Part shown: positions 1-64,000 of the stretch, one piece after another
Layout of the letters: each line of letters begins with the position of its first letter
Position numbering within the stretch: the first letter of the stretch is position 1
Assembly: GCA_018267545.1 (NCBI GenBank)
Contig: JAFDYG010000267.1
Location: 1 to 64,000 of the forward strand
Reading direction: 5' to 3'
Length of the DNA stretch: 64,000 bases
DNA from: Bacteroidota bacterium
GTDB taxonomy: Bacteria > Bacteroidota > Bacteroidia > Chitinophagales > Chitinophagaceae
Made by a program: the position numbers and the translations under genes
Notes under the pieces: generated by a model
The model's input: only the letters and a program-made list of their open reading frames with translations
Told to the model about the DNA's origin: nothing
Databases searched by the model: none

Positions 1-598
1 AATACCACATGGCGGCGGTAAAGGCGATTTCGGCGGCCCAGTTCAGCGCGACCCATTTGTCGAAGGGTTTGATCTCGCGGAGGCGGGAGATGCGGAATAC
101 CTGGAAGACCGGGTAGAAGAGCAGCCAGATGACTTTACCGATAAAGTAGTTATTGATGAGCTTGGCTTCCCAGCGGTTTGGCAGGTCGGCGTCCAGCTCG
201 TGTACTCCCTGGAAAGAGTGGTGTTTAATATGATAGCGCTCGAAGGAGATCGAGCTTGGGAACAGCTGGGGGAGGTTGGCAAGGATACCCGAGAGGCGAT
301 TGGCCGCGCGGCTCTTAAACAACAAGTGGTGGGCGCATTCGTGGATCATGACGAAGAGGGAGTGATCGGCGAAGGCTCCCAGCAGGTAGGCTGCACCAAC
401 GACGATCCACCAGGACTGGTCCTTGACCAGGATGGCCAGACCGCACTGGGCGAGCACGATGCCCAATATGGCAAAAAACGTGTATTTGTTTTTTCCGATA
501 AGTTTTCTTACTTCCGGGTGCTGCTGCAAAATCTGCTTGGTACGGAGCCTGTGGGGCTCTTGATTTACGGAATGAACAAAGTCAGTTCTCTGTGACAT
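1..598 (-). CDS. Sphingolipid (dihydroceramide) delta-4 desaturase-like protein, C-terminus cut by window edge
   Basis: Membrane di-iron fatty acid desaturase family. The 199 visible residues start at ATG 598-596 with MSQRTDFVHSVNQEPHRLR. They follow the layout of animal DEGS1: an N-terminal segment with QPH-type spacing (here NQEPHRLRTKQILQQHPEV), two hydrophobic stretches, a first histidine box HECAHH, an ANLPQLFPSSISFERYH stretch and a second box HIKHH. DEGS1 has the similar ANLP..IPYSISFKRYHMDHH stretch, recalled from memory. The third histidine box would lie beyond the window. Family knowledge suggests insertion of a 4,5 double bond into a sphingoid base, which fits Bacteroidota that make sphingolipids. 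The substrate is inferred. The gene is divergent from the secreted protein at 799, and both promoters carry a TATCTTG element. Open to the window end with no stop. Confidence 0.8.
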   Translation of the reverse strand, partial: MSQRTDFVHSVNQEPHRLRTKQILQQHPEVRKLIGKNKYTFFAILGIVLAQCGLAILVKDQSWWIVVGAAYLLGAFADHSLFVMIHECAHHLLFKSRAANRLSGILANLPQLFPSSISFERYHIKHHSFQGVHELDADLPNRWEAKLINNYFIGKVIWLLFYPVFQVFRISRLREIKPFDKWVALNWAAEIAFTAAMWY

Positions 599-734
599 GG
601 TGTGAATTAGGTGGTGGTGTGTTTAAGACGCGATCAAGATACTAAAAAAAACGGCTTTACGACATGATGTGCAGCCTTTAGCACCAGAATTTTATGAATT
701 TTAAAACATTTAATAATTAAGGGGTACAGAGGGT

Positions 735-779
735 CCCCTATAGGGGTACTTGCAAGGGGAAATTATTTATAGTATCTTG
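735..779 (+). promoter_or_regulatory. Palindrome CCCCTATAGGGG and promoter -7 element
   Basis: A perfect 12-bp palindrome CCCCTATAGGGG lies at 735-746. A TATCTTG element resembling the Bacteroidota -7 box (TAnnTTTG) lies at 773-779, 19 bases before the ATG at 799. The same TAGTATCTTGA string occurs on the minus strand near 634-644, pointing to the desaturase. The core CCTATAGGGG recurs at 2768-2777 upstream of another promoter-like site, so it may be a shared operator. This is inference from repetition only. Confidence 0.4.
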
Positions 780-798
780 ACGGCCAAATCAATACCCA

Positions 799-1395
799 AT
801 GAAAATCCTAAATTTCCTTGTTACAGGATCCTTATTGCTTTTTGCTTCGACGGCCGGGCAAGCTCAGCCCGATACGGCCAAAATCTCCCAACGTGCTTTA
901 TTCTTTGCCGATAGTCTTGTGAAGGTCGACTTTTACGAGAACTGGGGAAGCTATGCCGATCTGGCGCCGGCGAGCGTCATCAAATTCTATGGCGGGAAAA
1001 ATGGCTATATCGAGCATATCAAGACGCTGCGGACGCGTACCACCAGTGATCTTGCCGAGGATGCACCGGAACTGAAGGTCCTCAATCTAATGACGCAGGA
1101 GGACAAATGGCAGTGTATTGTCCGGGTGTCGCGATACTTCCATAAGGGGGAGACGGCGTATCACCTGGTGACATCCTTTGTAGAGCAGTCCAAGGATGAG
1201 GGGGAAACCTGGAAGCTTTTCGACGTCAGCTATAATAAGGTGGCAAACATTTATTCTATGTTCCCGGAGATTTTTGGGGATATGCCAATACAGGAGGCGA
1301 CTATCATGACGAAGGAGCAGGAGGTCGCGGCGCAGCAGAAGGCGGCGGCGGAGGCGAATGCGGGGAAGAAGGCGGTTGCTTCAAAGAAGAAGTAG
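799..1395 (+). CDS. Secreted protein of unknown function
   Basis: 198 residues. A clear signal peptide covers about residues 1-22 (hydrophobic LVTGSLLLFAST ending at AGQAQ), so the product is expected in the periplasm or outside. The body is a compact mixed alpha/beta domain with aromatic positions (FYENWGSYADLAPAS, KWQCIVRVSRYF, ETWKLFDVSYNKV) of a kind seen in small Bacteroidota exported proteins. The last 35 residues are Ala/Lys/Glu rich (QKAAAEANAGKKAVASKKK), a low-complexity basic tail. I do not recognise a named family. Divergent from the desaturase. A plus-strand terminator hairpin lies about 200 bases downstream. Confidence 0.7.
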   Translation: MKILNFLVTGSLLLFASTAGQAQPDTAKISQRALFFADSLVKVDFYENWGSYADLAPASVIKFYGGKNGYIEHIKTLRTRTTSDLAEDAPELKVLNLMTQEDKWQCIVRVSRYFHKGETAYHLVTSFVEQSKDEGETWKLFDVSYNKVANIYSMFPEIFGDMPIQEATIMTKEQEVAAQQKAAAEANAGKKAVASKKK

Positions 1396-1600
1396 TGCGC
1401 TTGGCGCGTGGGGGTTAGCGCGGGTTTGCGCCCCGTTGGCGAGGCGTTCGGGCATTTTTAAGTAGTTTATTCAACCTTTTTTTAAATTAATTGACTAAAG
1501 TATTATAACCATGGGACCAAATCCTGGAATTCGGGTGCGGCGATTGTAGATTTGGTTTTTCATAGGATAAGGTTTAATGGTTAAAAACACTTTGATTAGT

Positions 1601-1629
1601 ACGCCCCTGGTAGTCTTACCGGGGGCTTT
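1601..1629 (+). terminator. Rho-independent terminator
   Basis: A GC-rich hairpin (CCCCTGGTA, short loop, TACCGGGGG) is followed by CTTTTTG on the plus strand. It probably ends transcription from the secreted-protein gene at 799, or a short RNA from the 200-base gap after it. It overlaps the stop codon of the convergent esterase gene. Confidence 0.6.
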
Positions 1630-2540
1630 TTGTTTGTCTTGGGTTTAGGGCTGAAAGTGCGGAGGGTTTGATGATGTTCATATCGGAAAGCCAGTTGGCC
1701 ATCAGCTGGGGCCAGGTATGGACGGACTTTAGATTGGAGCGATAGCCCATGTTGAAGCCGTGGTCGCCTTGTGCGAGGATGTGGGCTTCTACGGGAACAC
1801 CGGCTTCCCGGAATTTTGTCAGCAGATTGAGGACGGGAGTGGAGCAGCATTTGTCGTCGTTGGCGGCGATGAGGAAGGTGGGGGGGTGCATAATAAGGTA
1901 CCTGAGCCGGGACACCCAGCGGGCCGGGGTAGACCAGGATCTGGAAATTCGGGTGGGCGTCGAAGCGGTCGATTGGGTCGGCGGCCAGGGAATCGCGTTC
2001 GCCGGGTCTATAGGCCAGGAGGGCAGCGACTTCGCCTCCGGCGGAGAAGCCCATGATGCCAAGGCGGGCAGTGTCGATGTTCCATTCGACCGCGTGGCTC
2101 CGGACGACGCGCATGGCGCGGTAGGCGTCCTGGCGGACTTCTTTTTCCAGGCTATATATATTGGAATCTTCGCGGAACAGGCGGTATTTGACGATAAAGG
2201 CGGCGATGCCCAGGTTGTTTAGAAAGCGTGCCGGGTCGCGGCCTTCGGCATTAAACACGAGGAGGCGGTGGCCGCCGCCGGGAAAGATGACTACGGCTGC
2301 GCCATTGGCTTTTTCTTTTGGGGGAAGGTAGACCGTGATGCTGGGGTTGTGGATGTTCTTGACCCAGTAGTCTTTCGCCTGTTCGGGTTCGTTCTTTTTG
2401 CTTTCGAAGCCGGGGGCGCCTTTGGTCCAGAGGGGGATTTGGCGGGCGGTGTCCTGGGCGAGGGATTGGAGGGTGAGGGTAAGGGTGAGCAGGGTTGTTA
2501 GCGCAAGGGAGGTTGGGGTGGTTAATGGCGGCAATTTCAT
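1616..2540 (-). pseudogene. Secreted alpha/beta hydrolase (acetylesterase-like), frameshifted at a G7 run
   Basis: ATG 2540-2538 begins a signal peptide (MKLPPLTTPTSLALTTLL...SLAQ). The first reading frame then shows an esterase of the COG0657/BD-FAE kind: oxyanion strand VVIFPGGGHRLL, nucleophile elbow GFSAGG and a strand FQILVYPGPLG. The frame then loses homology. The conserved end (PPTFLIAANDDKCC, then QGDHGF with the likely catalytic Asp and His, ending at 1616) continues in another frame. The switch maps to a run of seven G at 1880-1886. Six would restore APPTFLIAANDD. Either a sequencing or assembly error, a recent mutation, or a slippage-variable gene. If corrected, the protein would be about 307 residues. 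A relative would be expected to deacetylate plant polysaccharides or similar esters in the periplasm. Confidence 0.8.
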
Positions 2541-2708
2541 TTGTGGTTTCGTTTTGGAAACAAAAGGTACGTTCATTTTTGAAATGCAACAATGTAACAA
2601 CTCTTTGCCCTCTGGGGGCATGCTCTTGCCGCTGGTAAAGCCCGGCAACCATTCGTAAGTCAAAAACCGCCGCTCAGACCCGATATTTGACACTCAACCA
2701 CCTATTTT

Positions 2709-2758
2709 GCCGTTCATCACAGGAGGAGGACCGTCATTAAACAAAAAGGACCGCTCCT
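2709..2758. promoter_or_regulatory. Three LytTR-like direct repeats
   Basis: GCCGTTCAT (2709-2717), ACCGTCATT (2730-2738) and ACCGCTCCT (2750-2758) are spaced 21 and 20 bases start to start. Paired imperfect 9-mers resembling ACCGTTNAT at about 21-base spacing are the known pattern for LytTR-type response regulators. The regulator is not in this window. The sites lie between the esterase (minus) and the plus-strand promoter-like element TATCTTT at 2793-2799. Confidence 0.4.
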
Positions 2759-2837
2759 ACCGGATCGCCTATAGGGGGGAACCAAACCCTACTATCTTTA
2801 CTCCATCAATTAAAACGGAGCTAGTCTCCCACTTAAA

Positions 2838-2918
2838 ATGAAATCATCTATAGAGTTTTTGTCTGCCACCACCTACTACTACAATAGGGCAAGACTACCG
2901 GAAATCTCCCTTTCCTAA
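2838..2918 (+). CDS. Putative 26-residue peptide
   Basis: An ATG at 2838 opens a 26-codon frame ending in TAA at 2916-2918. The peptide starts MKSSIEFLSATTYYYN and ends LPEISLS. It has no signal peptide and an unusual run of three tyrosines. It lies 39 bases after a -7-like TATCTTT (2793-2799), which itself follows a CCTATAGGGG box (2768-2777) and the three direct repeats. This promoter context is the main reason to list it. Short peptides of this kind are common in regulated Bacteroidota intergenic regions. Codon sampling is too small to prove coding, and there is no strong ribosome-binding site. Function unknown. Confidence 0.35.
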   Translation: MKSSIEFLSATTYYYNRARLPEISLS

Positions 2919-3018
2919 AAACTCAAAGTAACCAAACAAAATTCAAGTAGGCTGAAGCCTGCGCTGTATTGCGCATATAGGTTTCTGTTATGCATTGTTT
3001 TTCCTAACTGTAACAAAC

Positions 3019-3177
3019 ATGAAAAAACTCATTGGGGTGTTCGTTATCCTGTTCACTCTTTTATTGACCGTCATCTACAGACAGCTGACGGGGAGCCGGG
3101 TTAAGGAAAAGACCGGGCATGTGTGTCTGTTCCGGCTAAGGGAAGAGCTTCCGCTCTTTCAGATGCTAATCCAATAA
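3019..3177 (+). CDS. Putative 52-residue single-pass membrane peptide
   Basis: The ATG at 3019 (MKKLIGVFVILFTLLLTVIY) gives a strongly hydrophobic N-terminal helix followed by a basic stretch (RQLTGSRVKEK). The stop is at 3175-3177. An upstream ATG at 2995 in the same frame is less likely because it would add a short polar extension before the Lys-Lys start of a signal anchor. Small inverted repeats flank it (AGGCT/AGCCT near 2950 and a GCGC stem near 2961). Could be chance. No family recognised. Confidence 0.3.
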   Translation: MKKLIGVFVILFTLLLTVIYRQLTGSRVKEKTGHVCLFRLREELPLFQMLIQ

Positions 3178-3281
3178 TTTTTGGGGCTTTGCGGCGCGCT
3201 TACGCGTGCCTGAAACGACCGTGACAGGCCGTAAGGGCCATGTCATGCCTGAAATTTTTTAACCACTTAAAAACAATAACC

Positions 3282-3926
3282 ATGGCCAAACTTGGAAAAA
3301 AGCTCTTGTCCGCCTTCATTGAAGTGTCGGATGAGAAGAAGGAGGACGCGCCTCGCACGTCTTCGGCGCCGCATGAGACTGTGGCGTCAGCACCGGCAGA
3401 TGCGTCGGTTGCGTCGGCTGTGCCGGCTGCGGCGGCTGCTGATCAGCGTTTCGCGGATTATTTCGACAAGCTATTCAGCGAGGCGAATATTCCCGGACCG
3501 GATTACTATGAGTTCTCGAAGATGATCGGCGCGATGCAGCTGATAGCCGACGAGCAGTCGAGGTACTATGCTGCCTATGCGGGGCTGCAGGTCCAGGGGC
3601 TGGACAAACCAAAGCTGCTGTCTACCGCTGCCGAATACCTGCGGATATTGACCGCCGACTCCGATCAGTTCCAGAAGACGGTGCAAACTGCGCTGGAGGA
3701 AAAGGTGCATAGCCGGACGGCGGCGGCCGACGAGAAAGCCCGCCGTATCCAGGCCCTTTCTCAGGAGATTCAGCAGCTGCAGGAAGAGATTGCTGCCATG
3801 CAGCGTGAGATCGGCGAGAGCCGGTCGGGGCTGGAGGCGAGCGGTCAGGCCTATGCGGCAGAGAGCGCACGTCGGAAGCAGCAGATAGAATCGGATATCC
3901 AAAAGATCGACCATTATATACACTAA
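3282..3926 (+). CDS. Cytoplasmic coiled-coil protein, first gene of the OmpA-tethered ABC unit
   Basis: 214 residues from ATG 3282 (ACCATGGCC). The in-frame ATG at 3240 would add 14 residues and sits inside an inverted repeat, so I prefer 3282. Layout: short basic start MAKLGKKLL, an Ala/Pro-rich linker (about 25-60), a helical globular part with conserved-looking aromatics (YYEFSKMIGAMQLIADEQSRYY, about 75-115), then a long heptad-rich coiled coil (about 150-205: RRIQALSQEIQQLQEEI). No signal peptide or membrane helix. It lies 19 bases before the next gene, which also carries a coiled coil, so the two may assemble at the inner face of the membrane. I do not recognise a named function. Confidence 0.7.
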   Translation: MAKLGKKLLSAFIEVSDEKKEDAPRTSSAPHETVASAPADASVASAVPAAAAADQRFADYFDKLFSEANIPGPDYYEFSKMIGAMQLIADEQSRYYAAYAGLQVQGLDKPKLLSTAAEYLRILTADSDQFQKTVQTALEEKVHSRTAAADEKARRIQALSQEIQQLQEEIAAMQREIGESRSGLEASGQAYAAESARRKQQIESDIQKIDHYIH

Positions 3927-3945
3927 CATTTAAAACTTAACGACC

Positions 3946-4938
3946 ATGAATCGTCTTATCGAAAAAACAAAAACGCCCGGCTGGTGGAGCGAACCGAAGA
4001 ATGTCGCGGCCGCTGTTGTCGGACTGGCTTTCACCGGAGGCCTGGCGTATGCCTTCCTCACCTATGTGCTGCCGTGGCTGGTTACGGTGACCTGGAATAT
4101 GGTCAATCTGGTAATCGGTGGCGTTGTGTGCGGCTTCCTGTTGATGACCGTGACTAACCGGAAGTTCTGGCGAGCGCTGAAATACTTTTCAGAATTTATC
4201 GCCAACTATACGGTTGGTCTGGCCATCGAGCTGAACCCTTTTGCGATCCTTCAGTCGAAGATCGACCAGGGTTATAAGGACAGGAATACGCTCTACAAAC
4301 AATCGGCCCGGCTCAAGGGCAAGCAGAGCGAGCTGATGGACAAGCTGACCGAAAAGGAGAAGGAGCTACAGCTCAATATCCAGAAGGTCAAGATCCTGAA
4401 ATCCGAAGGGAACGGCGACCGGCAGGTGAGTCTTTATACCAACAACGTTTTGCGTTGCCGGGAGTATATCGACAATGTCACGCCGATCGTTGGCGACCTG
4501 AACAAGCTGATCGCCTTTGCCGATGCCGCTTATGAAGAGAGCGGGATTATGCTGGAAGACGCCAAGCTGGACCTCGAAGCGAAAAAGGACCTGTATTATT
4601 CCGTTACGACGGGCTTGTCGGCCGTGACTAGCGCGATGAAGGCCTTCAAGGGCGACGATGAGCTGAACAGGGATGCCGAGAAGGCGTTGGCTCTGTTGAA
4701 GGTTCGAATCGGAGAGAAGATCGGGCATATCAAGTCCGCCATCAATGTGACGTCTCGCTTTATGGATGACCAGGTGCTGGAGGATAAGGCCAAGTCTGCA
4801 CAGGCTATCGAATTGATCAATCAATTCGATTTGGGCAAGGACTTTCACTATACCGGTTCTCAGCTGAAGGATAGCGGAGACAAAGGACGGTTGAAGGATG
4901 TGCAGGTCAATGATAGATATAAAGGATTGTTGCCCTAG
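3946..4938 (+). CDS. Inner-membrane coiled-coil protein
   Basis: 330 residues. Two transmembrane helices near the N-terminus (about 20-45 and 48-70, ending VCGFLLMTVTN) are followed by an amphipathic segment (KYFSEFIANYTVGLAIELNPFAIL) and a long helical cytoplasmic part. Residues about 105-150 form a heptad-rich coiled coil (KQSELMDKLTEKEKELQLNIQ). The C-terminal 60 residues look helical and then disordered. It sits between the coiled-coil gene and the solute-binding/OmpA fusion, with short gaps, in one apparent operon. A scaffold or energy-coupling role for the transporter is inference. No enzyme motif is visible. Confidence 0.7.
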   Translation: MNRLIEKTKTPGWWSEPKNVAAAVVGLAFTGGLAYAFLTYVLPWLVTVTWNMVNLVIGGVVCGFLLMTVTNRKFWRALKYFSEFIANYTVGLAIELNPFAILQSKIDQGYKDRNTLYKQSARLKGKQSELMDKLTEKEKELQLNIQKVKILKSEGNGDRQVSLYTNNVLRCREYIDNVTPIVGDLNKLIAFADAAYEESGIMLEDAKLDLEAKKDLYYSVTTGLSAVTSAMKAFKGDDELNRDAEKALALLKVRIGEKIGHIKSAINVTSRFMDDQVLEDKAKSAQAIELINQFDLGKDFHYTGSQLKDSGDKGRLKDVQVNDRYKGLLP

Positions 4939-4988
4939 TTAGTGATTGGGAGAAATGAAATTTATTAAAACTTAAAAAAACAAAGTAT

Positions 4989-6755
4989 ATGTCAGTCAAA
5001 ATAAAACCCGCTGGTAAATTATTAATCATCGCCGCCGTCGTAGCCGCGGGTATCTATGGAGTAAAATGGTATCAGTCTCGACCCAAGGAAGCGGGTAAGG
5101 CGGTGGAGCTTGGTAAGGTCGTCTTACCCGATGCTCCGGAAGCCTCCCTGAACGCCAACGCCGTCTTATTGTCCCTGCCTTCTACAGTGGATGCAGTAAA
5201 CGGCGGCAGCCAGATCACCTGGGAACGTATGGCCTGGAACAGTCAGTTCTCCGGTATGTACGCCAACGGCGGGGTACGTACGAGCAAGGGTTCTTTGTTC
5301 GACCGGGCGCATCTGGACATCACGTACGTCCGTCAGGATGACTGTAACAAGCAGATGGCCGATTTGGTAAAATTTGCCAACGAATACAAGACCAATCCCA
5401 ATGCTGCGGGTGTGCTCATCACCTTTATGGGTGACGGTATGCCGGCCTTTATGACCTCCTTGTCGAAGGAGCTCGAGCCTCTGGGTCCCGAGTATCAGCC
5501 GATCATCCTACCCATTGCGCACGGTAAGTCGTATGGTGAGGACCAGGTGATGGGGCCCGCTTCCTGGAAACAGGACCCGCACAATGCCATCGGTAAATGT
5601 GTAGCCGGTGTGCTGCGTGACGGTGACGTGAACATCCTGCTCAAGTGGGCTGGAGACAATGGGATCAAGGTGAACCCCGACGAAACGACCTATGATGCTG
5701 AAGCCGTCAACCTGATCGCGGCCAATGACTTTCTCGATGCTCCCAACAAGTATATCGCGGGATATACGGAGAAAAGAAAGGTCATTGCCGGAGGTAAGAC
5801 GACGGGCCGAGATACCACGGTCGGTGTAGATGGTGTAGCCACCTGGACGCCGGGTGACGTCAACGTCGCCACGAAGAAGGGTGGTTTGGTGACCATCGCC
5901 AATACCCGTCAGTATGCGTCGCAGATGCCTAACCAGACGATTGCGATCAAGAAGTGGGCCTATGACCACCGTACCGACATCGAGAACATGATCATCGCCC
6001 TGGCGCAGGCCGGCGACCAGGTTCGTTCGTTCACCGAAGCCCGCAAGTTTGCGGCCCAGGTCAGCGCGAATGTGTACCAGGAGCAGAATGCCGATTATTG
6101 GTTGAAATACTATAACGGTATCGAAGAGAAGGATATTCAGGGGATGAAGGTGAACCTGGGTGGTTCTACGGTCTTCAACCTGTCCGATATGGCCAATACG
6201 TTTGGTCTGGGCAGCGACAGGGTGGACCGTTACAAGGCCGTCTACAACACCTTCGGTAACTTGATGGTGAAAATGTATCCTTCGATCATGCCCAGCTTTA
6301 TGCCCTATGAAAAGGCCGTCGACAAATCCTTCCTGCTGAGCGTGATTTCGAATCACCCCGAGCTGCTGGAGGGTAAGGCCATCGAAACGAAGTATGCTTC
6401 CAATATTACGGAAGCGGTTTCGAGCAAGTCTTACCATATCGAGTTCGAGACGGGGTCGGCCACGATCAGGCCGGCTTCTTACCGGATGCTGAACGAGATC
6501 TTCGAGTCTGCTGTCGTAGCCGAAGGTCTTAAGCTGGGTGTCTATGGTCACACCGACAACAACGGCTCGGACGCGGTCAATATCCCGCTTTCTGAAAAGA
6601 GGGCGGCGGCCGTAAAGGCATACCTCATCGAGAAAGGCCTGAAGGATGGCCAGGTCGAAACCAGGGGTTTTGGTTCCTCGAAGCCTGTGGCTGACAACAG
6701 TACGGAAGCCGGCAGGAGCCGTAACCGCCGGGTGGAGGTGGTCCTGGGTGAATAA
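4989..6755 (+). CDS. Membrane-anchored ABC solute-binding protein fused to OmpA peptidoglycan-binding domain
   Basis: 588 residues. A transmembrane anchor (about 9-25, LLIIAAVVAAGIYGVKWY) replaces a cleaved signal. Residues about 70-460 resemble the periplasmic binding domain of the phosphate or NitT/TauT-type ABC substrate-binding/OmpA family. Residues about 480-586 are an OmpA C-terminal domain: FETGSATIRP, GHTDNNG with Asp523, LSEKRA with Arg538 (the Asp/Arg pair, spaced 15, that binds diaminopimelate in OmpA), and NRRVEVVL. The protein therefore links inner membrane, ligand and cell wall. Downstream genes encode the matching permease and ATPase. Substrate unknown. NCBI-type names for this family mention phosphate, but nothing in the sequence proves it. 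Confidence 0.85.
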   Translation: MSVKIKPAGKLLIIAAVVAAGIYGVKWYQSRPKEAGKAVELGKVVLPDAPEASLNANAVLLSLPSTVDAVNGGSQITWERMAWNSQFSGMYANGGVRTSKGSLFDRAHLDITYVRQDDCNKQMADLVKFANEYKTNPNAAGVLITFMGDGMPAFMTSLSKELEPLGPEYQPIILPIAHGKSYGEDQVMGPASWKQDPHNAIGKCVAGVLRDGDVNILLKWAGDNGIKVNPDETTYDAEAVNLIAANDFLDAPNKYIAGYTEKRKVIAGGKTTGRDTTVGVDGVATWTPGDVNVATKKGGLVTIANTRQYASQMPNQTIAIKKWAYDHRTDIENMIIALAQAGDQVRSFTEARKFAAQVSANVYQEQNADYWLKYYNGIEEKDIQGMKVNLGGSTVFNLSDMANTFGLGSDRVDRYKAVYNTFGNLMVKMYPSIMPSFMPYEKAVDKSFLLSVISNHPELLEGKAIETKYASNITEAVSSKSYHIEFETGSATIRPASYRMLNEIFESAVVAEGLKLGVYGHTDNNGSDAVNIPLSEKRAAAVKAYLIEKGLKDGQVETRGFGSSKPVADNSTEAGRSRNRRVEVVLGE

Positions 6756-6763
6756 TTTTTATC

Positions 6764-6789
6764 GAGCAGGGGGCTTCGGCCTCCTGCTC
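6764..6789 (+). terminator. Intercistronic hairpin between binding protein and permease
   Basis: GAGCAGG...TTCG...CCTGCTC forms a strong stem closed by a UUCG-type loop, with only ATTTAAAC after it. The weak T tract suggests partial termination or mRNA 3'-end protection. That would make the binding protein more abundant than the permease and ATPase, as is common in ABC operons. Confidence 0.6.
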
Positions 6790-6805
6790 ATTTAAACTTA
6801 ATATT

Positions 6806-7570
6806 ATGTTCAAACCTTTTGAGAAAATAAGCAAGCAGAACTTCCTGATTATGGTAGGTCTGCAGGTCTTCTTTATATTGCTGGTATGGCAGCTGAGTCC
6901 GATAGGGCTTATTCCCCAGCCGACGCATGTACTGTCGGCGCTGGGGCAGCTGCTGGGCACCCGACTGCTGATCGACAACCTGCTGGTGAGCCTGCTGCTT
7001 ACCTTACAGGCGATGCTGTATTCCATCCTGATCACGCTGGTGTTTTCATACCTATCAGTGATACCGTTCTTTCATTCTGTCGCGCAGTTTATCGTAAAGT
7101 GCCGGTACCTGACCCTGACGGGACTGATCTTTATTTTCACCCTGCTGACCAAAGATGGGAGCCAGTTAAAACTATCCCTGCTGATATTCGGCATCGTCCC
7201 TTTCTTTACGACGTCCTTCCTTGCCGTCATACTTCGTATCCCGGCGCAGGAGTACGAGCTATGCCAGACCCTTGGCTATAGCCGCTGGGAGAGCCTCTAT
7301 GAGGTCATCGTCATCGGCAAGGCCGACCAGGTCTTCGAGATGGTGCGGCAGAACTTTGCTATCGCCTGGATGATGATCACGATGGTGGAGGGTTTGAACA
7401 TGAGTGAAGGCGGTATCGGCGCTTTGCTGATCAAGTACAATAAATACAATGACCTGCCGCACGTGATAGCTTTGCAGGCGATCATCTTTGGCATCGGGCT
7501 TTTTTTCGACTATCTATTGGGATTGCTAAGACATTGGCTTTTCCCTTATACCATGGCACATAAAAAGTAA
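6806..7570 (+). CDS. ABC transporter permease, NitT/TauT-like
   Basis: 254 residues with about six hydrophobic helices, a normal size for a BPD_transp_1 permease. The cytoplasmic coupling loop is visible near residue 150: EYELCQTLGYSRWESLYEVIVIGKADQVFEMVRQ, which corresponds to the EAA motif (E-x-x-x-x-LG) that docks on the ATPase. The C-terminal helix is followed by LRHWLFPYTMAHKK. It is transcribed with the binding protein and ATPase, and only four bases separate its stop from the next ATG. Together they form a complete importer, apparently one permease type acting as a homodimer. Substrate unknown. Confidence 0.85.
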   Translation: MFKPFEKISKQNFLIMVGLQVFFILLVWQLSPIGLIPQPTHVLSALGQLLGTRLLIDNLLVSLLLTLQAMLYSILITLVFSYLSVIPFFHSVAQFIVKCRYLTLTGLIFIFTLLTKDGSQLKLSLLIFGIVPFFTTSFLAVILRIPAQEYELCQTLGYSRWESLYEVIVIGKADQVFEMVRQNFAIAWMMITMVEGLNMSEGGIGALLIKYNKYNDLPHVIALQAIIFGIGLFFDYLLGLLRHWLFPYTMAHKK

Positions 7571-7574
7571 TGAT

Positions 7575-8414
7575 ATGACACCTTATACAAAAACCGAAGT
7601 TTTATTACAGGCTAAAGACCTTCAGCTGTCCTATGGCAATAAATGTATCCTGCATGATATCAACTTCAGCATCCGGGATATCATCCGGCCGGGGCTCCAG
7701 CAGGGGCAGGTCGTCTCGCTTGTGGGCCGCAGCGGTATGGGTAAGACCCAGCTGTTCCGGATTCTTTCCGGCCTGCAAAAGCCGACTTCCGGTAGTATCA
7801 TCATCCGGGAGCGGAAGCCGGCCGAGGTTTCTCCGGGGTCGATCGCGGTGTTCCAGGAGCGTGCGGTCCGGCCCGGGGATATGGGGGTCATTTTCCAGAA
7901 CTATTACCAGTTCGGCTGGCGGACAGTAAGGCAATCGCTGTTGCTGGCTGCACGTAGGAACAAGCTGTTGGAGGGGAAGGAGGAGGATACGATGTTGCAA
8001 TATGCAGAGCAGTTCGATGTCATCGATATTCTGCATCGTTATCCCTCTCAGCTGTCCGGTGGACAGCAGCAGCGGGTTAGCATTATTCAGCAGCTGCTGA
8101 AGGGTGCGAATTTCTTGCTGCTGGATGAGCCTTTCTCCGGCCTCGACGTCTGTGTACTGGATAAGGTGGTGGAGCTGTTGCAGCAGGTGTCGTTGTCGGA
8201 TGAGCTGAAGACGCTGATCATCGTTTCGCATGATATTGCCACAGCGGTGGCTATTTCGGATACGGTGTTTATTCTGGGACGGACAAAGGGCGTCGAGGGG
8301 TCGACGCTGGTGCGTTCGATCGATTTGATCGAACGCGGGCTGGCCTGGCAGAAGGACGTTCGGCGGGAGCGGGAGTTTGAGGAAACATTGGAAGAGATCA
8401 AGGCTTGTCTCTAG
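7575..8414 (+). CDS. ABC transporter ATP-binding protein
   Basis: 279 residues with all ABC ATPase motifs: Walker A GRSGMGKTQ (Thr-Gln where Ser/Thr-Thr is usual), Q-loop region GVIFQNYYQFG, signature LSGGQQQR, Walker B FLLLDEPFSG and H-loop IIVSHD. An insertion near residues 75-95 (RERKPAEVSPGSIAVFQERAVRPGD) lies between Walker A and the Q-loop and is longer than in MalK-type subunits. It pairs with the permease directly upstream. The stop codon shares a CTAG with the stop of the convergent marC-like gene. Confidence 0.88.
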   Translation: MTPYTKTEVLLQAKDLQLSYGNKCILHDINFSIRDIIRPGLQQGQVVSLVGRSGMGKTQLFRILSGLQKPTSGSIIIRERKPAEVSPGSIAVFQERAVRPGDMGVIFQNYYQFGWRTVRQSLLLAARRNKLLEGKEEDTMLQYAEQFDVIDILHRYPSQLSGGQQQRVSIIQQLLKGANFLLLDEPFSGLDVCVLDKVVELLQQVSLSDELKTLIIVSHDIATAVAISDTVFILGRTKGVEGSTLVRSIDLIERGLAWQKDVRREREFEETLEEIKACL

Positions 8415-9061
8415 GCTTTTAGCAGGGTGCGGATGCCGGTGTAGGCGATTTGCATGCCGATGCAAAAAACCAGGAAGGCGCTGAGCCGGTTGACGATCTG
8501 TTCGCCGCGGGGGCCGAGGCGGCGGATCAGGCGTGGGGTATTGGCATAGCAGATATAGATGAGCACGCAGATCAGGAGGATGGCGATGAAGAGGGCGCCG
8601 AGGTTCATAAAATGGGCAAGCAGGCCGTCCTCGTCTTCGTGAGCGGCGAGCGTCAGGATTACCGAGATGGTGCCGGCGCCGGTGGTCATCGGAAAAGAAA
8701 GGGGATAGAATAAGATATTGTCGCGTGTTTCGGGCTGGGCGGTTTCTTTCTTGCCTTTGACGTCGTCATCGGTGGTGAGGAGCTGCCAGCCCATGCGGCA
8801 GATCATGATGCCCCCCGCCAGCTGGACGATGGGGATGGAGATTCCAAAGAGCTTGAGGATCCAGCTGCCGATCAGAGCGGAGACGGTGCAGATCACGAAG
8901 CAGTAGAAAGCGATTTTCTGGGCGGCTCTTTTCCTTTGCGGGAAGTCGAGGCCTCCGAGAAGGGGGTCGATAATAAATGCGGTACCAACCGGGTTGACTG
9001 CCGGAAAAAGTGTGAGAAAGCCGATAAAAACGAGATGCACGAAAGGTAAGTCGAAACGCAT
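8411..9061 (-). CDS. MarC family integral membrane protein
   Basis: 216 residues from ATG 9061-9059 (MRFDLPFVHL). A TTG two codons earlier is possible but less likely. Six hydrophobic helices and MarC-family signatures are visible: LFPAVNPVGTAFIIDPLLGG near the N-terminus, GGIMICRMGWQLL, and PLSFPMTTGAGTISVILTLAA. Family members (UPF0056/MarC) were once linked to multiple antibiotic resistance. Their transport function remains unclear. The gene converges on the ABC ATPase and is divergent from the cyclophilin gene with a 27-base gap. Confidence 0.85.
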   Translation of the reverse strand: MRFDLPFVHLVFIGFLTLFPAVNPVGTAFIIDPLLGGLDFPQRKRAAQKIAFYCFVICTVSALIGSWILKLFGISIPIVQLAGGIMICRMGWQLLTTDDDVKGKKETAQPETRDNILFYPLSFPMTTGAGTISVILTLAAHEDEDGLLAHFMNLGALFIAILLICVLIYICYANTPRLIRRLGPRGEQIVNRLSAFLVFCIGMQIAYTGIRTLLKA

Positions 9062-9088
9062 AGACAATATTACATAAATTGCTTCTAA

Positions 9089-9691
9089 ATGTCTGCTATG
9101 CGAATATGGGTGCTATTGTCATTTTTATCGATCGGTCTTTTGTGTGCCTGTCATTCTGCTTCGAATCCGGATGCGCCTCATGTCGTCATCCAGACCCAGG
9201 CCGGGGATATCGAAATCGAGCTTTATCCAAAGCAGGCTCCGCGAACGGCGGGTGCATTCCTGTCGTATGTCGACTCGGGTTTTTATAAGAGCGGCTCTTT
9301 CTACCGGGTGCTCAATGAGGACAACCAGGTAACCGGGGCGGGTGCTTCGCATTTGATACAGGGAGGGATTTGGAAGACAAATCATGCCAAGGCGGTTTCT
9401 GTGCCGGGAGTGCCCCATGAGCCGACAAGTCAAACCCATCTTTTGCATAAAAGCGGTACAGTTTCTTTGGCCAGGGATGCGCCGGGGAGTGGTACGACGG
9501 AGTTTTTCATCTGTGAGAGGGATGAGCCGGGGTTCGATTTTGGGGGCGAAAACAACCCCGACGGGCAGGGTTATGCCGCTTTTGGAAAGGTGGTGAAGGG
9601 GATGGATGTGGTAAGGGCCATTTATGCCCGGCCGGAGAATAATCAGTCTTTTACTCCTGCCATTCCTATCAATAACATTATCAGGAAGTAG
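9089..9691 (+). CDS. Peptidyl-prolyl cis-trans isomerase, cyclophilin type, probable lipoprotein
   Basis: 200 residues. The N-terminus (RIWVLLSFLSIGLLCACHSA) ends in a lipobox-like LCAC, so the protein is probably lipidated and periplasmic or outer-membrane attached. Cyclophilin features follow: VVIQTQAGDIEIELYPKQAPRTAGAF at the start, FYRVLNE, the loop IQGG, GTVSLARDAPGSGTTEFFI (the usual substrate-groove region, with A-x-x-S-Q replaced by S-G-T-T-E), and AFGKVVKGMDVVRAI. It should speed proline isomerisation during folding of exported proteins. A second ATG at 9098 could also start it. Confidence 0.85.
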   Translation: MSAMRIWVLLSFLSIGLLCACHSASNPDAPHVVIQTQAGDIEIELYPKQAPRTAGAFLSYVDSGFYKSGSFYRVLNEDNQVTGAGASHLIQGGIWKTNHAKAVSVPGVPHEPTSQTHLLHKSGTVSLARDAPGSGTTEFFICERDEPGFDFGGENNPDGQGYAAFGKVVKGMDVVRAIYARPENNQSFTPAIPINNIIRK

Positions 9692-9797
9692 GGCGTTTTG
9701 TGTGTTTTAGAAAATAATTTTTAGATTTTTGTCCTCTCCGTTCTCTTTCATTCGTCATAAGCGAGAAATCATTCTTTAACCTTTAAATGATGCACCA

Positions 9798-10145
9798 ATG
9801 AAAGATTTTATGTTCGTTTTCCGCAGTCCGAGCTACGAAGATCTGAAACTCACCCCTGAGCAGAGCCAGGCTGCCATGCAAAAATGGTACAGCTGGATCG
9901 GCGAATTGAGCGCAAAAGGCCGTTATGTAGGTGGAGCGCCCCTGTTCAACGAAGGCAAGATGGTGAAGGGGAAGTCACCTGTCATTACGGATGGCCCTTT
10001 CGCCGAGGGAAAGGAATTGGTCGGCGGCTACTTGATTATCAAGGCAGAGTCTTTAAAAGAGGCAACAGAATTGGCATTTGGCTACCCCGACTTTGACATC
10101 GAGGGTTCGGTCGAAGTGCGTGAAATCGTTCAAATGCCGATGTAA
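9798..10145 (+). CDS. YCII/DGPF-domain protein
   Basis: 115 residues, typical for the family. It starts MKDFMFVFRSPSYE and carries the hallmark DGPFAEGKELVGGY. The stop TAA (10143-10145) directly abuts the ATG of the sigma factor. DGPF proteins are regularly encoded beside ECF42 sigma factors and are likely their regulatory targets or partners. The biochemical function is not settled. Upstream, TAGATTTTTG near 9722 resembles a -7 box. Confidence 0.85.
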   Translation: MKDFMFVFRSPSYEDLKLTPEQSQAAMQKWYSWIGELSAKGRYVGGAPLFNEGKMVKGKSPVITDGPFAEGKELVGGYLIIKAESLKEATELAFGYPDFDIEGSVEVREIVQMPM

Positions 10146-11432
10146 ATGAGTTCCGATTCCGGCGAATCAACACAGCAAATTGTCGATCATCTTTTCCGTC
10201 ATGAGGCGGGAAAGATGATCGCCGTGCTGACGCGTATCTTTGGCATCAGCAACCTGGAGCTGGTGGAAGATACGGTGCAGGAGACTTTTTTGAAGGCCCT
10301 GCAGGTTTGGAAATACGGACAGTTGCCGGACAATCCTTCCGGTTGGCTGATGCAGGTGGCGCGCAACCGCACCATCGACCTCATCCGAAGACAGCAGAAG
10401 ATGGCGGGTCTCTCCGAGGAGCTGGCGGAAAGGCTGGGAGCCAGTACGGAAAGCGCTATTCAACAGTTTTTTTTAGACACGGAAATCGCGGACAGCCAGC
10501 TGCGGATGATCTTCGCCTGCTGCCATCCGGCCCTGAACCAGGAGGACCAGGTAGCGCTGACACTAAAGACCGTGTCGGGATTTGGCGTACAGGAAATCGC
10601 GCGGGCCCTGCTTTCCACCAATTCGGCGATCCAGAAAAGGATCTACCGGGCCAGGGAATACATCCGTCAGGAATCCGTTTCGTTCGAAATTCCGGTAGGC
10701 CCGGAGCTTGTCCGGAGGCTGGAGACGGTCTATACGGTACTTTATCTCTTGTTCAATGAAGGTTATAATTCGATAAAAGCAGATGAGCTCATTCGTTATG
10801 ACCTCTGCGCCGAGGCCATGCGGCTTTGTAAGCTGCTGGCCGAGCATAAGGTAGGCGCCCAGCCTCAGACCCATGCGCTTCTGTCGCTGATGTGTTTTCA
10901 GGCTTCCCGGTTCAACAGCCGTATCGGAGAAGACAATACCATTATTTTATTGCAGCAGCAGGACCGGAGCAAGTGGGACCAGGAGCTCATACGGTTGGGC
11001 TATTACTATCTAAACCTCGCTTCGACGGGCGATTATCTCTCCGTCTATCATATCGAATCAGCCATTGCGGGCGAACACTGCCTCGCTCCCGACTTCGAGT
11101 CTACCAACTGGCAGTCGCTGCTGGGTCTCTACGACTATCTGCTCGAACACAAGCCAACACCGGTTGTGCAGCTGAACCGGGCTATCATCCTCGCGCAGGT
11201 GACGGATGTCAATCAAGCCATCGATACGATCCTGGATATACCCCATATCAAGGGTCTTCTAGAGCACCATTATATTTATGCCGCGGTCCTGGGGGATTTA
11301 TACGGCCGGGTAGGAAATAAGGCCGAAGCACGACGATTGCTGGAGACGGCCTATCGACTTACGTCCTCATTAGCGGAGAAGAAGTTGTTGCAGGACAAGT
11401 TAAATTCTTTAACTTTAAGAGTAGATAGTTAG
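10146..11432 (+). CDS. ECF42-type RNA polymerase sigma factor with C-terminal DUF6596/TPR-like extension
   Basis: 428 residues. Region 2 is near 20-85 (ISNLELVEDTVQETFLKAL...PSGWLMQVARNRTIDLIRR) and region 4 near 125-180 (LTLKTVSGFGVQEIARALLSTNSAIQKRIYRAR). The long C-terminal half contains VLYLLFNEGY and Leu/Ala-rich helical repeats (GLYDYLLEHKPTPVVQLNRAIILAQV) typical of the COG4941 group. These sigma factors lack a classical anti-sigma factor. The C-terminal extension is thought to control activity. Coupled to the YCII gene without any gap. Confidence 0.9.
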   Translation: MSSDSGESTQQIVDHLFRHEAGKMIAVLTRIFGISNLELVEDTVQETFLKALQVWKYGQLPDNPSGWLMQVARNRTIDLIRRQQKMAGLSEELAERLGASTESAIQQFFLDTEIADSQLRMIFACCHPALNQEDQVALTLKTVSGFGVQEIARALLSTNSAIQKRIYRAREYIRQESVSFEIPVGPELVRRLETVYTVLYLLFNEGYNSIKADELIRYDLCAEAMRLCKLLAEHKVGAQPQTHALLSLMCFQASRFNSRIGEDNTIILLQQQDRSKWDQELIRLGYYYLNLASTGDYLSVYHIESAIAGEHCLAPDFESTNWQSLLGLYDYLLEHKPTPVVQLNRAIILAQVTDVNQAIDTILDIPHIKGLLEHHYIYAAVLGDLYGRVGNKAEARRLLETAYRLTSSLAEKKLLQDKLNSLTLRVDS

Positions 11433-11454
11433 GCTAGGACACAACCTTTATTGT

Positions 11455-12345
11455 ATGATTGCAAGAATCGGCCGTATCACACTCCGGGTAGCGCTAGGAG
11501 TATTAATCTCCTTTATTATCTTTCTGCTCATCTTCGACCGGTTGGTACAATTCCGGATGGATGATAAAGAGCTCCAGACCTTCTTCCATTCCAGAAAGCT
11601 CGAACCTCAAATCAGCTATTATAAAGCAAAGGGCCGCACGATCCGTTATCTCGGAGTAGGCACCAGTCCGGAGGCGACGATCCTGTTCATCCATGGGGCA
11701 CCCAGTTCGCTTTCCTATTGGAAGGGCTATCTTTCAGACAGTCTTTTGCTGGCGAGGGCAACCATGTACGCCGTAGACCGGCCGGGTTATGGATATTCCG
11801 GTCTGGCGGATGCAATGCCCGATCTGGCGATGCAGGCGGCGGTCATAAAACCGATTATTGATAGCCTGCACAAGGCGCATCATCCCATCATCCTGGTGGG
11901 TGTCTCTTATGGTGCGCCCATTGCCGCCCGGCTCGTCATGGACAATCCTCAGCTTGTGGACGGTCTGGTATTGATGGCTCCGCCGCTTGGTCCGGGGAGG
12001 GAAAAGATCTTCTGGTTTACGTACCTGGTAGAGAGTCCGTTTATCAACTGGTTTATCCCCCGGATGTTACAGACGGCCAATAAAGAGAAGGTGCATCATA
12101 GGGAAGAGCTGACGAAGATGCTGCCTTTGTGGGATAGTATACATATACCCGTTGCTTATCTGCAGGGGGAAGACGACGGTCTGGTAGATACTACGAATGT
12201 GAGCTTTGCGAAGGAGCATTTAAGAAATGCCCCCTCCCTGGAGATACGTATGTTACCGGGAAGGGGACATTTGATTGCATTTGCAGAAAAGGATCAGATC
12301 GACAAGGCGATACTTGATATATTGAATAAGTGTGAGGGGCGTTAG
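11455..12345 (+). CDS. Membrane-anchored alpha/beta hydrolase
   Basis: 296 residues. An N-terminal signal anchor (LRVALGVLISFIIFLLIFDRLV) is followed by an alpha/beta-hydrolase domain: oxyanion LFIHGAPSSLSYW, nucleophile elbow GVSYGA (Ser near residue 150), acidic residue in QGEDDGLVD, and catalytic His in GRGHLIAF. Substrate not deducible. It follows the sigma factor by 22 bases and may be co-transcribed. Its stop overlaps the stop of the convergent rtcB copy by four bases. Confidence 0.8.
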   Translation: MIARIGRITLRVALGVLISFIIFLLIFDRLVQFRMDDKELQTFFHSRKLEPQISYYKAKGRTIRYLGVGTSPEATILFIHGAPSSLSYWKGYLSDSLLLARATMYAVDRPGYGYSGLADAMPDLAMQAAVIKPIIDSLHKAHHPIILVGVSYGAPIAARLVMDNPQLVDGLVLMAPPLGPGREKIFWFTYLVESPFINWFIPRMLQTANKEKVHHREELTKMLPLWDSIHIPVAYLQGEDDGLVDTTNVSFAKEHLRNAPSLEIRMLPGRGHLIAFAEKDQIDKAILDILNKCEGR

Positions 12346-13742
12346 TCCGCCATTCGAACGATCTTTGGCGTGAATAATCCCAGGACCTCTACCAATTGCT
12401 TTTGGCTTTTCATCACTTCTTCGATATCCTTATAGGCCTGGGGCGCTTCATCCAGGCCGCCTCCAATCAGTCGAACGCCATGCGCTTCCAGCGCTGCGTT
12501 GAGTCTGTCTTCGGAGATCGAGGCCGAAGCCGCCGACCGGCTCATTTTCCGGCCTGCCCCATGTGAGGCAGAGGAGAGAGAGGCGGGTTCCCCCTTACCT
12601 TTTACGATATAACCCGATGCGGTCATCGAGCCGGGGATGATTCCCAGGACATTGGTTCCGGCAGGGGTCGCGCCTTTCCGGTGGACGATCACCTCCCGGC
12701 CATCGTGCTGTTCCTTCCAGGCGAAGTTGTGGTGATTACCGGCGCGTCTGATCGGTTTGCGGCCGATCGCTTTTGCCAGCTTGTCGTGGATCAATTCGTG
12801 ACAAGCCTCTGCATAGTCACCGGCGAGGTTCATCGCCAGCCAGTACTCCATCCCTTCCTGTTCATCGAGGTCCAGCCAGGCCAGGTGATTTACTTCACCG
12901 GGCAGTCTGCGTTTGGCCCTCGCGATTCGGGTATAGTGATTCGCGATTGCGGCGCCGAGCGATCTCGAGCCGGAGTGCGACAGCAGGCCCAGGTATTTGC
13001 CGGGCTTTAGTCCCAACACCGGGTCTTCCGAATCGATTTGCACCTGGCCGAACTCGACGAAGTGATTTCCGGATCCAGAGGAGCCCAGCTGTCTTGCGGC
13101 TCGATGCCGAAGCCCTCTAAGCAAGGCGATATCTTCGAACTCGGAACGTTCGAGCACCTCGTGCGATGCGGCGCGGTCAAACTGTCTGCCGCCTCCAAAG
13201 AGGGTAGCTGCTTTTAGCTCTCTTACGAAGAAAGCTTCTTTTTGCAGCAGGTCTTTGGGGTCGATATCGAAAACCGACAGGTGCATGCGGCAGCCGATGT
13301 CCAGACCGACACCATAGGGTATCACGGCGTTATCCACGGCGAGCACTCCGCCGATCGGCAGGCCGTAGCCGCTATGGGCATCGGGCATAAGCGCACCGGC
13401 AGTGGCTACGGGTAGTTTGGCTGCCTGGTACATCTGGTTCATCGCTTCGGGTCCAACGTGTTCGTTGCCAAACACATTAAACGCTACGCCGGTTTTGTTG
13501 AGGAAGATTTCCATTCCCTCGGGGGCCTTTTTGGGCAACAGCTGTTGCGCAATCAGGCCTAGTACTGCATCATTCTCATATTCCATGGGGGATGCCAGGA
13601 TCTCTCGTAACAGGTTCATCACATTATCCTCCTTTTCAAATTTGTAGTTCTTTTCCATTACGTTCATGGCGATACTGATTACCGGTCCTTCCGGATAGCC
13701 GAGTGAACGTATGTTTTTGCTTTTTAATTTAAGCTTTGCCAT
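12342..13742 (-). CDS. rtcB: RtcB RNA-splicing ligase, copy 1 (last gene of the tRNA/RNA-repair unit)
   Basis: 466 residues, full length. RtcB joins RNA 2',3'-cyclic phosphate or 3'-phosphate ends to 5'-OH ends using GTP and Mn2+. Metal and catalytic residues are visible: Asp148 and Cys151 (DIGCRM), His227 (GSGNHF), His256 (LLSHSGSR), His337/338 (NHHNF) and the guanylylated His394 in SASHGAGRKMSR. It is probably active. It is collinear with a second RtcB at 18602: the six key residues fall at nearly the same positions. It follows the slipin gene by 93 bases that contain a long inverted repeat. Inferred job: reseal tRNAs cut by ribotoxins. Confidence 0.95.
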   Translation of the reverse strand: MAKLKLKSKNIRSLGYPEGPVISIAMNVMEKNYKFEKEDNVMNLLREILASPMEYENDAVLGLIAQQLLPKKAPEGMEIFLNKTGVAFNVFGNEHVGPEAMNQMYQAAKLPVATAGALMPDAHSGYGLPIGGVLAVDNAVIPYGVGLDIGCRMHLSVFDIDPKDLLQKEAFFVRELKAATLFGGGRQFDRAASHEVLERSEFEDIALLRGLRHRAARQLGSSGSGNHFVEFGQVQIDSEDPVLGLKPGKYLGLLSHSGSRSLGAAIANHYTRIARAKRRLPGEVNHLAWLDLDEQEGMEYWLAMNLAGDYAEACHELIHDKLAKAIGRKPIRRAGNHHNFAWKEQHDGREVIVHRKGATPAGTNVLGIIPGSMTASGYIVKGKGEPASLSSASHGAGRKMSRSAASASISEDRLNAALEAHGVRLIGGGLDEAPQAYKDIEEVMKSQKQLVEVLGLFTPKIVRMAD

Positions 13743-13757
13743 GATTTAAATTTTTAA

Positions 13758-13831
13758 AAGGACCGGCAGCGGCAGCGGTTGCGGCGACAGCAGCTGGTTG
13801 GGCTGGCTGCGTCCTGCGCTCGCCGGTCCTT
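13758..13831 (-). repeat. Long inverted repeat between slipin and rtcB
   Basis: AAGGACCGGC (13758-13767) is perfectly complementary to GCCGGTCCTT (13822-13831). The 54 bases between them contain further GC-rich stems. This could be an mRNA processing or stability element between two genes of the operon. On the minus strand the repeat is followed by TTTTAAAAATTT, so partial termination is also possible. Confidence 0.6.
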
Positions 13832-13835
13832 GTCT

Positions 13836-14936
13836 TTACTTCGGTGTGCCGAAGATCTGGCGGAGCTGGTCGATCAGTGCACCATTGCCGCTAAGGCTGA
13901 TGTTGTTGACCTTTTCCGCGATCTTTTCGACGTATTCCATTTCCTTCAGGCGGAACAGCATCGGGTTATCCTCCATCAGCTTAGCCGTGTTCAACAGGCT
14001 TCGCGTGCTGGCGGTTTCTTCCCGGCGCATGATCAGGTTGGCCTGCGCCTTCTTCTCGGCGACGAGCACCTGGTTCATGATGTCCCTTACCTCGCCGGGC
14101 AGGATGATATCCCGGATACCAAAGCCCGCGATCTGTACACCCAGGGAAGCGGCCTCCTGCCCTACCCTTTCGAGGATATAGGGACCGATGAGGTCCTTCT
14201 TCTCGAGCAGCTCGTCGAAGCTGAAGCCGGCGGTGTATTCTCTCAACGCCAGCTGGAAGGCTACATAGAGCTGACGCTCGTATTCCTTGTTCTGCAGCAA
14301 GGCCTTTTCGATATCGACGACCTGGTAGCGCGCCCAGGCGTTGATACGGAGGGCTGTCTTATCGCGGGTAAGGATTTCCTGGCCGTTGACTTCGAGCTGC
14401 AGTACGCGGGTATCGACCTTAGCTACTGAGACGGGGATGTTGTTCTTCCAGAAGAAGTACACACCACCCATTAGGATGCTGTGGAACTTTCCGTCCACGA
14501 ACAGGATTCCCTTTTCGTGCGCTTCGACGGCGCTGGTCCGTACGTAGGGTGCCACCAGGGGGCTGGTCAGCGTGTTACGGCTGATGTTTTCCGTGATTTC
14601 GACCTTGCCGATATCGGCGTGAACGAAATCGTATGTGACCATGCCCTTCCAGAAAGCGTAACGGCCAGCGTTCAATACTCTTGCCAAAAGGCCGTTCTCG
14701 TATACGAGGGCGATGGAATTGTCCTTTACTTCTACTATGTGAAGGGCTTCTGCCAGGGCAGGGTCCTTTAGGAGTACGGTGAGCTCGATGACGAAGCTGA
14801 AGGGCTTGTCCTTTTCATAGATGATCGCCGTTTCCTTAAATGACAGCCAGTGGCGCCCTTCTGTCAACATGCGGAGGTATACTCCGTTCTTAAACACCAA
14901 ACCAACCTGGTAGGCGTTGACTGTGATTAATCGCAT
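13836..14936 (-). CDS. Slipin, SPFH/band-7 family protein
   Basis: 366 residues. The N-terminal 150 residues hold a repeat-like beta region (YQVGLVFKNGVYLRMLTEGRHW and SIALVYENGLLARVLNAGRYAFW are internal relatives). The SPFH core follows at about 155-330 (VEAHEKGILFVDGKF, VDTRVLQLEVNGQEILTRDKTALRINAWARYQV, VGQEAASLGVQIAGFGIRDIILPGEV) with a helical tail (EKKAQANLIMRREETASTRSLL). No clear transmembrane helix is seen. SPFH proteins form membrane-bound oligomeric scaffolds. Slipins recur next to RtcB in bacterial RNA-repair loci. It may hold the repair machinery or tRNA substrates at the membrane. Confidence 0.85.
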   Translation of the reverse strand: MRLITVNAYQVGLVFKNGVYLRMLTEGRHWLSFKETAIIYEKDKPFSFVIELTVLLKDPALAEALHIVEVKDNSIALVYENGLLARVLNAGRYAFWKGMVTYDFVHADIGKVEITENISRNTLTSPLVAPYVRTSAVEAHEKGILFVDGKFHSILMGGVYFFWKNNIPVSVAKVDTRVLQLEVNGQEILTRDKTALRINAWARYQVVDIEKALLQNKEYERQLYVAFQLALREYTAGFSFDELLEKKDLIGPYILERVGQEAASLGVQIAGFGIRDIILPGEVRDIMNQVLVAEKKAQANLIMRREETASTRSLLNTAKLMEDNPMLFRLKEMEYVEKIAEKVNNISLSGNGALIDQLRQIFGTPK

Positions 14937-15204
14937 TGTTTTTTAGGTTTTAAAAGTTTAAAAAAAAGGGGCGGTCATGCCTGGTCATCCGGTTTCTGCG
15001 GAACCGGCCGGGAATTGGGCGGCCGTCGTTGGACGGCTGCCGGTCATTGCCGGGCGGTTGCAAGGCAGGTACAGGACTGCGTTGGGATGGACTTTGCCTT
15101 TGGCTTTTGGGCGGTTCGTTGAACCTGCCGGGCAGCCGCTGGTAAGTCATCCTTTAGCGGATCATTCAATCACGCCCCTTTGGCGTGGAGCCCATTTTTG
15201 GGAA
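14937..15204 (-). other. Structured non-coding stretch downstream of the tRNA-like modules
   Basis: No credible gene. On the minus strand it contains several hairpins: CACGCC-AAAG-GGGCGTG near 15172-15188, GGTTC-AAC-GAACC extended by GGC/GCC near 15110-15130, GCCGTC-CAAC-GACGGC near 15026-15041, and CCGGTT...AACCGG near 14988-15006. It lies between the tRNA-like modules and the slipin, so it is probably transcribed as part of the same RNA. The open minus frame here is proline/arginine-rich and looks like chance. Confidence 0.5.
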
Positions 15205-15222
15205 GGTGGGCGCTTCCGGATC

Positions 15223-15290
15223 CTACGTTATCAGCGTAGTGCTCTACCGTTGAGCTATTCAGTCTTAACTGAAATGGGATTCGAACCCAC
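15223..15290 (-). ncRNA. Permuted tRNA-like module 2 (Ile-GAT-like), acceptor stem capped
   Basis: Read 5' to 3' on the minus strand, the parts of a tRNA occur in the order T arm (GTGGG-TTCGAAT-CCCAT, 15290-15274), 3' acceptor strand TTCAGT, tetraloop TAAG, 5' acceptor strand ACTGAA (15273-15258), TA, D arm (GCTC-AACGGTA-GAGC, 15255-15241), A, and a full anticodon arm (CTACG-CTGATAA-CGTAG, anticodon GAT at 15232-15230). A normal tRNA starts at the acceptor and ends with the T arm. Here the ends lie in the variable region and the acceptor stem is a closed hairpin, so there is no CCA end to charge. No matching T arm or acceptor lies downstream, which rules out an ordinary tRNA-Ile. Confidence 0.7.
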
Positions 15291-15298
15291 ACACACTG

Positions 15299-15363
15299 TC
15301 CATCGCTCTAACCGCTGAGCTATCTTCCTGAGAAGAGAAGGATTCGAACCTTCGTCCTATGGA
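15299..15363 (-). ncRNA. Permuted tRNA-like module 1 (His-like), acceptor stem capped
   Basis: Order on the minus strand: anticodon-stem 3' strand TCCAT (15363-15359), variable AGGAC, T arm GAAGG-TTCGAAT-CCTTC (15353-15337), acceptor TCTTC, tetraloop TCAG, GAAGA (15336-15323), TA, D arm GCTC-AGCGGTTA-GAGC (15320-15305), G, anticodon-stem 5' strand ATGGA (15303-15299). ATGGA and TCCAT pair perfectly, so the RNA folds as a tRNA opened at the anticodon loop, with acceptor ends fused. The following bases CAGTG plus the preceding AA would give a GTG (His-like) loop, though with A instead of U at position 33. Bacterial YrlA Y RNAs carry a comparable tRNA mimic. Confidence 0.7.
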
Positions 15364-15488
15364 TTTTGTTTGCAAACACCACCGGGCAATAGCATACAGG
15401 GAGTTACTACACCTGCACTGCAGAGCGGTTAAGCTCGTGCCTGGCTTGCCTCGCCGGCGTCTACCTAGTTTTCCCTTGCGGGAATATC
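15364..15488 (-). other. Upstream flank of the tRNA-like modules
   Basis: 125 non-coding bases between the YkuK-like stop and module 1. They include TTCCC-GCAA-GGGAA (15484-15471), a stem with a GNRA-type tetraloop directly after the upstream gene, GAGC-TTAACC-GCTC near 15436-15423, and a GGTGG (15383-15379) that could pair with CCACC at 15209-15205 to close an outer stem around both modules. A Leu-like GGTAGACGC string near 15464 hints at another degraded tRNA, but no complete cloverleaf could be drawn. Confidence 0.4.
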
Positions 15489-15974
15489 TTATTGTACAAC
15501 TTTATTGGCACAGCTAGAGCTGGCAAAGGCGTGAGGCTTCGCTTTGAAAGCAAAACCCATCCCCATGATATAGCCCATGGCTTCCTTCAGTGCATCGTTA
15601 CTCTTGAAGTTCGGGTTGGTATTTATGTCGGCGTGTACTTCCATGTCTACACCATAGAGGGTAAACAATCTGCACAGCTGATAGGATACTTCCACGCTCT
15701 TCGCGACTTCTCGTAACATACGTTCCTTGACGCTCATCTTGTGCGTGGTCCGTTCAGGGAGGATGTACATAAAACCTCCTTTCCCTTTCCGGATAAACAC
15801 GATGACGGTGGCGAACTCGGTCACGGGGCCTTTTGCCTGGCTGTCAGTACCGATGCATACTTTGAGGGTATGGCCCGCCTGCTTTTCTCTTACCAGGACA
15901 GCTCTGACTTCGTCCTCGATATCCTGGCGGATAAGGGATCCGTCAAGCCGTCTCCAGCGCTGTTCCTGTTTCAT
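15489..15974 (-). CDS. RNase H-fold protein of the YkuK (DUF458) family
   Basis: 161 residues, normal length for the family. KVCIGTDSQAKGP near residue 38-50 supplies the first strand and acidic residue of the RNase H fold. It is followed by a second strand VTEFATVIVFIRKGKGGFMYILPERT, a helix with EVAKSVEVSYQLCRLF, and VEVHADINTNPNFKSN with another acidic residue (Asp in HADIN). The family is predicted to act on RNA or DNA, but activity is not well established. Its place between a basic protein and the tRNA-like RNA in an rtcB operon suggests handling of tRNA ends or fragments. This is inference. Confidence 0.75.
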   Translation of the reverse strand: MKQEQRWRRLDGSLIRQDIEDEVRAVLVREKQAGHTLKVCIGTDSQAKGPVTEFATVIVFIRKGKGGFMYILPERTTHKMSVKERMLREVAKSVEVSYQLCRLFTLYGVDMEVHADINTNPNFKSNDALKEAMGYIMGMGFAFKAKPHAFASSSCANKVVQ

Positions 15975-15993
15975 TGTTTTACATTTAAAAAAA

Positions 15994-16746
15994 TTAAAGT
16001 TGTTCGTCTTTTAGTTTGTCAAGGGTTCGGTAAAGTGGTTGGTTTTTCAAAGGGTTTCGGTATTTGGGAAGTTCAAAATCGTGGCACCACCATTTGTAAT
16101 GGCCCCTGGTCAGTTTTCTTTGTCTGTACTCGCAGGCATTTCGTTCCAAATAGTTATCGATTCTTTTTATGGCTTCTTCAAGATCTTGATCCAGTGCTTT
16201 TACCTTGTCTATCATGTTGGGCTGAATCTTTAGCACAAAGCGCCAGGGTTCACTAAACACATATTTCGCTACTAGCATAAAGCGCCCTCCGGTCCAATCA
16301 TAGGAGTAATGCACGTGGAAATGTGCTTTTTCCTCTTCTGTGAGGTTTAGCTTATTAAACTCGTAGCCATTCAACGTTTTGAGCTCCTGACCTTTTACGA
16401 CGTAGTACTTTCTGCCTCTCGAACGTTTTTTAACCAAAAAGTCCTTCCGGTGGCTCCAGCTCAGGGTATTGATCTTATCAAGGATTCCCTGGTAGAAGGC
16501 TGCGTACCTGCTGCCTGCGGCGTCTTGCCGCAATACGAAGGTCCGCTTCCAGCCACGCTGAATGGGAGGGATAAGGGGCACGGGTTCCAGGTTACGACGC
16601 TTGTTCCAAAGCATATGTCTCTCCCGGTGCAGCTTTAGCAGCTGCTTGTCGAAATCTTCGTACTGCATTCTTTTCTTTTGCCTTGCAGTACGGAGGCGGT
16701 AAGAGAGTATTTCCTCACCGTATTGACGAATAAGTTTTGTGTCCAT
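15994..16746 (-). CDS. Basic protein of unknown function in the RNA-repair operon
   Basis: 250 residues, rich in Lys, Arg, Trp and Tyr, with no signal peptide or membrane helix. Visible pieces: helical N-terminus (about 1-48, LRTARQKKRMQYEDFDKQLL), a central part with aromatic strands (RFMLVAKYVFSEPWRFVLKI), and a C-terminal basic segment RQRKLTRGHYKWWCHDFELP. The charge suggests nucleic-acid binding, and it lies 19 bases upstream of the YkuK-like gene and just after three tRNA genes. I recognise no family. It is not a TROVE/Ro protein, which would be about twice as long. It could be the Y-RNA or tRNA-binding partner of this locus. Confidence 0.7.
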   Translation of the reverse strand: MDTKLIRQYGEEILSYRLRTARQKKRMQYEDFDKQLLKLHRERHMLWNKRRNLEPVPLIPPIQRGWKRTFVLRQDAAGSRYAAFYQGILDKINTLSWSHRKDFLVKKRSRGRKYYVVKGQELKTLNGYEFNKLNLTEEEKAHFHVHYSYDWTGGRFMLVAKYVFSEPWRFVLKIQPNMIDKVKALDQDLEEAIKRIDNYLERNACEYRQRKLTRGHYKWWCHDFELPKYRNPLKNQPLYRTLDKLKDEQL

Positions 16747-16849
16747 AATGAATGATTTTTTCGCTGTCGAAAGCGCCAGCGCGCAGGCGCCGGTCTGTCT
16801 TGACGGTTCATTAAGGACTGTAGACTCTTTTTCATTTCATTCGTTTTTG

Positions 16850-16921
16850 TGGACGGAGCTGGACTCGAACCAGCACGGGCGGTTCTTCAAACCGCTGCTC
16901 TACCATTGGAGCTATCCGTCC
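16850..16921 (-). tRNA. tRNA-Phe (GAA)
   Basis: 72 bases in normal order with a complete cloverleaf: acceptor GGACGGA/TCCGTCC (7 of 7 pairs), D arm GCTC-CAATGGTA-GAGC, anticodon arm GCGGT-TTGAAGA-ACCGC (anticodon GAA), variable CCGT, T arm GCTGG-TTCGAGT-CCAGC, discriminator A. CCA is not encoded. Position 37 is G rather than the usual A. It is the last of three tRNAs in the leader region of the RNA-repair operon, about 100 bases before the basic-protein gene. Confidence 0.9.
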
Positions 16922-16953
16922 GTTTGTTGATCCGCCGGGACGGATCAGGTTAG

Positions 16954-17040
16954 CGGAGAGTAAAGGAATCGAACCTTTGTACCGGTTTCCCGGCAACCCA
17001 AGCTTAGCAGGCTGGTACATTACCGCTCTGTCAACTCTCC
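16954..17040 (-). tRNA. tRNA-Ser (GCT)
   Basis: 87 bases. Acceptor GGAGAGT/ACTCTCC is perfect, discriminator G as expected for serine. The D arm has a three-pair stem ACA/TGT. Anticodon loop CTGCTAA gives GCT at 17008-17006. A class II variable arm is visible (GCCGG-GAAA-CCGGT), T arm AAAGG-TTCGATT-CCTTT. The anticodon stem CCAGC/GCTTG has one C-U mismatch (an extra T in GCTTGG), unusual for a housekeeping tRNA. No encoded CCA. Confidence 0.88.
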
Positions 17041-17093
17041 GGGTTTGGGTGGCGCGGCCGGCGCTAGTGGTCGGGCCAAAATGGGTCATCGTG

Positions 17094-17177
17094 TGTGAGT
17101 GGTTGGATTCGAACCAACTTAGTTCGGAAACAACGGTTTTACAGACCGCCGCGACTCGCCGTCTTCGCCGCACTCAC
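17094..17177 (-). tRNA. tRNA-Tyr (GTA)
   Basis: 84 bases. Acceptor GTGAGTG/CACTCAC perfect, discriminator A. D arm GCGA...TCGC, anticodon arm GCGGT-CTGTAAA-ACCGT with GTA at 17142-17140, a long variable arm with GTT-TCCG-AAC, and T arm GTTGG-TTCGAAT-CCAAC. First tRNA after the leader terminator and the long hairpin at 17226-17266. The leader ORF upstream contains three TAT codons, which this tRNA reads. Confidence 0.92.
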
Positions 17178-17225
17178 GTTTATGGATATTGCATCTGCTC
17201 GTGGGAAATGGGCATACCTCTCCCA

Positions 17226-17266
17226 TCCGGAAATTCGTCCGATTTTGTTTCGGTTGAATTTCCGGA
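17226..17266 (-). other. Long perfect hairpin between attenuator terminator and tRNA-Tyr
   Basis: TCCGGAAATTC pairs with GAATTTCCGGA over 11 bases, with an inner CCGA/TCGG stem. No T tract follows on the minus strand. It sits 49 bases before tRNA-Tyr. It could be an RNase III or other processing site releasing the tRNA array, or a protein-binding structure on the leader transcript. Confidence 0.6.
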
Positions 17267-17270
17267 AAAC

Positions 17271-17296
17271 AAAAACCCCGCAATCTCTTGCGGGGC
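17271..17296 (-). terminator. Leader A intrinsic terminator
   Basis: On the minus strand, CCCCGCAA-GAGA-TTGCGGGG (17295-17276) forms an eight-pair stem with a GNRA-type loop followed by TTTTTG (17275-17270). It is a textbook rho-independent terminator, yet it lies between a promoter and tRNA-Tyr in the same direction, so read-through must be controlled. Its 5' arm GCCCCGCA can instead pair with TGCGGGGC at 17349-17342. Confidence 0.9.
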
Positions 17297-17431
17297 TTAT
17301 GTTTTATTGATATCGTGATTGATCAATGGATAGCATAATACGCCCCGCATCTGGTATAACTGCCTATCAGGCTAAACCAGGTTGTTTTGTTCATATGTGA
17401 AATTGCTTGGCGCATTTTGTAATAATTTTAA
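17297..17431 (-). promoter_or_regulatory. Leader A: ribosome-controlled attenuator of the tRNA/RNA-repair operon
   Basis: Transcribed leader from about 17431 to the terminator at 17271. The strand TGCGGGGC (17349-17342) is perfectly complementary over eight bases to GCCCCGCA (17296-17289), the terminator 5' arm. The two pairings exclude each other. A 30-codon ORF runs across TGCGGGGC and stops 17 bases after it. Further upstream CTGG and CCAG (17379-17350) can form a hairpin around GCC-TGATA-GGC. A paralogous leader with the same order of promoter, ORF, TGCGGGGC strand and terminator precedes the AAA gene (21143-21301). Stalled translation before TGCGGGGC would leave it free to block the terminator. 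This mechanism is inferred. Confidence 0.75.
17323..17415 (-). CDS. Leader peptide A, 30 residues
   Basis: ATG 17415-17413 in the conserved context ACAAAATGCG, stop TGA 17325-17323. The peptide starts MRQAISHMNKTTWF and ends TRCGAYYAIH. Codons include TAT three times, TTT, AGC, AGT, CAT twice, ATT and ATC, which are those read by tRNA-Tyr(GTA), Phe(GAA), Ser(GCT), and His/Ile-type GTG and GAT anticodons. These are the same five species encoded or mimicked in the operon. The related leader at 21196 encodes a different sequence but starts at the same place and ends ..RGAFYHP, so position and end are conserved. An internal ATG at 17394 could shorten it. Confidence 0.65.
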   Translation of the reverse strand: MRQAISHMNKTTWFSLIGSYTRCGAYYAIH

Positions 17432-17436
17432 CGATA

Positions 17437-17468
17437 CAAAGGTGTGAATATTTTTTCGATTACACCAA
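17437..17468 (-). promoter_or_regulatory. Promoter of leader A
   Basis: Minus strand: TTG at 17468-17466 (in ACTTGG), 21 bases, then CACCTTTG at 17444-17437, a Bacteroidota-type -7 box. The same two elements with exactly the same spacing and a conserved AATCG..AAATATT spacer precede leader B. The start of transcription is expected near 17431. It lies just after the WYL gene's stop codon at 17500. Confidence 0.75.
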
Positions 17469-17499
17469 GTTTTTTACAAACTATTTTTTTTCTTGCGTG

Positions 17500-18513
17500 C
17501 TAATCGTCGTATTTCAATCTCGTTTGTTCGAGCCTGTTTTTGATTTTCGACACGAGATGACGAGGGCCTAAAACCTTCATAGATTCACCAAAACCAAGGA
17601 TTTCTCTTTCTAATTCGAAGTTGAGGACGACGTCGATACGAATAGTGATTCCCGTTGCATCTTCGTCTAAAACTTTTTGTGAACGATGCAGTGGTTTTGT
17701 CAGGACATAGGGTGCATTATCCTTGTCGATGTGAAGAAAGACTTTGTGTGCGCGGTCTCTTTCGGACTTGGTTACGCCGATCAGATCGTTATAGTATTGT
17801 TCGAAGTCGACGCCCTTGTATTCGACGAAATCTATTGTATGACACTCCTTTAGAGAAATCATTCTGTCCAGCGCAAGCGTAAACAGGGGCGGCTTTCCGT
17901 CGATGCGGGCGATCAGGAACCAGCGGTTCCGGTATTCCTTCAGGAGATAGGGTGAACAGATAAAAAGCTGCGGCTGCTTTGCCCGGAAAGACTGGTACTC
18001 GATCTCCATCGGCTTCTTGTCGAGGATGGCCTGGTATAAGGGGGTGATATGTTCCAGCCCTTTTAGAAGCTGGTTGCCTTCGAGCTGTATGTGGCTTTTA
18101 TTGCGGTGGGTCGATTTATACAGGTTGTTTTCCAGGCGGGCGATCATATCGCTCATCTCGTCGAAGTAGCTGAAGCCGTTGAATTGTTTCAATACCCCCA
18201 CGATCTCTTTCATCTTTTCGAGATCGGTATCGGTAATTGGGGTGTTGGTGATGCTGTAGTCGGGGTCTTCGTAGCTGTAGTACTTCTTTTCCTTTACGAC
18301 GATGGGGGCGTTGTAGCCCAGCTTGTCGCTGCGCATCAGCTGGATATCGGCCTGTATGGTCCGTTTGCTTACGCCGGATTGGATGCCTTCGTTGTCGTAG
18401 AGGACTTCCGAGACCTTTTCGATCAGGTCTTCGAGGGTCCACTTGCGATAGCGGTTGCGCAGGCATTCGTCGATGGTCCGGTAGCGGATAAGGGCTAATT
18501 TGTTTATTGACAT
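17500..18513 (-). CDS. WYL-domain transcriptional regulator
   Basis: 337 residues. An N-terminal winged-helix/HTH part (about 1-75: TLEDLIEKVSEVLYD...VSKRTIQADIQLMRSD) is followed by a linker and a WYL domain (about 155-260: ILDKKPMEIEYQSF..., KEYRNRWFLIARIDGKPPLFTLALDRMISL) and a C-terminal WCX-type segment. WYL domains sense ligands, possibly nucleic acids or nucleotides, and are common beside RNA-repair and defence genes. It is divergent from rtcB copy 2 (88-base gap with a palindromic site) and directly upstream of the leader A promoter, so it can control both directions. Confidence 0.88.
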   Translation of the reverse strand: MSINKLALIRYRTIDECLRNRYRKWTLEDLIEKVSEVLYDNEGIQSGVSKRTIQADIQLMRSDKLGYNAPIVVKEKKYYSYEDPDYSITNTPITDTDLEKMKEIVGVLKQFNGFSYFDEMSDMIARLENNLYKSTHRNKSHIQLEGNQLLKGLEHITPLYQAILDKKPMEIEYQSFRAKQPQLFICSPYLLKEYRNRWFLIARIDGKPPLFTLALDRMISLKECHTIDFVEYKGVDFEQYYNDLIGVTKSERDRAHKVFLHIDKDNAPYVLTKPLHRSQKVLDEDATGITIRIDVVLNFELEREILGFGESMKVLGPRHLVSKIKNRLEQTRLKYDD

Positions 18514-18560
18514 CTTTTGGTTATCATTGATTTAGGGACGATTTTCAAAAAACTTTCATC

Positions 18561-18597
18561 TACGCAAATATACTGCGCAGATCGGAATACATCTTTG
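18561..18597 (+). promoter_or_regulatory. Promoter and imperfect palindrome before rtcB copy 2
   Basis: TACGCA-n7-TGCGCA (18561-18579) is an imperfect inverted repeat that includes CTGCGCAG (18573-18580), itself palindromic. It lies upstream of a -7-like CATCTTTG (18590-18597). The ATG at 18602 is only four bases after the -7 box, so the mRNA would be leaderless or nearly so. The palindrome is a candidate WYL-regulator site. Confidence 0.5.
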
Positions 18598-18601
18598 TCG
18601 T

Positions 18602-20020
18602 ATGAAAAAGATAAATGGAACAGACCTTTTAGCGATCGGTTTTCCGGAAGGGAAGCCGCTGGGTGTAGCTTTGAAGCTGCAGGATGCACGGGAGGATTTG
18701 AACAAGGAAGAATTGCTCGTATGGTTCAAGCAGATCATGGAGAAGCCGGAGATTTTTCTGGACGATGAAAAAGCGGAAGAACTGGCAGCGGCCCTGATCG
18801 AAGAAGCGAAGGCTTCCGAGGATGATACGATCGCCTTGAAGGAACAGGGCGGGGACTACGCGATCTATGGCGCCGAGAACATTGAAGATGGGGCTCGTAA
18901 GCAGATGGACGTAGCGATGAAGCTGCCGGTGACGGCGGCGGGGGCGTTGATGCCGGATGCGCACCAGGGCTATGGTCTACCGATCGGCGGGGTGTTGGCT
19001 ACGCGGAATGCGGTGATTCCTTACGGTGTGGGTGTGGACATTGGCTGCCGGATGGCTTTGTCGGTATTCGACATTCCGGAAAGTGATTTTGCAGAGAACT
19101 GGGCTAAGTATAAGCGAGAATTGATTGCGCATACCAAGTTTGGCGCCGGCGCGGGTTATCATGGGCAGTATAAGGCCGATCATGCCGTGCTGGAGAATGA
19201 GACGTTCAAGATGACGCCGTTGATTCGTCAGCTGCATGATAAGGCTGCGTCGCAGCTAGGTTCATCCGGTGGAGGTAATCACTTTGCAGAATGGGGGATG
19301 CTGGAGTTCAGCGAACGCGATGAGGTGTTGGGCATCGACCGGGGGCGATATGTCGCTTTGTTGTCGCATTCGGGTTCTCGTGGGTTTGGCGCTACGGTGG
19401 CCGGTCATTACACTCGGTTGGCGAAGGAGCTTTGTAAACTGCCGAAGGAAGCCGCTAACCTGGCCTATCTGGATTTGGATTCGGCAGAGGGGCAGGAATA
19501 TTGGCTGGCGATGAACCTGGCTGGAGACTATGCTTCTGCCTGTCATGAAATAATTCATCAGAAGCTGACCAAGGCCATTGGCGGACAGCTGCTCGCACGG
19601 GTGGAGAACCACCACAATTTCGCCTGGAAGGAAGTCTGGAATGGCGAAGAAGTTATCGTACACCGGAAGGGAGCAACGCCAGCGGCAAAGGGGGTGATGG
19701 GTATCATTCCCGGAAGCATGACGGCGCCTGGATTCCTGGTGCGTGGAAAGGGAGATGAAAAATCCATCCAGTCCGCTTCGCATGGGGCTGGGCGGCAGAT
19801 GAGCCGTACGAAGGCTATACAGACGATCTCGAAGGATCAGCTTCGGGCGGAATTAAAGACGCACGAAGTTACCCTTATAGGCGCAGGGCTTGATGAAGCG
19901 CCGATGGCCTATAAGGATATTCGTGTGGTGATGGCCGCACAGCAAGAGCTGGTGGATGTCGTAGCGACTTTCACGCCGCGCATGGTTCGTATGGCGGATG
20001 ATGGAAGCCGGGAAGACTAG
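18602..20020 (+). CDS. rtcB: RtcB RNA-splicing ligase, copy 2
   Basis: 472 residues. All RtcB residues are present: Asp146 and Cys149 (DIGCRM), His227 (GGGNHF), His256 (LLSHSGSR), NHHNF at 336-340 and the GMP-accepting His394 (SASHGAGRQMSR). Long stretches match copy 1 (HRKGATPA, GIIPGSMTA, DLD.EGQEYWLAMNLAGDYA), so the two are paralogues. It has its own promoter and, unlike copy 1, is not behind an attenuator leader. This suggests one ligase under a protein regulator and one under tRNA-level control. It converges on the AAA ATPase gene with a 31-base gap. Confidence 0.95.
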   Translation: MKKINGTDLLAIGFPEGKPLGVALKLQDAREDLNKEELLVWFKQIMEKPEIFLDDEKAEELAAALIEEAKASEDDTIALKEQGGDYAIYGAENIEDGARKQMDVAMKLPVTAAGALMPDAHQGYGLPIGGVLATRNAVIPYGVGVDIGCRMALSVFDIPESDFAENWAKYKRELIAHTKFGAGAGYHGQYKADHAVLENETFKMTPLIRQLHDKAASQLGSSGGGNHFAEWGMLEFSERDEVLGIDRGRYVALLSHSGSRGFGATVAGHYTRLAKELCKLPKEAANLAYLDLDSAEGQEYWLAMNLAGDYASACHEIIHQKLTKAIGGQLLARVENHHNFAWKEVWNGEEVIVHRKGATPAAKGVMGIIPGSMTAPGFLVRGKGDEKSIQSASHGAGRQMSRTKAIQTISKDQLRAELKTHEVTLIGAGLDEAPMAYKDIRVVMAAQQELVDVVATFTPRMVRMADDGSRED

Positions 20021-20051
20021 GGCGTCAGCCAAAGCTTTCGCAGGGACAGGA

Positions 20052-21110
20052 TTAGCGCCTGAAGCCTATCACACGGGCTTCGGGCTGCTCTTCCTGTTTT
20101 TCGTGCTGATTGGTGATCTCGGCTACTGTCATCGGTTTTGAGATGACGGTATCGAAGCCAAGGTGATTACTCAGCCGCTGGGCATGGGGGATTTCGAGTC
20201 TCCCAAATTCGTGTCGGGCGATCAGCCGTCCCTTGCGCAGCAGCGCGCTGTCGATCGTGGTTAGCGCGCTATTGAATGTACAGATCAGCTGTACGTTCAG
20301 GAAGTCTGCGAGCAGGCCGTCGGAGATATTCAACAGTGTCGATACGGACGAACTATGGTTGTGTCTCCTATCCATGATAATATTCTCTGCGTCTTCGACA
20401 ACCAGGATGGTGTTTTGGTTATTGATGAGCAATTCGATAAACTCTGGATCGGTGACGCTTCCTGCTACTGATGGTGAAAGGAAGAGGATTCTTTTCTTTA
20501 GTTTTCCGATCAGGTAGCGCAGATAGGTGGTCTTTCCCGAGCCAGGCAGGCCATGTAATAGCACGATACCCTTATCGTCTCTTTTCTGAAGGCGTTTGCG
20601 GATCAAGGCGTCCGTTTCCTTAAAGGCTTCGCCATAGAAAAGACCCAGGTCGAGCCGCCTTCTTTTGATCGCCATCGACTTTAGGCTCAGCCCGTACCTG
20701 TTACGGACGACCATATTGATCTCCAGCGGTTTTCTTCGGCGTCGTTCCCGGAATGAGGCGGCTTCCCTGGTGAAAAGGGTTACCAGTTCGGTTTGGTCTT
20801 TCAGGTGGAAGATCTCACAGCTACAGTAATCGAACTCCAAAAGGCAGTCATACTTCATCTGTACGAGGATAGTGCTGCATTCATATTTTTTGCTGCTGCT
20901 GTCGTAGTTACGGTTCTCATAAATCCGGTCGATCTGTTCCCCGAATTTTTTCTTAAAAGCTTCAAATGCTTTCAAGCCGTCGATCTGACCGATATAGGAT
21001 TGGTTGGGAAGCTGGTTATAGCTTTGCAGAAAGAGCGTCCTTGCGTCGATAAAGTAAGTGCCAATGAGCTCGCCTGCATTGATAATCTTGTGATTATATA
21101 AATTGTTCAT
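20052..21110 (-). CDS. AAA+ ATPase preceded by the second attenuator leader
   Basis: 352 residues. The first 160 form an unrecognised N-terminal domain (FIDARTLFLQSYNQLPNQSYIG... CSCEIFHLKDQTELVTLF... RRRRKPLEINMVV). The AAA core has Walker A GLPGSGKTT (187-195), Walker B ILVVEDAE (235-242), an ISDGLL helix, sensor-like CTFNSAL and an arginine in RKGRLIARHEFG. This resembles the BCS1/spastin-like classic AAA clade with single-ring unfoldases. It begins 31 bases after the terminator of leader B, whose architecture matches leader A, so it is probably switched on together with the tRNA/rtcB operon. A remodelling role for RNA-protein complexes is inferred. Confidence 0.85.
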   Translation of the reverse strand: MNNLYNHKIINAGELIGTYFIDARTLFLQSYNQLPNQSYIGQIDGLKAFEAFKKKFGEQIDRIYENRNYDSSSKKYECSTILVQMKYDCLLEFDYCSCEIFHLKDQTELVTLFTREAASFRERRRRKPLEINMVVRNRYGLSLKSMAIKRRRLDLGLFYGEAFKETDALIRKRLQKRDDKGIVLLHGLPGSGKTTYLRYLIGKLKKRILFLSPSVAGSVTDPEFIELLINNQNTILVVEDAENIIMDRRHNHSSSVSTLLNISDGLLADFLNVQLICTFNSALTTIDSALLRKGRLIARHEFGRLEIPHAQRLSNHLGFDTVISKPMTVAEITNQHEKQEEQPEARVIGFRR

Positions 21111-21142
21111 ACGTTTCTTGTGAAAAGGTTTCGACTAAAAAT

Positions 21143-21168
21143 AAAAAGCCCCGCAGATGCTGCGGGGC
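21143..21168 (-). terminator. Leader B intrinsic terminator
   Basis: Minus strand GCCCCGCA (21168-21161), loop GCATC, TGCGGGGC (21155-21148), then TTTTTATTTTT. It lies between the leader B promoter and the AAA gene start. The 5' arm can alternatively pair with TGCGGGGC at 21221-21214. Confidence 0.9.
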
Positions 21169-21301
21169 CTGTCTTCTATGATAAGTTAGTCGATATCATG
21201 GATGATAAAACGCGCCCCGCAGCCGATCGAAACCGATCGGATTCAAGCCCTGCTCCTTTTTATAATATATCATCGAGAGACGCATTTTGTGATTTTTTTA
21301 A
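21169..21301 (-). promoter_or_regulatory. Leader B: attenuator of the AAA ATPase gene, paralogue of leader A
   Basis: Leader from about 21301 to the terminator. It shares with leader A the start block GTTAAAA..ATyACAAAATGCG, the antiterminator strand TGCGGGGCG (21221-21213), the ORF stop soon after an ATCCAT string, and the terminator. The middle is different: a perfect CCGATCG-GTTT-CGATCGG hairpin (21240-21223) stands where leader A has CTGG/CCAG. Conserved parts with a changed middle point to selection on the attenuator architecture, not to a recent copy. Confidence 0.75.
21196..21285 (-). CDS. Leader peptide B, 29 residues
   Basis: ATG 21285-21283 in the same ACAAAATGCG context as leader A, stop TGA 21198-21196. 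It begins MRLSMIYYKKEQG and ends RLRGAFYHP. It has three TAT codons, TTC, TTT, ATC and CAT, again enriched for codons read by the Tyr, Phe, Ile and His type anticodons. The antiterminator strand is read in a different frame from leader A, which shows that the nucleotides rather than the amino acids are conserved there. Too short for codon statistics. Confidence 0.6.
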   Translation of the reverse strand: MRLSMIYYKKEQGLNPIGFDRLRGAFYHP

Positions 21302-21306
21302 CAGTG

Positions 21307-21338
21307 CAAAGGTGACAATATTTTCCCGATTAAGCCAA
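21307..21338 (-). promoter_or_regulatory. Promoter of leader B
   Basis: TTG (21338-21336), 21 bases, CACCTTTG (21314-21307). Same boxes and spacing as leader A, with the shared spacer TTAATCG..AAAATATT. Points to common control of both transcripts. Confidence 0.75.
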
Positions 21339-21428
21339 GTTTTTAGGAAAGTATTTTTATTATTTAGTAATTTGAACCCGAATACAACATGGGAAAGCTT
21401 TGATCCAAACTGCTTAAAACATGCTTGT

Positions 21429-21884
21429 ATGAAAAGTTTCATATTCCTGCCGCTGCTGGTACTAACTGGATTTATTCCAGGTAAATCTTCCTCTTTTATC
21501 AATCCAACAGGCACCTATAGATTAAAAGGTGTGGTAAAGAATAATAAGGTCACTGGTCATTCCGGAGAGCTAAGGGTTCGATTATTGGATGAGAATACTG
21601 TTGCCTTGTGCTTTTATATCAACGCGGGTTATCCGGGTTATCAATCGGGTTCGGTGCTCGATACACTTAGCTATGAGGAGAATAAGGTGGAGTATCGGCC
21701 GGTCAAAGACACCGGCTGTTCGGTATATTTTTATTTCGATCTGCGCAAAGTCAATCTATTACAGGTTATGAGTGATCCCCGCTCGGGGTGTGGGTTCGAC
21801 CCGGGGGCTTTTGCACCGTTGGTCTTTCCAAAGGTTTCGTCTGAAATACCCATTATTCAAAATTTGGAAAGAAAAGGAAATTGA
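21429..21884 (+). CDS. Small secreted protein of unknown function
   Basis: 151 residues from ATG 21429, chosen because it begins a signal peptide (MKSFIFLPLLVLTGFIPG). The same frame stays open upstream, but that part is antisense to the attenuator leader and looks non-coding. The mature part is beta-rich (GTYRLKGVVKNNKVTGHSGELRVRLLDENTVALCFYIN) with three or four cysteines that could form disulfides. Family not recognised. It precedes two AraC-type regulators on the same strand. Confidence 0.65.
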   Translation: MKSFIFLPLLVLTGFIPGKSSSFINPTGTYRLKGVVKNNKVTGHSGELRVRLLDENTVALCFYINAGYPGYQSGSVLDTLSYEENKVEYRPVKDTGCSVYFYFDLRKVNLLQVMSDPRSGCGFDPGAFAPLVFPKVSSEIPIIQNLERKGN

Positions 21885-21930
21885 GCTTTACAACAAAGCA
21901 ATTAAATCAAATATATAGTAATTTTAAGGT

Positions 21931-22743
21931 ATGAAAGAGCTAGAGCAAGGCGGAAGTGTAGAATGGCTTTTAAATTCGTGTTATGTGGAGAAGAGCCGCG
22001 CGGTGGAATCGTTCGTGTATGAACATTCCTTTATGTACATTTTCGAAGGAAGCATCAGTTTTTTCGTCGCAGGCGCTACCCACGTGTTTAATGCGGGTGA
22101 GGCGGTCCTTGTCAAGCGGAATCAGTTGGCCAAGGCGACCAAGCTGCCCCCGCCGGGAGGCGTATTTCGTTCGGTCAGTATCCGGTTGGACCAGGATACT
22201 CTTCGGACGTATAGTATGGAGCAAGGGATAACGGCGGCAGGGCATTACCGCGGAGAAAGCATCCTTCTTTTAAAGCAGGACATTTTTTACAAAAGTTTCT
22301 TCGAGTCGCTGGCGCCGTACTTAGATATGCCGCTGGAGAATGTTGACAATACGCTTCGAACGTTAAAAGTGAAGGAGGCCATTATTCTTTTGCTGCGTCA
22401 AAACCCTGAGCTGAAAAATTTGTTATTCGATTTCAACGAACCGGGGAAGATAGACCTGGAGGAGTTTATGAGCAGGCACTTCGCCTTCAATGTGGAGATG
22501 AAGCAGTTTGCATATCTCACCGGCCGGAGTCTGGCTACCTTCAAACGGGATTTCGAAAAGGTCTTTCATACCTCGCCGGGGAAATGGCTGCAGCAGCGCA
22601 GGTTAGAGCAGGCATACTACCTGATCAAGGAGAAAGGCAGGAGGCCATCGGACGTGTATCTGGAAGTGGGCTTCGAAGACCTTTCGCATTTCTCTTTTGC
22701 TTTTAAGAAGGAATTTGGCGCAGCCCCGACATTATTGAACTAG
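21931..22743 (+). CDS. AraC family transcriptional regulator
   Basis: 270 residues. N-terminal cupin-like sensor domain (about 25-110: SFMYIFEGSISFFVAGATHVFNAGEAVLVKRNQLAKA), linker helices, and a C-terminal double HTH (about 175-268: FAYLTGRSLATFKRDFEKVFHTSPGKWLQQRRLEQAYYLI... DVYLEVGFEDLSHFSFAFKKEFG). Ligand and targets unknown. Similar in layout to the regulator at 58380. Confidence 0.88.
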   Translation: MKELEQGGSVEWLLNSCYVEKSRAVESFVYEHSFMYIFEGSISFFVAGATHVFNAGEAVLVKRNQLAKATKLPPPGGVFRSVSIRLDQDTLRTYSMEQGITAAGHYRGESILLLKQDIFYKSFFESLAPYLDMPLENVDNTLRTLKVKEAIILLLRQNPELKNLLFDFNEPGKIDLEEFMSRHFAFNVEMKQFAYLTGRSLATFKRDFEKVFHTSPGKWLQQRRLEQAYYLIKEKGRRPSDVYLEVGFEDLSHFSFAFKKEFGAAPTLLN

Positions 22744-22746
22744 TCG

Positions 22747-22754
22747 TACCTTTG
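22747..22754 (+). promoter_or_regulatory. TAccTTTG -7 box before the second AraC-type gene
   Basis: TACCTTTG matches the Bacteroidota -7 consensus TAnnTTTG exactly and lies 25 bases before the ATG at 22779. The downstream gene can therefore be transcribed separately from the regulator that ends at 22743. Confidence 0.6.
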
Positions 22755-22778
22755 TCCTACACACAAAAAAGGGCAGTC

Positions 22779-23150
22779 ATGCATTTTAATCGCAGCGCAG
22801 AGATATTTCAAAACTATCTGGCGATCATCGACCAGCATTTGAAGGATGTTCTCGAAGGTAATGTCGATAAGATGTTCGAGCTACAGGAGATTGCGGCTCG
22901 TCTTTTTATCCATCCTACTCACCTCAGCAACGTAATCAAGGAATATACGGGGCATCATCCTTGTTTTTTTTATGAGGAGAAGATACTTGTCGTTGCTAAG
23001 GATTTGTTGAGCGATCCGCGTAATTCTATTGCCGACGTAGCGAGGAAGCTGACGTATGATCCTTCGAATTTTACGAAGTGGTTTAAGGTGTATGCAGGGA
23101 TAAGTCCTTCGGCATATCGTAAGCAATTGGAAGGACAGCTGGTGGCGTAG
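22779..23150 (+). CDS. Short AraC-type DNA-binding protein
   Basis: 123 residues from ATG 22779 (MHFNRSAEIF). The protein is essentially only an AraC/XylS double HTH: first helix pair FELQEIAARLFIHPTHLSNVIKEYTGHHPCFFYEEKI, second NSIADVARKLTYDPSNFTKWFKVYAGISPSAYRKQ. It lacks a sensor domain, so it may act constitutively or heterodimerise. It ends exactly where the convergent P450 gene ends (23150/23151). Confidence 0.82.
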   Translation: MHFNRSAEIFQNYLAIIDQHLKDVLEGNVDKMFELQEIAARLFIHPTHLSNVIKEYTGHHPCFFYEEKILVVAKDLLSDPRNSIADVARKLTYDPSNFTKWFKVYAGISPSAYRKQLEGQLVA

Positions 23151-24494
23151 CTATCGCTTTTTTACATTCAACAATACTTTATCCGGGCGAAGCGTGATCA
23201 GGGGCATCAGCTCCGGAGGTGTGCTGGTAGGGCTTATTTCAAACTTCGAGAAGAAGGCCCGGAGGAAGAGTCCCATTTCCGCCATTGCAAAATTGTTTCC
23301 AATACACATGCGAGGCCCTGCTCCAAAAGGGAAGAAGGCAGGAGACTTGCGAATCTTTCCATTTTCATCGATGAATCGATTGGGGTCGAACACGTCGGAA
23401 TTTTCCCAGAACTCCCGGTGGCGGTGCAAGCCGTAGAAGAACGTCATGATGACGGTACCTGCTGGGTAGGAATATCCGGCAAAGCTATCGTCCGCAATTG
23501 CCTCGCGGTCTGCCATCCAGGCGGCAGGGCGCAGGCGCATAGATTCATTGATCACTGCCTGGAAGTATTCGTTCCGGATACTTTCGTTAATATCTAGCTT
23601 CAAGGATAATTCGGTCAATCGATCAAGAATATCCTTTTTTGACGACACGAGATACAATAGCCAGGACAGGGTGTTGGCCGTGGTCTCGTGTCCGGCGAAC
23701 AGGAGGATCAGGACCTCGGCGATCAGCTGTTCTTCGGACATCGGTTCGCCGCTGTCTTCATAGCGCGTGCTCAGCAGCATGTCGAGCAGGTCATTATATG
23801 GCTTTGGATCGTTACGGCGCTGGCGGATGACTTGACGGATCAGGTCTTTTAGTTGGTCCGATCTTTTTAGATTGAGGCGTTCCTGGCCATTGATCGGATA
23901 GAGGAATTTCCGGAAGGGGCGTCGGATATCTCGTATGAGAAAGTTTTGCAGTCCGGTGAAAAGACTTGTCAGTTCCTGCATGGTGGCGGGTGACAAATCG
24001 ATGTCGAAGAGTGCGCGGATCACGATGTCGAAAGACAAGCGGTGCATCAGCGGGTAGAAGTCGACATTCTCGCCGGTGGGGAAGGCAGCCAGCGTCTCGT
24101 CGATGGTTCGGGCAACGATCTCATAGAGTCCTTGCAATTTTTTGGAATGAAAGCCGGGTTGGATGAGGCGCCGTTGCTGCAGCCAGAAGTCGCCATTCGA
24201 AAATAACAGTCCATCTCCAAAAAGCCGGGCAGCCTTTCCGCTGGTCATTGCCGACTTCTTATAGTTAGTATGTTTCTCGCGAAGGACGTGGTTGATAAAG
24301 CCGGCATCCTGGGTAACGATCAGCTGCTGATTGCCGGGGAAGGTCATGGAGTAGGTCCCGTCGAACTTTTCCATGTTTTCCGAAGTGGTTTCGATGGGCC
24401 CCTGGTTTATGGTAAGGGAACGCATGAACACCTGTGCGAAGCTATAGCCCGAGGGTAGGTGGTACGTGTTGCCACCGATGACTTTGTGCCGCAT
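23151..24494 (-). CDS. Cytochrome P450
   Basis: 447 residues, full length. I-helix AGHETTANTLSWLLYL with the acid-alcohol pair, ExxR in NESMRLRP, heme-binding loop FPFGAGPRMCIGNNFAMAEM with the axial cysteine. No membrane anchor, so a soluble bacterial P450 that needs separate ferredoxin partners, none of which are encoded nearby. Substrate unknown. The overall similarity to CYP102/CYP4-like fatty-acid hydroxylases is only an impression. Confidence 0.92.
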   Translation of the reverse strand: MRHKVIGGNTYHLPSGYSFAQVFMRSLTINQGPIETTSENMEKFDGTYSMTFPGNQQLIVTQDAGFINHVLREKHTNYKKSAMTSGKAARLFGDGLLFSNGDFWLQQRRLIQPGFHSKKLQGLYEIVARTIDETLAAFPTGENVDFYPLMHRLSFDIVIRALFDIDLSPATMQELTSLFTGLQNFLIRDIRRPFRKFLYPINGQERLNLKRSDQLKDLIRQVIRQRRNDPKPYNDLLDMLLSTRYEDSGEPMSEEQLIAEVLILLFAGHETTANTLSWLLYLVSSKKDILDRLTELSLKLDINESIRNEYFQAVINESMRLRPAAWMADREAIADDSFAGYSYPAGTVIMTFFYGLHRHREFWENSDVFDPNRFIDENGKIRKSPAFFPFGAGPRMCIGNNFAMAEMGLFLRAFFSKFEISPTSTPPELMPLITLRPDKVLLNVKKR

Positions 24495-24529
24495 GGAAGA
24501 GGTCTGGATTTGTCCAGCAAAGATACTGA

Positions 24530-25330
24530 TTACAGCGTCACCTTGGCCGTAGCGGTGAGGTAAAACAAGGGGGCGCCGAGCTCCTGCTGGCTGGGCAGGT
24601 TTATCAGGTTTTGGGGCAGTACGTAGGCGGGATTCAGGATGAGGTTGAGCTTCTTGTAACCATAGATGATGGGGAAGCTGAATTCATAAGATAATAGGTT
24701 GAACCGCTTGCTGTTCGTTGTGATTTCCTGTTCTGCGACGGGAAAGAGGAGGATATTTTTCTTTTGGTATTCGGTCTTTGTAAAGTTCTGTGTTCCGGCA
24801 AATACATTTGCACTGGGGTCCAGGACGATGACGCCCTGGCCGAGGACGTTTGTAAACTTTATGATATGGTCTAGTCCCGCCTGGACGCCGATGTCTGTAT
24901 AGCCGCTGAATTTGACATTGGCGGAGGCAGTGACGTTTATTATTTTATTCAGATGGGTCAGGCTAAAGGAGGCCATTTCCTTGATCGCAGACTGCACCAG
25001 GGATACGTCGGCCTGGTAGAAGAACTTTGAGACGGATAGGCTGCCCGCCCAGGTATTTTTCTTGTTGTTGAAATTGTAGCCGCCTTCGACCAGGGTGGCG
25101 GCGTATTGGTTGGTCAGGCTGTTTTGGATAAAGACGAAGGTAGAGGTGGCGTAGAGGCCGTTTTTTAGGGTGAGGCCGACGCTGGGATAGAAACCTTTGC
25201 TGTGAAGGCTGTCGACGCGGCCGTAATAGTTCAGCCCGGTGTTGTAGGTGGCGGCGACGGAGAAATGGGTGGTGGTGTCTTGCGCGAAGATCGCGGTGGG
25301 GAGTAGTAGTAATGCGATTATACGAAGCAT
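24530..25330 (-). CDS. Exported beta-strand-rich protein, probably outer membrane
   Basis: 266 residues from ATG 25330 (MLRIIALLLLPTAIFAQ, signal peptide). The frame extends 16 codons upstream without a convincing start. The mature part alternates hydrophobic and polar residues through many strands (FSVAATYNTGLNYYGRV, YPSVGLTLKNGLYATSTFVFIQ, NTWAGSLSVSKFFY) and ends with an aromatic strand FYLTATAKVTL, a pattern seen in outer-membrane barrels. No family recognised. Probably transcribed after the small secreted protein at 25387 and the sigma/anti-sigma genes. Confidence 0.65.
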   Translation of the reverse strand: MLRIIALLLLPTAIFAQDTTTHFSVAATYNTGLNYYGRVDSLHSKGFYPSVGLTLKNGLYATSTFVFIQNSLTNQYAATLVEGGYNFNNKKNTWAGSLSVSKFFYQADVSLVQSAIKEMASFSLTHLNKIINVTASANVKFSGYTDIGVQAGLDHIIKFTNVLGQGVIVLDPSANVFAGTQNFTKTEYQKKNILLFPVAEQEITTNSKRFNLLSYEFSFPIIYGYKKLNLILNPAYVLPQNLINLPSQQELGAPLFYLTATAKVTL

Positions 25331-25386
25331 AGCGGTAGATTTAAAAGTGCGGCTGCCTGACGGCAGCCGCTGTTGCATAGGGACTA

Positions 25387-25662
25387 TTACTGCTTACCTG
25401 CACCGGCACCTGTGGTTGCCTTTACTTTTACGTCGGCGTTTGTGTTTACTTTGGTGTTATTGATGGCTTTAGTTGTTGAAGCCGCGGTAGCGCGGGTTGC
25501 GGACGTGGATGCGCGTAGCGCGTTACTTACGGAAGGCGTGCTGATCGAGGCAGCGGAGCTGACTCTTGTAGCGTTTGAGAGGCTGAGGCCGACCTGAGCT
25601 GAAGAACGGTTGGAGATTGCTAAGAAAGCAATGACGAATGAATAGACTGCTAGACGTTTCAT
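25387..25662 (-). CDS. Small secreted Ala/Ser/Thr-rich protein
   Basis: 91 residues. Signal peptide MKRLAVYSFVIAFLAISNRSSAQ, then a low-complexity mature part of Ala, Ser, Thr, Asn and Val (SNATRVSSAASISTPSVSNA). No enzyme motif. The composition suggests a surface or structural peptide. It lies between the anti-sigma-like gene and a putative outer-membrane protein on the same strand, so it may belong to the sigma factor's regulon. Confidence 0.65.
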   Translation of the reverse strand: MKRLAVYSFVIAFLAISNRSSAQVGLSLSNATRVSSAASISTPSVSNALRASTSATRATAASTTKAINNTKVNTNADVKVKATTGAGAGKQ

Positions 25663-25744
25663 AATTCCTGATTTTTGATGTTAAGTAATGGGGAACCAAT
25701 CCCTTTACTACTATATCAACCCGATCAGGATTTTGTTACCGTCT

Positions 25745-26464
25745 TTATTTGATTTTATTTTCCAGTTTTTTTGCGCGGTCGGATACGGGAGTGCCGGCCG
25801 GGATCTTTTGCAGCCATTCCATAGCAGCGGGGTTATTCTTTTCGCTAGCGTAGGTGAGCGCGATGTAAAATGCGGCTTCGAAGCGGAGCAGTGATTCGCT
25901 GTTATAGACGTGAGATAGATCCTGGCGGGCTGCGTCATTTGCACCGGTATGCCACTGAGTGACTCCGCGGTAGAAGAGGGCGAGCTGGCTGGAGGAATCG
26001 GACTCGACTGCCTTATTTAATAAAGGAAGGGCTTTTGCAAATTCTTGCTGGTTGAAGAAGACGGCGGCTTGCTGGAGCAGGGTGTCGGTATTCGAGCCGC
26101 GTTCGGTGGTGCTGATCATTTCGGTGCGACCGAGGCTATCCAGGTTGTTAGAAGGTAATAATAAATATATGGACAGGGCAATGATGACGGCTGCGGCGAC
26201 GCCGGACAGCCAGCGGGTCATGGGAATAACTTTGGGTGGCGAGAAATGCTGTTTGTTCAGGTTTTTTAAGGTTGCGTTCAAGGCCGCGGCTCCTTCGTCC
26301 GAAGGGAGGCGCTGCTGCAACGTTGTCTTGAGCTCCCGGTAGAGGGATACTTCGGCTGCGAGGGAAGGGTCGATGCGGAGGTCGGTCTCGAATTGCCGGC
26401 GTTCTTCTTCGCTCAGCTCGTCGTCTGCGTACCGGATAATAAACTCTTTATCATAAGTTGCCAT
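25745..26464 (-). CDS. Anti-sigma factor-like membrane protein with TPR repeats
   Basis: 239 residues. The cytoplasmic N-terminus IIRYADDELSEEERRQFETDL is typical of Bacteroidota anti-sigma proteins. One transmembrane helix follows (about 86-103, LSGVAAAVIIALSIYLLL). The periplasmic part has tetratricopeptide-like repeats (LLQQAAVFFNQQEFAKALPLLNKAVESD, FYRGVTQWHTGANDAARQDL). It starts three bases after the sigma factor's stop, so the two are translationally coupled and probably bind each other. Confidence 0.82.
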   Translation of the reverse strand: MATYDKEFIIRYADDELSEEERRQFETDLRIDPSLAAEVSLYRELKTTLQQRLPSDEGAAALNATLKNLNKQHFSPPKVIPMTRWLSGVAAAVIIALSIYLLLPSNNLDSLGRTEMISTTERGSNTDTLLQQAAVFFNQQEFAKALPLLNKAVESDSSSQLALFYRGVTQWHTGANDAARQDLSHVYNSESLLRFEAAFYIALTYASEKNNPAAMEWLQKIPAGTPVSDRAKKLENKIK

Positions 26465-26467
26465 AAC

Positions 26468-27025
26468 TCAGATTTTCTGTGCTTGTATATAGGATAATAG
26501 AGTAGCCATACACTCCGATTTCTTTTTTCGTAAATAGCCATAAGTGACACCCAGGGCTTCGGCGATCTTCTCCTGGCGGTCTCCGGACAGGCTGAGGCGC
26601 AGGATCTCCCGGCACTTTTCGCCTAATCTTTCGAACTGCTGCAGGAAGATGCGGGCGCGGTCTTCTTCATGGCTCAGCCTTTCGGCCGCGGCAAATACGT
26701 CTTCTCCCCAATCAGATAAATCGTCTGCCGATTTTGTTACCGGGCTGTGGCCTCTTTTCTTTAGTTCATTCAGCCATTTCCGTTTACAGATCAATAATAA
26801 GAAGGGCTCGAAAGGGCAGGTGAGCTTGAGGGCTTTGTATTTCGCCTGGTTATAGATGTCGATCAGGGACTCTTGAAAAATGTCCGCGGCGTCGTCTTCT
26901 GTGCCCCTATTTTTCAAAATATGCGACTTTATGCCCGGGGCGAATCTGCGGTAGATCTCCCCTACTATCTGCTTGTCATTCAACAATAAAGCCTCGATGT
27001 AACGCTGATCGGAGTGAGTCACCAT
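26468..27025 (-). CDS. ECF-type RNA polymerase sigma factor
   Basis: 185 residues from ATG 27025 (MVTHSDQRYIEALLLNDKQIVGEIYRRF). The frame upstream is open but crosses the divergent promoter region, so a longer protein is unlikely. Region 2: GTEDDAADIFQESLIDIYNQAK. Region 4: LSLSGDRQEKIAEALGVTYGYLRKKKSECMATLL. Paired with the anti-sigma/TPR protein. Divergent from the ZU5-like lipoprotein - PKD - CHAT operon, which may be its target. Confidence 0.88.
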   Translation of the reverse strand: MVTHSDQRYIEALLLNDKQIVGEIYRRFAPGIKSHILKNRGTEDDAADIFQESLIDIYNQAKYKALKLTCPFEPFLLLICKRKWLNELKKRGHSPVTKSADDLSDWGEDVFAAAERLSHEEDRARIFLQQFERLGEKCREILRLSLSGDRQEKIAEALGVTYGYLRKKKSECMATLLSYIQAQKI

Positions 27026-27079
27026 TCCGGGTTTTTGGCGAATATCCAAAAAAACGGGGAAAAAGGGGGTAACAAAAGC

Positions 27080-27112
27080 ATGGGTGGGCTGATATACTTG
27101 TAAACCACCCAT
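27080..27112. promoter_or_regulatory. Inverted repeat in the sigma/lipoprotein divergent promoter region
   Basis: ATGGGTGG (27080-27087) and CCACCCAT (27105-27112) are perfect inverted repeats around TATACTTG, a likely plus-strand -7 element. Position fits an operator, or a transcript 5' hairpin for the gene at 27135. Confidence 0.5.
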
Positions 27113-27134
27113 TTTTAAACCAAAAACACCGGAT

Positions 27135-28223
27135 ATGAAAAAGTTATTCGCCCCCTCCCTGATCATCGTCGCAACGGCTATCAGTATGTTCTCTTGTAAG
27201 AAGAACGAGTCCGTTCCTTCCACTAATAACAACACTAGCCAGGATGGAAAAGTCATGGCCGATTTCAAAGCAAATCATGGTCCTCAATTTGAAAACTTTA
27301 CCATCGATGCCAGCGCCGGCGCCGTCATCACCTCTTCGAAGGGTATTAAATATACCTTCCCCGCGGGCGCTTTTGTGACCTCTGCCGGCGCAGCAGTTAC
27401 GGGTAATGTTACGGTTTCGGTCAAGGAAATCAATTCAGCTGCCGATATGCTTCTCTCCGACAAGCCTACTCTTACCCGCGATGGCCGTATGCTAGTTTCC
27501 TATGGTGAAATCTTCGTACAGGCCGTTCAAAACAACAACCAGCTTGCGTTGAAGAAAGACAGCGGCGTAAAGGTTCAGATTCCCGCCAGACCCAATGCCA
27601 ATGGTCAACAGCTGAAGGAAGTGCCGATCTGGGACGGCGACTCTACCATTACAACGACCTTGAGCGGCTACGACTATTTGAACACCGCCGTTACCATTTC
27701 CTTTCAGACGGCCGTTCGCCGCGGTATCGTATGGGATCAGCTTTCGTCAAACTATTCCTTCTTCAATAGCGGCAATGGAAGCCTGGACTTCAAACTGGAT
27801 AGCCTGGCACAATGGCGTAATTGTGATGCCATCCTGAGTACTTCGGGTACGAAGACTACGGTCCTGGGCTATTTCAACAATCATTACAATCAGGCTACTA
27901 CCCAGGATTATAGCGGGGAGCAACCGACGATGCTCTTCTTTAAACCCCGCAATCAAAATACTTTGATCAAGCTCTATGATATTATCCTGAATGCAACAGG
28001 TAACCACCAGGGTTTTTATAGCTATCAGGCGTCGATGCCGATCGGTATGGAAGGGACCTTCCTGGCCATGAGCACCGAAAACGGGAAATTCTATGCGGAT
28101 ATGAAGGACGTTACCATCGCGGCTCCCGTAGGGACCAATAACTATACGACTCTCAGCTTCGACCCGGTAGAGGTTTCGGAAAGCGCCATGGTAAATCTTA
28201 TCCTTCAGCTCAATAACAAATAA
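27135..28223 (+). CDS. Lipoprotein with ZU5-like domain
   Basis: 362 residues. Lipoprotein signal ends SMFSCKKNES. Residues about 55-150 resemble a ZU5 domain: ASAGAVITSSKGIKYTFPAGAFV, then VTVSVKEINSAADML, DKPTLTRDGRMLVSYGEIFV. The rest contains beta-rich segments with a SYNRALRG-like surface-protein style but no recognised motif. ZU5 domains in eukaryotes sit in surface or scaffold proteins beside death domains. Here the gene starts an operon with a PKD protein and a CHAT protease. Cell-surface or periplasmic location expected. Confidence 0.72.
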   Translation: MKKLFAPSLIIVATAISMFSCKKNESVPSTNNNTSQDGKVMADFKANHGPQFENFTIDASAGAVITSSKGIKYTFPAGAFVTSAGAAVTGNVTVSVKEINSAADMLLSDKPTLTRDGRMLVSYGEIFVQAVQNNNQLALKKDSGVKVQIPARPNANGQQLKEVPIWDGDSTITTTLSGYDYLNTAVTISFQTAVRRGIVWDQLSSNYSFFNSGNGSLDFKLDSLAQWRNCDAILSTSGTKTTVLGYFNNHYNQATTQDYSGEQPTMLFFKPRNQNTLIKLYDIILNATGNHQGFYSYQASMPIGMEGTFLAMSTENGKFYADMKDVTIAAPVGTNNYTTLSFDPVEVSESAMVNLILQLNNK

Positions 28224-28265
28224 GTCATTTTCGTTATCTTTCCAACTATCTAATCTACTACCACC

Positions 28266-30248
28266 ATGCAAACAAGGGTCCTGACGCTGGTTCTGTTATT
28301 GATAATTGGAAGGGCCTGTCTTGCACAGGATTCGATACCACCGGAGATCCGGGTAGAGGAACGGGGCGACAGCGTCCATTTCTCTGCCCGGCTTCGGCCT
28401 TTGAGGCAGATTGCCGGCGCGCCCGCCTCCTTCTATACCTATTTCTGGGAGCTGGGGGACGGCCGTTTTAGCTTCGACAAAGAACCCTCCTACGCCTATC
28501 GTGATACGGGCGAGTACCAGGTCAGGCTCTATGCCACCAATAATTATGACGATGGCAAGGCGCCTCCGACGAGACCCAGGCCGGTAAAGGTGCGGAAAAA
28601 GGCCGCAGGAAGCGATGCGTGGGCTTCGCATTTCTTTCGGGGAGATGGCGGCGTAGAGATAAAGATCAACCGTTCGCCGAGGCCGGGGGAGGATTTTGTG
28701 ACCGTCATCGGGTATCGGAATCGTGGAACGGATACCCTCAGCGGTTCGCTGGTTTTGTTTTATAATGAGCGGCAGTTTGGCCAGGAAGGATTTGCGCTGT
28801 CCGAGCAGCGAACTTACAATAAGGAGAATGAGGCTTCTTTGAATACGTTGTTGGCTCAGCTCGAGCAGCCGGTGAAGAGCGGCGGGCGTCAGCCGCTCTG
28901 GGCTGCGGCTGGCGGGGAAGGAAGCTCTCCGGAAGTGGCGGAGACAGGTTTTGCAGGGGAGGCCAGTTCGATGCTTCGACAACTTGAAGACAATTACTCC
29001 AAGCATACGGTCCTTCATTTCCCGGCCGTCCGTTCCGGCGAGGAGAAGTTCGTATTCCTGGATATGAATACGCTGCCGACGATGCTGCAGGATACTAATG
29101 CGACGGTGAGCTTTACGGCCATGATGGTCCCGGATAACAAAGCTATAGCGCCCGAGGTCTTTACGATGGATATGCAGGTTGTCGCGTCGCACGACCCCAA
29201 CCGGATGATGTTGAAAAGCCGGCGGATCAACTATCGTTTTATGGGGAAGAAGAAGGAGCTGGTCTATCGCGTCCAGTTTCAAAATACGGGAAAGGGTCCC
29301 GCCAAAAAGATTTCCATCGGCATTGCCATTCCCAAACAGCTGAACACGGAAAGCGTTACGGTCAAGAGCATGAGTCCCGTCTGTGTGTGGTGCGATTCTG
29401 CCGCCTACAGCCGTCAGAGCTGTATCGATACGATCCGTCGCAGCGACAGCATTTACTTCGTCTTCAACAATATCTATCTCCCGGGAATGTTACAGGAGGG
29501 CGTCACGGACAAGGATTCGACGATGGGTTATGTCGAATACGCCATCCGCTTTAAGAAGAAGCCCAAGAAAATTCCGTTCAACACACAGGCGGCTATCATC
29601 TTCGACAAGAATGAGCCGGTGATGACCAATAAAGCAACAGCGCGATTTATAAAAGGGCTTTCTCCCGGCATCATGGTCGGCTACAGTGCCCTGCCGTCGA
29701 ATGGGGGATACTCCGCTAAGGGCCCTTTGCAGTTCGGATATGTGCTGGCGCCCTATAAGCCTTACCGGCCCTATTTCCAGGCAGAAATCTTTGTCGGTTT
29801 GCTGCAGCAGGATGACTTCGAGAGCGAAGTCGTCAAAGACCAGCGGGATACGGTCATCAACCGTCTCCCTTATCTTATCAATGGCAGGCAGACCAGGACG
29901 ACTACCAAGCGAAACAGCTTCGAGATAACACCTCTTCACTATCGGTATAATATTAACGACTGGATCGGAGTGGGTCTGGGAGCGATGGCGCAGATAAATA
30001 TCTCCGAGCAGATGACGGTCGAGCAGAAGGTCTATTTTATAGCGCAGCAGCTTCCGCTGAATGTCATGACGGCCAGTACGACGCAGAAGTCTTCCGTAAA
30101 GTATCTGGGGGATTGGAATGCGGCTCCTTTCGTGGACTTGCAGCTTGGGAGGGTTCGGACGGGGCCGGTCTTAGGCATCCGGTATATCCGGTTGCTGAAG
30201 GGGGATATTACGGACAGGTTTTTCCTCTATGCTGGCTTTAAGTTGTAA
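28266..30248 (+). CDS. Exported PKD-domain protein with long beta-rich C-terminus
   Basis: 660 residues. Signal peptide (VLTLVLLLIIGRACLAQ). A PKD-like domain is at about 25-100 (FYTYFWELGDGRFSFDKEPSYAYRDTGEYQVRLYATN). A region at about 310-440 resembles DUF11/cell-surface repeat folds (ELVYRVQFQNTGKGPAKKISIGIAIP). The last 190 residues alternate strands (IMVGYSALPSNGGYSAKGPLQFGYVLAPYKPYRPYFQAEIFVG) and end RFFLYAGFKL, like a barrel or outer-membrane-associated domain. It lies 42 bases after the lipoprotein and 14 bases before the CHAT gene. May present or recruit the CHAT protease's target. Confidence 0.72.
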   Translation: MQTRVLTLVLLLIIGRACLAQDSIPPEIRVEERGDSVHFSARLRPLRQIAGAPASFYTYFWELGDGRFSFDKEPSYAYRDTGEYQVRLYATNNYDDGKAPPTRPRPVKVRKKAAGSDAWASHFFRGDGGVEIKINRSPRPGEDFVTVIGYRNRGTDTLSGSLVLFYNERQFGQEGFALSEQRTYNKENEASLNTLLAQLEQPVKSGGRQPLWAAAGGEGSSPEVAETGFAGEASSMLRQLEDNYSKHTVLHFPAVRSGEEKFVFLDMNTLPTMLQDTNATVSFTAMMVPDNKAIAPEVFTMDMQVVASHDPNRMMLKSRRINYRFMGKKKELVYRVQFQNTGKGPAKKISIGIAIPKQLNTESVTVKSMSPVCVWCDSAAYSRQSCIDTIRRSDSIYFVFNNIYLPGMLQEGVTDKDSTMGYVEYAIRFKKKPKKIPFNTQAAIIFDKNEPVMTNKATARFIKGLSPGIMVGYSALPSNGGYSAKGPLQFGYVLAPYKPYRPYFQAEIFVGLLQQDDFESEVVKDQRDTVINRLPYLINGRQTRTTTKRNSFEITPLHYRYNINDWIGVGLGAMAQINISEQMTVEQKVYFIAQQLPLNVMTASTTQKSSVKYLGDWNAAPFVDLQLGRVRTGPVLGIRYIRLLKGDITDRFFLYAGFKL

Positions 30249-30262
30249 TCTTTATTATCTTC

Positions 30263-32911
30263 ATGTCCATAGGCATGAAGGTAGTCTTGTCGACGATACT
30301 TGTTTTGATTGGCTGTGCTTGTTTGGCGCAGGCTCCGGCGGATTTACAGAAGGCGCTCGAGAAACGGAGGGCCGGTGACGATCTTTCGGGCTGGATCTAC
30401 GATCAGCTGCAATGGGTGGCCAAGGCTCCCGCCAGCCGTTGTCCTCAGCTGGTACGTGCGGAAAAGGAAGCCTGGCGTCGTCCCCATACTCCCGAAGAAA
30501 TGCAGGCCTGGCAGGACCTGCTTATCAATGAAGGATACTCCCTACTACAGAATGGTTCCATCGTTCCTTCCACGGATGCTTATGTCGCGGCTTATAATTG
30601 GACCAGGCAGCACAGCGAAATCGCAGATGAAGCGCTGGTCCTGGAGAATATTCTAAAACCGCTTGGGAACAACTACACCCGGCTGGGCGACTATGAGCAG
30701 GCCCTTTTTATCCATCGTAAAGCGTTGTCGCTGGCATTGGCGGGTCAGGATAAGCAGACCCTGGCAGGCGTCTATAGCAATCTCGCCAATACTTCGAGCA
30801 ATATGGGGCAGCCGCAGCAGGCGCTGGATTATTGTAGACAAGGCTTGAACGTAGTGGATGGACATTCTGCCCTTGCGGGCTTGTTGTTATCGGAGCAGGC
30901 AGATGCGGCCATGCAGATCAAGCATACCGATGAGGCGAAGGCCAGTATTAGCAAAAGTATTGCTGTCCTGGAGAGGGCGCTTGCCCGAAAGGAGAACCCG
31001 GCCGCGGGATATTGGCTTTTGATGGCCTATCAGCAGGCAGGGGATATCTATGGGAAATCGATGAGCTATTATATGAAGGCGCTGCGATTGCAGGAGCGGC
31101 TTCAGCTGGGGGATGGCGGTACGCGCCGACGCGAGAGGGCCAAGCTCTGGCTGCGAGTCGGAAACCTGGATCAGTGTCTGGATGTGCTGTTGCCGGGCAA
31201 GACCTTTGCTACGCTACGGGAGTCCGATCTTTTTGCGGAAAACACGCTGGTCGATTTATTATTTGTCCGGGCGGGATTTGTTCGGGAACAGGGGATGTCG
31301 GATGAGGCGCTGAGGTTGTACCGATTGAGTTTTGCCGCGGAGAGCAAGCTTCGTCGGGAGTTCATCAGCGGTTCGTCAAGAGAGCAAGCCATTTCCGATA
31401 CGCGTTCCAGGTATGAGCAGGCGATTGCTTTTGCCTGGAAAAGCTGGGATTCGACCAGGGACAAAAAGTATCTTTCTTCTCTCTTAGGTTTTATGGAAAG
31501 CAGCAAGTCGCAGCTATTGCTCGAAGAAGTGCGGCAGCAGCAGCGATATAGTGGAAGCGATAGTATCGGAGCGCGTATTCGACTGCTGGAAAAGGCACTC
31601 TCTTATTATGAAAAAGAGGCGTTGGGGAAACGTGACAGCGCTCTTGTCAATCAGGAGTATCAGATAAACTGGGAACTAGCGCAATTGCGAAAGAAGGTTC
31701 CGGGAGGCATGGAGAAGATTGCGGCATCTACTGGGCTTGATTCATTGTATAGTGCTTTGGGTAAGGGTGTGATTGCAAGGTCATTCTTCTGCGGGAGCGA
31801 TGCACTTTATACGGTGGAGTGTACATCTTCGGGGATCAGCTTTGGGGAGAGGCTGCCGCTGGGAGTTTTATGGCAGGACAGTCTGAGAACCTTTATTCAT
31901 ACGTGGTTTGAGCAGGGTGCGGGGCCGATGATCGACAAGCCGATGGCCTATTACAGACAGGCGTATGCGTTATATAGGGACTTGTTTGGCTTGCATCCGT
32001 TTCAGTCCGGGGGGGCTTATATACTATTTACCGATGGTGCGCTGAACTTGCTGCCGGTAGAAGCACTGGTGACGAGTGCGGACGGGAAGTCTTCTCCGGC
32101 ATATTGGTCGTTTGTAATCGGGCAGAACCTGATCTCTTATGGTTGGTCGCTGCAAACTTTGAAGGAGCAGGCTGCGGGTGAAGGGAAGGGGTTTTCGGCT
32201 TTCTTTCTGTCGGGGAACTTACGGTCTTCCCCGTATCTAAAAGCCACCGAGGCAGAAAGAAAAGGGATTCGGGAAATAGTTCCGGGGGGAGATTGGTTTA
32301 TCGACGGTGCTGCGACAACGGGTGCTTTCCGGAAGGCATTGAGTTCGTCGGCGGTCTTGCATATCAGCTCTCATGCGTTTACTCAAAAGGACAGCCTGGC
32401 CTTGCCGCATATAGAGCTCTTCGACAGTTCCTTCTATCTGTTCGAACTGAAGGGGCTGGAACATCAGCCGGGACTGGTGGTGCTTAGTGCCTGCCGGACG
32501 GGCGACGGGAGAGTGGTGACTGGGGAAGGCGTGCAGAGTCTTGCGCGGGCGTTCACCGGTGGCGGTGCGAAGGCGGTTATTGCGGGATGGTGGAATGTCA
32601 ATGATGAGGCGGCGGCGAAGATTATGCAAGAATTTTATAAGGAGCTGGGGTCGGGCGATAGCTCGGGCGGAAAAGAAAATGCGGCCCGCGCACTGCGAGC
32701 CGCAAAACTTATCTGGCTGAAAGATCCTGCTGTTCCTTACTTACACAAGCTGCCTTATTATTGGGCGGCCTTAAATTACCAGGGAAACCCACAGCCGTTA
32801 AAGGAGGATGTCTTTGCCGTCAAGGGGCGGTCCTTGGGGTGGTGGCCGGTCCTACTCCTGTTTATAGTTTGGGTTTTATATCGTGTCCGAAGATTATATA
32901 CGAGAGTGTAA
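30263..32911 (+). CDS. Exported CHAT-domain cysteine protease with TPR repeats
   Basis: 882 residues. Signal peptide at about 1-22. TPR-type helices at about 120-400 (LGNNYTRLGDYEQALFIHRKALSLAL, YSNLANTSSNMGQPQQALDYCRQGL). The CHAT caspase-like domain is at about 560-845 with His704 (LHISSHAF) and Cys744 (LSACRTGDG), the expected catalytic pair, and GGGAKAVIAGWWNVNDEAA. A C-terminal transmembrane helix (WWPVLLLFIVWVLY) ends in basic residues. So the protease domain should face the periplasm and be anchored to the inner membrane. Most characterised CHAT proteases are cytoplasmic, for example with gasdermins or CRISPR. Targets here are unknown. The 3' end overlaps the convergent gene by 50 bases. 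Confidence 0.88.
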   Translation: MSIGMKVVLSTILVLIGCACLAQAPADLQKALEKRRAGDDLSGWIYDQLQWVAKAPASRCPQLVRAEKEAWRRPHTPEEMQAWQDLLINEGYSLLQNGSIVPSTDAYVAAYNWTRQHSEIADEALVLENILKPLGNNYTRLGDYEQALFIHRKALSLALAGQDKQTLAGVYSNLANTSSNMGQPQQALDYCRQGLNVVDGHSALAGLLLSEQADAAMQIKHTDEAKASISKSIAVLERALARKENPAAGYWLLMAYQQAGDIYGKSMSYYMKALRLQERLQLGDGGTRRRERAKLWLRVGNLDQCLDVLLPGKTFATLRESDLFAENTLVDLLFVRAGFVREQGMSDEALRLYRLSFAAESKLRREFISGSSREQAISDTRSRYEQAIAFAWKSWDSTRDKKYLSSLLGFMESSKSQLLLEEVRQQQRYSGSDSIGARIRLLEKALSYYEKEALGKRDSALVNQEYQINWELAQLRKKVPGGMEKIAASTGLDSLYSALGKGVIARSFFCGSDALYTVECTSSGISFGERLPLGVLWQDSLRTFIHTWFEQGAGPMIDKPMAYYRQAYALYRDLFGLHPFQSGGAYILFTDGALNLLPVEALVTSADGKSSPAYWSFVIGQNLISYGWSLQTLKEQAAGEGKGFSAFFLSGNLRSSPYLKATEAERKGIREIVPGGDWFIDGAATTGAFRKALSSSAVLHISSHAFTQKDSLALPHIELFDSSFYLFELKGLEHQPGLVVLSACRTGDGRVVTGEGVQSLARAFTGGGAKAVIAGWWNVNDEAAAKIMQEFYKELGSGDSSGGKENAARALRAAKLIWLKDPAVPYLHKLPYYWAALNYQGNPQPLKEDVFAVKGRSLGWWPVLLLFIVWVLYRVRRLYTRV

Positions 32912-33608
32912 AGTTGGTGATCGCCGTTCCGGCGTTTACGTAGTTCGTAGAATAGAGCCGGGTAAAGCCGCGGGTATAATTGAACGCAAATTGAAATTTC
33001 TTGTACTGTGCGCCGATCTGGATGTCCATACCGATGTCGTAGGGGGCGATCCTGGTGATACCGGAGACGACGGACGACTTGCCGCTCTTGAACTCCACCT
33101 TATTGTTGACGTCATACTTTATGGTTGTGTAGCCGCCGCTGTTATTGAGGGTATCGCCTTGAAAATATCCTTTCTCGGTGCCGGAGATGTTTTTGGCGAT
33201 ATAGGGTCCAAGACCGGCCAGGATACGGACCTTACCGTTATTGATGTCCCATTTATAGAGGAGGTTTACGGGAACGCGGATGGCCTGAACCTTAATCGTC
33301 GTGTTGGAAAAGCCGATGTGTACGTTACCTACGGAACCCAGTCCGATGCGGTTGCCGAGGTGGGAGCCGCTTTCGGCATAAAGTACGGCGGGCTGCAGGA
33401 TAAGGTTGGTATGGCCAAGGTCATATTCGGCCATGATCCCAGCCTGGTAGTCGTTGATCGCCCAGGTATTGACGCCGGACTGAAGACCCCGGTAGCCTTC
33501 GCTCTGCCAGAAGTTGGCCGCGGAGAAAGAACCTGTAACTCCCAGACGAAGCTGGGCAAAGCTTTGGGTAGCGGAAAAACATAAAATACAGATCAACAAT
33601 TTTTTCAT
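32862..33608 (-). CDS. Outer-membrane beta-barrel protein (PorT-like)
   Basis: 248 residues. Signal peptide MKKLLICILCFSATQSFAQ. Repeated amphipathic strands (LRLGVTGSFSAANFW, YQAGIMAEYDLGHTNLILQPAVLYA, IRVPVNLLYKW, VRILAGLGPYIAK, IQIGAQYKKFQFAFNYTRGF) of the outer-membrane-beta-barrel type common in Bacteroidota. Ends LSYIIFGHDIKPKL. The 3' 50 bases are antisense to the CHAT gene's end, so the two mRNAs could interfere. Confidence 0.82.
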   Translation of the reverse strand: MKKLLICILCFSATQSFAQLRLGVTGSFSAANFWQSEGYRGLQSGVNTWAINDYQAGIMAEYDLGHTNLILQPAVLYAESGSHLGNRIGLGSVGNVHIGFSNTTIKVQAIRVPVNLLYKWDINNGKVRILAGLGPYIAKNISGTEKGYFQGDTLNNSGGYTTIKYDVNNKVEFKSGKSSVVSGITRIAPYDIGMDIQIGAQYKKFQFAFNYTRGFTRLYSTNYVNAGTAITNFTLSYIIFGHDIKPKL

Positions 33609-33756
33609 ACGTATCTCTAGTTTTGTTTTTGGCGTTTACGTTCTGTGTTCAAGGACCGGCAAGCTATCTCATTTGCTGCAAGTTATAGCCGCTTTAACAT
33701 AATGATAACCACTTACCGGGGGTCTCTGGGGCGGCTTTTCAGCGGCCGCGGGCGGG

Positions 33757-34221
33757 CTAGTGCAGGCTGATCACGCGTGTTATCTTCCAGCTATTGCCCT
33801 CGTGCCGCCAGACGACGACGAATCGATCAGGCTTCGAAGGAGCGTTGGGCTCTTCGCTATTATGGAACTTATGGTATCCTATTTCGATGGCTCCAAAATT
33901 TGCGACGGGATAGACTTCGACGCTGCCGGGCACCAGCTCTCGTGTCACCTTCCCGCAGATATTCTTGCGTGTAGCTTCTACGACGTCTTTTTTGGATGTC
34001 ATTAGGCCGCCCTTGTCATGATAGAACTCCAGATTTTCGGAGTAAAAGTCTGCGTATTCCTGGAGGTGGACCGTACAAGTATTATATGCGGTAAAAAAGG
34101 TGCTGTCGAGTCGGAGGATGGTATTATAGAGGGCTGGATCGGCTGGCGTGTACTGAGCAAAGCTTGCACTGCCTATAAGAATTGCAAGGAGGGTTATATA
34201 GTAAAGCCGGGCCTTTTGCAT
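33757..34221 (-). CDS. Secreted SnoaL/NTF2-like protein (DUF4440-like)
   Basis: 154 residues from ATG 34221 (MQKARLYYITLLAILIGSASFAQ, signal peptide). Upstream in-frame ATG codons would precede the signal with an unlikely basic extension. The fold signature is the NTF2-like order: first helix ILRLDSTFFTAYNTC, SENLEFYHDKGG, then strands GSVEVYPVANFGAIEIGYHKF and RFVVVWRHEGNSWKITRVISLH. Such domains bind small ligands or serve as ketosteroid-isomerase-like enzymes. No specific function can be given. Confidence 0.78.
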   Translation of the reverse strand: MQKARLYYITLLAILIGSASFAQYTPADPALYNTILRLDSTFFTAYNTCTVHLQEYADFYSENLEFYHDKGGLMTSKKDVVEATRKNICGKVTRELVPGSVEVYPVANFGAIEIGYHKFHNSEEPNAPSKPDRFVVVWRHEGNSWKITRVISLH

Positions 34222-34357
34222 TTTCGATGATTTGATTGCGAAACTACAGATATATTTAAATAGGTATATAAATCGATGAAGATTAAATTTCAATTTATGC
34301 AAATTAGTTTTTATACCTTAGTCTGTCTCGAAATTCATTAACCAAACAACCAGTTTT

Positions 34358-35029
34358 ATGAGCTCACAAAACACCAACCGTCGTGATTTCCTCGGTATGC
34401 TCGCCGGTACGGCAGCTATTATGGGAGTAGGCGCCGTCGCCAGCCCACTCACAAGCCAGGCGGCAGATGCAGCTGACCCGGAGGCCTGGTTCAAAAATTT
34501 AAAGGGCAAACATCGTGTCGTATTCGATGCAACTGAGCCCAAAGATATACTCACTTTCGCCTGGCCAAAAGTATTTTTAATGAGCAATGCCGGGGCAGGA
34601 ACTCCCGAGTCGGATTGCGGTGTGATCGTCGTCCTGCGACATGATGCGATCCCGTATGCGATGAATGATGACCTCTGGGCAAAGTACAAGTTTGGCGAAG
34701 CTTTCAAGATAAACGATCCTCGCACCAAGGCGCCCGCCACGCGCAATCCCTTCTGGAAATGTAAACCCGACGATTATGCGGTACCCGGCGTGGGACCTGT
34801 ACAGATAGGCCTCGACGATCTGCAGGGCAGCGGTGTCATGTTCTGCGTCTGCGATATGGCGCTCACCGTGCAGAGTGCGGTCTTTGGCATGAAGACGAAT
34901 CAGCCGGGAGATGTCATCAAGAAGGAATGGCTGGCGGGCCTGCTTCCTGGCGTAGCGCCTATGCCTTCGGGTGTGTGGGCCGTTAGTCGCGCACAGGAGC
35001 ATGGCTGCAGCTATATTTTTGCCGGCTAA
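34358..35029 (+). CDS. Tat-exported DsrE-like protein
   Basis: 223 residues. Twin-arginine signal NRRDFLGMLAGTAAIMGVGAVA. The mature part has a DsrE/DsrF-like layout: KHRVVFDATEPKDILTFAWPKVFLMSN, VIVVLRHDAIPYAMND, and near the end MFCVCDMALTVQSAVFGMKT with a cysteine pair. DsrE proteins carry sulfur atoms on a cysteine in sulfur oxidation or relay. Thirty bases downstream is a TsdA-like diheme cytochrome c, which supports a role in sulfur compound oxidation in the periplasm. Family assignment is moderate. Confidence 0.65.
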   Translation: MSSQNTNRRDFLGMLAGTAAIMGVGAVASPLTSQAADAADPEAWFKNLKGKHRVVFDATEPKDILTFAWPKVFLMSNAGAGTPESDCGVIVVLRHDAIPYAMNDDLWAKYKFGEAFKINDPRTKAPATRNPFWKCKPDDYAVPGVGPVQIGLDDLQGSGVMFCVCDMALTVQSAVFGMKTNQPGDVIKKEWLAGLLPGVAPMPSGVWAVSRAQEHGCSYIFAG

Positions 35030-35059
35030 TTTTTTACGGACTGATAAACCACCTTATTT

Positions 35060-35986
35060 ATGTCCCGCAAAATAGCCGCGGTAGTATTACTATGTAATTT
35101 CCTGTCCTTTTGTATGTCCACTCCTCCCGAGTCAATTTGGACGGCGCCCGATATTTCGGGTGTCCCGGCAACGGAGCAGGGTGAACTGATTCGTTATGGC
35201 CAGCAGCTGGTGGCGCATACGGCGGACTACTATGGACCGCGTGGAAAGATTGGTCACCTCACCAACGGTATGAATTGTCAGAACTGTCATCTGAAGGCCG
35301 GCACTCAGCCCTGGGGGAATAACTTTGGCGCCGTCTTTTCGACCTATCCCAAATTCAGGGAAAGGCGTGGTGCTGTAGAGGATGCTACGCAACGGGTTAC
35401 CGATTGTTTCGAGCGTAGCCTCAACGGTATTGCGCCAGACAGCAACTCCAGGGAAATGAAGGCTATCCTGGCCTATATGAAGTGGCTGGGGGATAAGGTT
35501 CCTAAAGGAAAGAAGCCATTGGGGAGCGGTATCGAGACGCTGCCTTTCCTGTTGCAGGCGGCGGATACCCTGAAGGGAAGGACCGTTTATGTTTCTAAAT
35601 GCCAGGTCTGTCATGGGGTTTCGGGGCAGGGGATGCTGAGCGGGGACAGTCTGAATTATACCTATCCGCCTCTTTGGGGCGAGCATAGCTACAATACGGG
35701 AGCGGGTTTGTACCGGCTATCGAGATTTGCCGGTTTTGTCAGGGATAATATGCCGTTTGGAGCCGACTATCAAAAAGTACAACTGACGGATGAAGAGGCC
35801 TGGGATCTGGCGGCCTTTGTCAATTCCCAGCCTCGGCCGCAGAAGCCGTTTGCCCACGACTGGCCGAATCCGGCGTTAAAGCCGGTGGATCATCCTTTTG
35901 GGCCGTATACGGATTCGTTTTCGGAACAGCAGCATAAGTATGGGCCGTTTGCACCGATACAGAAGGCGAAGAAGAATAAAGCGTAA
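35060..35986 (+). CDS. Diheme cytochrome c, thiosulfate dehydrogenase (TsdA)-like
   Basis: 308 residues with an N-terminal export signal (LLCNFLSFCMS, possibly a lipobox at Cys18). Two CXXCH heme sites: Cys73-Cys76-His77 (NCQNCHLK) and Cys181-Cys184-His185 (KCQVCHG). In between, RVTDCFERSLNG holds Cys116, 39 residues after the first heme His. In TsdA the active-site heme is ligated by a Cys at a comparable distance, so thiosulfate-to-tetrathionate chemistry is plausible. Partner gene: the DsrE-like protein upstream. Confidence 0.78.
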   Translation: MSRKIAAVVLLCNFLSFCMSTPPESIWTAPDISGVPATEQGELIRYGQQLVAHTADYYGPRGKIGHLTNGMNCQNCHLKAGTQPWGNNFGAVFSTYPKFRERRGAVEDATQRVTDCFERSLNGIAPDSNSREMKAILAYMKWLGDKVPKGKKPLGSGIETLPFLLQAADTLKGRTVYVSKCQVCHGVSGQGMLSGDSLNYTYPPLWGEHSYNTGAGLYRLSRFAGFVRDNMPFGADYQKVQLTDEEAWDLAAFVNSQPRPQKPFAHDWPNPALKPVDHPFGPYTDSFSEQQHKYGPFAPIQKAKKNKA

Positions 35987-36007
35987 AACTTACGTATATT
36001 TAGCTAC

Positions 36008-37033
36008 ATGAAACATCCATTGTTTGCTACCCTTCTCGGCTTCCTGTCGGTATGCTACAGCTGTAATACACCGGAAGCTCCTGCCAAGACAAACCTTATC
36101 GGTAAGATAGAAATCTATGACAACAGCATTGCCGGTCAGATCGACAGCAATGCGGTGATCGAGGTTATCGGCCGTCATTATAACTGGTCGGAGGGACCGG
36201 TATGGGTGCCGGCCAAACAGATGCTGCTTTTCTCTGCGGTCAAGGAAAATAAGATTTATAAATGGGCCGGGAAGGATTCGCCGGTCGCATATCTTACGCC
36301 TTCTGGGTACACCGACACTGCATTCCGGGATGGGGAGAATGGTTCGAATGGTCTGGCGTTGGATAAGGATGGACGGTTGCTGCTGTGCCAATCGGGGAAC
36401 CGGCACGTCGTCAGGTTGAATTCGTCGCTGGATGCGCCCCAGGCTGTGTATACGGTGCTTGCAGAAAACTATAAGGGGAAGAAGTTCAATAGTCCAAACG
36501 ACCTGGTGGCGGACAGGAATAACAATATCTATTTTACCGACCCCATTTATGGCTTGCCCAAGCACGAAAATGATCCTACCAGGGAGCTGAACTTCGAAGG
36601 CGTTTATAAGATCGGCAAGGACGGCAAGCTCAGCCTGTTGCTCGACAGCATCGTGCGGCCCAATGGGATTGCGCTTTCTCCGGACGAGAAGACCTTGTAT
36701 GTGGGCAGCAGTGACAGTCAGCACGCGGGTTGGTATGCTTATCAGCTGGATAGCAGCGGGAATATTCAAAGCGGCGGACTATTGTTGAGCGCAACGCCGC
36801 TGCTGGAAAAGGCCTCGGTCAAACAGGGGGCGGATGGCTTCAAGGTGGACAATCACGGCAATCTCTTTGCTACCGGTCCGGATGGCGTGTTGATCATTTC
36901 GCCTGCGGGAAAGATATTAGGATTGATAAAAGTTTATAATCATCCGACGTCCAACTGTGCTTTCAATGAGACAAAGGATGTGCTATACATTACGAATGAC
37001 AGTCTTGTACTGAGGGTCAAGCTTTCCCATTGA
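36008..37033 (+). CDS. SMP-30/gluconolactonase-like lipoprotein
   Basis: 341 residues. Lipobox near residue 19 (FLSVCYSCNTPE). A six-bladed beta-propeller of the SMP-30/gluconolactonase/LRE family: YNWSEGPVWVPAKQMLLFS, NGLALDKDGRLLLCQ, FNSPNDLVADRNNNIYFTDPIYGLP and RPNGIALSPDEKTLYVGSS supply the typical metal-site Glu, Asn and Asp residues. Likely hydrolyses sugar lactones or related esters at the cell envelope. The stop overlaps the convergent hydrolase by 17 bases. Confidence 0.85.
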   Translation: MKHPLFATLLGFLSVCYSCNTPEAPAKTNLIGKIEIYDNSIAGQIDSNAVIEVIGRHYNWSEGPVWVPAKQMLLFSAVKENKIYKWAGKDSPVAYLTPSGYTDTAFRDGENGSNGLALDKDGRLLLCQSGNRHVVRLNSSLDAPQAVYTVLAENYKGKKFNSPNDLVADRNNNIYFTDPIYGLPKHENDPTRELNFEGVYKIGKDGKLSLLLDSIVRPNGIALSPDEKTLYVGSSDSQHAGWYAYQLDSSGNIQSGGLLLSATPLLEKASVKQGADGFKVDNHGNLFATGPDGVLIISPAGKILGLIKVYNHPTSNCAFNETKDVLYITNDSLVLRVKLSH

Positions 37034-37709
37034 AAAAACGCCGGAGGTGGTAAGCCAGCAGCTTTGCATCGACCTGTTCGATAGGATGCGACGTTGCGGG
37101 AAGCACGGCGAATTGGGCGTTGGGCAGGCCCTGGTAGGCGGCTACGGTTTCTTCCAGGCTGACCATTCTATCGCGGTCACCCAGGAGAACAAGGGTTGGG
37201 GTTGTAGTAGCCGTGTAGTCTTCCGGTGTCAGGGGTGGATTTTCGCCGAGACTTGTCATTAAGTCTGCGGTACGTTTCAATACCTCCTTCCAGTCCTTTT
37301 GCTGATGACGCTGTTCCAGCGCCTGTGCAAAGGTCGGCACCTTTTCCAGTACTTTTTTTGGATTCATTTTTTGAGTCTCTTTGAGGGCGGTCTCGGGGTC
37401 CCAGTGAAATTTAGTCGCGAGAGCAGCTAGCTGGTGGATTCTTTCGCCTCGATGTCTCGCAAGATACAATCCTACATATCCGCCCATGCTATAGCCGAAG
37501 ATGGACACTTGCGGCAGCTTATTCTTGTCCATGTAAGCAAGGACTTCATCCGCAAATAAGGGGATGGACCAGGGTTGATCGGGGAAGGGCTGGGCGCCAT
37601 GACCGGAGAAGTCCAGGAGGTGGACGGTGTAGTCCTGTTCCAGCTCGGCCGCAAGTTTTCTTAACTGGTCGGAGGCGCCGAGGGCGCCGTGTAGCAGGAG
37701 TAAGTGCAT
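37017..37709 (-). CDS. Alpha/beta hydrolase
   Basis: 230 residues, cytoplasmic. Starts directly with the first strand HLLLLHGALGASDQLRKL. Nucleophile elbow GYSMGG (Ser near residue 73), acidic residue in LLGDRDRMV, catalytic His in PATSHPIEQ. Resembles small MhpC/BioH-like carboxylesterases. The start codon is two bases from the frame of the divergent gene upstream, and the promoter regions overlap. Confidence 0.83.
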   Translation of the reverse strand: MHLLLLHGALGASDQLRKLAAELEQDYTVHLLDFSGHGAQPFPDQPWSIPLFADEVLAYMDKNKLPQVSIFGYSMGGYVGLYLARHRGERIHQLAALATKFHWDPETALKETQKMNPKKVLEKVPTFAQALEQRHQQKDWKEVLKRTADLMTSLGENPPLTPEDYTATTTPTLVLLGDRDRMVSLEETVAAYQGLPNAQFAVLPATSHPIEQVDAKLLAYHLRRFFNGKA

Positions 37710-37791
37710 GGTGCAAAATAGACAAAAAGGGGGATTGAGGGTTACCTTTTATGGTTCAAAGTATAAATGTGAGAATCCTAAACCTTTCCCC

Positions 37792-38466
37792 ATGAAGAAG
37801 ATCTTCAAGATCATCGGCTATACGCTGTTGACGTTTATTGCATTGATTCTCCTGTATCTGGGAGCCGCGTGGGGGTTGTCCCGGATAACGGTAATGGCAG
37901 ATCGAGATACAAAGCCCGAAGTTACTATTTACTTATTGACCAATGGGGTGCATACCGATGTGGTGGTGCCGGTAAAAACGGAAGAAAAAGACTGGAGCCG
38001 TTCCATTTTATATAAGAATACCCGAAGCGGGGACAGTGTATTCGACTATCTGGCTTTTGGCTGGGGGGATAGAGGCTTTTACCTCGAAGCGCAGACCATG
38101 GCCGATCTTAAAGCAGGCACGGCTTTAAGGGCTACGTTCGGGCTTAGCTCGCCGGCGATGCATACTACTTACTATAAGGTAATGAAAGAGAGCAAGAATT
38201 GTGTACGGCTGGCAATTGCCAGGGAGCAATATCAGCGGCTTATCGGCTATATCGAGAAGGGGTTGCGGCTTGACAGTTCGGGAGTTGCAACCGTCGTTCC
38301 TACAAAAATCCGGTATGGTCAGAATGATGCGTTTTATGAATCCAGGGGTAACTACAACCTTTTTCATACTTGCAATACCTGGGCGAATAGCGCGTTGAAG
38401 GCTTGCGGGCAAAAAGCCTGCTGGTGGACGCCTTTCGATAAGGGTATATTCTATCAGTACAAATAA
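37792..38466 (+). CDS. TIGR02117/DUF2459 family protein
   Basis: 224 residues from ATG 37792 (MKKIFKIIGYTLLTFIALILLYLGAAWGL, membrane anchor). The family hallmarks are visible: IYLLTNGVHTDVVVPV, YLAFGWGDRGFYL, and FHTCNTWANSALKACG. The Cys of HTCNTW with the His of GVHTD suggests a papain-like or NlpC-like active site, but activity has not been shown as far as I know. Periplasmic, attached to the inner membrane. Confidence 0.82.
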   Translation: MKKIFKIIGYTLLTFIALILLYLGAAWGLSRITVMADRDTKPEVTIYLLTNGVHTDVVVPVKTEEKDWSRSILYKNTRSGDSVFDYLAFGWGDRGFYLEAQTMADLKAGTALRATFGLSSPAMHTTYYKVMKESKNCVRLAIAREQYQRLIGYIEKGLRLDSSGVATVVPTKIRYGQNDAFYESRGNYNLFHTCNTWANSALKACGQKACWWTPFDKGIFYQYK

Positions 38467-38471
38467 TTTGC

Positions 38472-38565
38472 TATCTTTGTCCCCTCACTAAACGTGTATT
38501 AATGTAATAGACAATTTCTTTCGAAGACGGTCATTGTATTTATTCATTCTTTACCGAAAGAAATT
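38472..38565 (+). promoter_or_regulatory. Promoter and hairpin leader of the ABC-F gene
   Basis: TATCTTTG (38472-38479) is an exact -7 box. The 5' leader contains a start-stop mini ORF ATGTAA (38502-38507). It then has AATTTCTTTCG (38513-38523), perfectly complementary to CGAAAGAAATT (38555-38565), which ends on the base before the ATG at 38566. The 11-pair stem would hide the ribosome-binding region. ABC-F resistance genes are often controlled by drug-responsive leaders, so this is a candidate translational switch. Confidence 0.6.
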
Positions 38566-40155
38566 ATGTTTATTATTCAAGGGGTTGCATACACGCATCC
38601 GAATAAGGATTTATTATTCTCCGATATAAATCTTACTATCAGCAAACAAGACAAGATTGCTCTGATCGGCAATAATGGAGCGGGGAAGTCCACCCTTCTA
38701 CGCATACTGGCGGGCGAGCTAGGACCTTCGGCCGGAGTTATTTCTATGGACTCGAAGCCTTACTATGTCCCGCAGATCTTTGGGCAGTACAATGAACTGA
38801 GTGTAGCGCAGGCGCTGGGTGTCTCCGGCAAGCTGGAGGCGTTGGGACAAATTCTGGCGGGTCATGTGACGGAGGAAAATATGACATTGCTGGATGATGA
38901 CTGGACGCTGGAAGAAAGGTGCATGGAAGCATTGATGCATTGGGGACTTGCGGACATTGGATTGGAACAACAAATGGGTACTCTGAGCGGCGGGCAGAAG
39001 ACAAAGGTGTTTCTGGCGGGAATTTCTATTCATCGTCCTTCGATCGTCTTATTGGATGAGCCGAGTAATCATTTGGATTTAAACAGCAGGGAGTTGTTGT
39101 ACGATTATATCCGGTCTACCAGCAATACGCTGGTGGTGGTCAGTCATGACCGAATGCTGTTGAATCTTGTCGATTCCGTTTGCGAACTTAGCAACCGCGG
39201 GATTACGGTCTATGGAGGGAATTATGACTTTTATTCCGAGCAGAAATGTCTTCAGCAAGAGGCATTGGCACAGGATGTAAGGAGTCAGGAGAAGGCCTTA
39301 CGCAAGGCAAAGGAGACCGAGCGGGAGTCGTTGGAGCGGCAGCAGAAGTTGGATGCAAGGGGCAAGAAGAAGCAGGAGAAGGCGGGACTTCCGACCATTT
39401 CAATGAATACGTTCCGGAACAATGCGGAGAAAAGTACGGCCCGGATGAAAGGGGTACATGCCGAGAAGGTGGATTCGATTTCGGAGGATTTGAATCAACT
39501 GAGAAAGGAACTGCCAGATGTGGACAAGATGAAGATGGGCTTTGATGACTCGTCGCTGCATCGGGGGAAGGTTTTACTTACGTTCGAGGAGGTAAACTTC
39601 GGTTATGGGGACCGATTGCTTTGGAAGGAGGCGTTGAACTTGCAGGTCTTAAGCGGCGAGCGGATTGCGATAAAGGGAGCGAACGGCTCTGGTAAGACGA
39701 CGTTGATCAGGATGATCCTTGGGGTGTTGACGCCCCGGGTTGGAGTGGTTCAGCGGGCTCCGGTTCGGGCGGTTTATATCGACCAGGAGTATTCTCTGAT
39801 CGATGACTCACTTTGCGTCTTTGAGCAGGCGGGTCGTTTCAATGCGGGGGAGCTGCAGGAACACGAGATCAAAATCAGGCTCACTCGGTTTTTGTTTACG
39901 AAGGAGTATTGGGACAAAAACTGTTCGGCTCTGAGCGGCGGGGAGAAGATGCGGTTGGCTTTGTGCTGTCTGACGATCGGGGAGCAGGCGCCGGATCTTA
40001 TTCTTTTGGACGAACCGACGAATAACCTGGATATACAGAATGTCGCTATTTTGACTGCGGCGATCAATGAGTACCGGGGTACGGTTATTGTGGTGTCACA
40101 CGATGAGTATTTCTTGAAGGAGATCGGGGTGGAACGAGAGGTTTTAATCACTTAA
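38566..40155 (+). CDS. ABC-F family ATPase (ribosome-protection or translation factor type)
   Basis: 529 residues with two ABC domains and no membrane segments. First: Walker A GNNGAGKST, signature LSGGQKTK, Walker B IVLLDEPSNHLDL. Second: GANGSGKTT, LSGGEKMR, LILLDEPTNNLDI. The interdomain linker (about 215-310) is helical and charged (RSQEKALRKAKETERESLERQQKLDARGKKKQEKAG), the region that reaches into the ribosome in antibiotic-resistance ABC-F proteins. Arm and linker resemble the resistance type (Lsa/Vga/Msr kind) more than EttA, but this is a judgement by eye. The hairpin leader supports inducible control. Confidence 0.88.
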   Translation: MFIIQGVAYTHPNKDLLFSDINLTISKQDKIALIGNNGAGKSTLLRILAGELGPSAGVISMDSKPYYVPQIFGQYNELSVAQALGVSGKLEALGQILAGHVTEENMTLLDDDWTLEERCMEALMHWGLADIGLEQQMGTLSGGQKTKVFLAGISIHRPSIVLLDEPSNHLDLNSRELLYDYIRSTSNTLVVVSHDRMLLNLVDSVCELSNRGITVYGGNYDFYSEQKCLQQEALAQDVRSQEKALRKAKETERESLERQQKLDARGKKKQEKAGLPTISMNTFRNNAEKSTARMKGVHAEKVDSISEDLNQLRKELPDVDKMKMGFDDSSLHRGKVLLTFEEVNFGYGDRLLWKEALNLQVLSGERIAIKGANGSGKTTLIRMILGVLTPRVGVVQRAPVRAVYIDQEYSLIDDSLCVFEQAGRFNAGELQEHEIKIRLTRFLFTKEYWDKNCSALSGGEKMRLALCCLTIGEQAPDLILLDEPTNNLDIQNVAILTAAINEYRGTVIVVSHDEYFLKEIGVEREVLIT

Positions 40156-40165
40156 TATATTGTCT

Positions 40166-40576
40166 ATGCAGCTTGTAATTCCGATGATCGCGTATGAAGA
40201 CGGCGTAGCGGCTATAGAATGGCTGTGCCGTGTCTTTGGGTTTACAGAACAAGTTCGCTGGCTGGATGATCATGGGCGTCTTAGCCATGGGGAGATTGCC
40301 ATCGGGGACCAGCTGATCATGCTGGCATCCCCTACCCCGGGCTATCAAAGCCCAAAACGGCTGAGGCAGGAATATGCCCCAGCCGCATTATGGTACCAGA
40401 CGCCGTATATCATCAACGGCGTGCTGGTGTATGTGGAGGATGTCGAGTCGCATTTTAAAACGGCCAGCGAGCTGGGCGCTTTGATCCTGACCGGTATCGA
40501 ACATGGTGGACCGGGGACAAGGTATAGGGCGGAGGATTTAGAGGGTCAGCGGTGGATGTTTATGCAAAGGCCTTGA
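40166..40576 (+). CDS. VOC superfamily (glyoxalase-like) protein
   Basis: 136 residues from ATG 40166. A TTG two codons earlier is less likely. Motifs of a PhnB/glyoxalase-like VOC domain: VIPMIAYEDGVAAIEWLCRVFGFTEQVRW, HGEIAIGDQLIMLAS, INGVLVYVEDVESHFKTA, and DLEGQRWMFMQ. Function unassigned. Such proteins bind divalent metals or sequester small toxins. Stop overlaps the convergent MFS gene by 17 bases. Confidence 0.82.
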   Translation: MQLVIPMIAYEDGVAAIEWLCRVFGFTEQVRWLDDHGRLSHGEIAIGDQLIMLASPTPGYQSPKRLRQEYAPAALWYQTPYIINGVLVYVEDVESHFKTASELGALILTGIEHGGPGTRYRAEDLEGQRWMFMQRP

Positions 40577-41771
40577 TCGTCTTTTTCTCTACTCTTGATT
40601 TTTTGAACAGGAGGAAAGTTCCGAGCAACAACAACGCCAGCACCAAATATACCAGTCCCAATAGCACGGAGTTCGAAATCTTGAAGAAGCCGGTGATGCT
40701 ATAGGTAAAGAGAGAGGTGAAGACGTAATTACCACCGCCGACAACTCCGCTCGCCACGCCTGCATTTTGTGTAAATCGGCCAAGGGCGTAGGCAAAGAGG
40801 TTATTGAAAATAAAGCCGGCCAGCAAGTGGATGAGGATGACGAAGGCCATCAGCGTATAGATATTCGAACACATCCTGTTTACTCCTATCATGATGAGGG
40901 CGAAGATGATCTGGAGAGAAACGGCGGTCTGGATCTTTTTATCCAGGGGTCTGCTAAGCAAAGACTTGCTGATGATGCCGCCGGTCATCAGGGCTACGCC
41001 GGACAAGAGGGCACTATAGCCAGACACTACCGGTGAGAAATGAAAGACGTGCTCGATAAGAAAGGGGCTTGTCGTTCCGAAGACTACCAGCATCGAGTAA
41101 CACAGCGCAATAATGACCAGCGCATAACCGAAGTCACTTGCCTTTATCATCTTCGAATAGACGCCCATGATGGATTTGAAATGGAAGGGTTGTTTGATCT
41201 TTATCGACTCTCCGCTATAGATCTGTTCAAGCACGAGTATGACGAAAGAAAGGATCCCAAGGAAATAGAAGTTTGACTGCCAGCCCCAGGATTCCTGGAA
41301 ATAACCACCCAGGAAGGGCGCGAGGATCGGCGCGGAAGCCCAGACGATGGAGAAAAGGCTCGTATAGTGTTTCAGCTTATCACCTTTATAGACGTCTATG
41401 AAATAGGCTCGTTTTCCAACCACGATAAATGCTACTGCGATACCTTGCAGGATACGCATTGCATAGATCATATAAAGATTGGTCGTTAGGGCGATGGCGA
41501 AGCTCGAAAGGCTAAAGGCGAGGAGAGCAGCCGAACCCATGCGAAAGCGTCCGTAGCTGTCCAGGATGCTGCCGACTACTAGTTGGCTCAAGCCATAGCT
41601 CACCATGAATAAAAGGATAGACAGCTGAACGGCTGCATTACTTACTCCCAGCTGTACGGCCATCGTAGGCAGTGAGGGAATGTAGATATCGGTTGCGAAA
41701 CCTGATATGGGAATGAGGGCGAAAGCCAGGATGGTGCTTAGCCCTTGATGATTTTCATGAATTGTTTTCAT
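40560..41771 (-). CDS. MFS transporter, Bcr/CflA-like drug efflux
   Basis: 403 residues with twelve hydrophobic helices. N-terminal TDIYIPSLPTMAVQLG is the Bcr/CflA signature, followed by QLSILLFMVSYGLSQLVVGSILDSYGRFRMG, the MFS loop 2-3 motif with DxxGR. Helix 5-type motif SIVWASAPILAPFLGGYFQ. A proton-coupled exporter of drugs or sulfonamide/bicyclomycin-like compounds is expected. It follows an ArsR-type repressor by ten bases, which is likely its regulator. Confidence 0.88.
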   Translation of the reverse strand: MKTIHENHQGLSTILAFALIPISGFATDIYIPSLPTMAVQLGVSNAAVQLSILLFMVSYGLSQLVVGSILDSYGRFRMGSAALLAFSLSSFAIALTTNLYMIYAMRILQGIAVAFIVVGKRAYFIDVYKGDKLKHYTSLFSIVWASAPILAPFLGGYFQESWGWQSNFYFLGILSFVILVLEQIYSGESIKIKQPFHFKSIMGVYSKMIKASDFGYALVIIALCYSMLVVFGTTSPFLIEHVFHFSPVVSGYSALLSGVALMTGGIISKSLLSRPLDKKIQTAVSLQIIFALIMIGVNRMCSNIYTLMAFVILIHLLAGFIFNNLFAYALGRFTQNAGVASGVVGGGNYVFTSLFTYSITGFFKISNSVLLGLVYLVLALLLLGTFLLFKKSRVEKKTIKAFA

Positions 41772-41781
41772 CTTAATTTTT

Positions 41782-42069
41782 TTACTCTTCGAACCTGTTT
41801 AAAAACTTCACGTACTCGCTCATGGCTTCCTTGTTGATCATGTATTTGGCGTTACGGCCATCTTTCTCGGAGATCAATAAGTCGGCTTCAACTAACTGCT
41901 TAAGGTGATGAGATACAGTAGATTGTGCAAGGTCGAACATTTCGGTTATGGCGGAGCATTGCATCCATCCCTTTTCCTTTTTGATGGCTTCCATCATCAG
42001 GATTCGGTAGGGGTCACCGAGGGCCTTGGAGATACGTTCGATTTTTTTTATGTCGAGGTTCGAATTCAC
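41782..42069 (-). CDS. ArsR-family transcriptional repressor
   Basis: 95 residues with the ArsR winged helix: KALGDPYRILMMEAIKKEKGWMQCSAITEMFDLAQSTVSHHLKQLVEADLL, then the wing ISEKDGRNAKYMIN. The metal-site CVC motif of arsenical repressors is absent, so the inducer is probably an organic compound. A perfect 14-bp palindrome lies 18 bases upstream of the start. Probably an autoregulated operon with the MFS pump downstream. Confidence 0.85.
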   Translation of the reverse strand: MNSNLDIKKIERISKALGDPYRILMMEAIKKEKGWMQCSAITEMFDLAQSTVSHHLKQLVEADLLISEKDGRNAKYMINKEAMSEYVKFLNRFEE

Positions 42070-42086
42070 GCCGCAAATCTATCGAT

Positions 42087-42100
42087 ATATTTCGAAATAT
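42087..42100. promoter_or_regulatory. Operator-like palindrome ATATTTCGAAATAT
   Basis: A perfect 14-bp palindrome, 18 bases before the ArsR-family ATG (42069). Position and symmetry fit the binding site of that repressor, which would control its own gene and the drug-efflux gene. Confidence 0.65.
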
Positions 42101-42184
42101 AAATGTCTGCTTTATGACAAACTTCCTTTCGGGGGGATTGGGAGGATGATCGGCGGGCAGGGGAAGGGCGTCCGGGGGTGGGGG

Positions 42185-43027
42185 CTATTCGATTTTGACG
42201 ACGCCTTCGGCGACTTTGGGGAACCCTGTAAAGATCTGTGCGTCATGACCTGGGACGATATATTTGGGGTTGGACACCAGGGTTTTCATCCTACGCATGG
42301 AATTGACATAGCCGGTATTATCGAAGGTCCCACCCTGGGATGCGGGGAGCAGGTGGTCGAGGCTATAGTAGACCCAGATATTGTCCGAGGCAAGGATGAC
42401 CTTGTTTTTGCCGGTTTGTACCAGGACGAACTGGGAGTTGTAAGTGTGTCTCGAGCCGGTGAAGACTTTGACGCCGGGGATTATTTCCTTGTTATCTCCG
42501 TCGACGAGGGTTACCCGGCCAGCCATGTTCAGGTCGACGAGCTGATGGACGTCTCGTTTGGCGAAGCCGCCGCTCATGCCGCCTTTTTGCCAGGCGCCGC
42601 CGACGTAGTAATTATAGTCTTCCTTTTGAATCCAGATATGGGCGTTGGGGAAGACGCCGATGCCATCGATATGGTCCCAGTGGGGATGGCTAAGAATGAT
42701 GTCAGTGATATCGTCGGCTTTTAGTCCCAACTTCTGGAGGGTAGAGTCGGGTCGGATATAGTTACCGATATCGAATTCCTTTGCTTCTTCCAGACCGGGA
42801 AGGAAACCGGCATCGACGAGGATGTTCTTTCCATTATTGCCCTTGATGAGCCAGATCATAAAATCGATATTGACGCTGTCGTTTTTTGGGCCTTTATCTA
42901 CCCAGAGAGAGATGGGAAAGGGATGAATGTCCGATGCGAATTTTAGGGCATAGACCTGGTAAGATGGGGTTTGCGATACAGCTCTTAAGGATAGCAGGAG
43001 GAATGTAAGGATGGTGATCGGTCTCAT
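42185..43027 (-). CDS. Secreted metallo-beta-lactamase-fold hydrolase
   Basis: 280 residues from ATG 43027 (MRPITILTFLLLSLRAVSQ, signal peptide). Zinc site SHPHWDHIDG, further ligands GSRHTYN, LASDNIW and IVPGHDAQ. Fold family includes N-acyl homoserine lactonases and related lactonases (WLIKGNNGKNILVDAGF is AHL-lactonase-like). A quorum-quenching function is possible but unproved. The upstream gene at 43083 is divergent. Confidence 0.82.
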   Translation of the reverse strand: MRPITILTFLLLSLRAVSQTPSYQVYALKFASDIHPFPISLWVDKGPKNDSVNIDFMIWLIKGNNGKNILVDAGFLPGLEEAKEFDIGNYIRPDSTLQKLGLKADDITDIILSHPHWDHIDGIGVFPNAHIWIQKEDYNYYVGGAWQKGGMSGGFAKRDVHQLVDLNMAGRVTLVDGDNKEIIPGVKVFTGSRHTYNSQFVLVQTGKNKVILASDNIWVYYSLDHLLPASQGGTFDNTGYVNSMRRMKTLVSNPKYIVPGHDAQIFTGFPKVAEGVVKIE

Positions 43028-43082
43028 GTTTGATAATTGATAGGCGGTATTTAAAAATAAGGAAAATGCTCTATTTTCAGTC

Positions 43083-45521
43083 ATGCTCAAAACCTATTTC
43101 CTCGTCGCCATGCGCGTCCTGCGCCGTAATAAGGCGTATTCCCTTTTGAATATTCTCGGCTTGTCGATTGGCGTAGCGGCCAGTATCCTGATCTTCCTGG
43201 TCATCCGCTGGGAGACGGGTTATGACAGCTACCAGAAGAACAAGGATCGCGTCTTTCGCGTGGTGACGACGACCCTCAATCGCAGCAATGGCGAGGTAAC
43301 GGAACAGCATGCTTATGCACCGTTGGGTCTTGGGGACGTAGTACAGAAAGAAGTAGCTGGGGTGGAACGGGTTTCGGCTATTTTCAAGTATTCTCCGTGG
43401 CAGGCACATATCAGCGCCAAGGGCATCCCGGATGGGAAGATCTTTTTGCAAAAAAATATCATCTCGGCTGAGCCGGCCCTTTTCAACATGATCGACGTGG
43501 AGTGGTTGGATGGGAACGCGAGCGGACTGGTCAATGCGAATACCATCGTCGTGTCGTCGGGTGTGGCAGAGAAGTGGTTTGGCCGCTGGCAGTCCGCCGT
43601 AGGTAAAACAATCTGGATGGGTTCCAGCTTCGAGCCATATACCGTCATGGGTGTATTTCGAGATCTTCCCAGCAATACGGAGCTTCCGCTGGAGATGGTT
43701 ATGTCTTATGAAGAGACGAGGCAGGGTATTGCCGATGCCTTTAACATGCCCGACCGGTGGCATTATCCGGCCCGTCATTCCGAGCTATTCGTGCAATTGG
43801 GACAGGACAGGGATATCCGACAGGCAGAAGGCGCTCTCGCAGGGATCGTCGGTAAATATTACAACGAAAACCAGGCAGCTTATAAAACTCGCACCCGGCT
43901 GGAGCTTCAGTCGTTGCCGTCCATGCACCTCGACGAGCGGTTCGATACGTTCAAGGGGGATGCTTTATCGAAGAAAGTGTTATGGTCGCTGGGTACGATC
44001 GGCATGCTCTTGCTGGTAGTGGCATGTATCAACTTTATAAATTTGTCGACGGCGCAGTCCATCAGACGGAGCAAGGAAATTGGAGTACGGAAGGTTCTTG
44101 GAAGCAATCGATGGCAGCTGCTAAAGCAGTTTATGCTGGAGACGGCGGCGATTACGTTTGCGGCGCTGCTGCTGGGTGCGATAATGGCCCAGCTGGCGCT
44201 GCCCTGGTTGCAGCAGGTCATGGGGAAACCGGTTGAAGCGGAGTGGTTTCGTTCTCCTAGTCTATTGTTCTTTATCCTTTCGACGGGCCTGGTAGTTGTC
44301 GCCCTGGCAGGATTCTATCCGGCCGTGGTGCTTTCGAGCTTCGACGTGATTGCGGCTATCAAGAATAAGATATCTGCAAGAACCATCGGAGGGCTATCGT
44401 TGCGTCGCGGACTGGTGGTGATTCAGTTCGTAATTGCGCAGCTATTGATTATGGGGACCATTGTCGTTGTGAAACAGATGCAATATTTCCGAACGCGGCC
44501 CATGGGTTTCGATCAGACCGCGGTGGCGCTTCTTCAGCTGCCGGGTTATAAAACCTTTGTCCCGCTACAGCCTTATCTGAAAAAGACCATGCTGGATGTA
44601 CCGGGTGTGGAAGCAGCCGCCCTGAGTAATGAGGGGCCTTCGGGCGGTCGTTATTGGCGTCAGCAAAGTCTTTACTTCGATCATAGCCCTGTCGCGCAAG
44701 ACTGGAAGCCGCAGGTACAGGTAGCGGACCCGGATTTTATAAAGACGATGCGTATTCCGCTGATTGCGGGTGTCATACCGGATAGCGGCAGAAAAGAGGT
44801 GTTGATCAATGAGACGATGATGAAGCGGCTGGGGCTGGCTTCGTCGCAGGACGCCCTGGGCAAGACGATAGCGCTGAATGCCGACAGCAATACTTTCCGG
44901 ATTACGGGCGTAGTGCGCGATTATAATAACCAGTCTTTACGGGAGGCGATCGAGCCGGTCGTAATCATGCCGGAGGGTGGCGGATATAATTATCTGACCT
45001 TACGTATTCGTCCGGAAGAAATAAAGTCAACCGTGGAAAGGGTGCAAAAGGCCTTCAGCCGGATATGTCCCGACATTCTCTTCGACTGTCAGTGGCTGGA
45101 CGAGCGGATTGCCCATTTTTACGAACGCGAGCAAACGACCTCGCAGCTGGTCAAGGTCTTTGCCGGATTGGCAATCCTTATCTCCTGTTTGGGATTGTAC
45201 GGCCTGGTTGCGTTTCTGGCGGTTCAGAAGATGAAAGAAGTGGGAATAAGAAAAGTATTGGGGGCTTCAGTGGGAAGCATTGTACTGTTGTTTTCGCAAG
45301 AATTTACGCTATTGACGGGTTTGGCTTTCCTGATCGCGGCGCCAGTGGGTTACCTCGTGATGCATAAATGGCTGCAAGGCTTTTACTACCATGTGGATTT
45401 AGGATGGGAGACTTTTGCTATTACAATAGTGGCCGCCCTCCTCGTTGCCTGGTTGACAGTGGGATACAAGGCATGGAAGGCGGCCCGAGTGAATCCGGTG
45501 GAGAGTTTGAAAGGGGAATAG
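43083..45521 (+). CDS. FtsX-like ABC transporter permease (MacB-type)
   Basis: 812 residues. Layout of the Bacteroidota two-FtsX permeases: helix 1 near 20-42 (LLNILGLSIGVAASILIFLVI), a periplasmic MacB_PCD region (about 45-260), an FtsX module (about 285-420: VACINFINLSTAQSIRRSKEIGVRKVLGSNRWQLLKQF), a second periplasmic part, and a second FtsX module (about 690-805: VAFLAVQKMKEVGIRKVLGAS). No ATPase gene lies beside it. Such permeases often export antimicrobial peptides or lipoproteins and respond to envelope stress. Confidence 0.85.
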   Translation: MLKTYFLVAMRVLRRNKAYSLLNILGLSIGVAASILIFLVIRWETGYDSYQKNKDRVFRVVTTTLNRSNGEVTEQHAYAPLGLGDVVQKEVAGVERVSAIFKYSPWQAHISAKGIPDGKIFLQKNIISAEPALFNMIDVEWLDGNASGLVNANTIVVSSGVAEKWFGRWQSAVGKTIWMGSSFEPYTVMGVFRDLPSNTELPLEMVMSYEETRQGIADAFNMPDRWHYPARHSELFVQLGQDRDIRQAEGALAGIVGKYYNENQAAYKTRTRLELQSLPSMHLDERFDTFKGDALSKKVLWSLGTIGMLLLVVACINFINLSTAQSIRRSKEIGVRKVLGSNRWQLLKQFMLETAAITFAALLLGAIMAQLALPWLQQVMGKPVEAEWFRSPSLLFFILSTGLVVVALAGFYPAVVLSSFDVIAAIKNKISARTIGGLSLRRGLVVIQFVIAQLLIMGTIVVVKQMQYFRTRPMGFDQTAVALLQLPGYKTFVPLQPYLKKTMLDVPGVEAAALSNEGPSGGRYWRQQSLYFDHSPVAQDWKPQVQVADPDFIKTMRIPLIAGVIPDSGRKEVLINETMMKRLGLASSQDALGKTIALNADSNTFRITGVVRDYNNQSLREAIEPVVIMPEGGGYNYLTLRIRPEEIKSTVERVQKAFSRICPDILFDCQWLDERIAHFYEREQTTSQLVKVFAGLAILISCLGLYGLVAFLAVQKMKEVGIRKVLGASVGSIVLLFSQEFTLLTGLAFLIAAPVGYLVMHKWLQGFYYHVDLGWETFAITIVAALLVAWLTVGYKAWKAARVNPVESLKGE

Positions 45522-45536
45522 CCGTATTTTCGCGAC

Positions 45537-45749
45537 ATGAACGGCCAATATAGAAAAGATATCTACCCGGGACTGGAAGTTGCAATTATTTTAAAAAAGG
45601 ATCAACGTTCCGGCAAACTGACGTACGGCATCGTCAAGGACATTCTAACTTCTGCCGCCTATCACTCCAGGGGAATAAAGGTTAGGCTGGCGGATGGTCA
45701 GATCGGCAGAGTAGCGGATACAGATGTGACGGATCCTGACGCGGACTAA
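45537..45749 (+). CDS. YwbE family protein
   Basis: 70 residues, the whole family length. Starts MNGQYRKDIYPGLEVAIILKKDQRSGKLTYGIVKDILT and includes HSRGIKVRLADGQIGRV, the conserved features of YwbE proteins (DUF2196). Function unknown. The stop codon overlaps the stop of the convergent M24 gene by four bases. Confidence 0.85.
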   Translation: MNGQYRKDIYPGLEVAIILKKDQRSGKLTYGIVKDILTSAAYHSRGIKVRLADGQIGRVADTDVTDPDAD

Positions 45750-46414
45750 AGCAGCTGCTCGAAATATGCCCCGATCTCTTTCTCTCTATCTATAAACTGC
45801 AGTTCGAGGATCCAATGCCTTGGGTTCCCGTCTGCATCTAGCAGAAACATATCATCGTGATTATCGGGATGAATATCCAGCTCGAGGCTCTTGGGATCAA
45901 GGGGTTGTTCATGGGGGTATTTTCCCACGATGTGCCCTGCGATCTCGCCTCCGAATTCCCAGCCAAACTCTTTTGCTTTGTCGACAGCGTACTGAAAGAG
46001 GTCTGAGGCCTTTAGCGTTGTATGCTGTCGGTACCAGGCTTGTATTTCATACCAGGCTTTTTCGACGTCCTTTTTTAGCTTGAGCTTTTGGGGATCGTTT
46101 CCCAGCACATATGTCCTTCCGATGTCGGCTTCGTATCCTTTTACTATCGGGCCCAGGTCGATAAAAAGAATATCGCCTTCATTGATTATGCGGTCGGGCG
46201 GGTTGTCCGGATAGGTTGCCAGGGTATTTTTTCCCGTCCTTACGATCTTCTTGTGCCAGTGCTTTCCTATCCCGAATTGTCTTGCCGCCAGGTCACAAAC
46301 CTCTGAATTGAGCTGCTCTTCGGACATGCCCGGGGCAATCAAGCTGCGTTCTTCGATAGCTTTGAAGAATTGAATGGAGGTATCCTGGGCGTAGAGTAGT
46401 TTTTCGCGTTCCAT
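45746..46414 (-). CDS. M24 family metallopeptidase-like protein
   Basis: 222 residues, shorter than aminopeptidase P (about 440), with only the pita-bread domain. Metal-site residues are visible: IDLGP with Asp, ADIGRTYVLG with Asp, HIVGKYPHE with His, and WILELQF with Glu. The protein may be a Xaa-Pro-type dipeptidase or an inactive relative. No signal peptide. Monocistronic, upstream of a Crp-type gene on the same strand. Confidence 0.8.
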   Translation of the reverse strand: MEREKLLYAQDTSIQFFKAIEERSLIAPGMSEEQLNSEVCDLAARQFGIGKHWHKKIVRTGKNTLATYPDNPPDRIINEGDILFIDLGPIVKGYEADIGRTYVLGNDPQKLKLKKDVEKAWYEIQAWYRQHTTLKASDLFQYAVDKAKEFGWEFGGEIAGHIVGKYPHEQPLDPKSLELDIHPDNHDDMFLLDADGNPRHWILELQFIDREKEIGAYFEQLL

Positions 46415-46460
46415 CTCGGTTCATTTTTTACAAATAAAATGCTCCGGCGGGAATTGAAAG

Positions 46461-47051
46461 TTAATCTACATTAATTTGACCCAATCTTTTCTTTAATGTG
46501 CTTAAAAACTGAGGCGTTACGCCCAGATAGGAGGCGATGTCTTTTTGCGGGAATCGTTTTTCGGCGTAGGGTTTCTTTTTGAGGAACAGGATATAGCGTT
46601 CTTCGGCAGAAGCGGATAGGGCCAGATTTATCTGATCCCGTTGGGTAATATAGGCATTTTGAAAGAGTATGCGGAAGAAGCGTTCGAACTTTGGGATCTT
46701 CTGATAGAGCAATTCCAGATTGGTCTTGCTTATCTGCAGGATTTTGGTTTCTTCTATCGCCTTTATATTCGATTTGGAGGGGGTCTGTGTCAGGAGACTG
46801 TATAGATCGTCTGCCCACCATTCCTCGATGGAGAAGTCGATGATGTGTTCGAGCCCTTCTTCGTCCTGGTAATAAGACTTCAGGCATCCCTTGACCACGA
46901 AAGACTCGTATTTGCAGGTTTCGCCTTCGCGCAGGAGAAATTCACCGGCGGCTAGAGACTTCGACTTTAGCAGCGAGGTAAAAAATTCGATTTCCTCCCC
47001 TGATAGGGAGATGTGTTTGTTTACATTGGATAGTAGTAGATCGGTAGACAT
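46461..47051 (-). CDS. Crp/Fnr family transcriptional regulator
   Basis: 196 residues. Cyclic-nucleotide-binding-like N-terminal barrel (about 20-110: LKSKSLAAGEFLLREGETCKYESFVVKGCLKSYYQDEEGLEHIIDFSIEEWWADDLYSLL) and a short C-terminal HTH (DIASYLGVTPQFLSTLKKRLGQ). The barrel lacks a clear cAMP-binding RxS motif, as is usual for the Bacteroidota members that control stress genes. Tight spacing (3 bases) to the DinB-like gene upstream suggests co-transcription. Confidence 0.85.
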   Translation of the reverse strand: MSTDLLLSNVNKHISLSGEEIEFFTSLLKSKSLAAGEFLLREGETCKYESFVVKGCLKSYYQDEEGLEHIIDFSIEEWWADDLYSLLTQTPSKSNIKAIEETKILQISKTNLELLYQKIPKFERFFRILFQNAYITQRDQINLALSASAEERYILFLKKKPYAEKRFPQKDIASYLGVTPQFLSTLKKRLGQINVD

Positions 47052-47054
47052 ATT

Positions 47055-47498
47055 CTATTCCAAGATACGGCGGAGGTAGTTCACCTGGCCGAGGTGATAA
47101 TTAAGATGTGCCAATAACTGTACCAGGACGTAGCTATTGGAATTCTTTGCGTCATCGAACATAATCGGATATTCAGACTGCATCTGTTCCGGGGTCAGGG
47201 CATTCAGGGTTTTTGTGATTATAGGGATGAGTTGTTCTATCCCAGCTATGAGTGCGGCTTTTTGCACGCCTTTTTGGGTAAACTCCAGGTCACGGTTACG
47301 GATGTATCCGGTGTGGGCGAGATTGGTTCCGATAAGATAGTTTAGACCGCCGATGAGATGCAAGGCGAGGTTGCCGCTAGAGTTTGCTACGGCGCCTGCG
47401 GTCTTCCAGAGATTTTCCTCGTTTTGAAAGGCGTTGATTTCGTCGATCAGCCGGCGAAGGTCTCTTTCATAGAAGCTGGCTAAGATGGTATTTAGCAT
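47055..47498 (-). CDS. DinB/DUF1572-like protein
   Basis: 147 residues, a four-helix bundle with the metal-site histidines of the DinB superfamily: ALHLIGGLNYLIG and LAHLNYHLGQVNYLRRIL. Family members are thiol-dependent or uncharacterised metal-binding bundles, some S-transferases. Co-transcribed with the Crp-type regulator. Confidence 0.8.
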   Translation of the reverse strand: MLNTILASFYERDLRRLIDEINAFQNEENLWKTAGAVANSSGNLALHLIGGLNYLIGTNLAHTGYIRNRDLEFTQKGVQKAALIAGIEQLIPIITKTLNALTPEQMQSEYPIMFDDAKNSNSYVLVQLLAHLNYHLGQVNYLRRILE

Positions 47499-47575
47499 AA
47501 TGACAAAAGGTGCTTGCGGGCACCTCTGGTAAGATACTATTTTCGGGGCTTTTAGCTGGACTTTTAGTCGGGCTT

Positions 47576-47932
47576 TTAGTAAAAAAATTGCTCCAGTATG
47601 ATCTTTCCGTCCTTTACTTCGTACAGCATGATCTGGTCTATTTGAATCCTTCCGTGCGGGCGTACGGTAATCTCGATTTTTCTACCTACGGCAAAATGAC
47701 TGCTGGCTACTACCGGTTCGGATGTATAAGCTCCATGAGCTGCTTCTATTCGGCCTACGAAGTCTTCGGCTTTTCTTCGAACGTTGGCCTTGCCTTCGGC
47801 ATATCCCATGTAGGGGGAGCCGGGGGGCTCGATGCTTTTGACGTTTTCTGCAAAGAGTTCGTCCTGGATTTCGAACCATTTTTCCTGCTGGGCCAGTTCG
47901 TTGAAGCGGGCTGCTACTTGTTGGGTTGTCAT
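47576..47932 (-). CDS. SnoaL-like/NTF2-fold protein
   Basis: 118 residues. Typical first helix AARFNELAQQEKWFEIQDELFAENVKSIEPPGS, then GKANVRRKAEDFVGRIEAAHG, and strands KIEITVRPHGRIQIDQIMLYEVKDGKIILEQFFY. A small NTF2-like fold, often a ligand-binding or polyketide-cyclase-like protein. Specific function unknown. Confidence 0.78.
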   Translation of the reverse strand: MTTQQVAARFNELAQQEKWFEIQDELFAENVKSIEPPGSPYMGYAEGKANVRRKAEDFVGRIEAAHGAYTSEPVVASSHFAVGRKIEITVRPHGRIQIDQIMLYEVKDGKIILEQFFY

Positions 47933-47966
47933 TGCTTTATTTTTTCATAAAGCTATCGTGCCTGTA

Positions 47967-48416
47967 TTAGTTTTCCGGGGTGGTATGTGGACTTTGTAAA
48001 GGGGAGATTTGGCTATAGTGTTTTAGCAGGTCGTGTTGTTTCAGCAAAGTAACGATTGGTGCAAAAAGCGGCTGGGGGAGGTCGTTGAATGGTACCCATC
48101 GCCATTCGGCGCACTTATCTTTTTCGAGTAATTGCGGTGTTCCGCTATCCCATTCGCAGATATAGAACAGGGTAAGGTAGTCCGTGGATTTCTCTTCGAA
48201 GTGATCGAATGCGAACCCCAGGGGAAGGAGGTTTTTTATTTTTAGGCCTGTTTCTTCGAAGACTTCTCTCCGGGCGGTGGTTTCGGGGGTTTCTCCGTCT
48301 TCGAGGTGTCCTCCGGCAAAGGACCATGTGTTTGCGCCGTGGCTTCCGATGCGTTCTCCGATAAGCACTTTGCCGTCTTTGACGATTATGACGCCGATTC
48401 CAGTTTTAAAAGTCAT
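47967..48416 (-). CDS. NUDIX hydrolase
   Basis: 149 residues. The Nudix box is present: GGHLEDGETPETTARREVFEETGL, matching GX5EX7REUXEEXGU. Starts VGVIIVKDGKVLIGERIGSHGANTWSFAGG. Hydrolyses nucleoside diphosphate-X compounds. The specificity, such as mutagenic nucleotides, cannot be read from the sequence. Confidence 0.88.
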   Translation of the reverse strand: MTFKTGIGVIIVKDGKVLIGERIGSHGANTWSFAGGHLEDGETPETTARREVFEETGLKIKNLLPLGFAFDHFEEKSTDYLTLFYICEWDSGTPQLLEKDKCAEWRWVPFNDLPQPLFAPIVTLLKQHDLLKHYSQISPLQSPHTTPEN

Positions 48417-48453
48417 TACCTATTTGTTTTGGGTCGGGCAAAATTAGGTTTTT

Positions 48454-49233
48454 TTAGTTGGGGAAGCGGACGGCGCCTTGTGAATCCCAATTTAAGTAAT
48501 AGCCCTTGTCGGTCAGAGTTATGGTTCCGGTTCGCGGGATGCCGAGCCAGACAATGTTGAGGTTTGCTGTCATTCCGTTTGTGAAACCGGGCAGCTCCAG
48601 TACGGTTTCTCCCGGCATTGGGTTGTTATAGCCGGTGGTAAAGGGGAAGGAGAACAGGTGCAGTCTGTCCGAAAAAGTAAAGGAATAACTGCGGGTACCG
48701 ATGGATTTTTCATAAGTCAGCTGCAGGTATGGTTCCCGATAGCTTCTCGTCGTAGTGCAAACCAGCTGCATGCCATCGTAGAGGCCGCCTTTGCTGCTCA
48801 ACAGCGTAGGTGATATTTTCAGGATGTCGTCCGGAGAAATACCATAGTCCGTGTAAAGCGTATCCCTGGAAACCTGGATGGTCATTGTGTTTGTATGAGC
48901 GATCAATCGATTCGTCAGCGAGTCATGGATATCGGCGGCTATCCGGTAGACGCCGGATTTCCTGAAGGAAATCGTGGCAATGCCATTTATACTTTTATTA
49001 CCCCAGAAGATTGAGCAGCCGTCGTTGGGAGATATTTTCCAGTCGTATACTCTTGTCGTAGGAGGGTCGGCAAAATCGGCGCTATCTCTTAGCGCAGTGG
49101 AATCGTAGATGATCGTTGCCTGGTTGAGCTTGATCAGGCGATCGTAGCGAGTTCCCAGGAGGTGCTCGTTGGAGTCATTGCTTTTATGACAGGCGCATGT
49201 CAGGAGCGTTAATATGAAAAAAAGGGGTTTCAT
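48454..49233 (-). CDS. Lipoprotein of unknown function in a sigma-factor operon
   Basis: 259 residues. Lipobox LLTCACHKS near residue 15. Contains beta-rich segments (TISFRKSGVYRIAADIHDSLTNRLIAHTNTMTIQV) that look like an immunoglobulin or PKD-type domain. The ATG overlaps the stop of the upstream gene (ATGA, 49230-49233), which indicates translational coupling in the order sigma factor, anti-sigma/barrel protein, lipoprotein. Probably part of the sigma factor's envelope output. Confidence 0.7.
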   Translation of the reverse strand: MKPLFFILTLLTCACHKSNDSNEHLLGTRYDRLIKLNQATIIYDSTALRDSADFADPPTTRVYDWKISPNDGCSIFWGNKSINGIATISFRKSGVYRIAADIHDSLTNRLIAHTNTMTIQVSRDTLYTDYGISPDDILKISPTLLSSKGGLYDGMQLVCTTTRSYREPYLQLTYEKSIGTRSYSFTFSDRLHLFSFPFTTGYNNPMPGETVLELPGFTNGMTANLNIVWLGIPRTGTITLTDKGYYLNWDSQGAVRFPN

Positions 49234-50141
49234 TTTTTAAACGTATATCGAACACCAAAGGAGAGTGCGGCGGAGAGGGGTGAGGGCTCTTTACGGGAAA
49301 ACAGATAGCGGTAATAGGGTTCGGCATATACGGACCAGGATGGGTCGAGGCGTTTTTGGAGGTTTAGTCCAAGGTACAAGCTGGATTGGTTGCTAAGAAA
49401 TACGCCGGTATTGATGCTGATGCTCTTGGTTGGACTTAGTTCCTTTGTATAGGAGAGCAAGAGGGGTACCTCGATGAGGTGTCTGGGGTTTTGAAACCTG
49501 GCGGAGTCCCGATGTACTTTTCTGTTTACGCTTGTATATTGGACGCCGGTGATGACCGAGAATTTCTTTCCGTTTCCGAGGGGTATGAGCAACCGGAGAC
49601 CGGCGTTATAGGGATTGTCCGGGGAGCCGTACAGGTCGAGGTTTGCAAGGGTCTTTTTGTTTTTGGCGGAATCTCTGGGGAATTTGCTGGCGGGGGCTTT
49701 TATGGGGAATTTGTTTTTTAAGTCGGCTAAGGTTAGGGGGTGATGGGAGGATTGTCTTTGTGTGGTTTCAAGTGTTACTGTGGGGGTGTTTTGGGCTGTG
49801 TCGGGGGTATACGGGGTTGTTAGGTTTTTGTTTGAGAATTTGGGGTGTCTGCCTGGAGTTGTGCTGGTTGTGCTTGGCGCTACCGGGTGGGTATTAGATG
49901 TTGTATGAGATGTTGCTGGAGTCGCGGCCGGTGTCTTCGAGGGTATGGCGGGGGTTATCAGCATCTTTGCGATCAGCAGTCCGATGATGGGCAGGCCAGC
50001 ACCCAGTCCCCACCACCAAAAGGCAAGGGCCCTCCGGTCGTCCTTTTTCCCTTGTATTCTTTGCCACATATCTTCGGGTACTGGCGAAGAGTGCTCCGTC
50101 AGCTTATCCCTGAAGAACTGGTCAAATTCTTTTTCACGCAT
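49230..50141 (-). CDS. Anti-sigma-like transmembrane protein with outer-membrane barrel-like domain
   Basis: 303 residues from ATG 50141 (MREKEFDQFFRDKLTEHSSPVPEDMWQRI, a cytosolic segment like those preceding anti-sigma anchors). One transmembrane helix (about 45-65, FWWWGLGAGLPIIGLLIAKML), then a Pro/Thr-rich linker (about 70-150) and a C-terminal beta domain (FSVITGVQYTSVNRK, SISINTGVFLSNQSSLYLGLNL, YAEPYYRYLF, ALSFGVRYTFKK). Similar one-piece designs occur in Bacteroidota where the C-terminus resembles an outer-membrane barrel. It overlaps the sigma factor gene by eight bases. Confidence 0.72.
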   Translation of the reverse strand: MREKEFDQFFRDKLTEHSSPVPEDMWQRIQGKKDDRRALAFWWWGLGAGLPIIGLLIAKMLITPAIPSKTPAATPATSHTTSNTHPVAPSTTSTTPGRHPKFSNKNLTTPYTPDTAQNTPTVTLETTQRQSSHHPLTLADLKNKFPIKAPASKFPRDSAKNKKTLANLDLYGSPDNPYNAGLRLLIPLGNGKKFSVITGVQYTSVNRKVHRDSARFQNPRHLIEVPLLLSYTKELSPTKSISINTGVFLSNQSSLYLGLNLQKRLDPSWSVYAEPYYRYLFSRKEPSPLSAALSFGVRYTFKK

Positions 50142-50679
50142 ACTTATTAGGGAGTTTTTGTAGGTTTTCAATTTGGGTTTTCAAGAGTCCTCTTGCCTTG
50201 GATAGCTGGCTGCGGCTCGTTCCGGCGGTTATGTTCAGCATTTCTCCGATCTCATTGTGGTCATAGCCTTCCAGAACGTACAGGTTGAAGACCAACCGGT
50301 AGCCGTCGGGCAGGGCGGCAATCAGCTTTAGCAGCTGGTCTTCGTCGAGCGTGGACAGCGCTTGGGGGGCAATCGATGGAGCATTTGGCTGCTCTTCGTC
50401 GATTTCCGAAAAGGAGGGTTTGCGTTTTCGAATGATGTTCAGACAACAGTTGACCACGATCTTTCGAAGCCAGCCTTCCAGTGAGCCTTCGCTGCGATAC
50501 TGATTGATGAAAGAGAAGATTCTTACGAAGGATTCCTGCAGCATGTCTTCAGCCTCTTTTTCGTCACGGGCATACCTTCGGCAGACGGACATCATCTTGC
50601 CGGCGAACAGGTCGAAAAGCCTGCGCTGGCAACGTGAATCCTTTTTTAGACATCCTTCGATCAGTTCTCTTTCAGTCAA
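50134..50679 (-). CDS. ECF-type RNA polymerase sigma factor
   Basis: 181 residues. Region 2: CRRYARDEKEAEDMLQESFVRIFSFINQYRSEGSLEGWLRKIVVNCCLNIIRKRK. Region 4: IAALPDGYRLVFNLYVLEGYDHNEIGEMLNITAGTSRSQLSKARGLLK, the standard HTH for -35 recognition. First gene of a three-gene operon (sigma, transmembrane barrel-like protein, lipoprotein). Confidence 0.92.
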   Translation of the reverse strand: MTERELIEGCLKKDSRCQRRLFDLFAGKMMSVCRRYARDEKEAEDMLQESFVRIFSFINQYRSEGSLEGWLRKIVVNCCLNIIRKRKPSFSEIDEEQPNAPSIAPQALSTLDEDQLLKLIAALPDGYRLVFNLYVLEGYDHNEIGEMLNITAGTSRSQLSKARGLLKTQIENLQKLPNKYA

Positions 50680-50795
50680 TGGTTATGGTATTCATTTACT
50701 CAGATACCTTAAAGGAAAGGAATGTTGCCTAGAGAGGGAAATAAATAGTGGATGTTTGATAAACAGATAATAATCAATTTTTTGCAGGCACCGCG

Positions 50796-51725
50796 TTAAT
50801 TTTTGCGGTGCCGCCAGGCCCAGATGCGGCGGTTGAAAAAGAAGATGAGAATTACCCAGACGACTAGTGGAAAGACGAGGTTATGATACAGGAGCCTGTA
50901 ATTGACCGACATCATATCGTCCCTGGACTCATCGTAAAGGACATCGATGTTATCGCCGGGTTTGAGGTGCTCATAGTCTTTGCTGCCGACGGCGATGATC
51001 CTGGACTCACCCTGAAAGTTTATACGGGCTTGATAAATGTAGAATATAAAGATCTGGGAATTGTCGTTGTTAAACTCCTTCATCCGGTCTATATCTTCAA
51101 TCTTTGCGGTGGTGGCAGCACCCTGCCGTTTGAGCGTGGAATAATATCTCCAGTAGGCCGCGGCGTCGTAGGTGAGGTAGATGGCTCCGCTGATGGCGAA
51201 GAGGAATACGAGAATATCACCCAGGCGCCGGATCAGTGATAGACCGGTGAAATTAGCCAGCATGCCGGTGGCCAGCAGAACGACGACTGCGGTTAGGAGG
51301 GCGGCAAAGAAGAGTGCGGCATTGGCGCTGCTGAATAGACGGACGGATGTCCATTTGATTAGCGGGGAAGTCTTGTAGAGTGCGGTTTGGTGACCGGGTT
51401 TTCCCGGCTGGATAAATCGATCGCTGGAGGGGCTGTAAACGACGGGAATAAGAATGCCGTCCTGCAGGAAGATAGAGTCCTGGATATAGCGGATTCTGTA
51501 TTCTTTTCTTTGGTAATGAAAGGTTATGTAGCGGCTATTGCCTATATAGTCCCGCCAGATTATCTTTTCGTTGGAGACATTATCGATTTGGACGCGGAGG
51601 CGGAGCCCGTCTTTATTGATGTTCTGGGCGGTCTTTTCCTCGTCATAAATGCGCCAGGTTTCCCGGGCAACGAATCCCAGAAAAGCTAGTAGTAGGATCT
51701 GGCCAATACCTATTATAATTTTCAA
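50796..51725 (-). CDS. DUF3592-type membrane protein
   Basis: 309 residues. Four hydrophobic helices: near 4-20, 135-160, 170-190 and 280-300. The two extracytoplasmic parts contain the DUF3592 pattern (VQIDNVSNEKIIWRDYIGNSRYITFHYQRKEYRIRYIQD and ARINFQGESRIIAVGSKDYEHLKPGDNIDVLYDE), a paired beta domain. The 3' end forms a GGCACCGC/GCGGTGCC hairpin around the stop codon. Function unknown. Confidence 0.75.
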   Translation of the reverse strand: MKIIIGIGQILLLAFLGFVARETWRIYDEEKTAQNINKDGLRLRVQIDNVSNEKIIWRDYIGNSRYITFHYQRKEYRIRYIQDSIFLQDGILIPVVYSPSSDRFIQPGKPGHQTALYKTSPLIKWTSVRLFSSANAALFFAALLTAVVVLLATGMLANFTGLSLIRRLGDILVFLFAISGAIYLTYDAAAYWRYYSTLKRQGAATTAKIEDIDRMKEFNNDNSQIFIFYIYQARINFQGESRIIAVGSKDYEHLKPGDNIDVLYDESRDDMMSVNYRLLYHNLVFPLVVWVILIFFFNRRIWAWRHRKN

Positions 51726-51770
51726 TGGAGCTAGTTCTATAAATAAGCGGAGAAGATAGAGGAATGTCTC

Positions 51771-51860
51771 GTAGGTGGGAGGGGAAAACTAGTAGGTGGG
51801 GGGATTTATTTATTATTCGGCGATTGCGGGATGGCAGATCCAGCCAATCTGCCGGTTTTT
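51771..51860 (+). promoter_or_regulatory. 21-base-spaced direct repeat and small terminator hairpin
   Basis: GTAGGTGGG occurs at 51771-51779 and 51792-51800, exactly 21 bases apart. Downstream GGCAGAT (51833-51839) pairs with ATCTGCC (51846-51852), and GGTTTTT follows, a plus-strand terminator-like hairpin 99 bases before the ATG at 51959. Together this looks like a regulated leader for the T9SS cargo gene, but no leader ORF was identified. Confidence 0.4.
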
Positions 51861-51958
51861 AATTACATTTGGTACATCTTCCTTCCTATTCCAAGCTACC
51901 GCTTTATAAAGTCCCGAATTAAAAGCCAATCACCAATCAGCATTTAAAAGGACTTGCC

Positions 51959-54451
51959 ATGACCTTTCTTCTACGCAACCTAAATTCAGCACTGCTGCTG
52001 ACCGGGCTCGCAATCACAGCTGCTTGTGATGAGGCCCAAGCCCAGGGATCGGCTCCCGCCCTGACTATCCGGGAAGATTTGCCCGATTCCGGCATCACCG
52101 TCAAACAAGTAATTTATGGTAATGGGACTTTCCTGGCCTGCCTGCTCTATCCTGTCCGTCTTTATAAATCCCAGGATGGTGTGCATTGGTCGAAGATTAC
52201 GGGTCCGCCTTTAGGAGCGGACACCAGTATCGACAACTATCGGCAAATTTCTTCTGTCGCTTTTGGGGCAGGTCGTTTTGTCCTGGTATCGGATAGCGGC
52301 CGGATATTCTCTTCTTCAGATCTTTCTTCCTGGTCGCCAGCGATTTCCGGTACGACTCATAAAATCGTCACCGTAAAATATCTCAATGGAAATTTCTATG
52401 CAGTGGGTGATACGGCTACTTTTCTTTTTTCGCCGGATGGGCTTACATGGACAGCGCGGACTACGGGTATCGGTGATACTACGGGTTCTTATCAAGAGGT
52501 CTTATATGGAAATGGGCACCTCGTTGTAACGGCCATTAATCATTTTACCGACCCTAATGCTACGCAGGTTGTATACGATAGTTCGTCCGCAGGATGGACT
52601 TCCGACAGCTCTAGGAGCTTTAACACGCACGGGTGGGCGCGAGGCAGATTCTATGAGTTTTCCCCGAACTCGACTTCGGTCTCTACCGATATCCAAAGCT
52701 GGTCGGCTATCCCTGCTACCGGTAATGGTGTAGATGTTTTTGAAGACGATGCTCATGTCTATCTGGTAACGGCCGATTATGATATCATCAACGGAACGCC
52801 GGTCTGGCACGACAGGGTATCTTCTTCCGATGACGGCCTCAACTTTGGCCCTGTCTATACTACCGTAGTGCCGGGGGGAGGCGGGGGCGCTTACTTCAAC
52901 AATCGGTATTTTATTTTCGGGGGCTTAGCCCATGGACCGATGGCGGGGTCCGATGATGGTCTGCACTATCGGGTATTGGGTAATAGCACTGCGTTTCTTT
53001 CCACAAATGGCAACATACACGTGAAGTTGAGCGTGACGACAGATGCGGCTTATGTTTATAGCGGATCGGATTTTATAAATTGGACAATCCGGGATACTGT
53101 ATCGGGAGCGATGGGCCTTATATATGATGGCGTTCAATTTTGGTCGGTGGGAACAAAAACCTACACTTCTCCGGACGGAATTACATGGACGGACAGGGGC
53201 GCGTCGGCACATTCATTTGCGGGCATTGCCTATGGAAGCGGAAGATACATCGCCTGGTCATCGGACCTGCAGCTACAGGCCGATACGCTTTGGTATTCTT
53301 CGGATGGCGCCACCTGGGCTCAGGCAGCAACCCCGACCGCATCCAATCCACCGCAGGCGCCGCCATCGCCAATCAATTACGGCATCATAAAAAGGGTACG
53401 ATTTCTGAATGGTCATATTTTCGTGGTGGCCGACGGTGTGATACTACATTCGACAGATGGGGTCACCTATAGTCTCGACTATGGAGGAAATACGCTAGGG
53501 CAATATTTGACCGAAGTCTCATATAATGCAGATAGCGCGAAATACTACTTCTTTGGACTGGGAGGCATTAACAATGGGCTGCCATATCTAACGACGACAG
53601 CGGTGGCCGACCCTTTCGCCGGGACTTCCGGTCTTACTGTCGTGACCGATACGGTCAATAATCTACCGACCAATATGTCCCTGGCTAATTTTAGCGCCGT
53701 CGCTTATAACCATGGACATTTCGTTAGTGTCATCGACAATACTGCCTTCGCGCCTTACCCTAACAGCTACCTTATCTGGTCGGGAGATGGCGTACACTGG
53801 GACAGTCGCATGTTGGACAGGGAGACCCAGTTTACCAGCGCGCTATCGGAGAACGACGTATTTGCCATCGAGGGTACGCACAACTATGAAATCCTTGCCG
53901 ATTTTGCGAGTACTATTCCACTGCCTGTTAGCCTGTTAAACTTTAGAGCCGTTGCGGAAGATAATGTAAGGGTACAACTTTCGTGGGAGACGGCCTTCGA
54001 ACAGAATAGCATGCGTTTCATCATTCAGCGTGAAGGCGCGGATCAATGGGATAGCATCGGTTCTATTCCTGCGTCAGGCAGCAGTCACACGTTGCTCGGA
54101 TATCAATGGAGCGACGAGCATCCTTTGCCGGGTAACAATAAATACAGGCTGGCTTTGATCGATGCTGATAACAGCAGCCGGCTCAGTGAGGTGAAGCAGG
54201 CATTTATTGGAGGGGATGTTCGTTTGACCATCTACCCCAATCCGGCCAAAGACTGGTTGGTTATTCAATGGACGGGCGATGAGGGAGAAGGCGTTGTAAC
54301 ACTTTACGATGGATCCGGACGGGTGATGGTGCAAAAGGTTTTGGTGGGGGCCAGCCTGGAGGTTCCCATGAGCACCCTACCCACGGGAGTATATTATTTA
54401 ATGATACGGTTTCCCAACGGGAAGGTATACCGTAAAGAGATATTGCATTAG
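51959..54451 (+). CDS. T9SS-exported beta-propeller-like surface protein
   Basis: 830 residues. Signal peptide at about 1-28. The middle contains many SGLTW/DGVHW-type repeats (SQDGVHWSKITGPP, SPDGLTWTARTTG, SSDGATWAQAATP, SGDGVHWDSRML), each ending a blade, as in sialidase/BNR-like propellers. The C-terminal 80 residues are a type A T9SS sorting domain: LTIYPNPAKDWLVIQWTG, VTLYDGSGRVMVQ, LPTGVYYLMIRFPNGKVYRKEIL. The protein should be secreted by the Por system and attached to the surface. Substrate unknown. Confidence 0.85.
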   Translation: MTFLLRNLNSALLLTGLAITAACDEAQAQGSAPALTIREDLPDSGITVKQVIYGNGTFLACLLYPVRLYKSQDGVHWSKITGPPLGADTSIDNYRQISSVAFGAGRFVLVSDSGRIFSSSDLSSWSPAISGTTHKIVTVKYLNGNFYAVGDTATFLFSPDGLTWTARTTGIGDTTGSYQEVLYGNGHLVVTAINHFTDPNATQVVYDSSSAGWTSDSSRSFNTHGWARGRFYEFSPNSTSVSTDIQSWSAIPATGNGVDVFEDDAHVYLVTADYDIINGTPVWHDRVSSSDDGLNFGPVYTTVVPGGGGGAYFNNRYFIFGGLAHGPMAGSDDGLHYRVLGNSTAFLSTNGNIHVKLSVTTDAAYVYSGSDFINWTIRDTVSGAMGLIYDGVQFWSVGTKTYTSPDGITWTDRGASAHSFAGIAYGSGRYIAWSSDLQLQADTLWYSSDGATWAQAATPTASNPPQAPPSPINYGIIKRVRFLNGHIFVVADGVILHSTDGVTYSLDYGGNTLGQYLTEVSYNADSAKYYFFGLGGINNGLPYLTTTAVADPFAGTSGLTVVTDTVNNLPTNMSLANFSAVAYNHGHFVSVIDNTAFAPYPNSYLIWSGDGVHWDSRMLDRETQFTSALSENDVFAIEGTHNYEILADFASTIPLPVSLLNFRAVAEDNVRVQLSWETAFEQNSMRFIIQREGADQWDSIGSIPASGSSHTLLGYQWSDEHPLPGNNKYRLALIDADNSSRLSEVKQAFIGGDVRLTIYPNPAKDWLVIQWTGDEGEGVVTLYDGSGRVMVQKVLVGASLEVPMSTLPTGVYYLMIRFPNGKVYRKEILH

Positions 54452-54459
54452 GGATTTTC

Positions 54460-54536
54460 GCCGTTGGGAAGATAAACCCCGCCGTTGAACTAAATTTTGG
54501 GCTACGGCGGCACTACTGCGGCCTATAACGCCGTTG
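54460..54536. repeat. GCCGTTG direct repeats before the NHL lipoprotein gene
   Basis: GCCGTTG at 54460, 54481 and 54530. The first two are exactly 21 bases apart, the third 49 bases further. The first two resemble LytTR half-sites. The 54559 gene starts 22 bases after the third. The repeats lie in a 107-base gap between the T9SS cargo gene and this gene. Confidence 0.4.
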
Positions 54537-54558
54537 AGTATCTCAAAACCGATACCAG

Positions 54559-55830
54559 ATGAATAACCCAACCTATGCAACCGCGTTGCTGGCTGCAGCC
54601 CTCGTTACGATCGCCTCGTGTAAAAAGAACAGTTCAGAGCCGAAGCCTCCTGCTGCCCCACCCCATATTACCTCTTTTAGTCCTGCTTCTGCGGCAAAGG
54701 ACTCGACAGTAACTATTCACGGGACTGGTTTTAGCTCTTCTGCGTCTGTATCCTTTAACGGTAAGTTGGCGGTGATTTCATCCGCTTCGGATACAATTCT
54801 GAAGGTGGTTGTGCCCGTGGGTGTACAGGATGGCCGGATCACCGTAAAGGTCGGGGACAAGTCCGACTCCAGCAGCTCATCGTTTACTTATATATATACC
54901 ATTGGTCTTATGGCCGGCAGCACCGGCGGATATGCAGATGGGCAAGGTTCGGCTGCCAAGTTTCTTACTCCATTTGGTATGGCAGCGGATGCCGCGGGCA
55001 ACTTATTCGTGGCGGACCTGGCGAACAGCCTGGTAAGGAAGATAACAAAGGATGGAATGGTTTCTACTTTTGCCGGGACCTATAAGAACAATACCATTAT
55101 CAATCAGCCGACCGCGGTAGCTGTCGATGCTTCAGGCAATGTATATGTTTCGAATATAACCAGCGGGAGGATCGGGAAGATAACTCCTGCGGGGACAATC
55201 TCCAATTACGCCGGGGATGGAGTAACTGGATATAAGAATGGGGCTGCAGCCGGTGCTGAGTTTTATGCTGCCAGCGGGATTGCCTGTGATGCTTCCGGCA
55301 ATTTGTATCTGGCGGATGGTCTGAATCACGTCATCCGCAAGATCGACGTGAACGGAAACGTAACGACCTTTGCCGGGGATCATAAGGCGGGTCATAAGGA
55401 TGGAACGGCGGATGCGGCGGAATTCAATTTTCCGATTAGCGTTGCGTTTGATGCTGCTGGTAATTTCTACGTGGTGGACCAGGAAAACAATATGCTTCGA
55501 AAGATCAATACTTCCGGTGTAGTGAGCACCTTGGCAGGAAGCGGGCAGAAGGCAACTACTGATGGAGCCGGAGATGTCGCAGCCTTTAATAATCCACTGG
55601 CTTGTACGGTGGATAGTCACGGAAACATCTTTGTTACCGAGTTCTACGGAGGCAATGTCAGGAAGGTAACGCCTGATGGGGTTGTCACGACGATAACAGG
55701 TTCACATTCCGTTTATGCAGATGGGCTTACGCCGAATGCATTTTCACAGCCGTACAGTATTACCATCGATGGCAGTGGAACTGTATATGTAGCGGATGCC
55801 TTGACCGAGAAAATTATGAAGATACAATAG
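54559..55830 (+). CDS. IPT/TIG-domain and NHL-repeat lipoprotein
   Basis: 423 residues. Lipobox near residue 21 (TIASCKKNS). An IPT/TIG immunoglobulin-like domain is at about 37-115 (ITSFSPASAAKDSTVTIHGTGFSSSASVSFNG). Then at least five NHL repeats (GMAADAAGNLFVADLANSLVRKITKDGMVSTFAG, GIACDASGNLYLADGLNHVIRKIDVNGNVTTFAG), forming a beta-propeller that could bind glycans or proteins at the cell surface. The gene's tail is convergent with HxlR (17-base overlap). Confidence 0.85.
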   Translation: MNNPTYATALLAAALVTIASCKKNSSEPKPPAAPPHITSFSPASAAKDSTVTIHGTGFSSSASVSFNGKLAVISSASDTILKVVVPVGVQDGRITVKVGDKSDSSSSSFTYIYTIGLMAGSTGGYADGQGSAAKFLTPFGMAADAAGNLFVADLANSLVRKITKDGMVSTFAGTYKNNTIINQPTAVAVDASGNVYVSNITSGRIGKITPAGTISNYAGDGVTGYKNGAAAGAEFYAASGIACDASGNLYLADGLNHVIRKIDVNGNVTTFAGDHKAGHKDGTADAAEFNFPISVAFDAAGNFYVVDQENNMLRKINTSGVVSTLAGSGQKATTDGAGDVAAFNNPLACTVDSHGNIFVTEFYGGNVRKVTPDGVVTTITGSHSVYADGLTPNAFSQPYSITIDGSGTVYVADALTEKIMKIQ

Positions 55831-56164
55831 CCTTTTGTAAGACATTCTCCCGGCTCCACTCGGCTAGAGACTCCATGATAGCTGTCAGTGACCGGCCCTT
55901 AGCGCTAAGGGAATATTCAACCCGGGGTGGAACTTCCGGAAACTGTTTCCGCTGAATGATTCCGTCTGCTTCCAGCTCCTTCAGATGTCTGGATAGTACT
56001 TTGATGGTTATACCGGGTATGGAGCGATGTAATTCACCGAATCGTCTGGTCTCCTGTATCAGGAGCCAGATGATTATCGGTTTCCACTTTCCGCCGATAA
56101 CACCGATCGTTGCAGCGATGGGGCAATCTTCAGCCGCCACATATTTTTTCTCCTCTTTTATCAT
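55814..56164 (-). CDS. HxlR-family transcriptional regulator
   Basis: 116 residues with the HxlR winged helix: CPIAATIGVIGGKWKPIIIWLLIQETRRFGELHRSIPGITIKVLSRHLKELEADGIIQRKQFPEVPPRVEYSLSAKG. The conserved N-terminal Cys is present. Divergent from the carboxymuconolactone-type gene, with a palindrome in the intergenic region. Probably represses the redox genes at 56265-57255. Confidence 0.88.
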   Translation of the reverse strand: MIKEEKKYVAAEDCPIAATIGVIGGKWKPIIIWLLIQETRRFGELHRSIPGITIKVLSRHLKELEADGIIQRKQFPEVPPRVEYSLSAKGRSLTAIMESLAEWSRENVLQKAIVSS

Positions 56165-56188
56165 ATATTATTCTCTGATCTTCAAAAT

Positions 56189-56208
56189 TAGTGACTTATT
56201 TGTCACTA
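56189..56208. promoter_or_regulatory. Operator-like inverted repeat TAGTGAC/GTCACTA
   Basis: TAGTGAC (56189-56195) and GTCACTA (56202-56208) are perfect inverted repeats, 24 bases upstream of the HxlR start and 56 bases upstream of the gene at 56265. A typical site for HxlR-type dimers. Confidence 0.65.
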
Positions 56209-56264
56209 GAAGACAAAAATGTAACTACTTGTTTTGTACTTGTTTGTGAGCATAACTTCGCTAT

Positions 56265-56651
56265 ATGAAACAGAGAACAGACAACTACGAAAAAGGTCTG
56301 GAGCTGCTTAACAAGCTCCATGGCGGACAAGCGGGGGAACAATTGGTCAATAACCTGAAAGACGTCTGTCCCGATTTTGTCGACATGACCGTCGAATGGG
56401 CGATGCAAGGCATCATGGCTCGTCCCGGGTTGGATCTCCTTACACGTGAATTCTTATTGATCGCATCCTGTACTACGCTTGGGCATGCCGTACCGCAGCT
56501 CAAGGCGCACATCGATGCTGCGCTGAAATTAGGCGCCACCAAACAACAGGTCGTCGAAGTGATTTTACAAATGACCTTTTATGCAGGAGGCGCTGCTGTC
56601 AGCAATGCGCTTGCCTATACCAAAGAAGTTTTTCAAACACATGCACAATAG
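56265..56651 (+). CDS. Carboxymuconolactone decarboxylase family protein
   Basis: 128 residues. Family features: VDMTVEWAMQGIMARPGLDLLTREFLLIASCTTLGHAVPQLKAHIDAALKLGATKQQVVEVILQMTFYAGGAAVSNAL, with a cysteine and histidine pair of the AhpD/CMD fold (Cys in IASC and the His of GHA). Likely peroxidase-type or disulfide oxidoreductase activity. First gene after the HxlR operator and eight bases before the SDR-like gene. Confidence 0.83.
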   Translation: MKQRTDNYEKGLELLNKLHGGQAGEQLVNNLKDVCPDFVDMTVEWAMQGIMARPGLDLLTREFLLIASCTTLGHAVPQLKAHIDAALKLGATKQQVVEVILQMTFYAGGAAVSNALAYTKEVFQTHAQ

Positions 56652-56658
56652 ATAAAAA

Positions 56659-57255
56659 ATGAAAATAGTCATCGTCGGCGCTTCGGGCACTATCGGCAAG
56701 CACGTAACTACCGCCTTGAAAAAGGACCATGAGGTCATCACAGCCGGCTCCCGGAGCGGAGATCTTCGTGTGGATATCAGCTCGCCCGGTTCAATACAGC
56801 AATTCTTCGACAAGCTCGGAAATTTCGACGCCCTGGTCAGCACCACTGGCAACGGCCATTTCGGACCGTTGCAAGCGATGACTGATTCAGATTTTCGCAA
56901 GGGTATCGACAGCAAGTTGATGGGACAGATCAACCTTGTCCTCATCGGTCAGCACTTTGCAAATCCAGGGGGGTCTTTTACGCTGACATCCGGTATCGTA
57001 TCGGAAGACCCCGTTGTCATGGCAGCTAATCTGAGCGCGGTTAACAGCGGCGTCGAGGGATTCGTCCGAGGAGCCGCCATCGAACTGCAAAATGGCGTAC
57101 GTATCAATGCCATTAGTCCTGGTGTGGTAGAAGAATCACCAGGGTATTTCCCTTACTTTCCCGGGCATATTCCTGTTTCCATGCAGCACGTGACGCAGGC
57201 CTATTTAAAAAGCGTGCTTGGCGCAGCTACAGGAAAGGTCTTCAAGGTTCATTGA
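56659..57255 (+). CDS. Short SDR-like protein lacking the YxxxK motif
   Basis: 198 residues. Rossmann start KIVIVGASGTIGKHVTTALKKDHEVITAGSRSGDLRVDISS. The strand before the catalytic region is TLTSGIVSEDPVVMAANLSAVNSGVEGFVRGAAIEL, where the usual Tyr-x-x-x-Lys should be and is absent. Shorter than a classical SDR (about 250). Dinucleotide binding is likely, but the usual catalytic mechanism is doubtful. Co-transcribed with the CMD gene. The stop lies two bases from the convergent alcohol dehydrogenase stop. Confidence 0.75.
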   Translation: MKIVIVGASGTIGKHVTTALKKDHEVITAGSRSGDLRVDISSPGSIQQFFDKLGNFDALVSTTGNGHFGPLQAMTDSDFRKGIDSKLMGQINLVLIGQHFANPGGSFTLTSGIVSEDPVVMAANLSAVNSGVEGFVRGAAIELQNGVRINAISPGVVEESPGYFPYFPGHIPVSMQHVTQAYLKSVLGAATGKVFKVH

Positions 57256-57256
57256 G

Positions 57257-58276
57257 TTATAGATCGGCGTCCAGCACAATGCGGTATCTGGCTTTCCCGG
57301 CTTTAAGGTGCGCCATTGCTTCATTTGCTTTGCTCATAGGGAAGTGTTCAACCTGAGGTGCAATTTTATGATGTGCAGCAACCTGAAGCATTTTGTCCGT
57401 CTGGTTCCTGCTGCCGGTGGGTGAGGCGGAAATAGACTTCTTCCCTATAAGCAGGGACATGACGTGTACGGGTATTGGCTCCAATACTGCACCAACCAAG
57501 TGCAGTCTGCCGCCTGGCTTTAGTAAGGAAATAATGCTATTCCAATCCAGCGGGGAATTTGCGGTGACCATGATAAAATCCAGGCTTCCTGCCAGCTTTT
57601 TAAGCTCCTCGGTGTCGGTGCTGGAAGCAGTGTATGTAGCCCCAAACGAGCGGGCTTCGTCGTACTTGCTGCTGCTGGAGGTAAATGCCGTGACCTCGCA
57701 CCCCCATGCCCGTAGGAATTTGATTGCCATATGGCCTAGTCCGCCGATGCCGAATACGCCTACTTTGTGAGTGGGTAATACTTGTCCATCGAGCAATGGA
57801 GAAAACACGGTAATGCCTCCGCAAAGAAGGGGACCTGCAGATGCGGGGTCAACTCCGTCCGGAATGGGCACGGCCCATACCCAATGGCTGCGTATCTGTG
57901 TAGCAAACGCGCCATGGTGGCCAACGATCGTCGGCTGGACGGTAGTGCAAAGCTCATGCTCGCCGTTCAAGCAGTGTTCGCAGTGCAAACAGCTGGATGC
58001 ATTCCAGCCCACCCCTACCCTCTGGCCGATCTTCAGACCGCGTTCTTTAGCCAGGTCGCCCAGCGCTACCACTTTTCCGATAGCTTCATGACCGGGTACA
58101 AAAGGATAGGTAGTGATGCCCCATTCATTATTCAACATCGAAAGGTCCGAATGACAAATGCCACAATACTCGACTTCGATATCTACTTCCTCGAGGCCCA
58201 GGGGGCCGGGCTCATATTGGAAGGATTCTAACTTTCCGCTAGCGGTTCTTGCCGCCAATGCACTTATTACTGCCAT
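57257..58276 (-). CDS. Zinc-dependent NAD(P) alcohol dehydrogenase
   Basis: 339 residues, medium-chain family. Catalytic zinc ligands YCGICHSDLSML and GHEAIGKV, structural zinc cysteines CLHCEHCLNGEHELC, cofactor GxGGxG in GIGGLGHMAIKFLRAWG. CAD-like group (YahK/AdhA-like), which usually uses NADPH and reduces aldehydes. Upstream is the AraC gene on the same strand, separated by a terminator. Confidence 0.9.
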   Translation of the reverse strand: MAVISALAARTASGKLESFQYEPGPLGLEEVDIEVEYCGICHSDLSMLNNEWGITTYPFVPGHEAIGKVVALGDLAKERGLKIGQRVGVGWNASSCLHCEHCLNGEHELCTTVQPTIVGHHGAFATQIRSHWVWAVPIPDGVDPASAGPLLCGGITVFSPLLDGQVLPTHKVGVFGIGGLGHMAIKFLRAWGCEVTAFTSSSSKYDEARSFGATYTASSTDTEELKKLAGSLDFIMVTANSPLDWNSIISLLKPGGRLHLVGAVLEPIPVHVMSLLIGKKSISASPTGSRNQTDKMLQVAAHHKIAPQVEHFPMSKANEAMAHLKAGKARYRIVLDADL

Positions 58277-58310
58277 TTTTTCTTTTTATCTTTTTACAAT
58301 ACGGCTTAAA

Positions 58311-58347
58311 TAAAACAGCCGGCACGAAGTTCGTACCGGCTGTTTTA
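58311..58347 (-). terminator. Terminator after the AraC gene
   Basis: A long hairpin AAAACAGCCGG...CCGGCTGTTTT with an inner ACGAA/TTCGT stem follows the AraC-type stop at 58380 on the minus strand and precedes the alcohol dehydrogenase start at 58276. The flanking A/T runs on both sides allow action in either direction. Confidence 0.8.
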
Positions 58348-58379
58348 TCGCTATTTACTTGCTAGCTCAAAGTTGGTTT

Positions 58380-59240
58380 CTATTCGGCCGCTTCATCGAC
58401 GGTCGTGGTTCTGATAGAGCTCGGAGAATAACCGAAATGTTCTTTAAAAATACGGGAGAAATGGGAGGGGTTTTCGAAGCCGACCATATAGCACACGTCG
58501 AGTATGGGTAGGTCGGTACTCTCGAGCATATCTTTTGCTTTATTCAGCCGCCTGACGCGAATCCATTCGGACGGCGGCATATTATATATATCATTGAAAT
58601 CCCGTTTAAAGCTCGCTACACTACGACCCGATAGATATGCCAGCTGTTCTATGGTGATCGGGTTGGTTAGATTTTCTTCTACGACCTCCTTTAAATCGGA
58701 CTTTACCGGCTTCTTCATCTGCAATAGCTGCTGCAATAGATTCTTATCGGTAGCCGCAACGTCGTAAAGCAGCTCGAGCATCTTGATCTTCAGTAACCCT
58801 TCATCGACATTATCGGGCTCATGGAAATAAGGGACGATAGACTCGAAAAACTTCTGCATTCGCTCGTTCACCGGCTTTGTCGAGATTTTTACGGCTTCTT
58901 TTGTGGCAACGTCTTTTATATTGGCGATACGTATAAAGTCCTGCAGAAATTCATCTTTCAGGAAGAAGATGGTGCTCTCGTAGTTTGGAGCGCCTGTTTT
59001 ATCGTATTGGACCAGGGAGTTCTTTTTCAGCAGCAGCATTTCATTTTTGTTCACCACATAGGATACCTTGCCATGCGTCATCTTATTCTGGCCTTCGCGT
59101 ACATAAATCAGCATATGGTCTTCGAGGAACATGGTTCCTTTGATGGAGTCCAGGTGTGTACATGACTCTACTACCGACAGACCGTTTATTTTCAATAATC
59201 TGTTCTGCTTAATCTCGGAGGGGACCCTTGCGCATTTCAT
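58380..59240 (-). CDS. AraC family transcriptional regulator
   Basis: 286 residues. Sensor region with CTHLDSIKGTMFLEDHMLIYVREGQNKMTHGKVSYVVNKNEMLLLKKNSLVQYDKTG (cupin-like), then a C-terminal double HTH: LAYLSGRSVASFKRDFNDIYNMPPSEWIRVRRLNKAKDMLESTDLPILDVCYMVGFENPSHFSRIFKEHFGYSPS. Divergent from the SDR at 59436. Same general layout as the regulator at 21931. Confidence 0.88.
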   Translation of the reverse strand: MKCARVPSEIKQNRLLKINGLSVVESCTHLDSIKGTMFLEDHMLIYVREGQNKMTHGKVSYVVNKNEMLLLKKNSLVQYDKTGAPNYESTIFFLKDEFLQDFIRIANIKDVATKEAVKISTKPVNERMQKFFESIVPYFHEPDNVDEGLLKIKMLELLYDVAATDKNLLQQLLQMKKPVKSDLKEVVEENLTNPITIEQLAYLSGRSVASFKRDFNDIYNMPPSEWIRVRRLNKAKDMLESTDLPILDVCYMVGFENPSHFSRIFKEHFGYSPSSIRTTTVDEAAE

Positions 59241-59435
59241 AGCACGAAGTTAGAAAATTGCTATCCACAGGCTATCCTTTTTAGCTCAATTCGGTTTACT
59301 ATATGGCTCAAAGGATATTTTAAATTGATTTTCAAGTAGTTGAGTTTTGACCCGTAAAAAGGATACAAGTTCCGTGAATTAGTGTTACAGGCAGGGAGGG
59401 TTGCGGTAGGACCTTTACACTATAAATTTAAAAAA

Positions 59436-60251
59436 ATGAACAAGACAATTTTTATTACCGGCGCAAGTAGTGGTTTGGGTAAGGGGACTGCAAAATTATT
59501 TCAATCGAAAGGGTGGAATGTAGTCGCTACAATGCGGAAACCGGAAAACGAAATAGAATTGACGGCACTTAGTAATGTGTTGGTTACGAAGCTCGACGTT
59601 CTGGATGTGGATTCAATCAAGATTGCCGTAGCCGAGGGTGTAAAGAAATTCGGAAAGATCGACGTTCTGTTAAACAATGCGGGCTATGGCGCCTATGGTC
59701 CCCTGGAGGCGTTTTCAAGAGAAAGTATCGTCCGTCAGTTCAACACCAATGTGATTGGGCTGTTGGATGTCACCAAGGCGCTGCTTCCTCATTTTCGTCA
59801 AAACAAAAACGGGATTATTATTAACGTTTCTTCTATTGGCGGAAAGCTCACCTTCCCGTTAGGAGCTTTGTACCACGGAACTAAATTCGCCGTCGAGGGC
59901 ATTTCTGAAGCTTTGAACTATGAGGTCGAAGAGTTTGGCGGAAAAGTAAAGATCATCGAGCCGGGAGCGATCAATACCGATTTTGCTAGCCGGTCATTTG
60001 AATTTAGTAATGACCCAGCGCTTGTCGAGTATCAGCCGCTCGTTGGAAAGGTAATGGCGGGAATACCGGTCTTATATCAAAACGCTTCGTCGGCTGCTGC
60101 GATTGCCAGCGTGATCTATAAGGCGGCAACCGATGGTTCAAATCAGATAAGGTATACTGCGGGAGAAGACGCCAGGCAGCTTATAGCAAACCGCCGGCAA
60201 TTGGACGATGAGGTTTTTATCGCAGGAGTCAAGGCCCAGTTCGGACTTTAG
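59436..60251 (+). CDS. Short-chain dehydrogenase/reductase
   Basis: 271 residues from ATG 59436 (MNKTIFITGASSGLGKGTAKLF). Earlier in-frame starts give no plausible N-terminus. Cofactor motif TGASSGLGKG, NNAG in LLNNAGYGAYGPL, Ser in NVSSIGGKLTFPLGALYHGTKFAVEG with catalytic Tyr and Lys. Classical SDR, substrate unknown. Followed by an AraC gene on the same strand. Confidence 0.9.
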   Translation: MNKTIFITGASSGLGKGTAKLFQSKGWNVVATMRKPENEIELTALSNVLVTKLDVLDVDSIKIAVAEGVKKFGKIDVLLNNAGYGAYGPLEAFSRESIVRQFNTNVIGLLDVTKALLPHFRQNKNGIIINVSSIGGKLTFPLGALYHGTKFAVEGISEALNYEVEEFGGKVKIIEPGAINTDFASRSFEFSNDPALVEYQPLVGKVMAGIPVLYQNASSAAAIASVIYKAATDGSNQIRYTAGEDARQLIANRRQLDDEVFIAGVKAQFGL

Positions 60252-60282
60252 ATTAATTGGCTAAAAAAAGGGATATTTATAT

Positions 60283-61185
60283 ATGAGTGCGTTTATCCAT
60301 TTACAGACTATTGCAGATATGCTTAAGCTGTTTGACCTGGGTGGTACGATCCTGCATCCTTTGATTGCGGTCGTAGACTTTAGTAAAATGGATGAGTCTG
60401 TCCACGATGGGGCTAAAGTTTCGGGGGATTTCTATTCGATAATGTTCAAAAACTATCGTAGGAACAACATAAAATATGGTCGTAAGACTATCGACTTTCA
60501 AGACGGCAGTTTGATCTGCATGGCTCCTAATCAGGTTATCGAGATGGATACGGATGTTGAAAAATCTGAAAACATGATGGGCTGGGGAGTGTTTTTTCAT
60601 CCCGACCTGATCAGGGCCACGTCTTTAGGAGGCAAGATGAAACAGTACAACTTTTTTTCGTATGAAACATCGGAAGCCCTTCATTTGTCTGAAAAGGAAA
60701 AGCAGATATTATATGATTGTGTGGTGAAGATTCAGGCCGAGCTGCAGGAAAATATAGACGTCTATAGTCAGAATATCATCGTCTCCACGCTTGAACTCCT
60801 TTTAAACTATTGCTCCCGGTTTTATGGAAGGCAATTTATTACCAGGAAAAGTTCCAATAATATTGTGGTAGTTGAAATTGAAAGGATCCTGAATTCTTAT
60901 TTCAAGGAGGTGGATGGCGGGCTTCCTACGGTAAAGTACCTGGCGGAGCAGGTGCATCTGTCGCCAAGCTACTTGAGCGATCTGCTCAAGAAAGAAACGG
61001 GTAAAAATGCACAGGATCATATACATTATTATTTGATAGAGGAGGCTAAGAATATGTTATTGAGTACGGACAAGTCGGTTGGTGAGATAGCCTATGCTTT
61101 GGGGTTCGAGTATCCGCAGTATTTTAATAAGCTCTTCAAGCAAAAGACGGGGAAGACGCCGATAGAGTTTAGGAGTAAGAATTGA
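60283..61185 (+). CDS. AraC family transcriptional regulator
   Basis: 300 residues. N-terminal part of unclear fold (about 1-170) followed by the double HTH: GGLPTVKYLAEQVHLSPSYLSDLLKKETGKNAQDHIHYYLIEEAKNMLLSTDKSVGEIAYALGFEYPQYFNKLFKQKTGKTPIEF. Typical partner of nearby metabolic genes. It starts 31 bases after the SDR stop, so probably in one operon. Confidence 0.85.
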   Translation: MSAFIHLQTIADMLKLFDLGGTILHPLIAVVDFSKMDESVHDGAKVSGDFYSIMFKNYRRNNIKYGRKTIDFQDGSLICMAPNQVIEMDTDVEKSENMMGWGVFFHPDLIRATSLGGKMKQYNFFSYETSEALHLSEKEKQILYDCVVKIQAELQENIDVYSQNIIVSTLELLLNYCSRFYGRQFITRKSSNNIVVVEIERILNSYFKEVDGGLPTVKYLAEQVHLSPSYLSDLLKKETGKNAQDHIHYYLIEEAKNMLLSTDKSVGEIAYALGFEYPQYFNKLFKQKTGKTPIEFRSKN

Positions 61186-61220
61186 GGTTAATTTTGTAAT
61201 ATTATATTCCTTATTTCACT

Positions 61221-61622
61221 ATGTCAAAGCCCGAAATTACCGGTATTGCGCCGTTTTTTATCGTCAGGGACGTTCCTGCGGCGCTATCGTTCTATCGCGA
61301 TCGCCTGGGCTTCGAGATTACTTTTCAAGGGCCAAATGAGAACGATATTTTCTTTGGCATTGTTCAGCGAGGCGCGGCGATGATCATAATGAAGGCCGTC
61401 GGTGTCGACCCGGTTCCGAATTATACGCGAGATATTCAACAGGGCATTGCCCGCTGGGATGCCTATCTTCATGTTCCGGACCCGGATGCGCTGGCAGCAG
61501 AATTTTCGTCGCGCAATGTCGAGTTCTTTGCACATATCAGTGAAGACGGCGACGATGGTTTACGGGGATTTGAAATCCAGGATGCGGATGGATATGTGCT
61601 ATTTTTCGGGCGCACCGTTTAA
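61221..61622 (+). CDS. VOC-family protein, bleomycin-resistance-like
   Basis: 133 residues. ITGIAPFFIVRDVPAALSFYRDRLGFEITFQGPN at the N-terminus, IVQRGAAMIIMKAVG, DAYLHVPDPDALAAEFSSRNVEF, GLRGFEIQDADGYVLFFGR. Typical VOC fold. May bind a drug or metabolite. Followed ten bases later by a pentapeptide-repeat gene. Confidence 0.85.
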   Translation: MSKPEITGIAPFFIVRDVPAALSFYRDRLGFEITFQGPNENDIFFGIVQRGAAMIIMKAVGVDPVPNYTRDIQQGIARWDAYLHVPDPDALAAEFSSRNVEFFAHISEDGDDGLRGFEIQDADGYVLFFGRTV

Positions 61623-61631
61623 GTAATAAAA

Positions 61632-62207
61632 ATGCAAGAGACATACATACAGGATCAGACATTTGACCGGGAGGATTTCACACAAAAGGCGCTGGAAAAG
61701 GGCGAATACGACAACTGCATTTTCAATGGCTGCAATTTTTCGGAGTTCGATCTTTCCAACTTTAAATTTATCGACTGTGAGTTTAACGGGTGTAATTTGA
61801 GTTTGGCGAAATTGAACAAAACGATGCTGCGGGATATAAAGTTCAAGGACTGTAAGATGCTGGGGCTCCGATTCGACACCTGCAACGAATTTGGATTAGC
61901 CGTTTCGTTTGAAGGTTGTCAGCTCAATCATTCTTCGTTTTTCAAGACAAAGCTCAAAAAGACTGCCTTTAAAAACTCCCAGCTGCAGGAAGCCGACTTT
62001 TCTGAAAGCGACCTGACGAGCTCAGTGTTTGACAATTGCAATCTGGCACAAGCGGTTTTTGACAGGACTGTACTTGAGAAAACGGACTTTCGTACTTCTT
62101 ACAATTACTCAATAGACCCCGAGATAAACAAGATTAAAAAAGCAAAGTTTTCAATCCTGGGTGTTGTGGGTCTTTTAGACAAATACGATATCGATATCGA
62201 AAACTAA
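61632..62207 (+). CDS. Pentapeptide repeat protein (Qnr/McbG-like)
   Basis: 191 residues made of pentapeptide repeats: YDNCIFNGCNFSEFDLSNFKFIDCEFNGCNLSLAKLNKTMLRDIKFKDCKM, with central Phe/Leu every fifth residue, and later LQEADFSESDLTSSVFDNCNLAQAVFDRTVLEKTDF. Such right-handed beta-helices mimic DNA and shield gyrase from quinolones or toxins in several species. Here only the fold is supported. Next to the small AraC and VOC genes, which fits a stress or resistance group. Confidence 0.85.
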   Translation: MQETYIQDQTFDREDFTQKALEKGEYDNCIFNGCNFSEFDLSNFKFIDCEFNGCNLSLAKLNKTMLRDIKFKDCKMLGLRFDTCNEFGLAVSFEGCQLNHSSFFKTKLKKTAFKNSQLQEADFSESDLTSSVFDNCNLAQAVFDRTVLEKTDFRTSYNYSIDPEINKIKKAKFSILGVVGLLDKYDIDIEN

Positions 62208-62210
62208 TAC

Positions 62211-62648
62211 ATGGAGCCAGAGCAATATAAAAAGGTAGACCTCTGCAGACGTATCGTGCAGGCCAAGCTGTTCATCGACCGGCATTACGCCGAGAATATC
62301 GACCTGGAACAGATCGCCTGCAATGCTTATTTCTCCAAATTCCATTTTAGCCGGCTCTTTAAAAAGACCTATGGCAAGACGCCCCACCATTATCTGACGC
62401 AGGTACGTATAGATAATGCGGTGGACCTATTGAAGCAGGGCATGTCCGTAGCCGATGTCAGCTTTAGGGTTGGATTCGACAGCTCCACTTCTTTTGCTGC
62501 GTTATTCAAGAAACATTTCGGACTGTCGCCGTCGGATTATCGGGCGAAGCAGCTGGAGAGGCGGGCGCACTTTGCGGTAAATCCGTTGCATGCTGTCCCA
62601 AATTGTTTTGCCGAAAGACACGGCTGGAAAAAAAGCAATATTCAATAG
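62211..62648 (+). CDS. AraC-type regulator, HTH domain only
   Basis: 145 residues. Starts with a double HTH: VQAKLFIDRHYAENIDLEQIACNAYFSKFHFSRLFKKTYGKTPHHYLTQVRIDNAVDLLKQGMSVADVSFRVGFDSSTSFAALFKKHFGLSPSDYRAKQ. The remainder is a short tail. It starts three bases after the pentapeptide-repeat stop, suggesting co-transcription. No sensor domain. Confidence 0.83.
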   Translation: MEPEQYKKVDLCRRIVQAKLFIDRHYAENIDLEQIACNAYFSKFHFSRLFKKTYGKTPHHYLTQVRIDNAVDLLKQGMSVADVSFRVGFDSSTSFAALFKKHFGLSPSDYRAKQLERRAHFAVNPLHAVPNCFAERHGWKKSNIQ

Positions 62649-62693
62649 CTTAAAGTGGTCAATTGCCGGCATCTTTGGTAAAAACAAAGCCGC

Positions 62694-63113
62694 ATGATCA
62701 CCAAAGTCACTCACATGTGCATCTATGTCCTGGACCAGGACAGCGCATACGGTTTCTACGTTAATAAGCTGGGATTCAAGGTACATACCGATGCTCCCAT
62801 GGGGCCCGGAGCCCGCTGGCTCACCGTCACGCCGCCGGAGCAGCCTGAATTGGAGATTACGCTCTTCCTGGTTAAAGAAGGCGGGATGTTTGACCCGGAA
62901 ACGACACGGACAATGCAGGACCTGATCAAGAAGGGTACGTTTGGCGCAGCTGTATTTACCTGTCAGGACCTAATGGCTACGTACGAGGAGTTGAAGGGTA
63001 AAGGGGTAGAATTTGTCAAGGCTCCTACGAAGGAGTTTTATGGCTATGAGGCTTTATTCAAAGACGATTCGGGGAATTGGTTCTCTTTATCACAGCTCAA
63101 TACGGAGAAATGA
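62694..63113 (+). CDS. VOC-family protein, glyoxalase-like
   Basis: 139 residues. VTHMCIYVLDQDSAYGFYVNKLGFKVHTDAPMGPGARWLTVTPPEQPELEITLFL at the N-terminus and GAAVFTCQDLMATYEELKGKGVEFVKAPTKEFYGYEALFKDDSGNWFSLSQ at the C-terminus, the two VOC modules. Related to the 3-demethylubiquinone-type and glyoxalase-like proteins. Substrate unknown. A CATCTTTG -7-like element lies near 62671. Confidence 0.85.
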   Translation: MITKVTHMCIYVLDQDSAYGFYVNKLGFKVHTDAPMGPGARWLTVTPPEQPELEITLFLVKEGGMFDPETTRTMQDLIKKGTFGAAVFTCQDLMATYEELKGKGVEFVKAPTKEFYGYEALFKDDSGNWFSLSQLNTEK

Positions 63114-63156
63114 GAACCGTATTCGACGAGAGCAGTCACTTGAAGCAGCATGGGGT

Positions 63157-64000
63157 TTAGCATTTGGAGAAACTGATGTATTGGACAAATCGGGGAAGGT
63201 CAGAATGATTGGCGCTGGCCGCGTGGGGCAAGGTTTGCAGCCAGAGAATAAGATCTCCCTTTTTTCCAGGTATCGGTGTGCCGGCGAGTGTATTTTGCAT
63301 TACTTTTTGGGCTTGGTCGGGATTGGGATAGGTTTTTATCCAGTCTTCGAATTGATGGTGGAATCCGGGTACTAGCGTCAATGGTCCCCGGGGTTCTGGA
63401 ACGTCGTTGAGATAGATCAGGCCCTGGATGTATTGGAGGTCAGGATTCGCAAAGTCTATATCCCAGTGAAGCTGGTGGTGACGGAATTTCCAAGTTGCGG
63501 TTTCGGGAGGGTTAAAGCTTACTTTTTCGGTGTTGGGAGTGATGTTTGGCGTGTCATACAGCTCGGTGAACAGATGTCGGATGCAAGGGAGCGTTTTGAT
63601 TTTATTTATGCTTTCATGTTGATATAGCTGCAGCATCAAGCCATGCCAGTCGGGGTGGTTGTTATACCAGGTTTCTTTCTTTGTAAGATCGACGTTCAAG
63701 TGGTTGCAGATAAGCTCGGAGACGGAGTCGCAAAAATGGTCGTCTATGAGGTTGGACACTTTTATATATCCATGGTTATTCCAGGCTTGCCATTGCGGTT
63801 CTGTAAGTATCGATTGGCCGGGTCTGTGGGTGATTGTGTTTCCTTGGGTCCACTGATCGAAAGCCGCGGCGGATGCATGTGCCTGTGTTTCACCTTTCAG
63901 ACGGATAATCCATTGTTCCAGGTCTTCTATACTGGTGCAGCTATTGTATATAAACTGATATGTTTCAAATTTACCCAGGCCGAAGAAGCTCATCCAGATG
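63157..64000 (-). CDS. Phytanoyl-CoA dioxygenase (PhyH)-like protein, N-terminus at window edge
   Basis: 278 residues if it starts at ATG 63993, but the frame stays open to the window edge (codons for Ile and Trp precede), so the N-terminus may be longer. Fe(II)/2-oxoglutarate features: HHQLHWDIDFANPDLQYIQGLIYLNDVPEPRGPLTLVPGFHHQFEDW contains the H-x-D pair (His-Trp-Asp) and the distal His. Likely a hydroxylase of a fatty-acid or small-molecule substrate. It converges on the VOC gene at 63113. Confidence 0.85.
   Translation of the reverse strand, partial: IWMSFFGLGKFETYQFIYNSCTSIEDLEQWIIRLKGETQAHASAAAFDQWTQGNTITHRPGQSILTEPQWQAWNNHGYIKVSNLIDDHFCDSVSELICNHLNVDLTKKETWYNNHPDWHGLMLQLYQHESINKIKTLPCIRHLFTELYDTPNITPNTEKVSFNPPETATWKFRHHQLHWDIDFANPDLQYIQGLIYLNDVPEPRGPLTLVPGFHHQFEDWIKTYPNPDQAQKVMQNTLAGTPIPGKKGDLILWLQTLPHAASANHSDLPRFVQYISFSKC

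What the first reader, a model, noticed from the sequence alone, without database searches (positions are those of the whole stretch)
15223..15363. Tandem tRNA-like modules with permuted halves and tetraloop-capped acceptor stems
In both modules the T arm precedes the D arm, and the two acceptor strands are adjacent and closed by TCAG or TAAG. Acceptor strands pair only in this permuted reading, and the split anticodon stem TCCAT/ATGGA of module 1 also pairs perfectly. The RNA thus looks like a tRNA opened at the anticodon and sealed at the acceptor end, the mirror of a tRNA cut by an anticodon nuclease. Bacterial YrlA Y RNAs are known to carry a tRNA mimic, but no Ro/TROVE gene is in the window and here two modules stand in tandem with readable anticodons (GTG-like and GAT).
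Basis: partly seen in the sequence, partly recalled or inferred. Interest (0 to 1): 0.92.

Follow-up and report, generated by a model that had tools for sequence, protein, structure and literature searches.

The report
Permuted tRNA-mimic RNA beside repair genes
On the minus strand, between genes of an RNA-repair operon, lies what looks like a structured non-coding RNA carrying two tRNA look-alikes whose halves are in swapped order, conserved in many related bacteria and probably serving as a tRNA decoy or scaffold for the repair machinery.

Summary
On the minus strand, 15363-15223 carries two tRNA-like modules in which T arm, acceptor hairpin and D arm follow each other, so the acceptor end is sealed. 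Module 1 is open at the anticodon; module 2 has a closed anticodon arm with GAT; the "GTG-like" anticodon of module 1 is only linker. Relatives support the permuted pairing strongly: in 134 modules adjacent acceptor strands pair at 88% (shuffled 51%, maximum 55%), while the ordinary-order pairing is at chance (53%, 44 tandem pairs). In a selected 42-sequence alignment 26 of 29 pairs have compensatory changes. The modules sit in what looks like a 520-nt RNA just upstream of a Band-7/SPFH gene and an RtcB ligase gene. The tRNA-like part matches the bacterial Y RNA YrlA below its cutoff, but no Ro/TROVE gene is near. A "novel tRNA-like molecule" of SPFH/Band-7 repair systems was, as I recall, announced in 2016 (Burroughs and Aravind, not readable here), so I file this as a variant of a known kind. 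Most likely role: tRNA-mimic scaffold or decoy of an RtcB/Band-7 repair system. The role and expression are inferred.

The parts
14960..15486 (-). whole structured non-coding RNA (borders inferred, expression not tested)
   Evidence: fills the 552-nt gap between the RNaseH-like and Band-7 genes; conserved blocks in relatives
15471..15484 (-). 5' hairpin TTCCCGCAAGGGAA
   Evidence: folded; a similar hairpin at the same place in many relatives
15397..15440 (-). 5' domain: stem 15440-15434/15425-15420 and stem 15415-15412/15400-15397 with conserved CAGTGCAG...CTGTATGCT
   Evidence: A2 helices 1 and 2, 9 of 10 pairs with double changes
15299..15363 (-). module 1 (OPEN): split anticodon stem, T arm, sealed acceptor hairpin, D arm
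   Evidence: YrlA 33.8 bits; covariation; model R1 123.7 bits, the window being one of its 42 training rows
15223..15290 (-). module 2 (CLOSED): T arm, sealed acceptor hairpin, D arm, anticodon arm with GAT
   Evidence: YrlA 35.1 bits; covariation
15190..15217 (-). H-type pseudoknot: GGAAG/CTTCC (15217-15213/15205-15201), loop GCCCA 15211-15207 with TGGGC 15194-15190
   Evidence: pattern in 84 of 92 loci (upper bound), 10 shuffles of the regions mean 15.7, max 24
14960..15181 (-). 3' domain closed by AAAGGGGCG 15181-15173 with CGCCCCTTT 14973-14965, then a T run to 14960
   Evidence: fold z -3.27, 0 of 200 shuffles as stable; stem in relatives with only a weak control
13836..14936 (-). Band-7/SPFH protein, 366 aa
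   Evidence: PF01145, E 2.9e-29; model
12342..13742 (-). RtcB RNA ligase 1
   Evidence: PF01139
15489..15974 (-). RNase H-like protein (PF04308)
15994..16746 (-). 250-aa protein without family match, found in 11 of 80 related loci
16849..17177 (-). ordinary tRNA genes Phe(gaa), Ser(gct), Tyr(gta)
17500..18513 (-). WYL-domain regulator
18602..20020 (+). RtcB RNA ligase 2 (closest to the RtcB found with TROVE and YrlA-like RNAs in relatives L140 and L141)
20052..21110 (-). AAA ATPase, also in 26 of 80 related loci

Best explanation
Minus-strand 15486-14960 encodes a non-coding RNA of a Bacteroidota RNA-repair operon. Shown by comparison of sequences: it carries two circularly permuted tRNA mimics. 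The first is open at the anticodon and built like the tRNA-like domain of the Y RNA YrlA; the second ends in a true-looking anticodon arm. The element is conserved directly upstream of one type of Band-7/SPFH gene, in most loci with RtcB and ordinary tRNA genes nearby. Inferred: it acts in trans as a scaffold and decoy. Because the acceptor end is sealed it cannot be charged or enter translation, yet the tRNA elbow and anticodon arm stay readable. It would thus recruit or divert tRNA-binding proteins (tRNA-cutting nucleases, RtcB, other tRNA enzymes) to a Band-7 assembly, much as YrlA links the Ro protein to PNPase. The anticodon arms, whose anticodon varies from species to species, would be bait or sensor for anticodon nucleases, whose cut ends RtcB can reseal.
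For: Permuted acceptor pairing 0.884 against 0.509 shuffled; ordinary-order 0.530; tertiary pair 15-48 is G-C 91, A-U 31, U-A 4 of 141 modules (about 77 matches expected from the column totals, my calculation). 26 of 29 and 19 of 24 pairs with double changes. Anticodon-arm-like hairpins in 57 of 92 loci against mean 2, max 4 in 10 shuffles of the regions; base 37 follows base 36 as in real tRNAs (50 of 52 A after A/U, 18 of 20 G after G/C). Model R1 at 60 bits or more: 19 of the 22 family genomes with a full-length Band-7 relative, 0 of the other 76; of its 42 training rows only the window's own occurs among those 22. RtcB within the fetched flank in 54 of 80 named loci, at least one ARAGORN tRNA in 64 of 80. 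Parallel in print: in Anabaena a 26-tRNA operon, rtcB and a slipin gene rise together under translational stress.
Against: No expression, binding or cleavage data. The RNA could act in cis on Band-7. Published YrlA was not cut by the tRNA nuclease in Salmonella (PMC7790460, passage), which speaks against simple bait for the open module (those authors suggest competitive inhibition as one possibility). By the strict rule no anticodon-arm-like hairpin was found in 35 of 92 loci. 26 of 80 loci show no RtcB in the fetched flank and 16 of 80 no ARAGORN tRNA, some because contigs end. Three loci (L083, L094, L095) keep Band-7 without the permuted RNA.
Confidence: 0.5

Rival explanations
1. The RNA is a cis-acting leader of the Band-7/RtcB transcript: cleavage or protein binding at the tRNA mimics changes folding of the 3' closing stem with its T run and so read-through into Band-7.
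For: Directly upstream of Band-7 on the same strand: loci fetched by Band-7 and, without that bias, the 19 strong R1 matches in whole genomes. Closing stem followed by 8 T ending 23 nt before the start codon. No Bacteroidota-type -7 motif TANNTTTG on the minus strand between 12342 and 17500, in keeping with one long transcript.
Against: The closing stem spans over 200 nt, unlike a simple terminator, and the terminator scan reported none on this strand there. Evidence for the stem in relatives is weak by the shuffled-partner control (23 of 90 perfect, shuffled mean 8.2, max 16; 8 or more of 9 pairs in 65, shuffled mean 52, max 60). Tandem tRNA mimics with a kept tertiary pair are more than a leader needs.
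Confidence: 0.25
2. It is a Y RNA of the YrlA family working with a Ro (TROVE) protein encoded elsewhere in the genome.
For: Sub-threshold YrlA matches to both modules and in 19 of 25 loci scanned at E 0.1 or better; a TROVE match on another contig of the same assembly (30.2 bits).
Against: Of 20 genomes chosen for the test 10 have a TROVE match; among the 10 without are seven that carry the RNA (G001, G008, G035, G039, G063, G085, G086). In three TROVE loci of relatives 7 of 8 YrlA-like matches beside the gene cover the whole model 1-114, whereas the window's modules match 23-88 and 24-84.
Confidence: 0.1
3. It is a permuted tRNA gene: the RNA is circularised (perhaps by RtcB), cut at the acceptor loop and becomes a working tRNA.
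For: Half order as in permuted tRNA genes; RtcB next door.
Against: Open modules carry no anticodon loop, and in tandem pairs the next T arm starts 7-21 nt after the D arm (median 13, 49 pairs), leaving no room. Acceptor loops of 2-15 nt with variable sequence and varying stem length.
Confidence: 0.05
4. It is a decayed tandem array of ordinary tRNA genes; junctions of tandem tRNAs look permuted.
For: Real tandem Val-Val and Lys-Lys tRNA genes do give R1 matches of 40-49 bits, and ordinary tRNA genes lie nearby.
Against: In the ordinary reading acceptors pair at chance (0.530, better than the permuted reading in 1 of 44 pairs) and the anticodon arm between D and T arm is missing; compensatory changes keep the permuted pairs.
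Confidence: 0.01

Closest known systems
YrlA bacterial Y RNA (Rfam RF02553)
   Same: T arm, sealed acceptor hairpin and D arm in the same order, open at the anticodon side; both modules align to it; an RtcB gene nearby, as in rsr-yrlBA-rtcBA operons (PMC7790460, passages).
   Different: No Ro/TROVE gene nearby; matches in the window stop within positions 23-88 of 114; often two modules in tandem (47 of 92 loci), in the window the second with an anticodon arm; extra 5' domain, pseudoknot and 3' domain.
SPFH/Band-7-associated 'novel tRNA-like molecule' of RNA-repair systems (Burroughs and Aravind 2016, NAR; abstract recalled, paper not held)
   Same: A tRNA-like RNA beside a Band-7 gene and an RNA ligase gene; very probably the same kind.
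   Different: Its published structure and alignment could not be compared, so whether permutation, tandem modules, anticodon arms and pseudoknot are already in print is unknown to me.
Circularly permuted tRNA genes of algae and archaea (titles and abstract starts seen in a search listing; details recalled)
   Same: 3' half precedes 5' half.
   Different: No anticodon loop in the open module; no sign of maturation to a tRNA.
Anabaena trn operon / TrcR regulon (PMC10272220, abstract and passages)
   Same: Backup tRNA array, rtcB and a slipin (Band-7) gene act together under translational stress.
   Different: The tRNA operon is on a megaplasmid and rtcB on the chromosome; a ribbon-helix-helix regulator rather than WYL; the term tRNA-like does not occur in its main text.
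Vault particle (major vault protein, SPFH-containing cage with a small RNA; PMC13100048 and PMC13347060, passages; the small RNA from an abstract start)
   Same: Beta repeats, SPFH domain and long helix in one chain; among the 50 entries shown it is the only family aligned from model residue 3-4 to 317.
   Different: Only two extra repeats; alone they match SPFH subdomains of prohibitin and erlin slightly better than vault repeats, all weakly. Vault kinship not shown.

Membership tests
YrlA Y RNA (RF02553) | permuted tRNA-like domain | tested here: met
YrlA Y RNA (RF02553) | score at or above Rfam gathering cutoff (69 bits) | tested here: not met
   35.1 and 33.8 bits; but YrlA-like RNAs in three TROVE loci of the same bacterial family also score only 35-49 bits
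YrlA Y RNA (RF02553) | basal Ro-binding stem (model ends 1-22 and 89-114) | tested here: not met
   matches 24-84 and 23-88 in the window; 3 of the 25 loci scanned gave a whole-model 1-114 match (L003, L008, L009; the 25 include the window's own copy and the TROVE locus L031)
YrlA Y RNA (RF02553) | Ro/TROVE gene nearby | tested here: not met
   whole assembly (94.7% complete): one match, on another contig
YrlA Y RNA (RF02553) | binds Ro/Rsr and PNPase | not testable with these tools
   needs binding assays
tRNA (RF00005) | acceptor strands at the two ends of the gene pair with each other | tested here: not met
   ordinary-order pairing at chance; non-pair marks in the acceptor stem of the 15266-15329 match
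tRNA (RF00005) | score at or above Rfam gathering cutoff (29 bits) | tested here: met
   two matches at 30.2 bits, one without the acceptor (model 8-63), one with mismatched acceptor strands
tRNA (RF00005) | tRNA core: paired T and D arms, tertiary pair 15-48 | tested here: met
Permuted tRNA gene | anticodon loop rebuilt when the ends are joined | tested here: not met
   open modules of 49 tandem pairs: 7-21 nt from D arm to next T arm, no anticodon loop
SPFH/Band-7-associated tRNA-like RNA (Burroughs and Aravind 2016) | lies with a Band-7 and an RNA ligase gene | tested here: met
SPFH/Band-7-associated tRNA-like RNA (Burroughs and Aravind 2016) | matches the published structure | not testable with these tools
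   paper not held
Vault (major vault protein) | N-terminal vault repeats before the SPFH domain | tested here: inconclusive

The most novel reading that the evidence does not exclude
A bacterial ribonucleoprotein in which a soluble, vault-like SPFH cage is organised around an RNA that displays permuted, uncharged tRNA mimics with species-specific anticodon arms as bait and alarm for tRNA-cutting nucleases, coupling damage sensing to RtcB repair and release of backup tRNAs.
Probability: 0.12. Interest if true: 0.92.

Novelty: new variant of a known kind. Interest (0 to 1): 0.72.

Why it matters
It shows an RNA element that has kept a tRNA-like core, including a covarying tertiary pair, while its chain order is permuted so that it can never be charged, and it ties such mimics to RNA repair outside the Ro/Y RNA system. 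The variable anticodon arms make a concrete prediction: they should be read by anticodon nucleases or anticodon-loop enzymes. If so, bacteria carry a dedicated decoy or tripwire for attacks on tRNA, together with a ligase and spare tRNAs. In Rfam 15 the only family reaching its cutoff here is tRNA, barely and in the wrong order, so annotation pipelines would miss the element or call it degenerate tRNA.

Tried and rejected
Ordinary-order tRNAs, tandem tRNA junctions and a permuted pre-tRNA were tested and rejected (rivals). Folding energy alone was not convincing (plus strand z -2.43; minus strand z -1.95). The strict pattern for a host tRNA-Ile with the same anticodon arm found only the RNA itself (one search used a mistyped pattern and found nothing); the assembly may lack rRNA-linked tRNAs, so this is inconclusive. 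The shuffled-partner control for the long-range 3' stem is weak because the stem sequence itself is conserved. PADLOC gave only generic WYL models and a weak Cas3c match, all to the WYL regulator. NCBIfam gave only sub-cutoff SPFH and RtcB models. R1 matches of up to 57.8 bits away from Band-7 are a mixture: YrlA-like RNAs beside TROVE genes, YrlA-like RNAs without one (L138, L145), junctions of ordinary tandem tRNAs, and others not checked; the tally of 83 of 98 genomes at E 0.01 must not be read as presence of this RNA. Vault kinship of the Band-7 protein was pursued and left open (vault protein was not among the 50 rows shown for the N-terminal part).

Rows dropped before counts: 4 of 102 loci as duplicates (L063, L073, L075, L103; checked); 5 of 146 parsed rows judged by hand to be upstream ordinary tRNAs or misparses (L033 -689, L034 -712, L045 -571, L047 -589, L097 -777); 7 of 141 modules with an acceptor segment under 14 nt in the acceptor test; also L034 and L054 as near-duplicates. 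Alignment A2 used 42 of the 57 candidate rows (rows with four or five pairs in the split stem and an acceptor stem of five or more; three of the 15 left out, L102, L106 and L108, because their 5' domain looked different, the others to thin the set). A4 used 27 of the 30 candidate rows; eight closed modules without the pseudoknot pattern had been left out before. Both sets were thus chosen for modules that already pair, and their percentages lean high. One search did not select on acceptor or anticodon pairing, but module detection used T- and D-arm motifs. The hairpins were required to have a purine at 37, U at 33 and A at 38.

Literature: ten searches. No title or abstract start in their listings was about a Band-7-associated tRNA-like RNA; the library lacks the paper I recall, so no claim of absence from print is made.

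Full report
WHAT IS THERE. The stretch is read on the minus strand. In 5' to 3' order it shows TCCAT, a five-base variable piece, a T arm, an acceptor hairpin closed by TCAG, U8-A9, a D arm, one base and ATGGA (15363-15299); an eight-base linker; then a second T arm, an acceptor hairpin closed by TAAG, U8-A9, a D arm, one base and an anticodon arm with loop CTGATAA (15290-15223). ARAGORN reports three ordinary tRNA genes nearby but nothing here. Rfam's tRNA model gives two matches barely above its cutoff (30.2 bits against 29), one lacking the acceptor and one with mismatched acceptor strands. Rfam's YrlA model aligns to both modules from position 23 or 24 to 84 or 88 of 114, at 35.1 and 33.8 bits, under its cutoff of 69.

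SETTING. The gap from 15488 to 14937 lies between an RNase H-like gene and a Band-7/SPFH gene, followed by RtcB, all on the minus strand. Upstream on the same strand are a protein without family match, three tRNA genes and a WYL regulator. A second RtcB lies divergently at 18602-20020 and an AAA ATPase at 20052-21110. The only minus-strand match to the Bacteroidota -7 motif (motif recalled) from 12342 to 18600 is at 18565-18572, just upstream of the WYL gene, which fits one co-oriented operon but proves nothing, since the motif is no more frequent in the window than chance.

RELATIVES. The Band-7 protein finds full-length relatives (46-67% identity) in 21 of the 97 other family genomes searched, 22 of 98 with its own; weaker or partial matches bring the total to 36 of 98. 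After removing 4 duplicates, 98 loci remain. A script looking for T arm plus D arm found 141 modules in 92 of them. By eye three more (L021, L056, L069) carry modules; L094 and L095 have an ordinary-order tRNA-Tyr-like sequence right before Band-7 instead, and L083 (only 226 nt of upstream DNA) has a similar T arm. Of the 92 loci 44 have one parsed module, 47 two and one three; in the 31 loci where both an open and a closed module were called, the open one comes first. Rfam's YrlA model matched at E 0.1 or better in 19 of the 25 loci given to it.

PERMUTED OR ORDINARY. With a fixed rule (first six bases after the T arm against the last six before U8) adjacent strands pair at 0.884 in 134 modules; re-dealing partners among loci gives 0.509 on average and 0.552 at most in 1000 shuffles. 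In 44 tandem pairs the ordinary reading pairs at 0.530, the permuted reading of the same modules at 0.917 and 0.833; the ordinary one is better in 1 of 44. The split anticodon stem of 49 first modules pairs at 0.883 against 0.662 (maximum 0.755), while a local anticodon arm there pairs at 0.380; in second modules the local arm pairs at 0.837. On alignment A2 (42 sequences, selected for pairing) 26 of 29 pairs show changes on both sides, 96.6% of cells pair, and no slid version exceeds 50.3%. On A4 (27 closed modules, likewise selected) 19 of 24 pairs do so, with 98.0% paired.

A tRNA CORE. The long-range pair between bases 15 and 48, far apart in the chain, is G-C in 91, A-U in 31 and U-A in 4 of 141 modules; my calculation from the column totals gives about 77 matches if the bases were independent, against 126 seen. 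This points to a real tRNA-like fold in spite of the permutation.

ANTICODON ARMS. Between the first module and the 3' pseudoknot 57 of 92 loci have at least one hairpin of five pairs with a loop N-U-NNN-R-A; shuffled regions give a mean of 2 and a maximum of 4 (10 shuffles). A few of the hits lie on acceptor hairpins rather than anticodon arms. Anticodons vary (GAA, CAA, GUU, GAU, CAG, GUA, UUU, CAU and others), and base 37 follows base 36 as in real tRNAs: A after A/U in 50 of 52, G after G/C in 18 of 20. Several Flavobacteriaceae loci (L102, L108, L109, L110) have two such arms in a row, and several Chitinophaga loci have an arm without a second tRNA core. In the window the anticodon is GAU.

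REST OF THE RNA. A 5' domain with the conserved string CAGTGCAG...CTGTATGCT has two covarying stems. After the anticodon arm comes a hairpin whose loop pairs downstream; this pseudoknot pattern is found in 84 of 92 loci, against a mean of 15.7 and maximum of 24 in shuffled regions; a minority of those 84 pick another place, so the figure is an upper bound. In the window a stem AAAGGGGCG with CGCCCCTTT followed by a T run closes the 3' domain 23 nt before Band-7. Similar stems occur in relatives but the control is weak.

LINK TO BAND-7. A covariance model of the 5' domain plus open module (R1) was run on the same 98 family genomes. At 60 bits or more it matches 19 genomes, all among the 22 with a full-length Band-7 relative and in each case within about 650 nt upstream of it, and none of the other 76. 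Of the model's 42 training rows only the window's own occurs in these 22 loci. Of the remaining three, G023 and G018 have weaker matches at the locus (45.6 and 29.3 bits) and G067 none listed there. Other matches of 39-58 bits include RNAs in loci with TROVE genes (G006, G026, G055, G058, G062, G065, G068, G077, G089; positions, Rfam YrlA matches for G026, G055 and G089) and junctions of ordinary tandem tRNA genes (G001, G008, G031, G071). In G026 and G055 the TROVE locus carries a WYL regulator and an RtcB closest to the window's second RtcB. RtcB thus seems to have two alternative partners in these bacteria: Ro with Y RNA, and Band-7 with this RNA. This is an inference from gene order.

NEIGHBOURS. 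In the 80 named loci an RtcB lies within the fetched flank in 54, the RNase H-like gene in 37, the AAA gene in 26, WYL in 21 and the 250-aa protein in 11; 64 have at least one ARAGORN tRNA, in some an array of more than ten just upstream. In Anabaena a silenced array of 26 tRNAs, rtcB and a slipin (Band-7) gene are raised together under translational stress or loss of the repressor TrcR (PMC10272220 abstract and passages; PMC9938897 passage).

HOW IT MOST LIKELY WORKS. Shown by comparison: the permuted tRNA fold, the sealed acceptor, the anticodon arm, and the bond with Band-7. Inferred: such an RNA cannot be charged but should be bound by proteins that read the tRNA elbow or the anticodon arm. 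In the YrlA system the tRNA-like domain is a docking module for PNPase while the stem holds the Ro ring (PMC8394870 passages); Salmonella YrlA was not cut by the DNA-damage-induced tRNA nuclease and was proposed as a possible competitive inhibitor (PMC7790460 passages). By analogy I think this RNA is a scaffold and decoy that brings tRNA enzymes or attackers to a Band-7 assembly with RtcB; the closed anticodon arms add bait for anticodon readers. A cis-acting leader is the main rival. Nothing here shows expression.

NOVELTY. I recall the abstract of Burroughs and Aravind 2016 as naming SPFH/Band-7 modules with a cognate novel tRNA-like molecule. The paper is not held. The kind is therefore probably known; the permuted, tandem, anticodon-bearing build with its covariation is what this report adds, with the caveat that I could not check how much of it is in that paper.

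Noticed in passing
window 13836-14936 (-): The Band-7 protein looks soluble and has two extra N-terminal beta repeats before its SPFH domain, an arrangement like the vault protein; weak when the N-terminal part is tested alone.
   Followed up: partly
L050, L053, L060, L065, L111 (upstream of Band-7): Arrays of more than ten ordinary tRNA genes precede the tRNA-like RNA, like a spare tRNA set.
   Followed up: partly
L140, L141 (G055, G026): TROVE genes with 2 and 4 YrlA-like RNAs, an RtcB and a WYL regulator in the same bacterial family; all these YrlA scores are below Rfam's cutoff.
   Followed up: partly
L138:5054-5164: A whole-length YrlA-like match (41.4 bits) inside an array of ordinary tRNA genes next to AAA and RtcB genes; no Band-7 match in that 10-kb stretch.
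   Followed up: no
L145:4890-5122: Two YrlA-like matches between a WYL gene and an RtcB gene with no TROVE match on that contig.
   Followed up: no
L094, L095 (last 100 nt before Band-7): Instead of the permuted RNA there is an ordinary-order tRNA-Tyr-like sequence with an odd D arm right before Band-7.
   Followed up: no
G000:C547:21881-22384: The window's own assembly has a weak TROVE match on another contig with no YrlA match within the 19 kb examined.
   Followed up: partly
L102, L108, L109, L110: RNAs of Maribacter and other Flavobacteriaceae carry two anticodon arms in succession with different anticodons.
   Followed up: no
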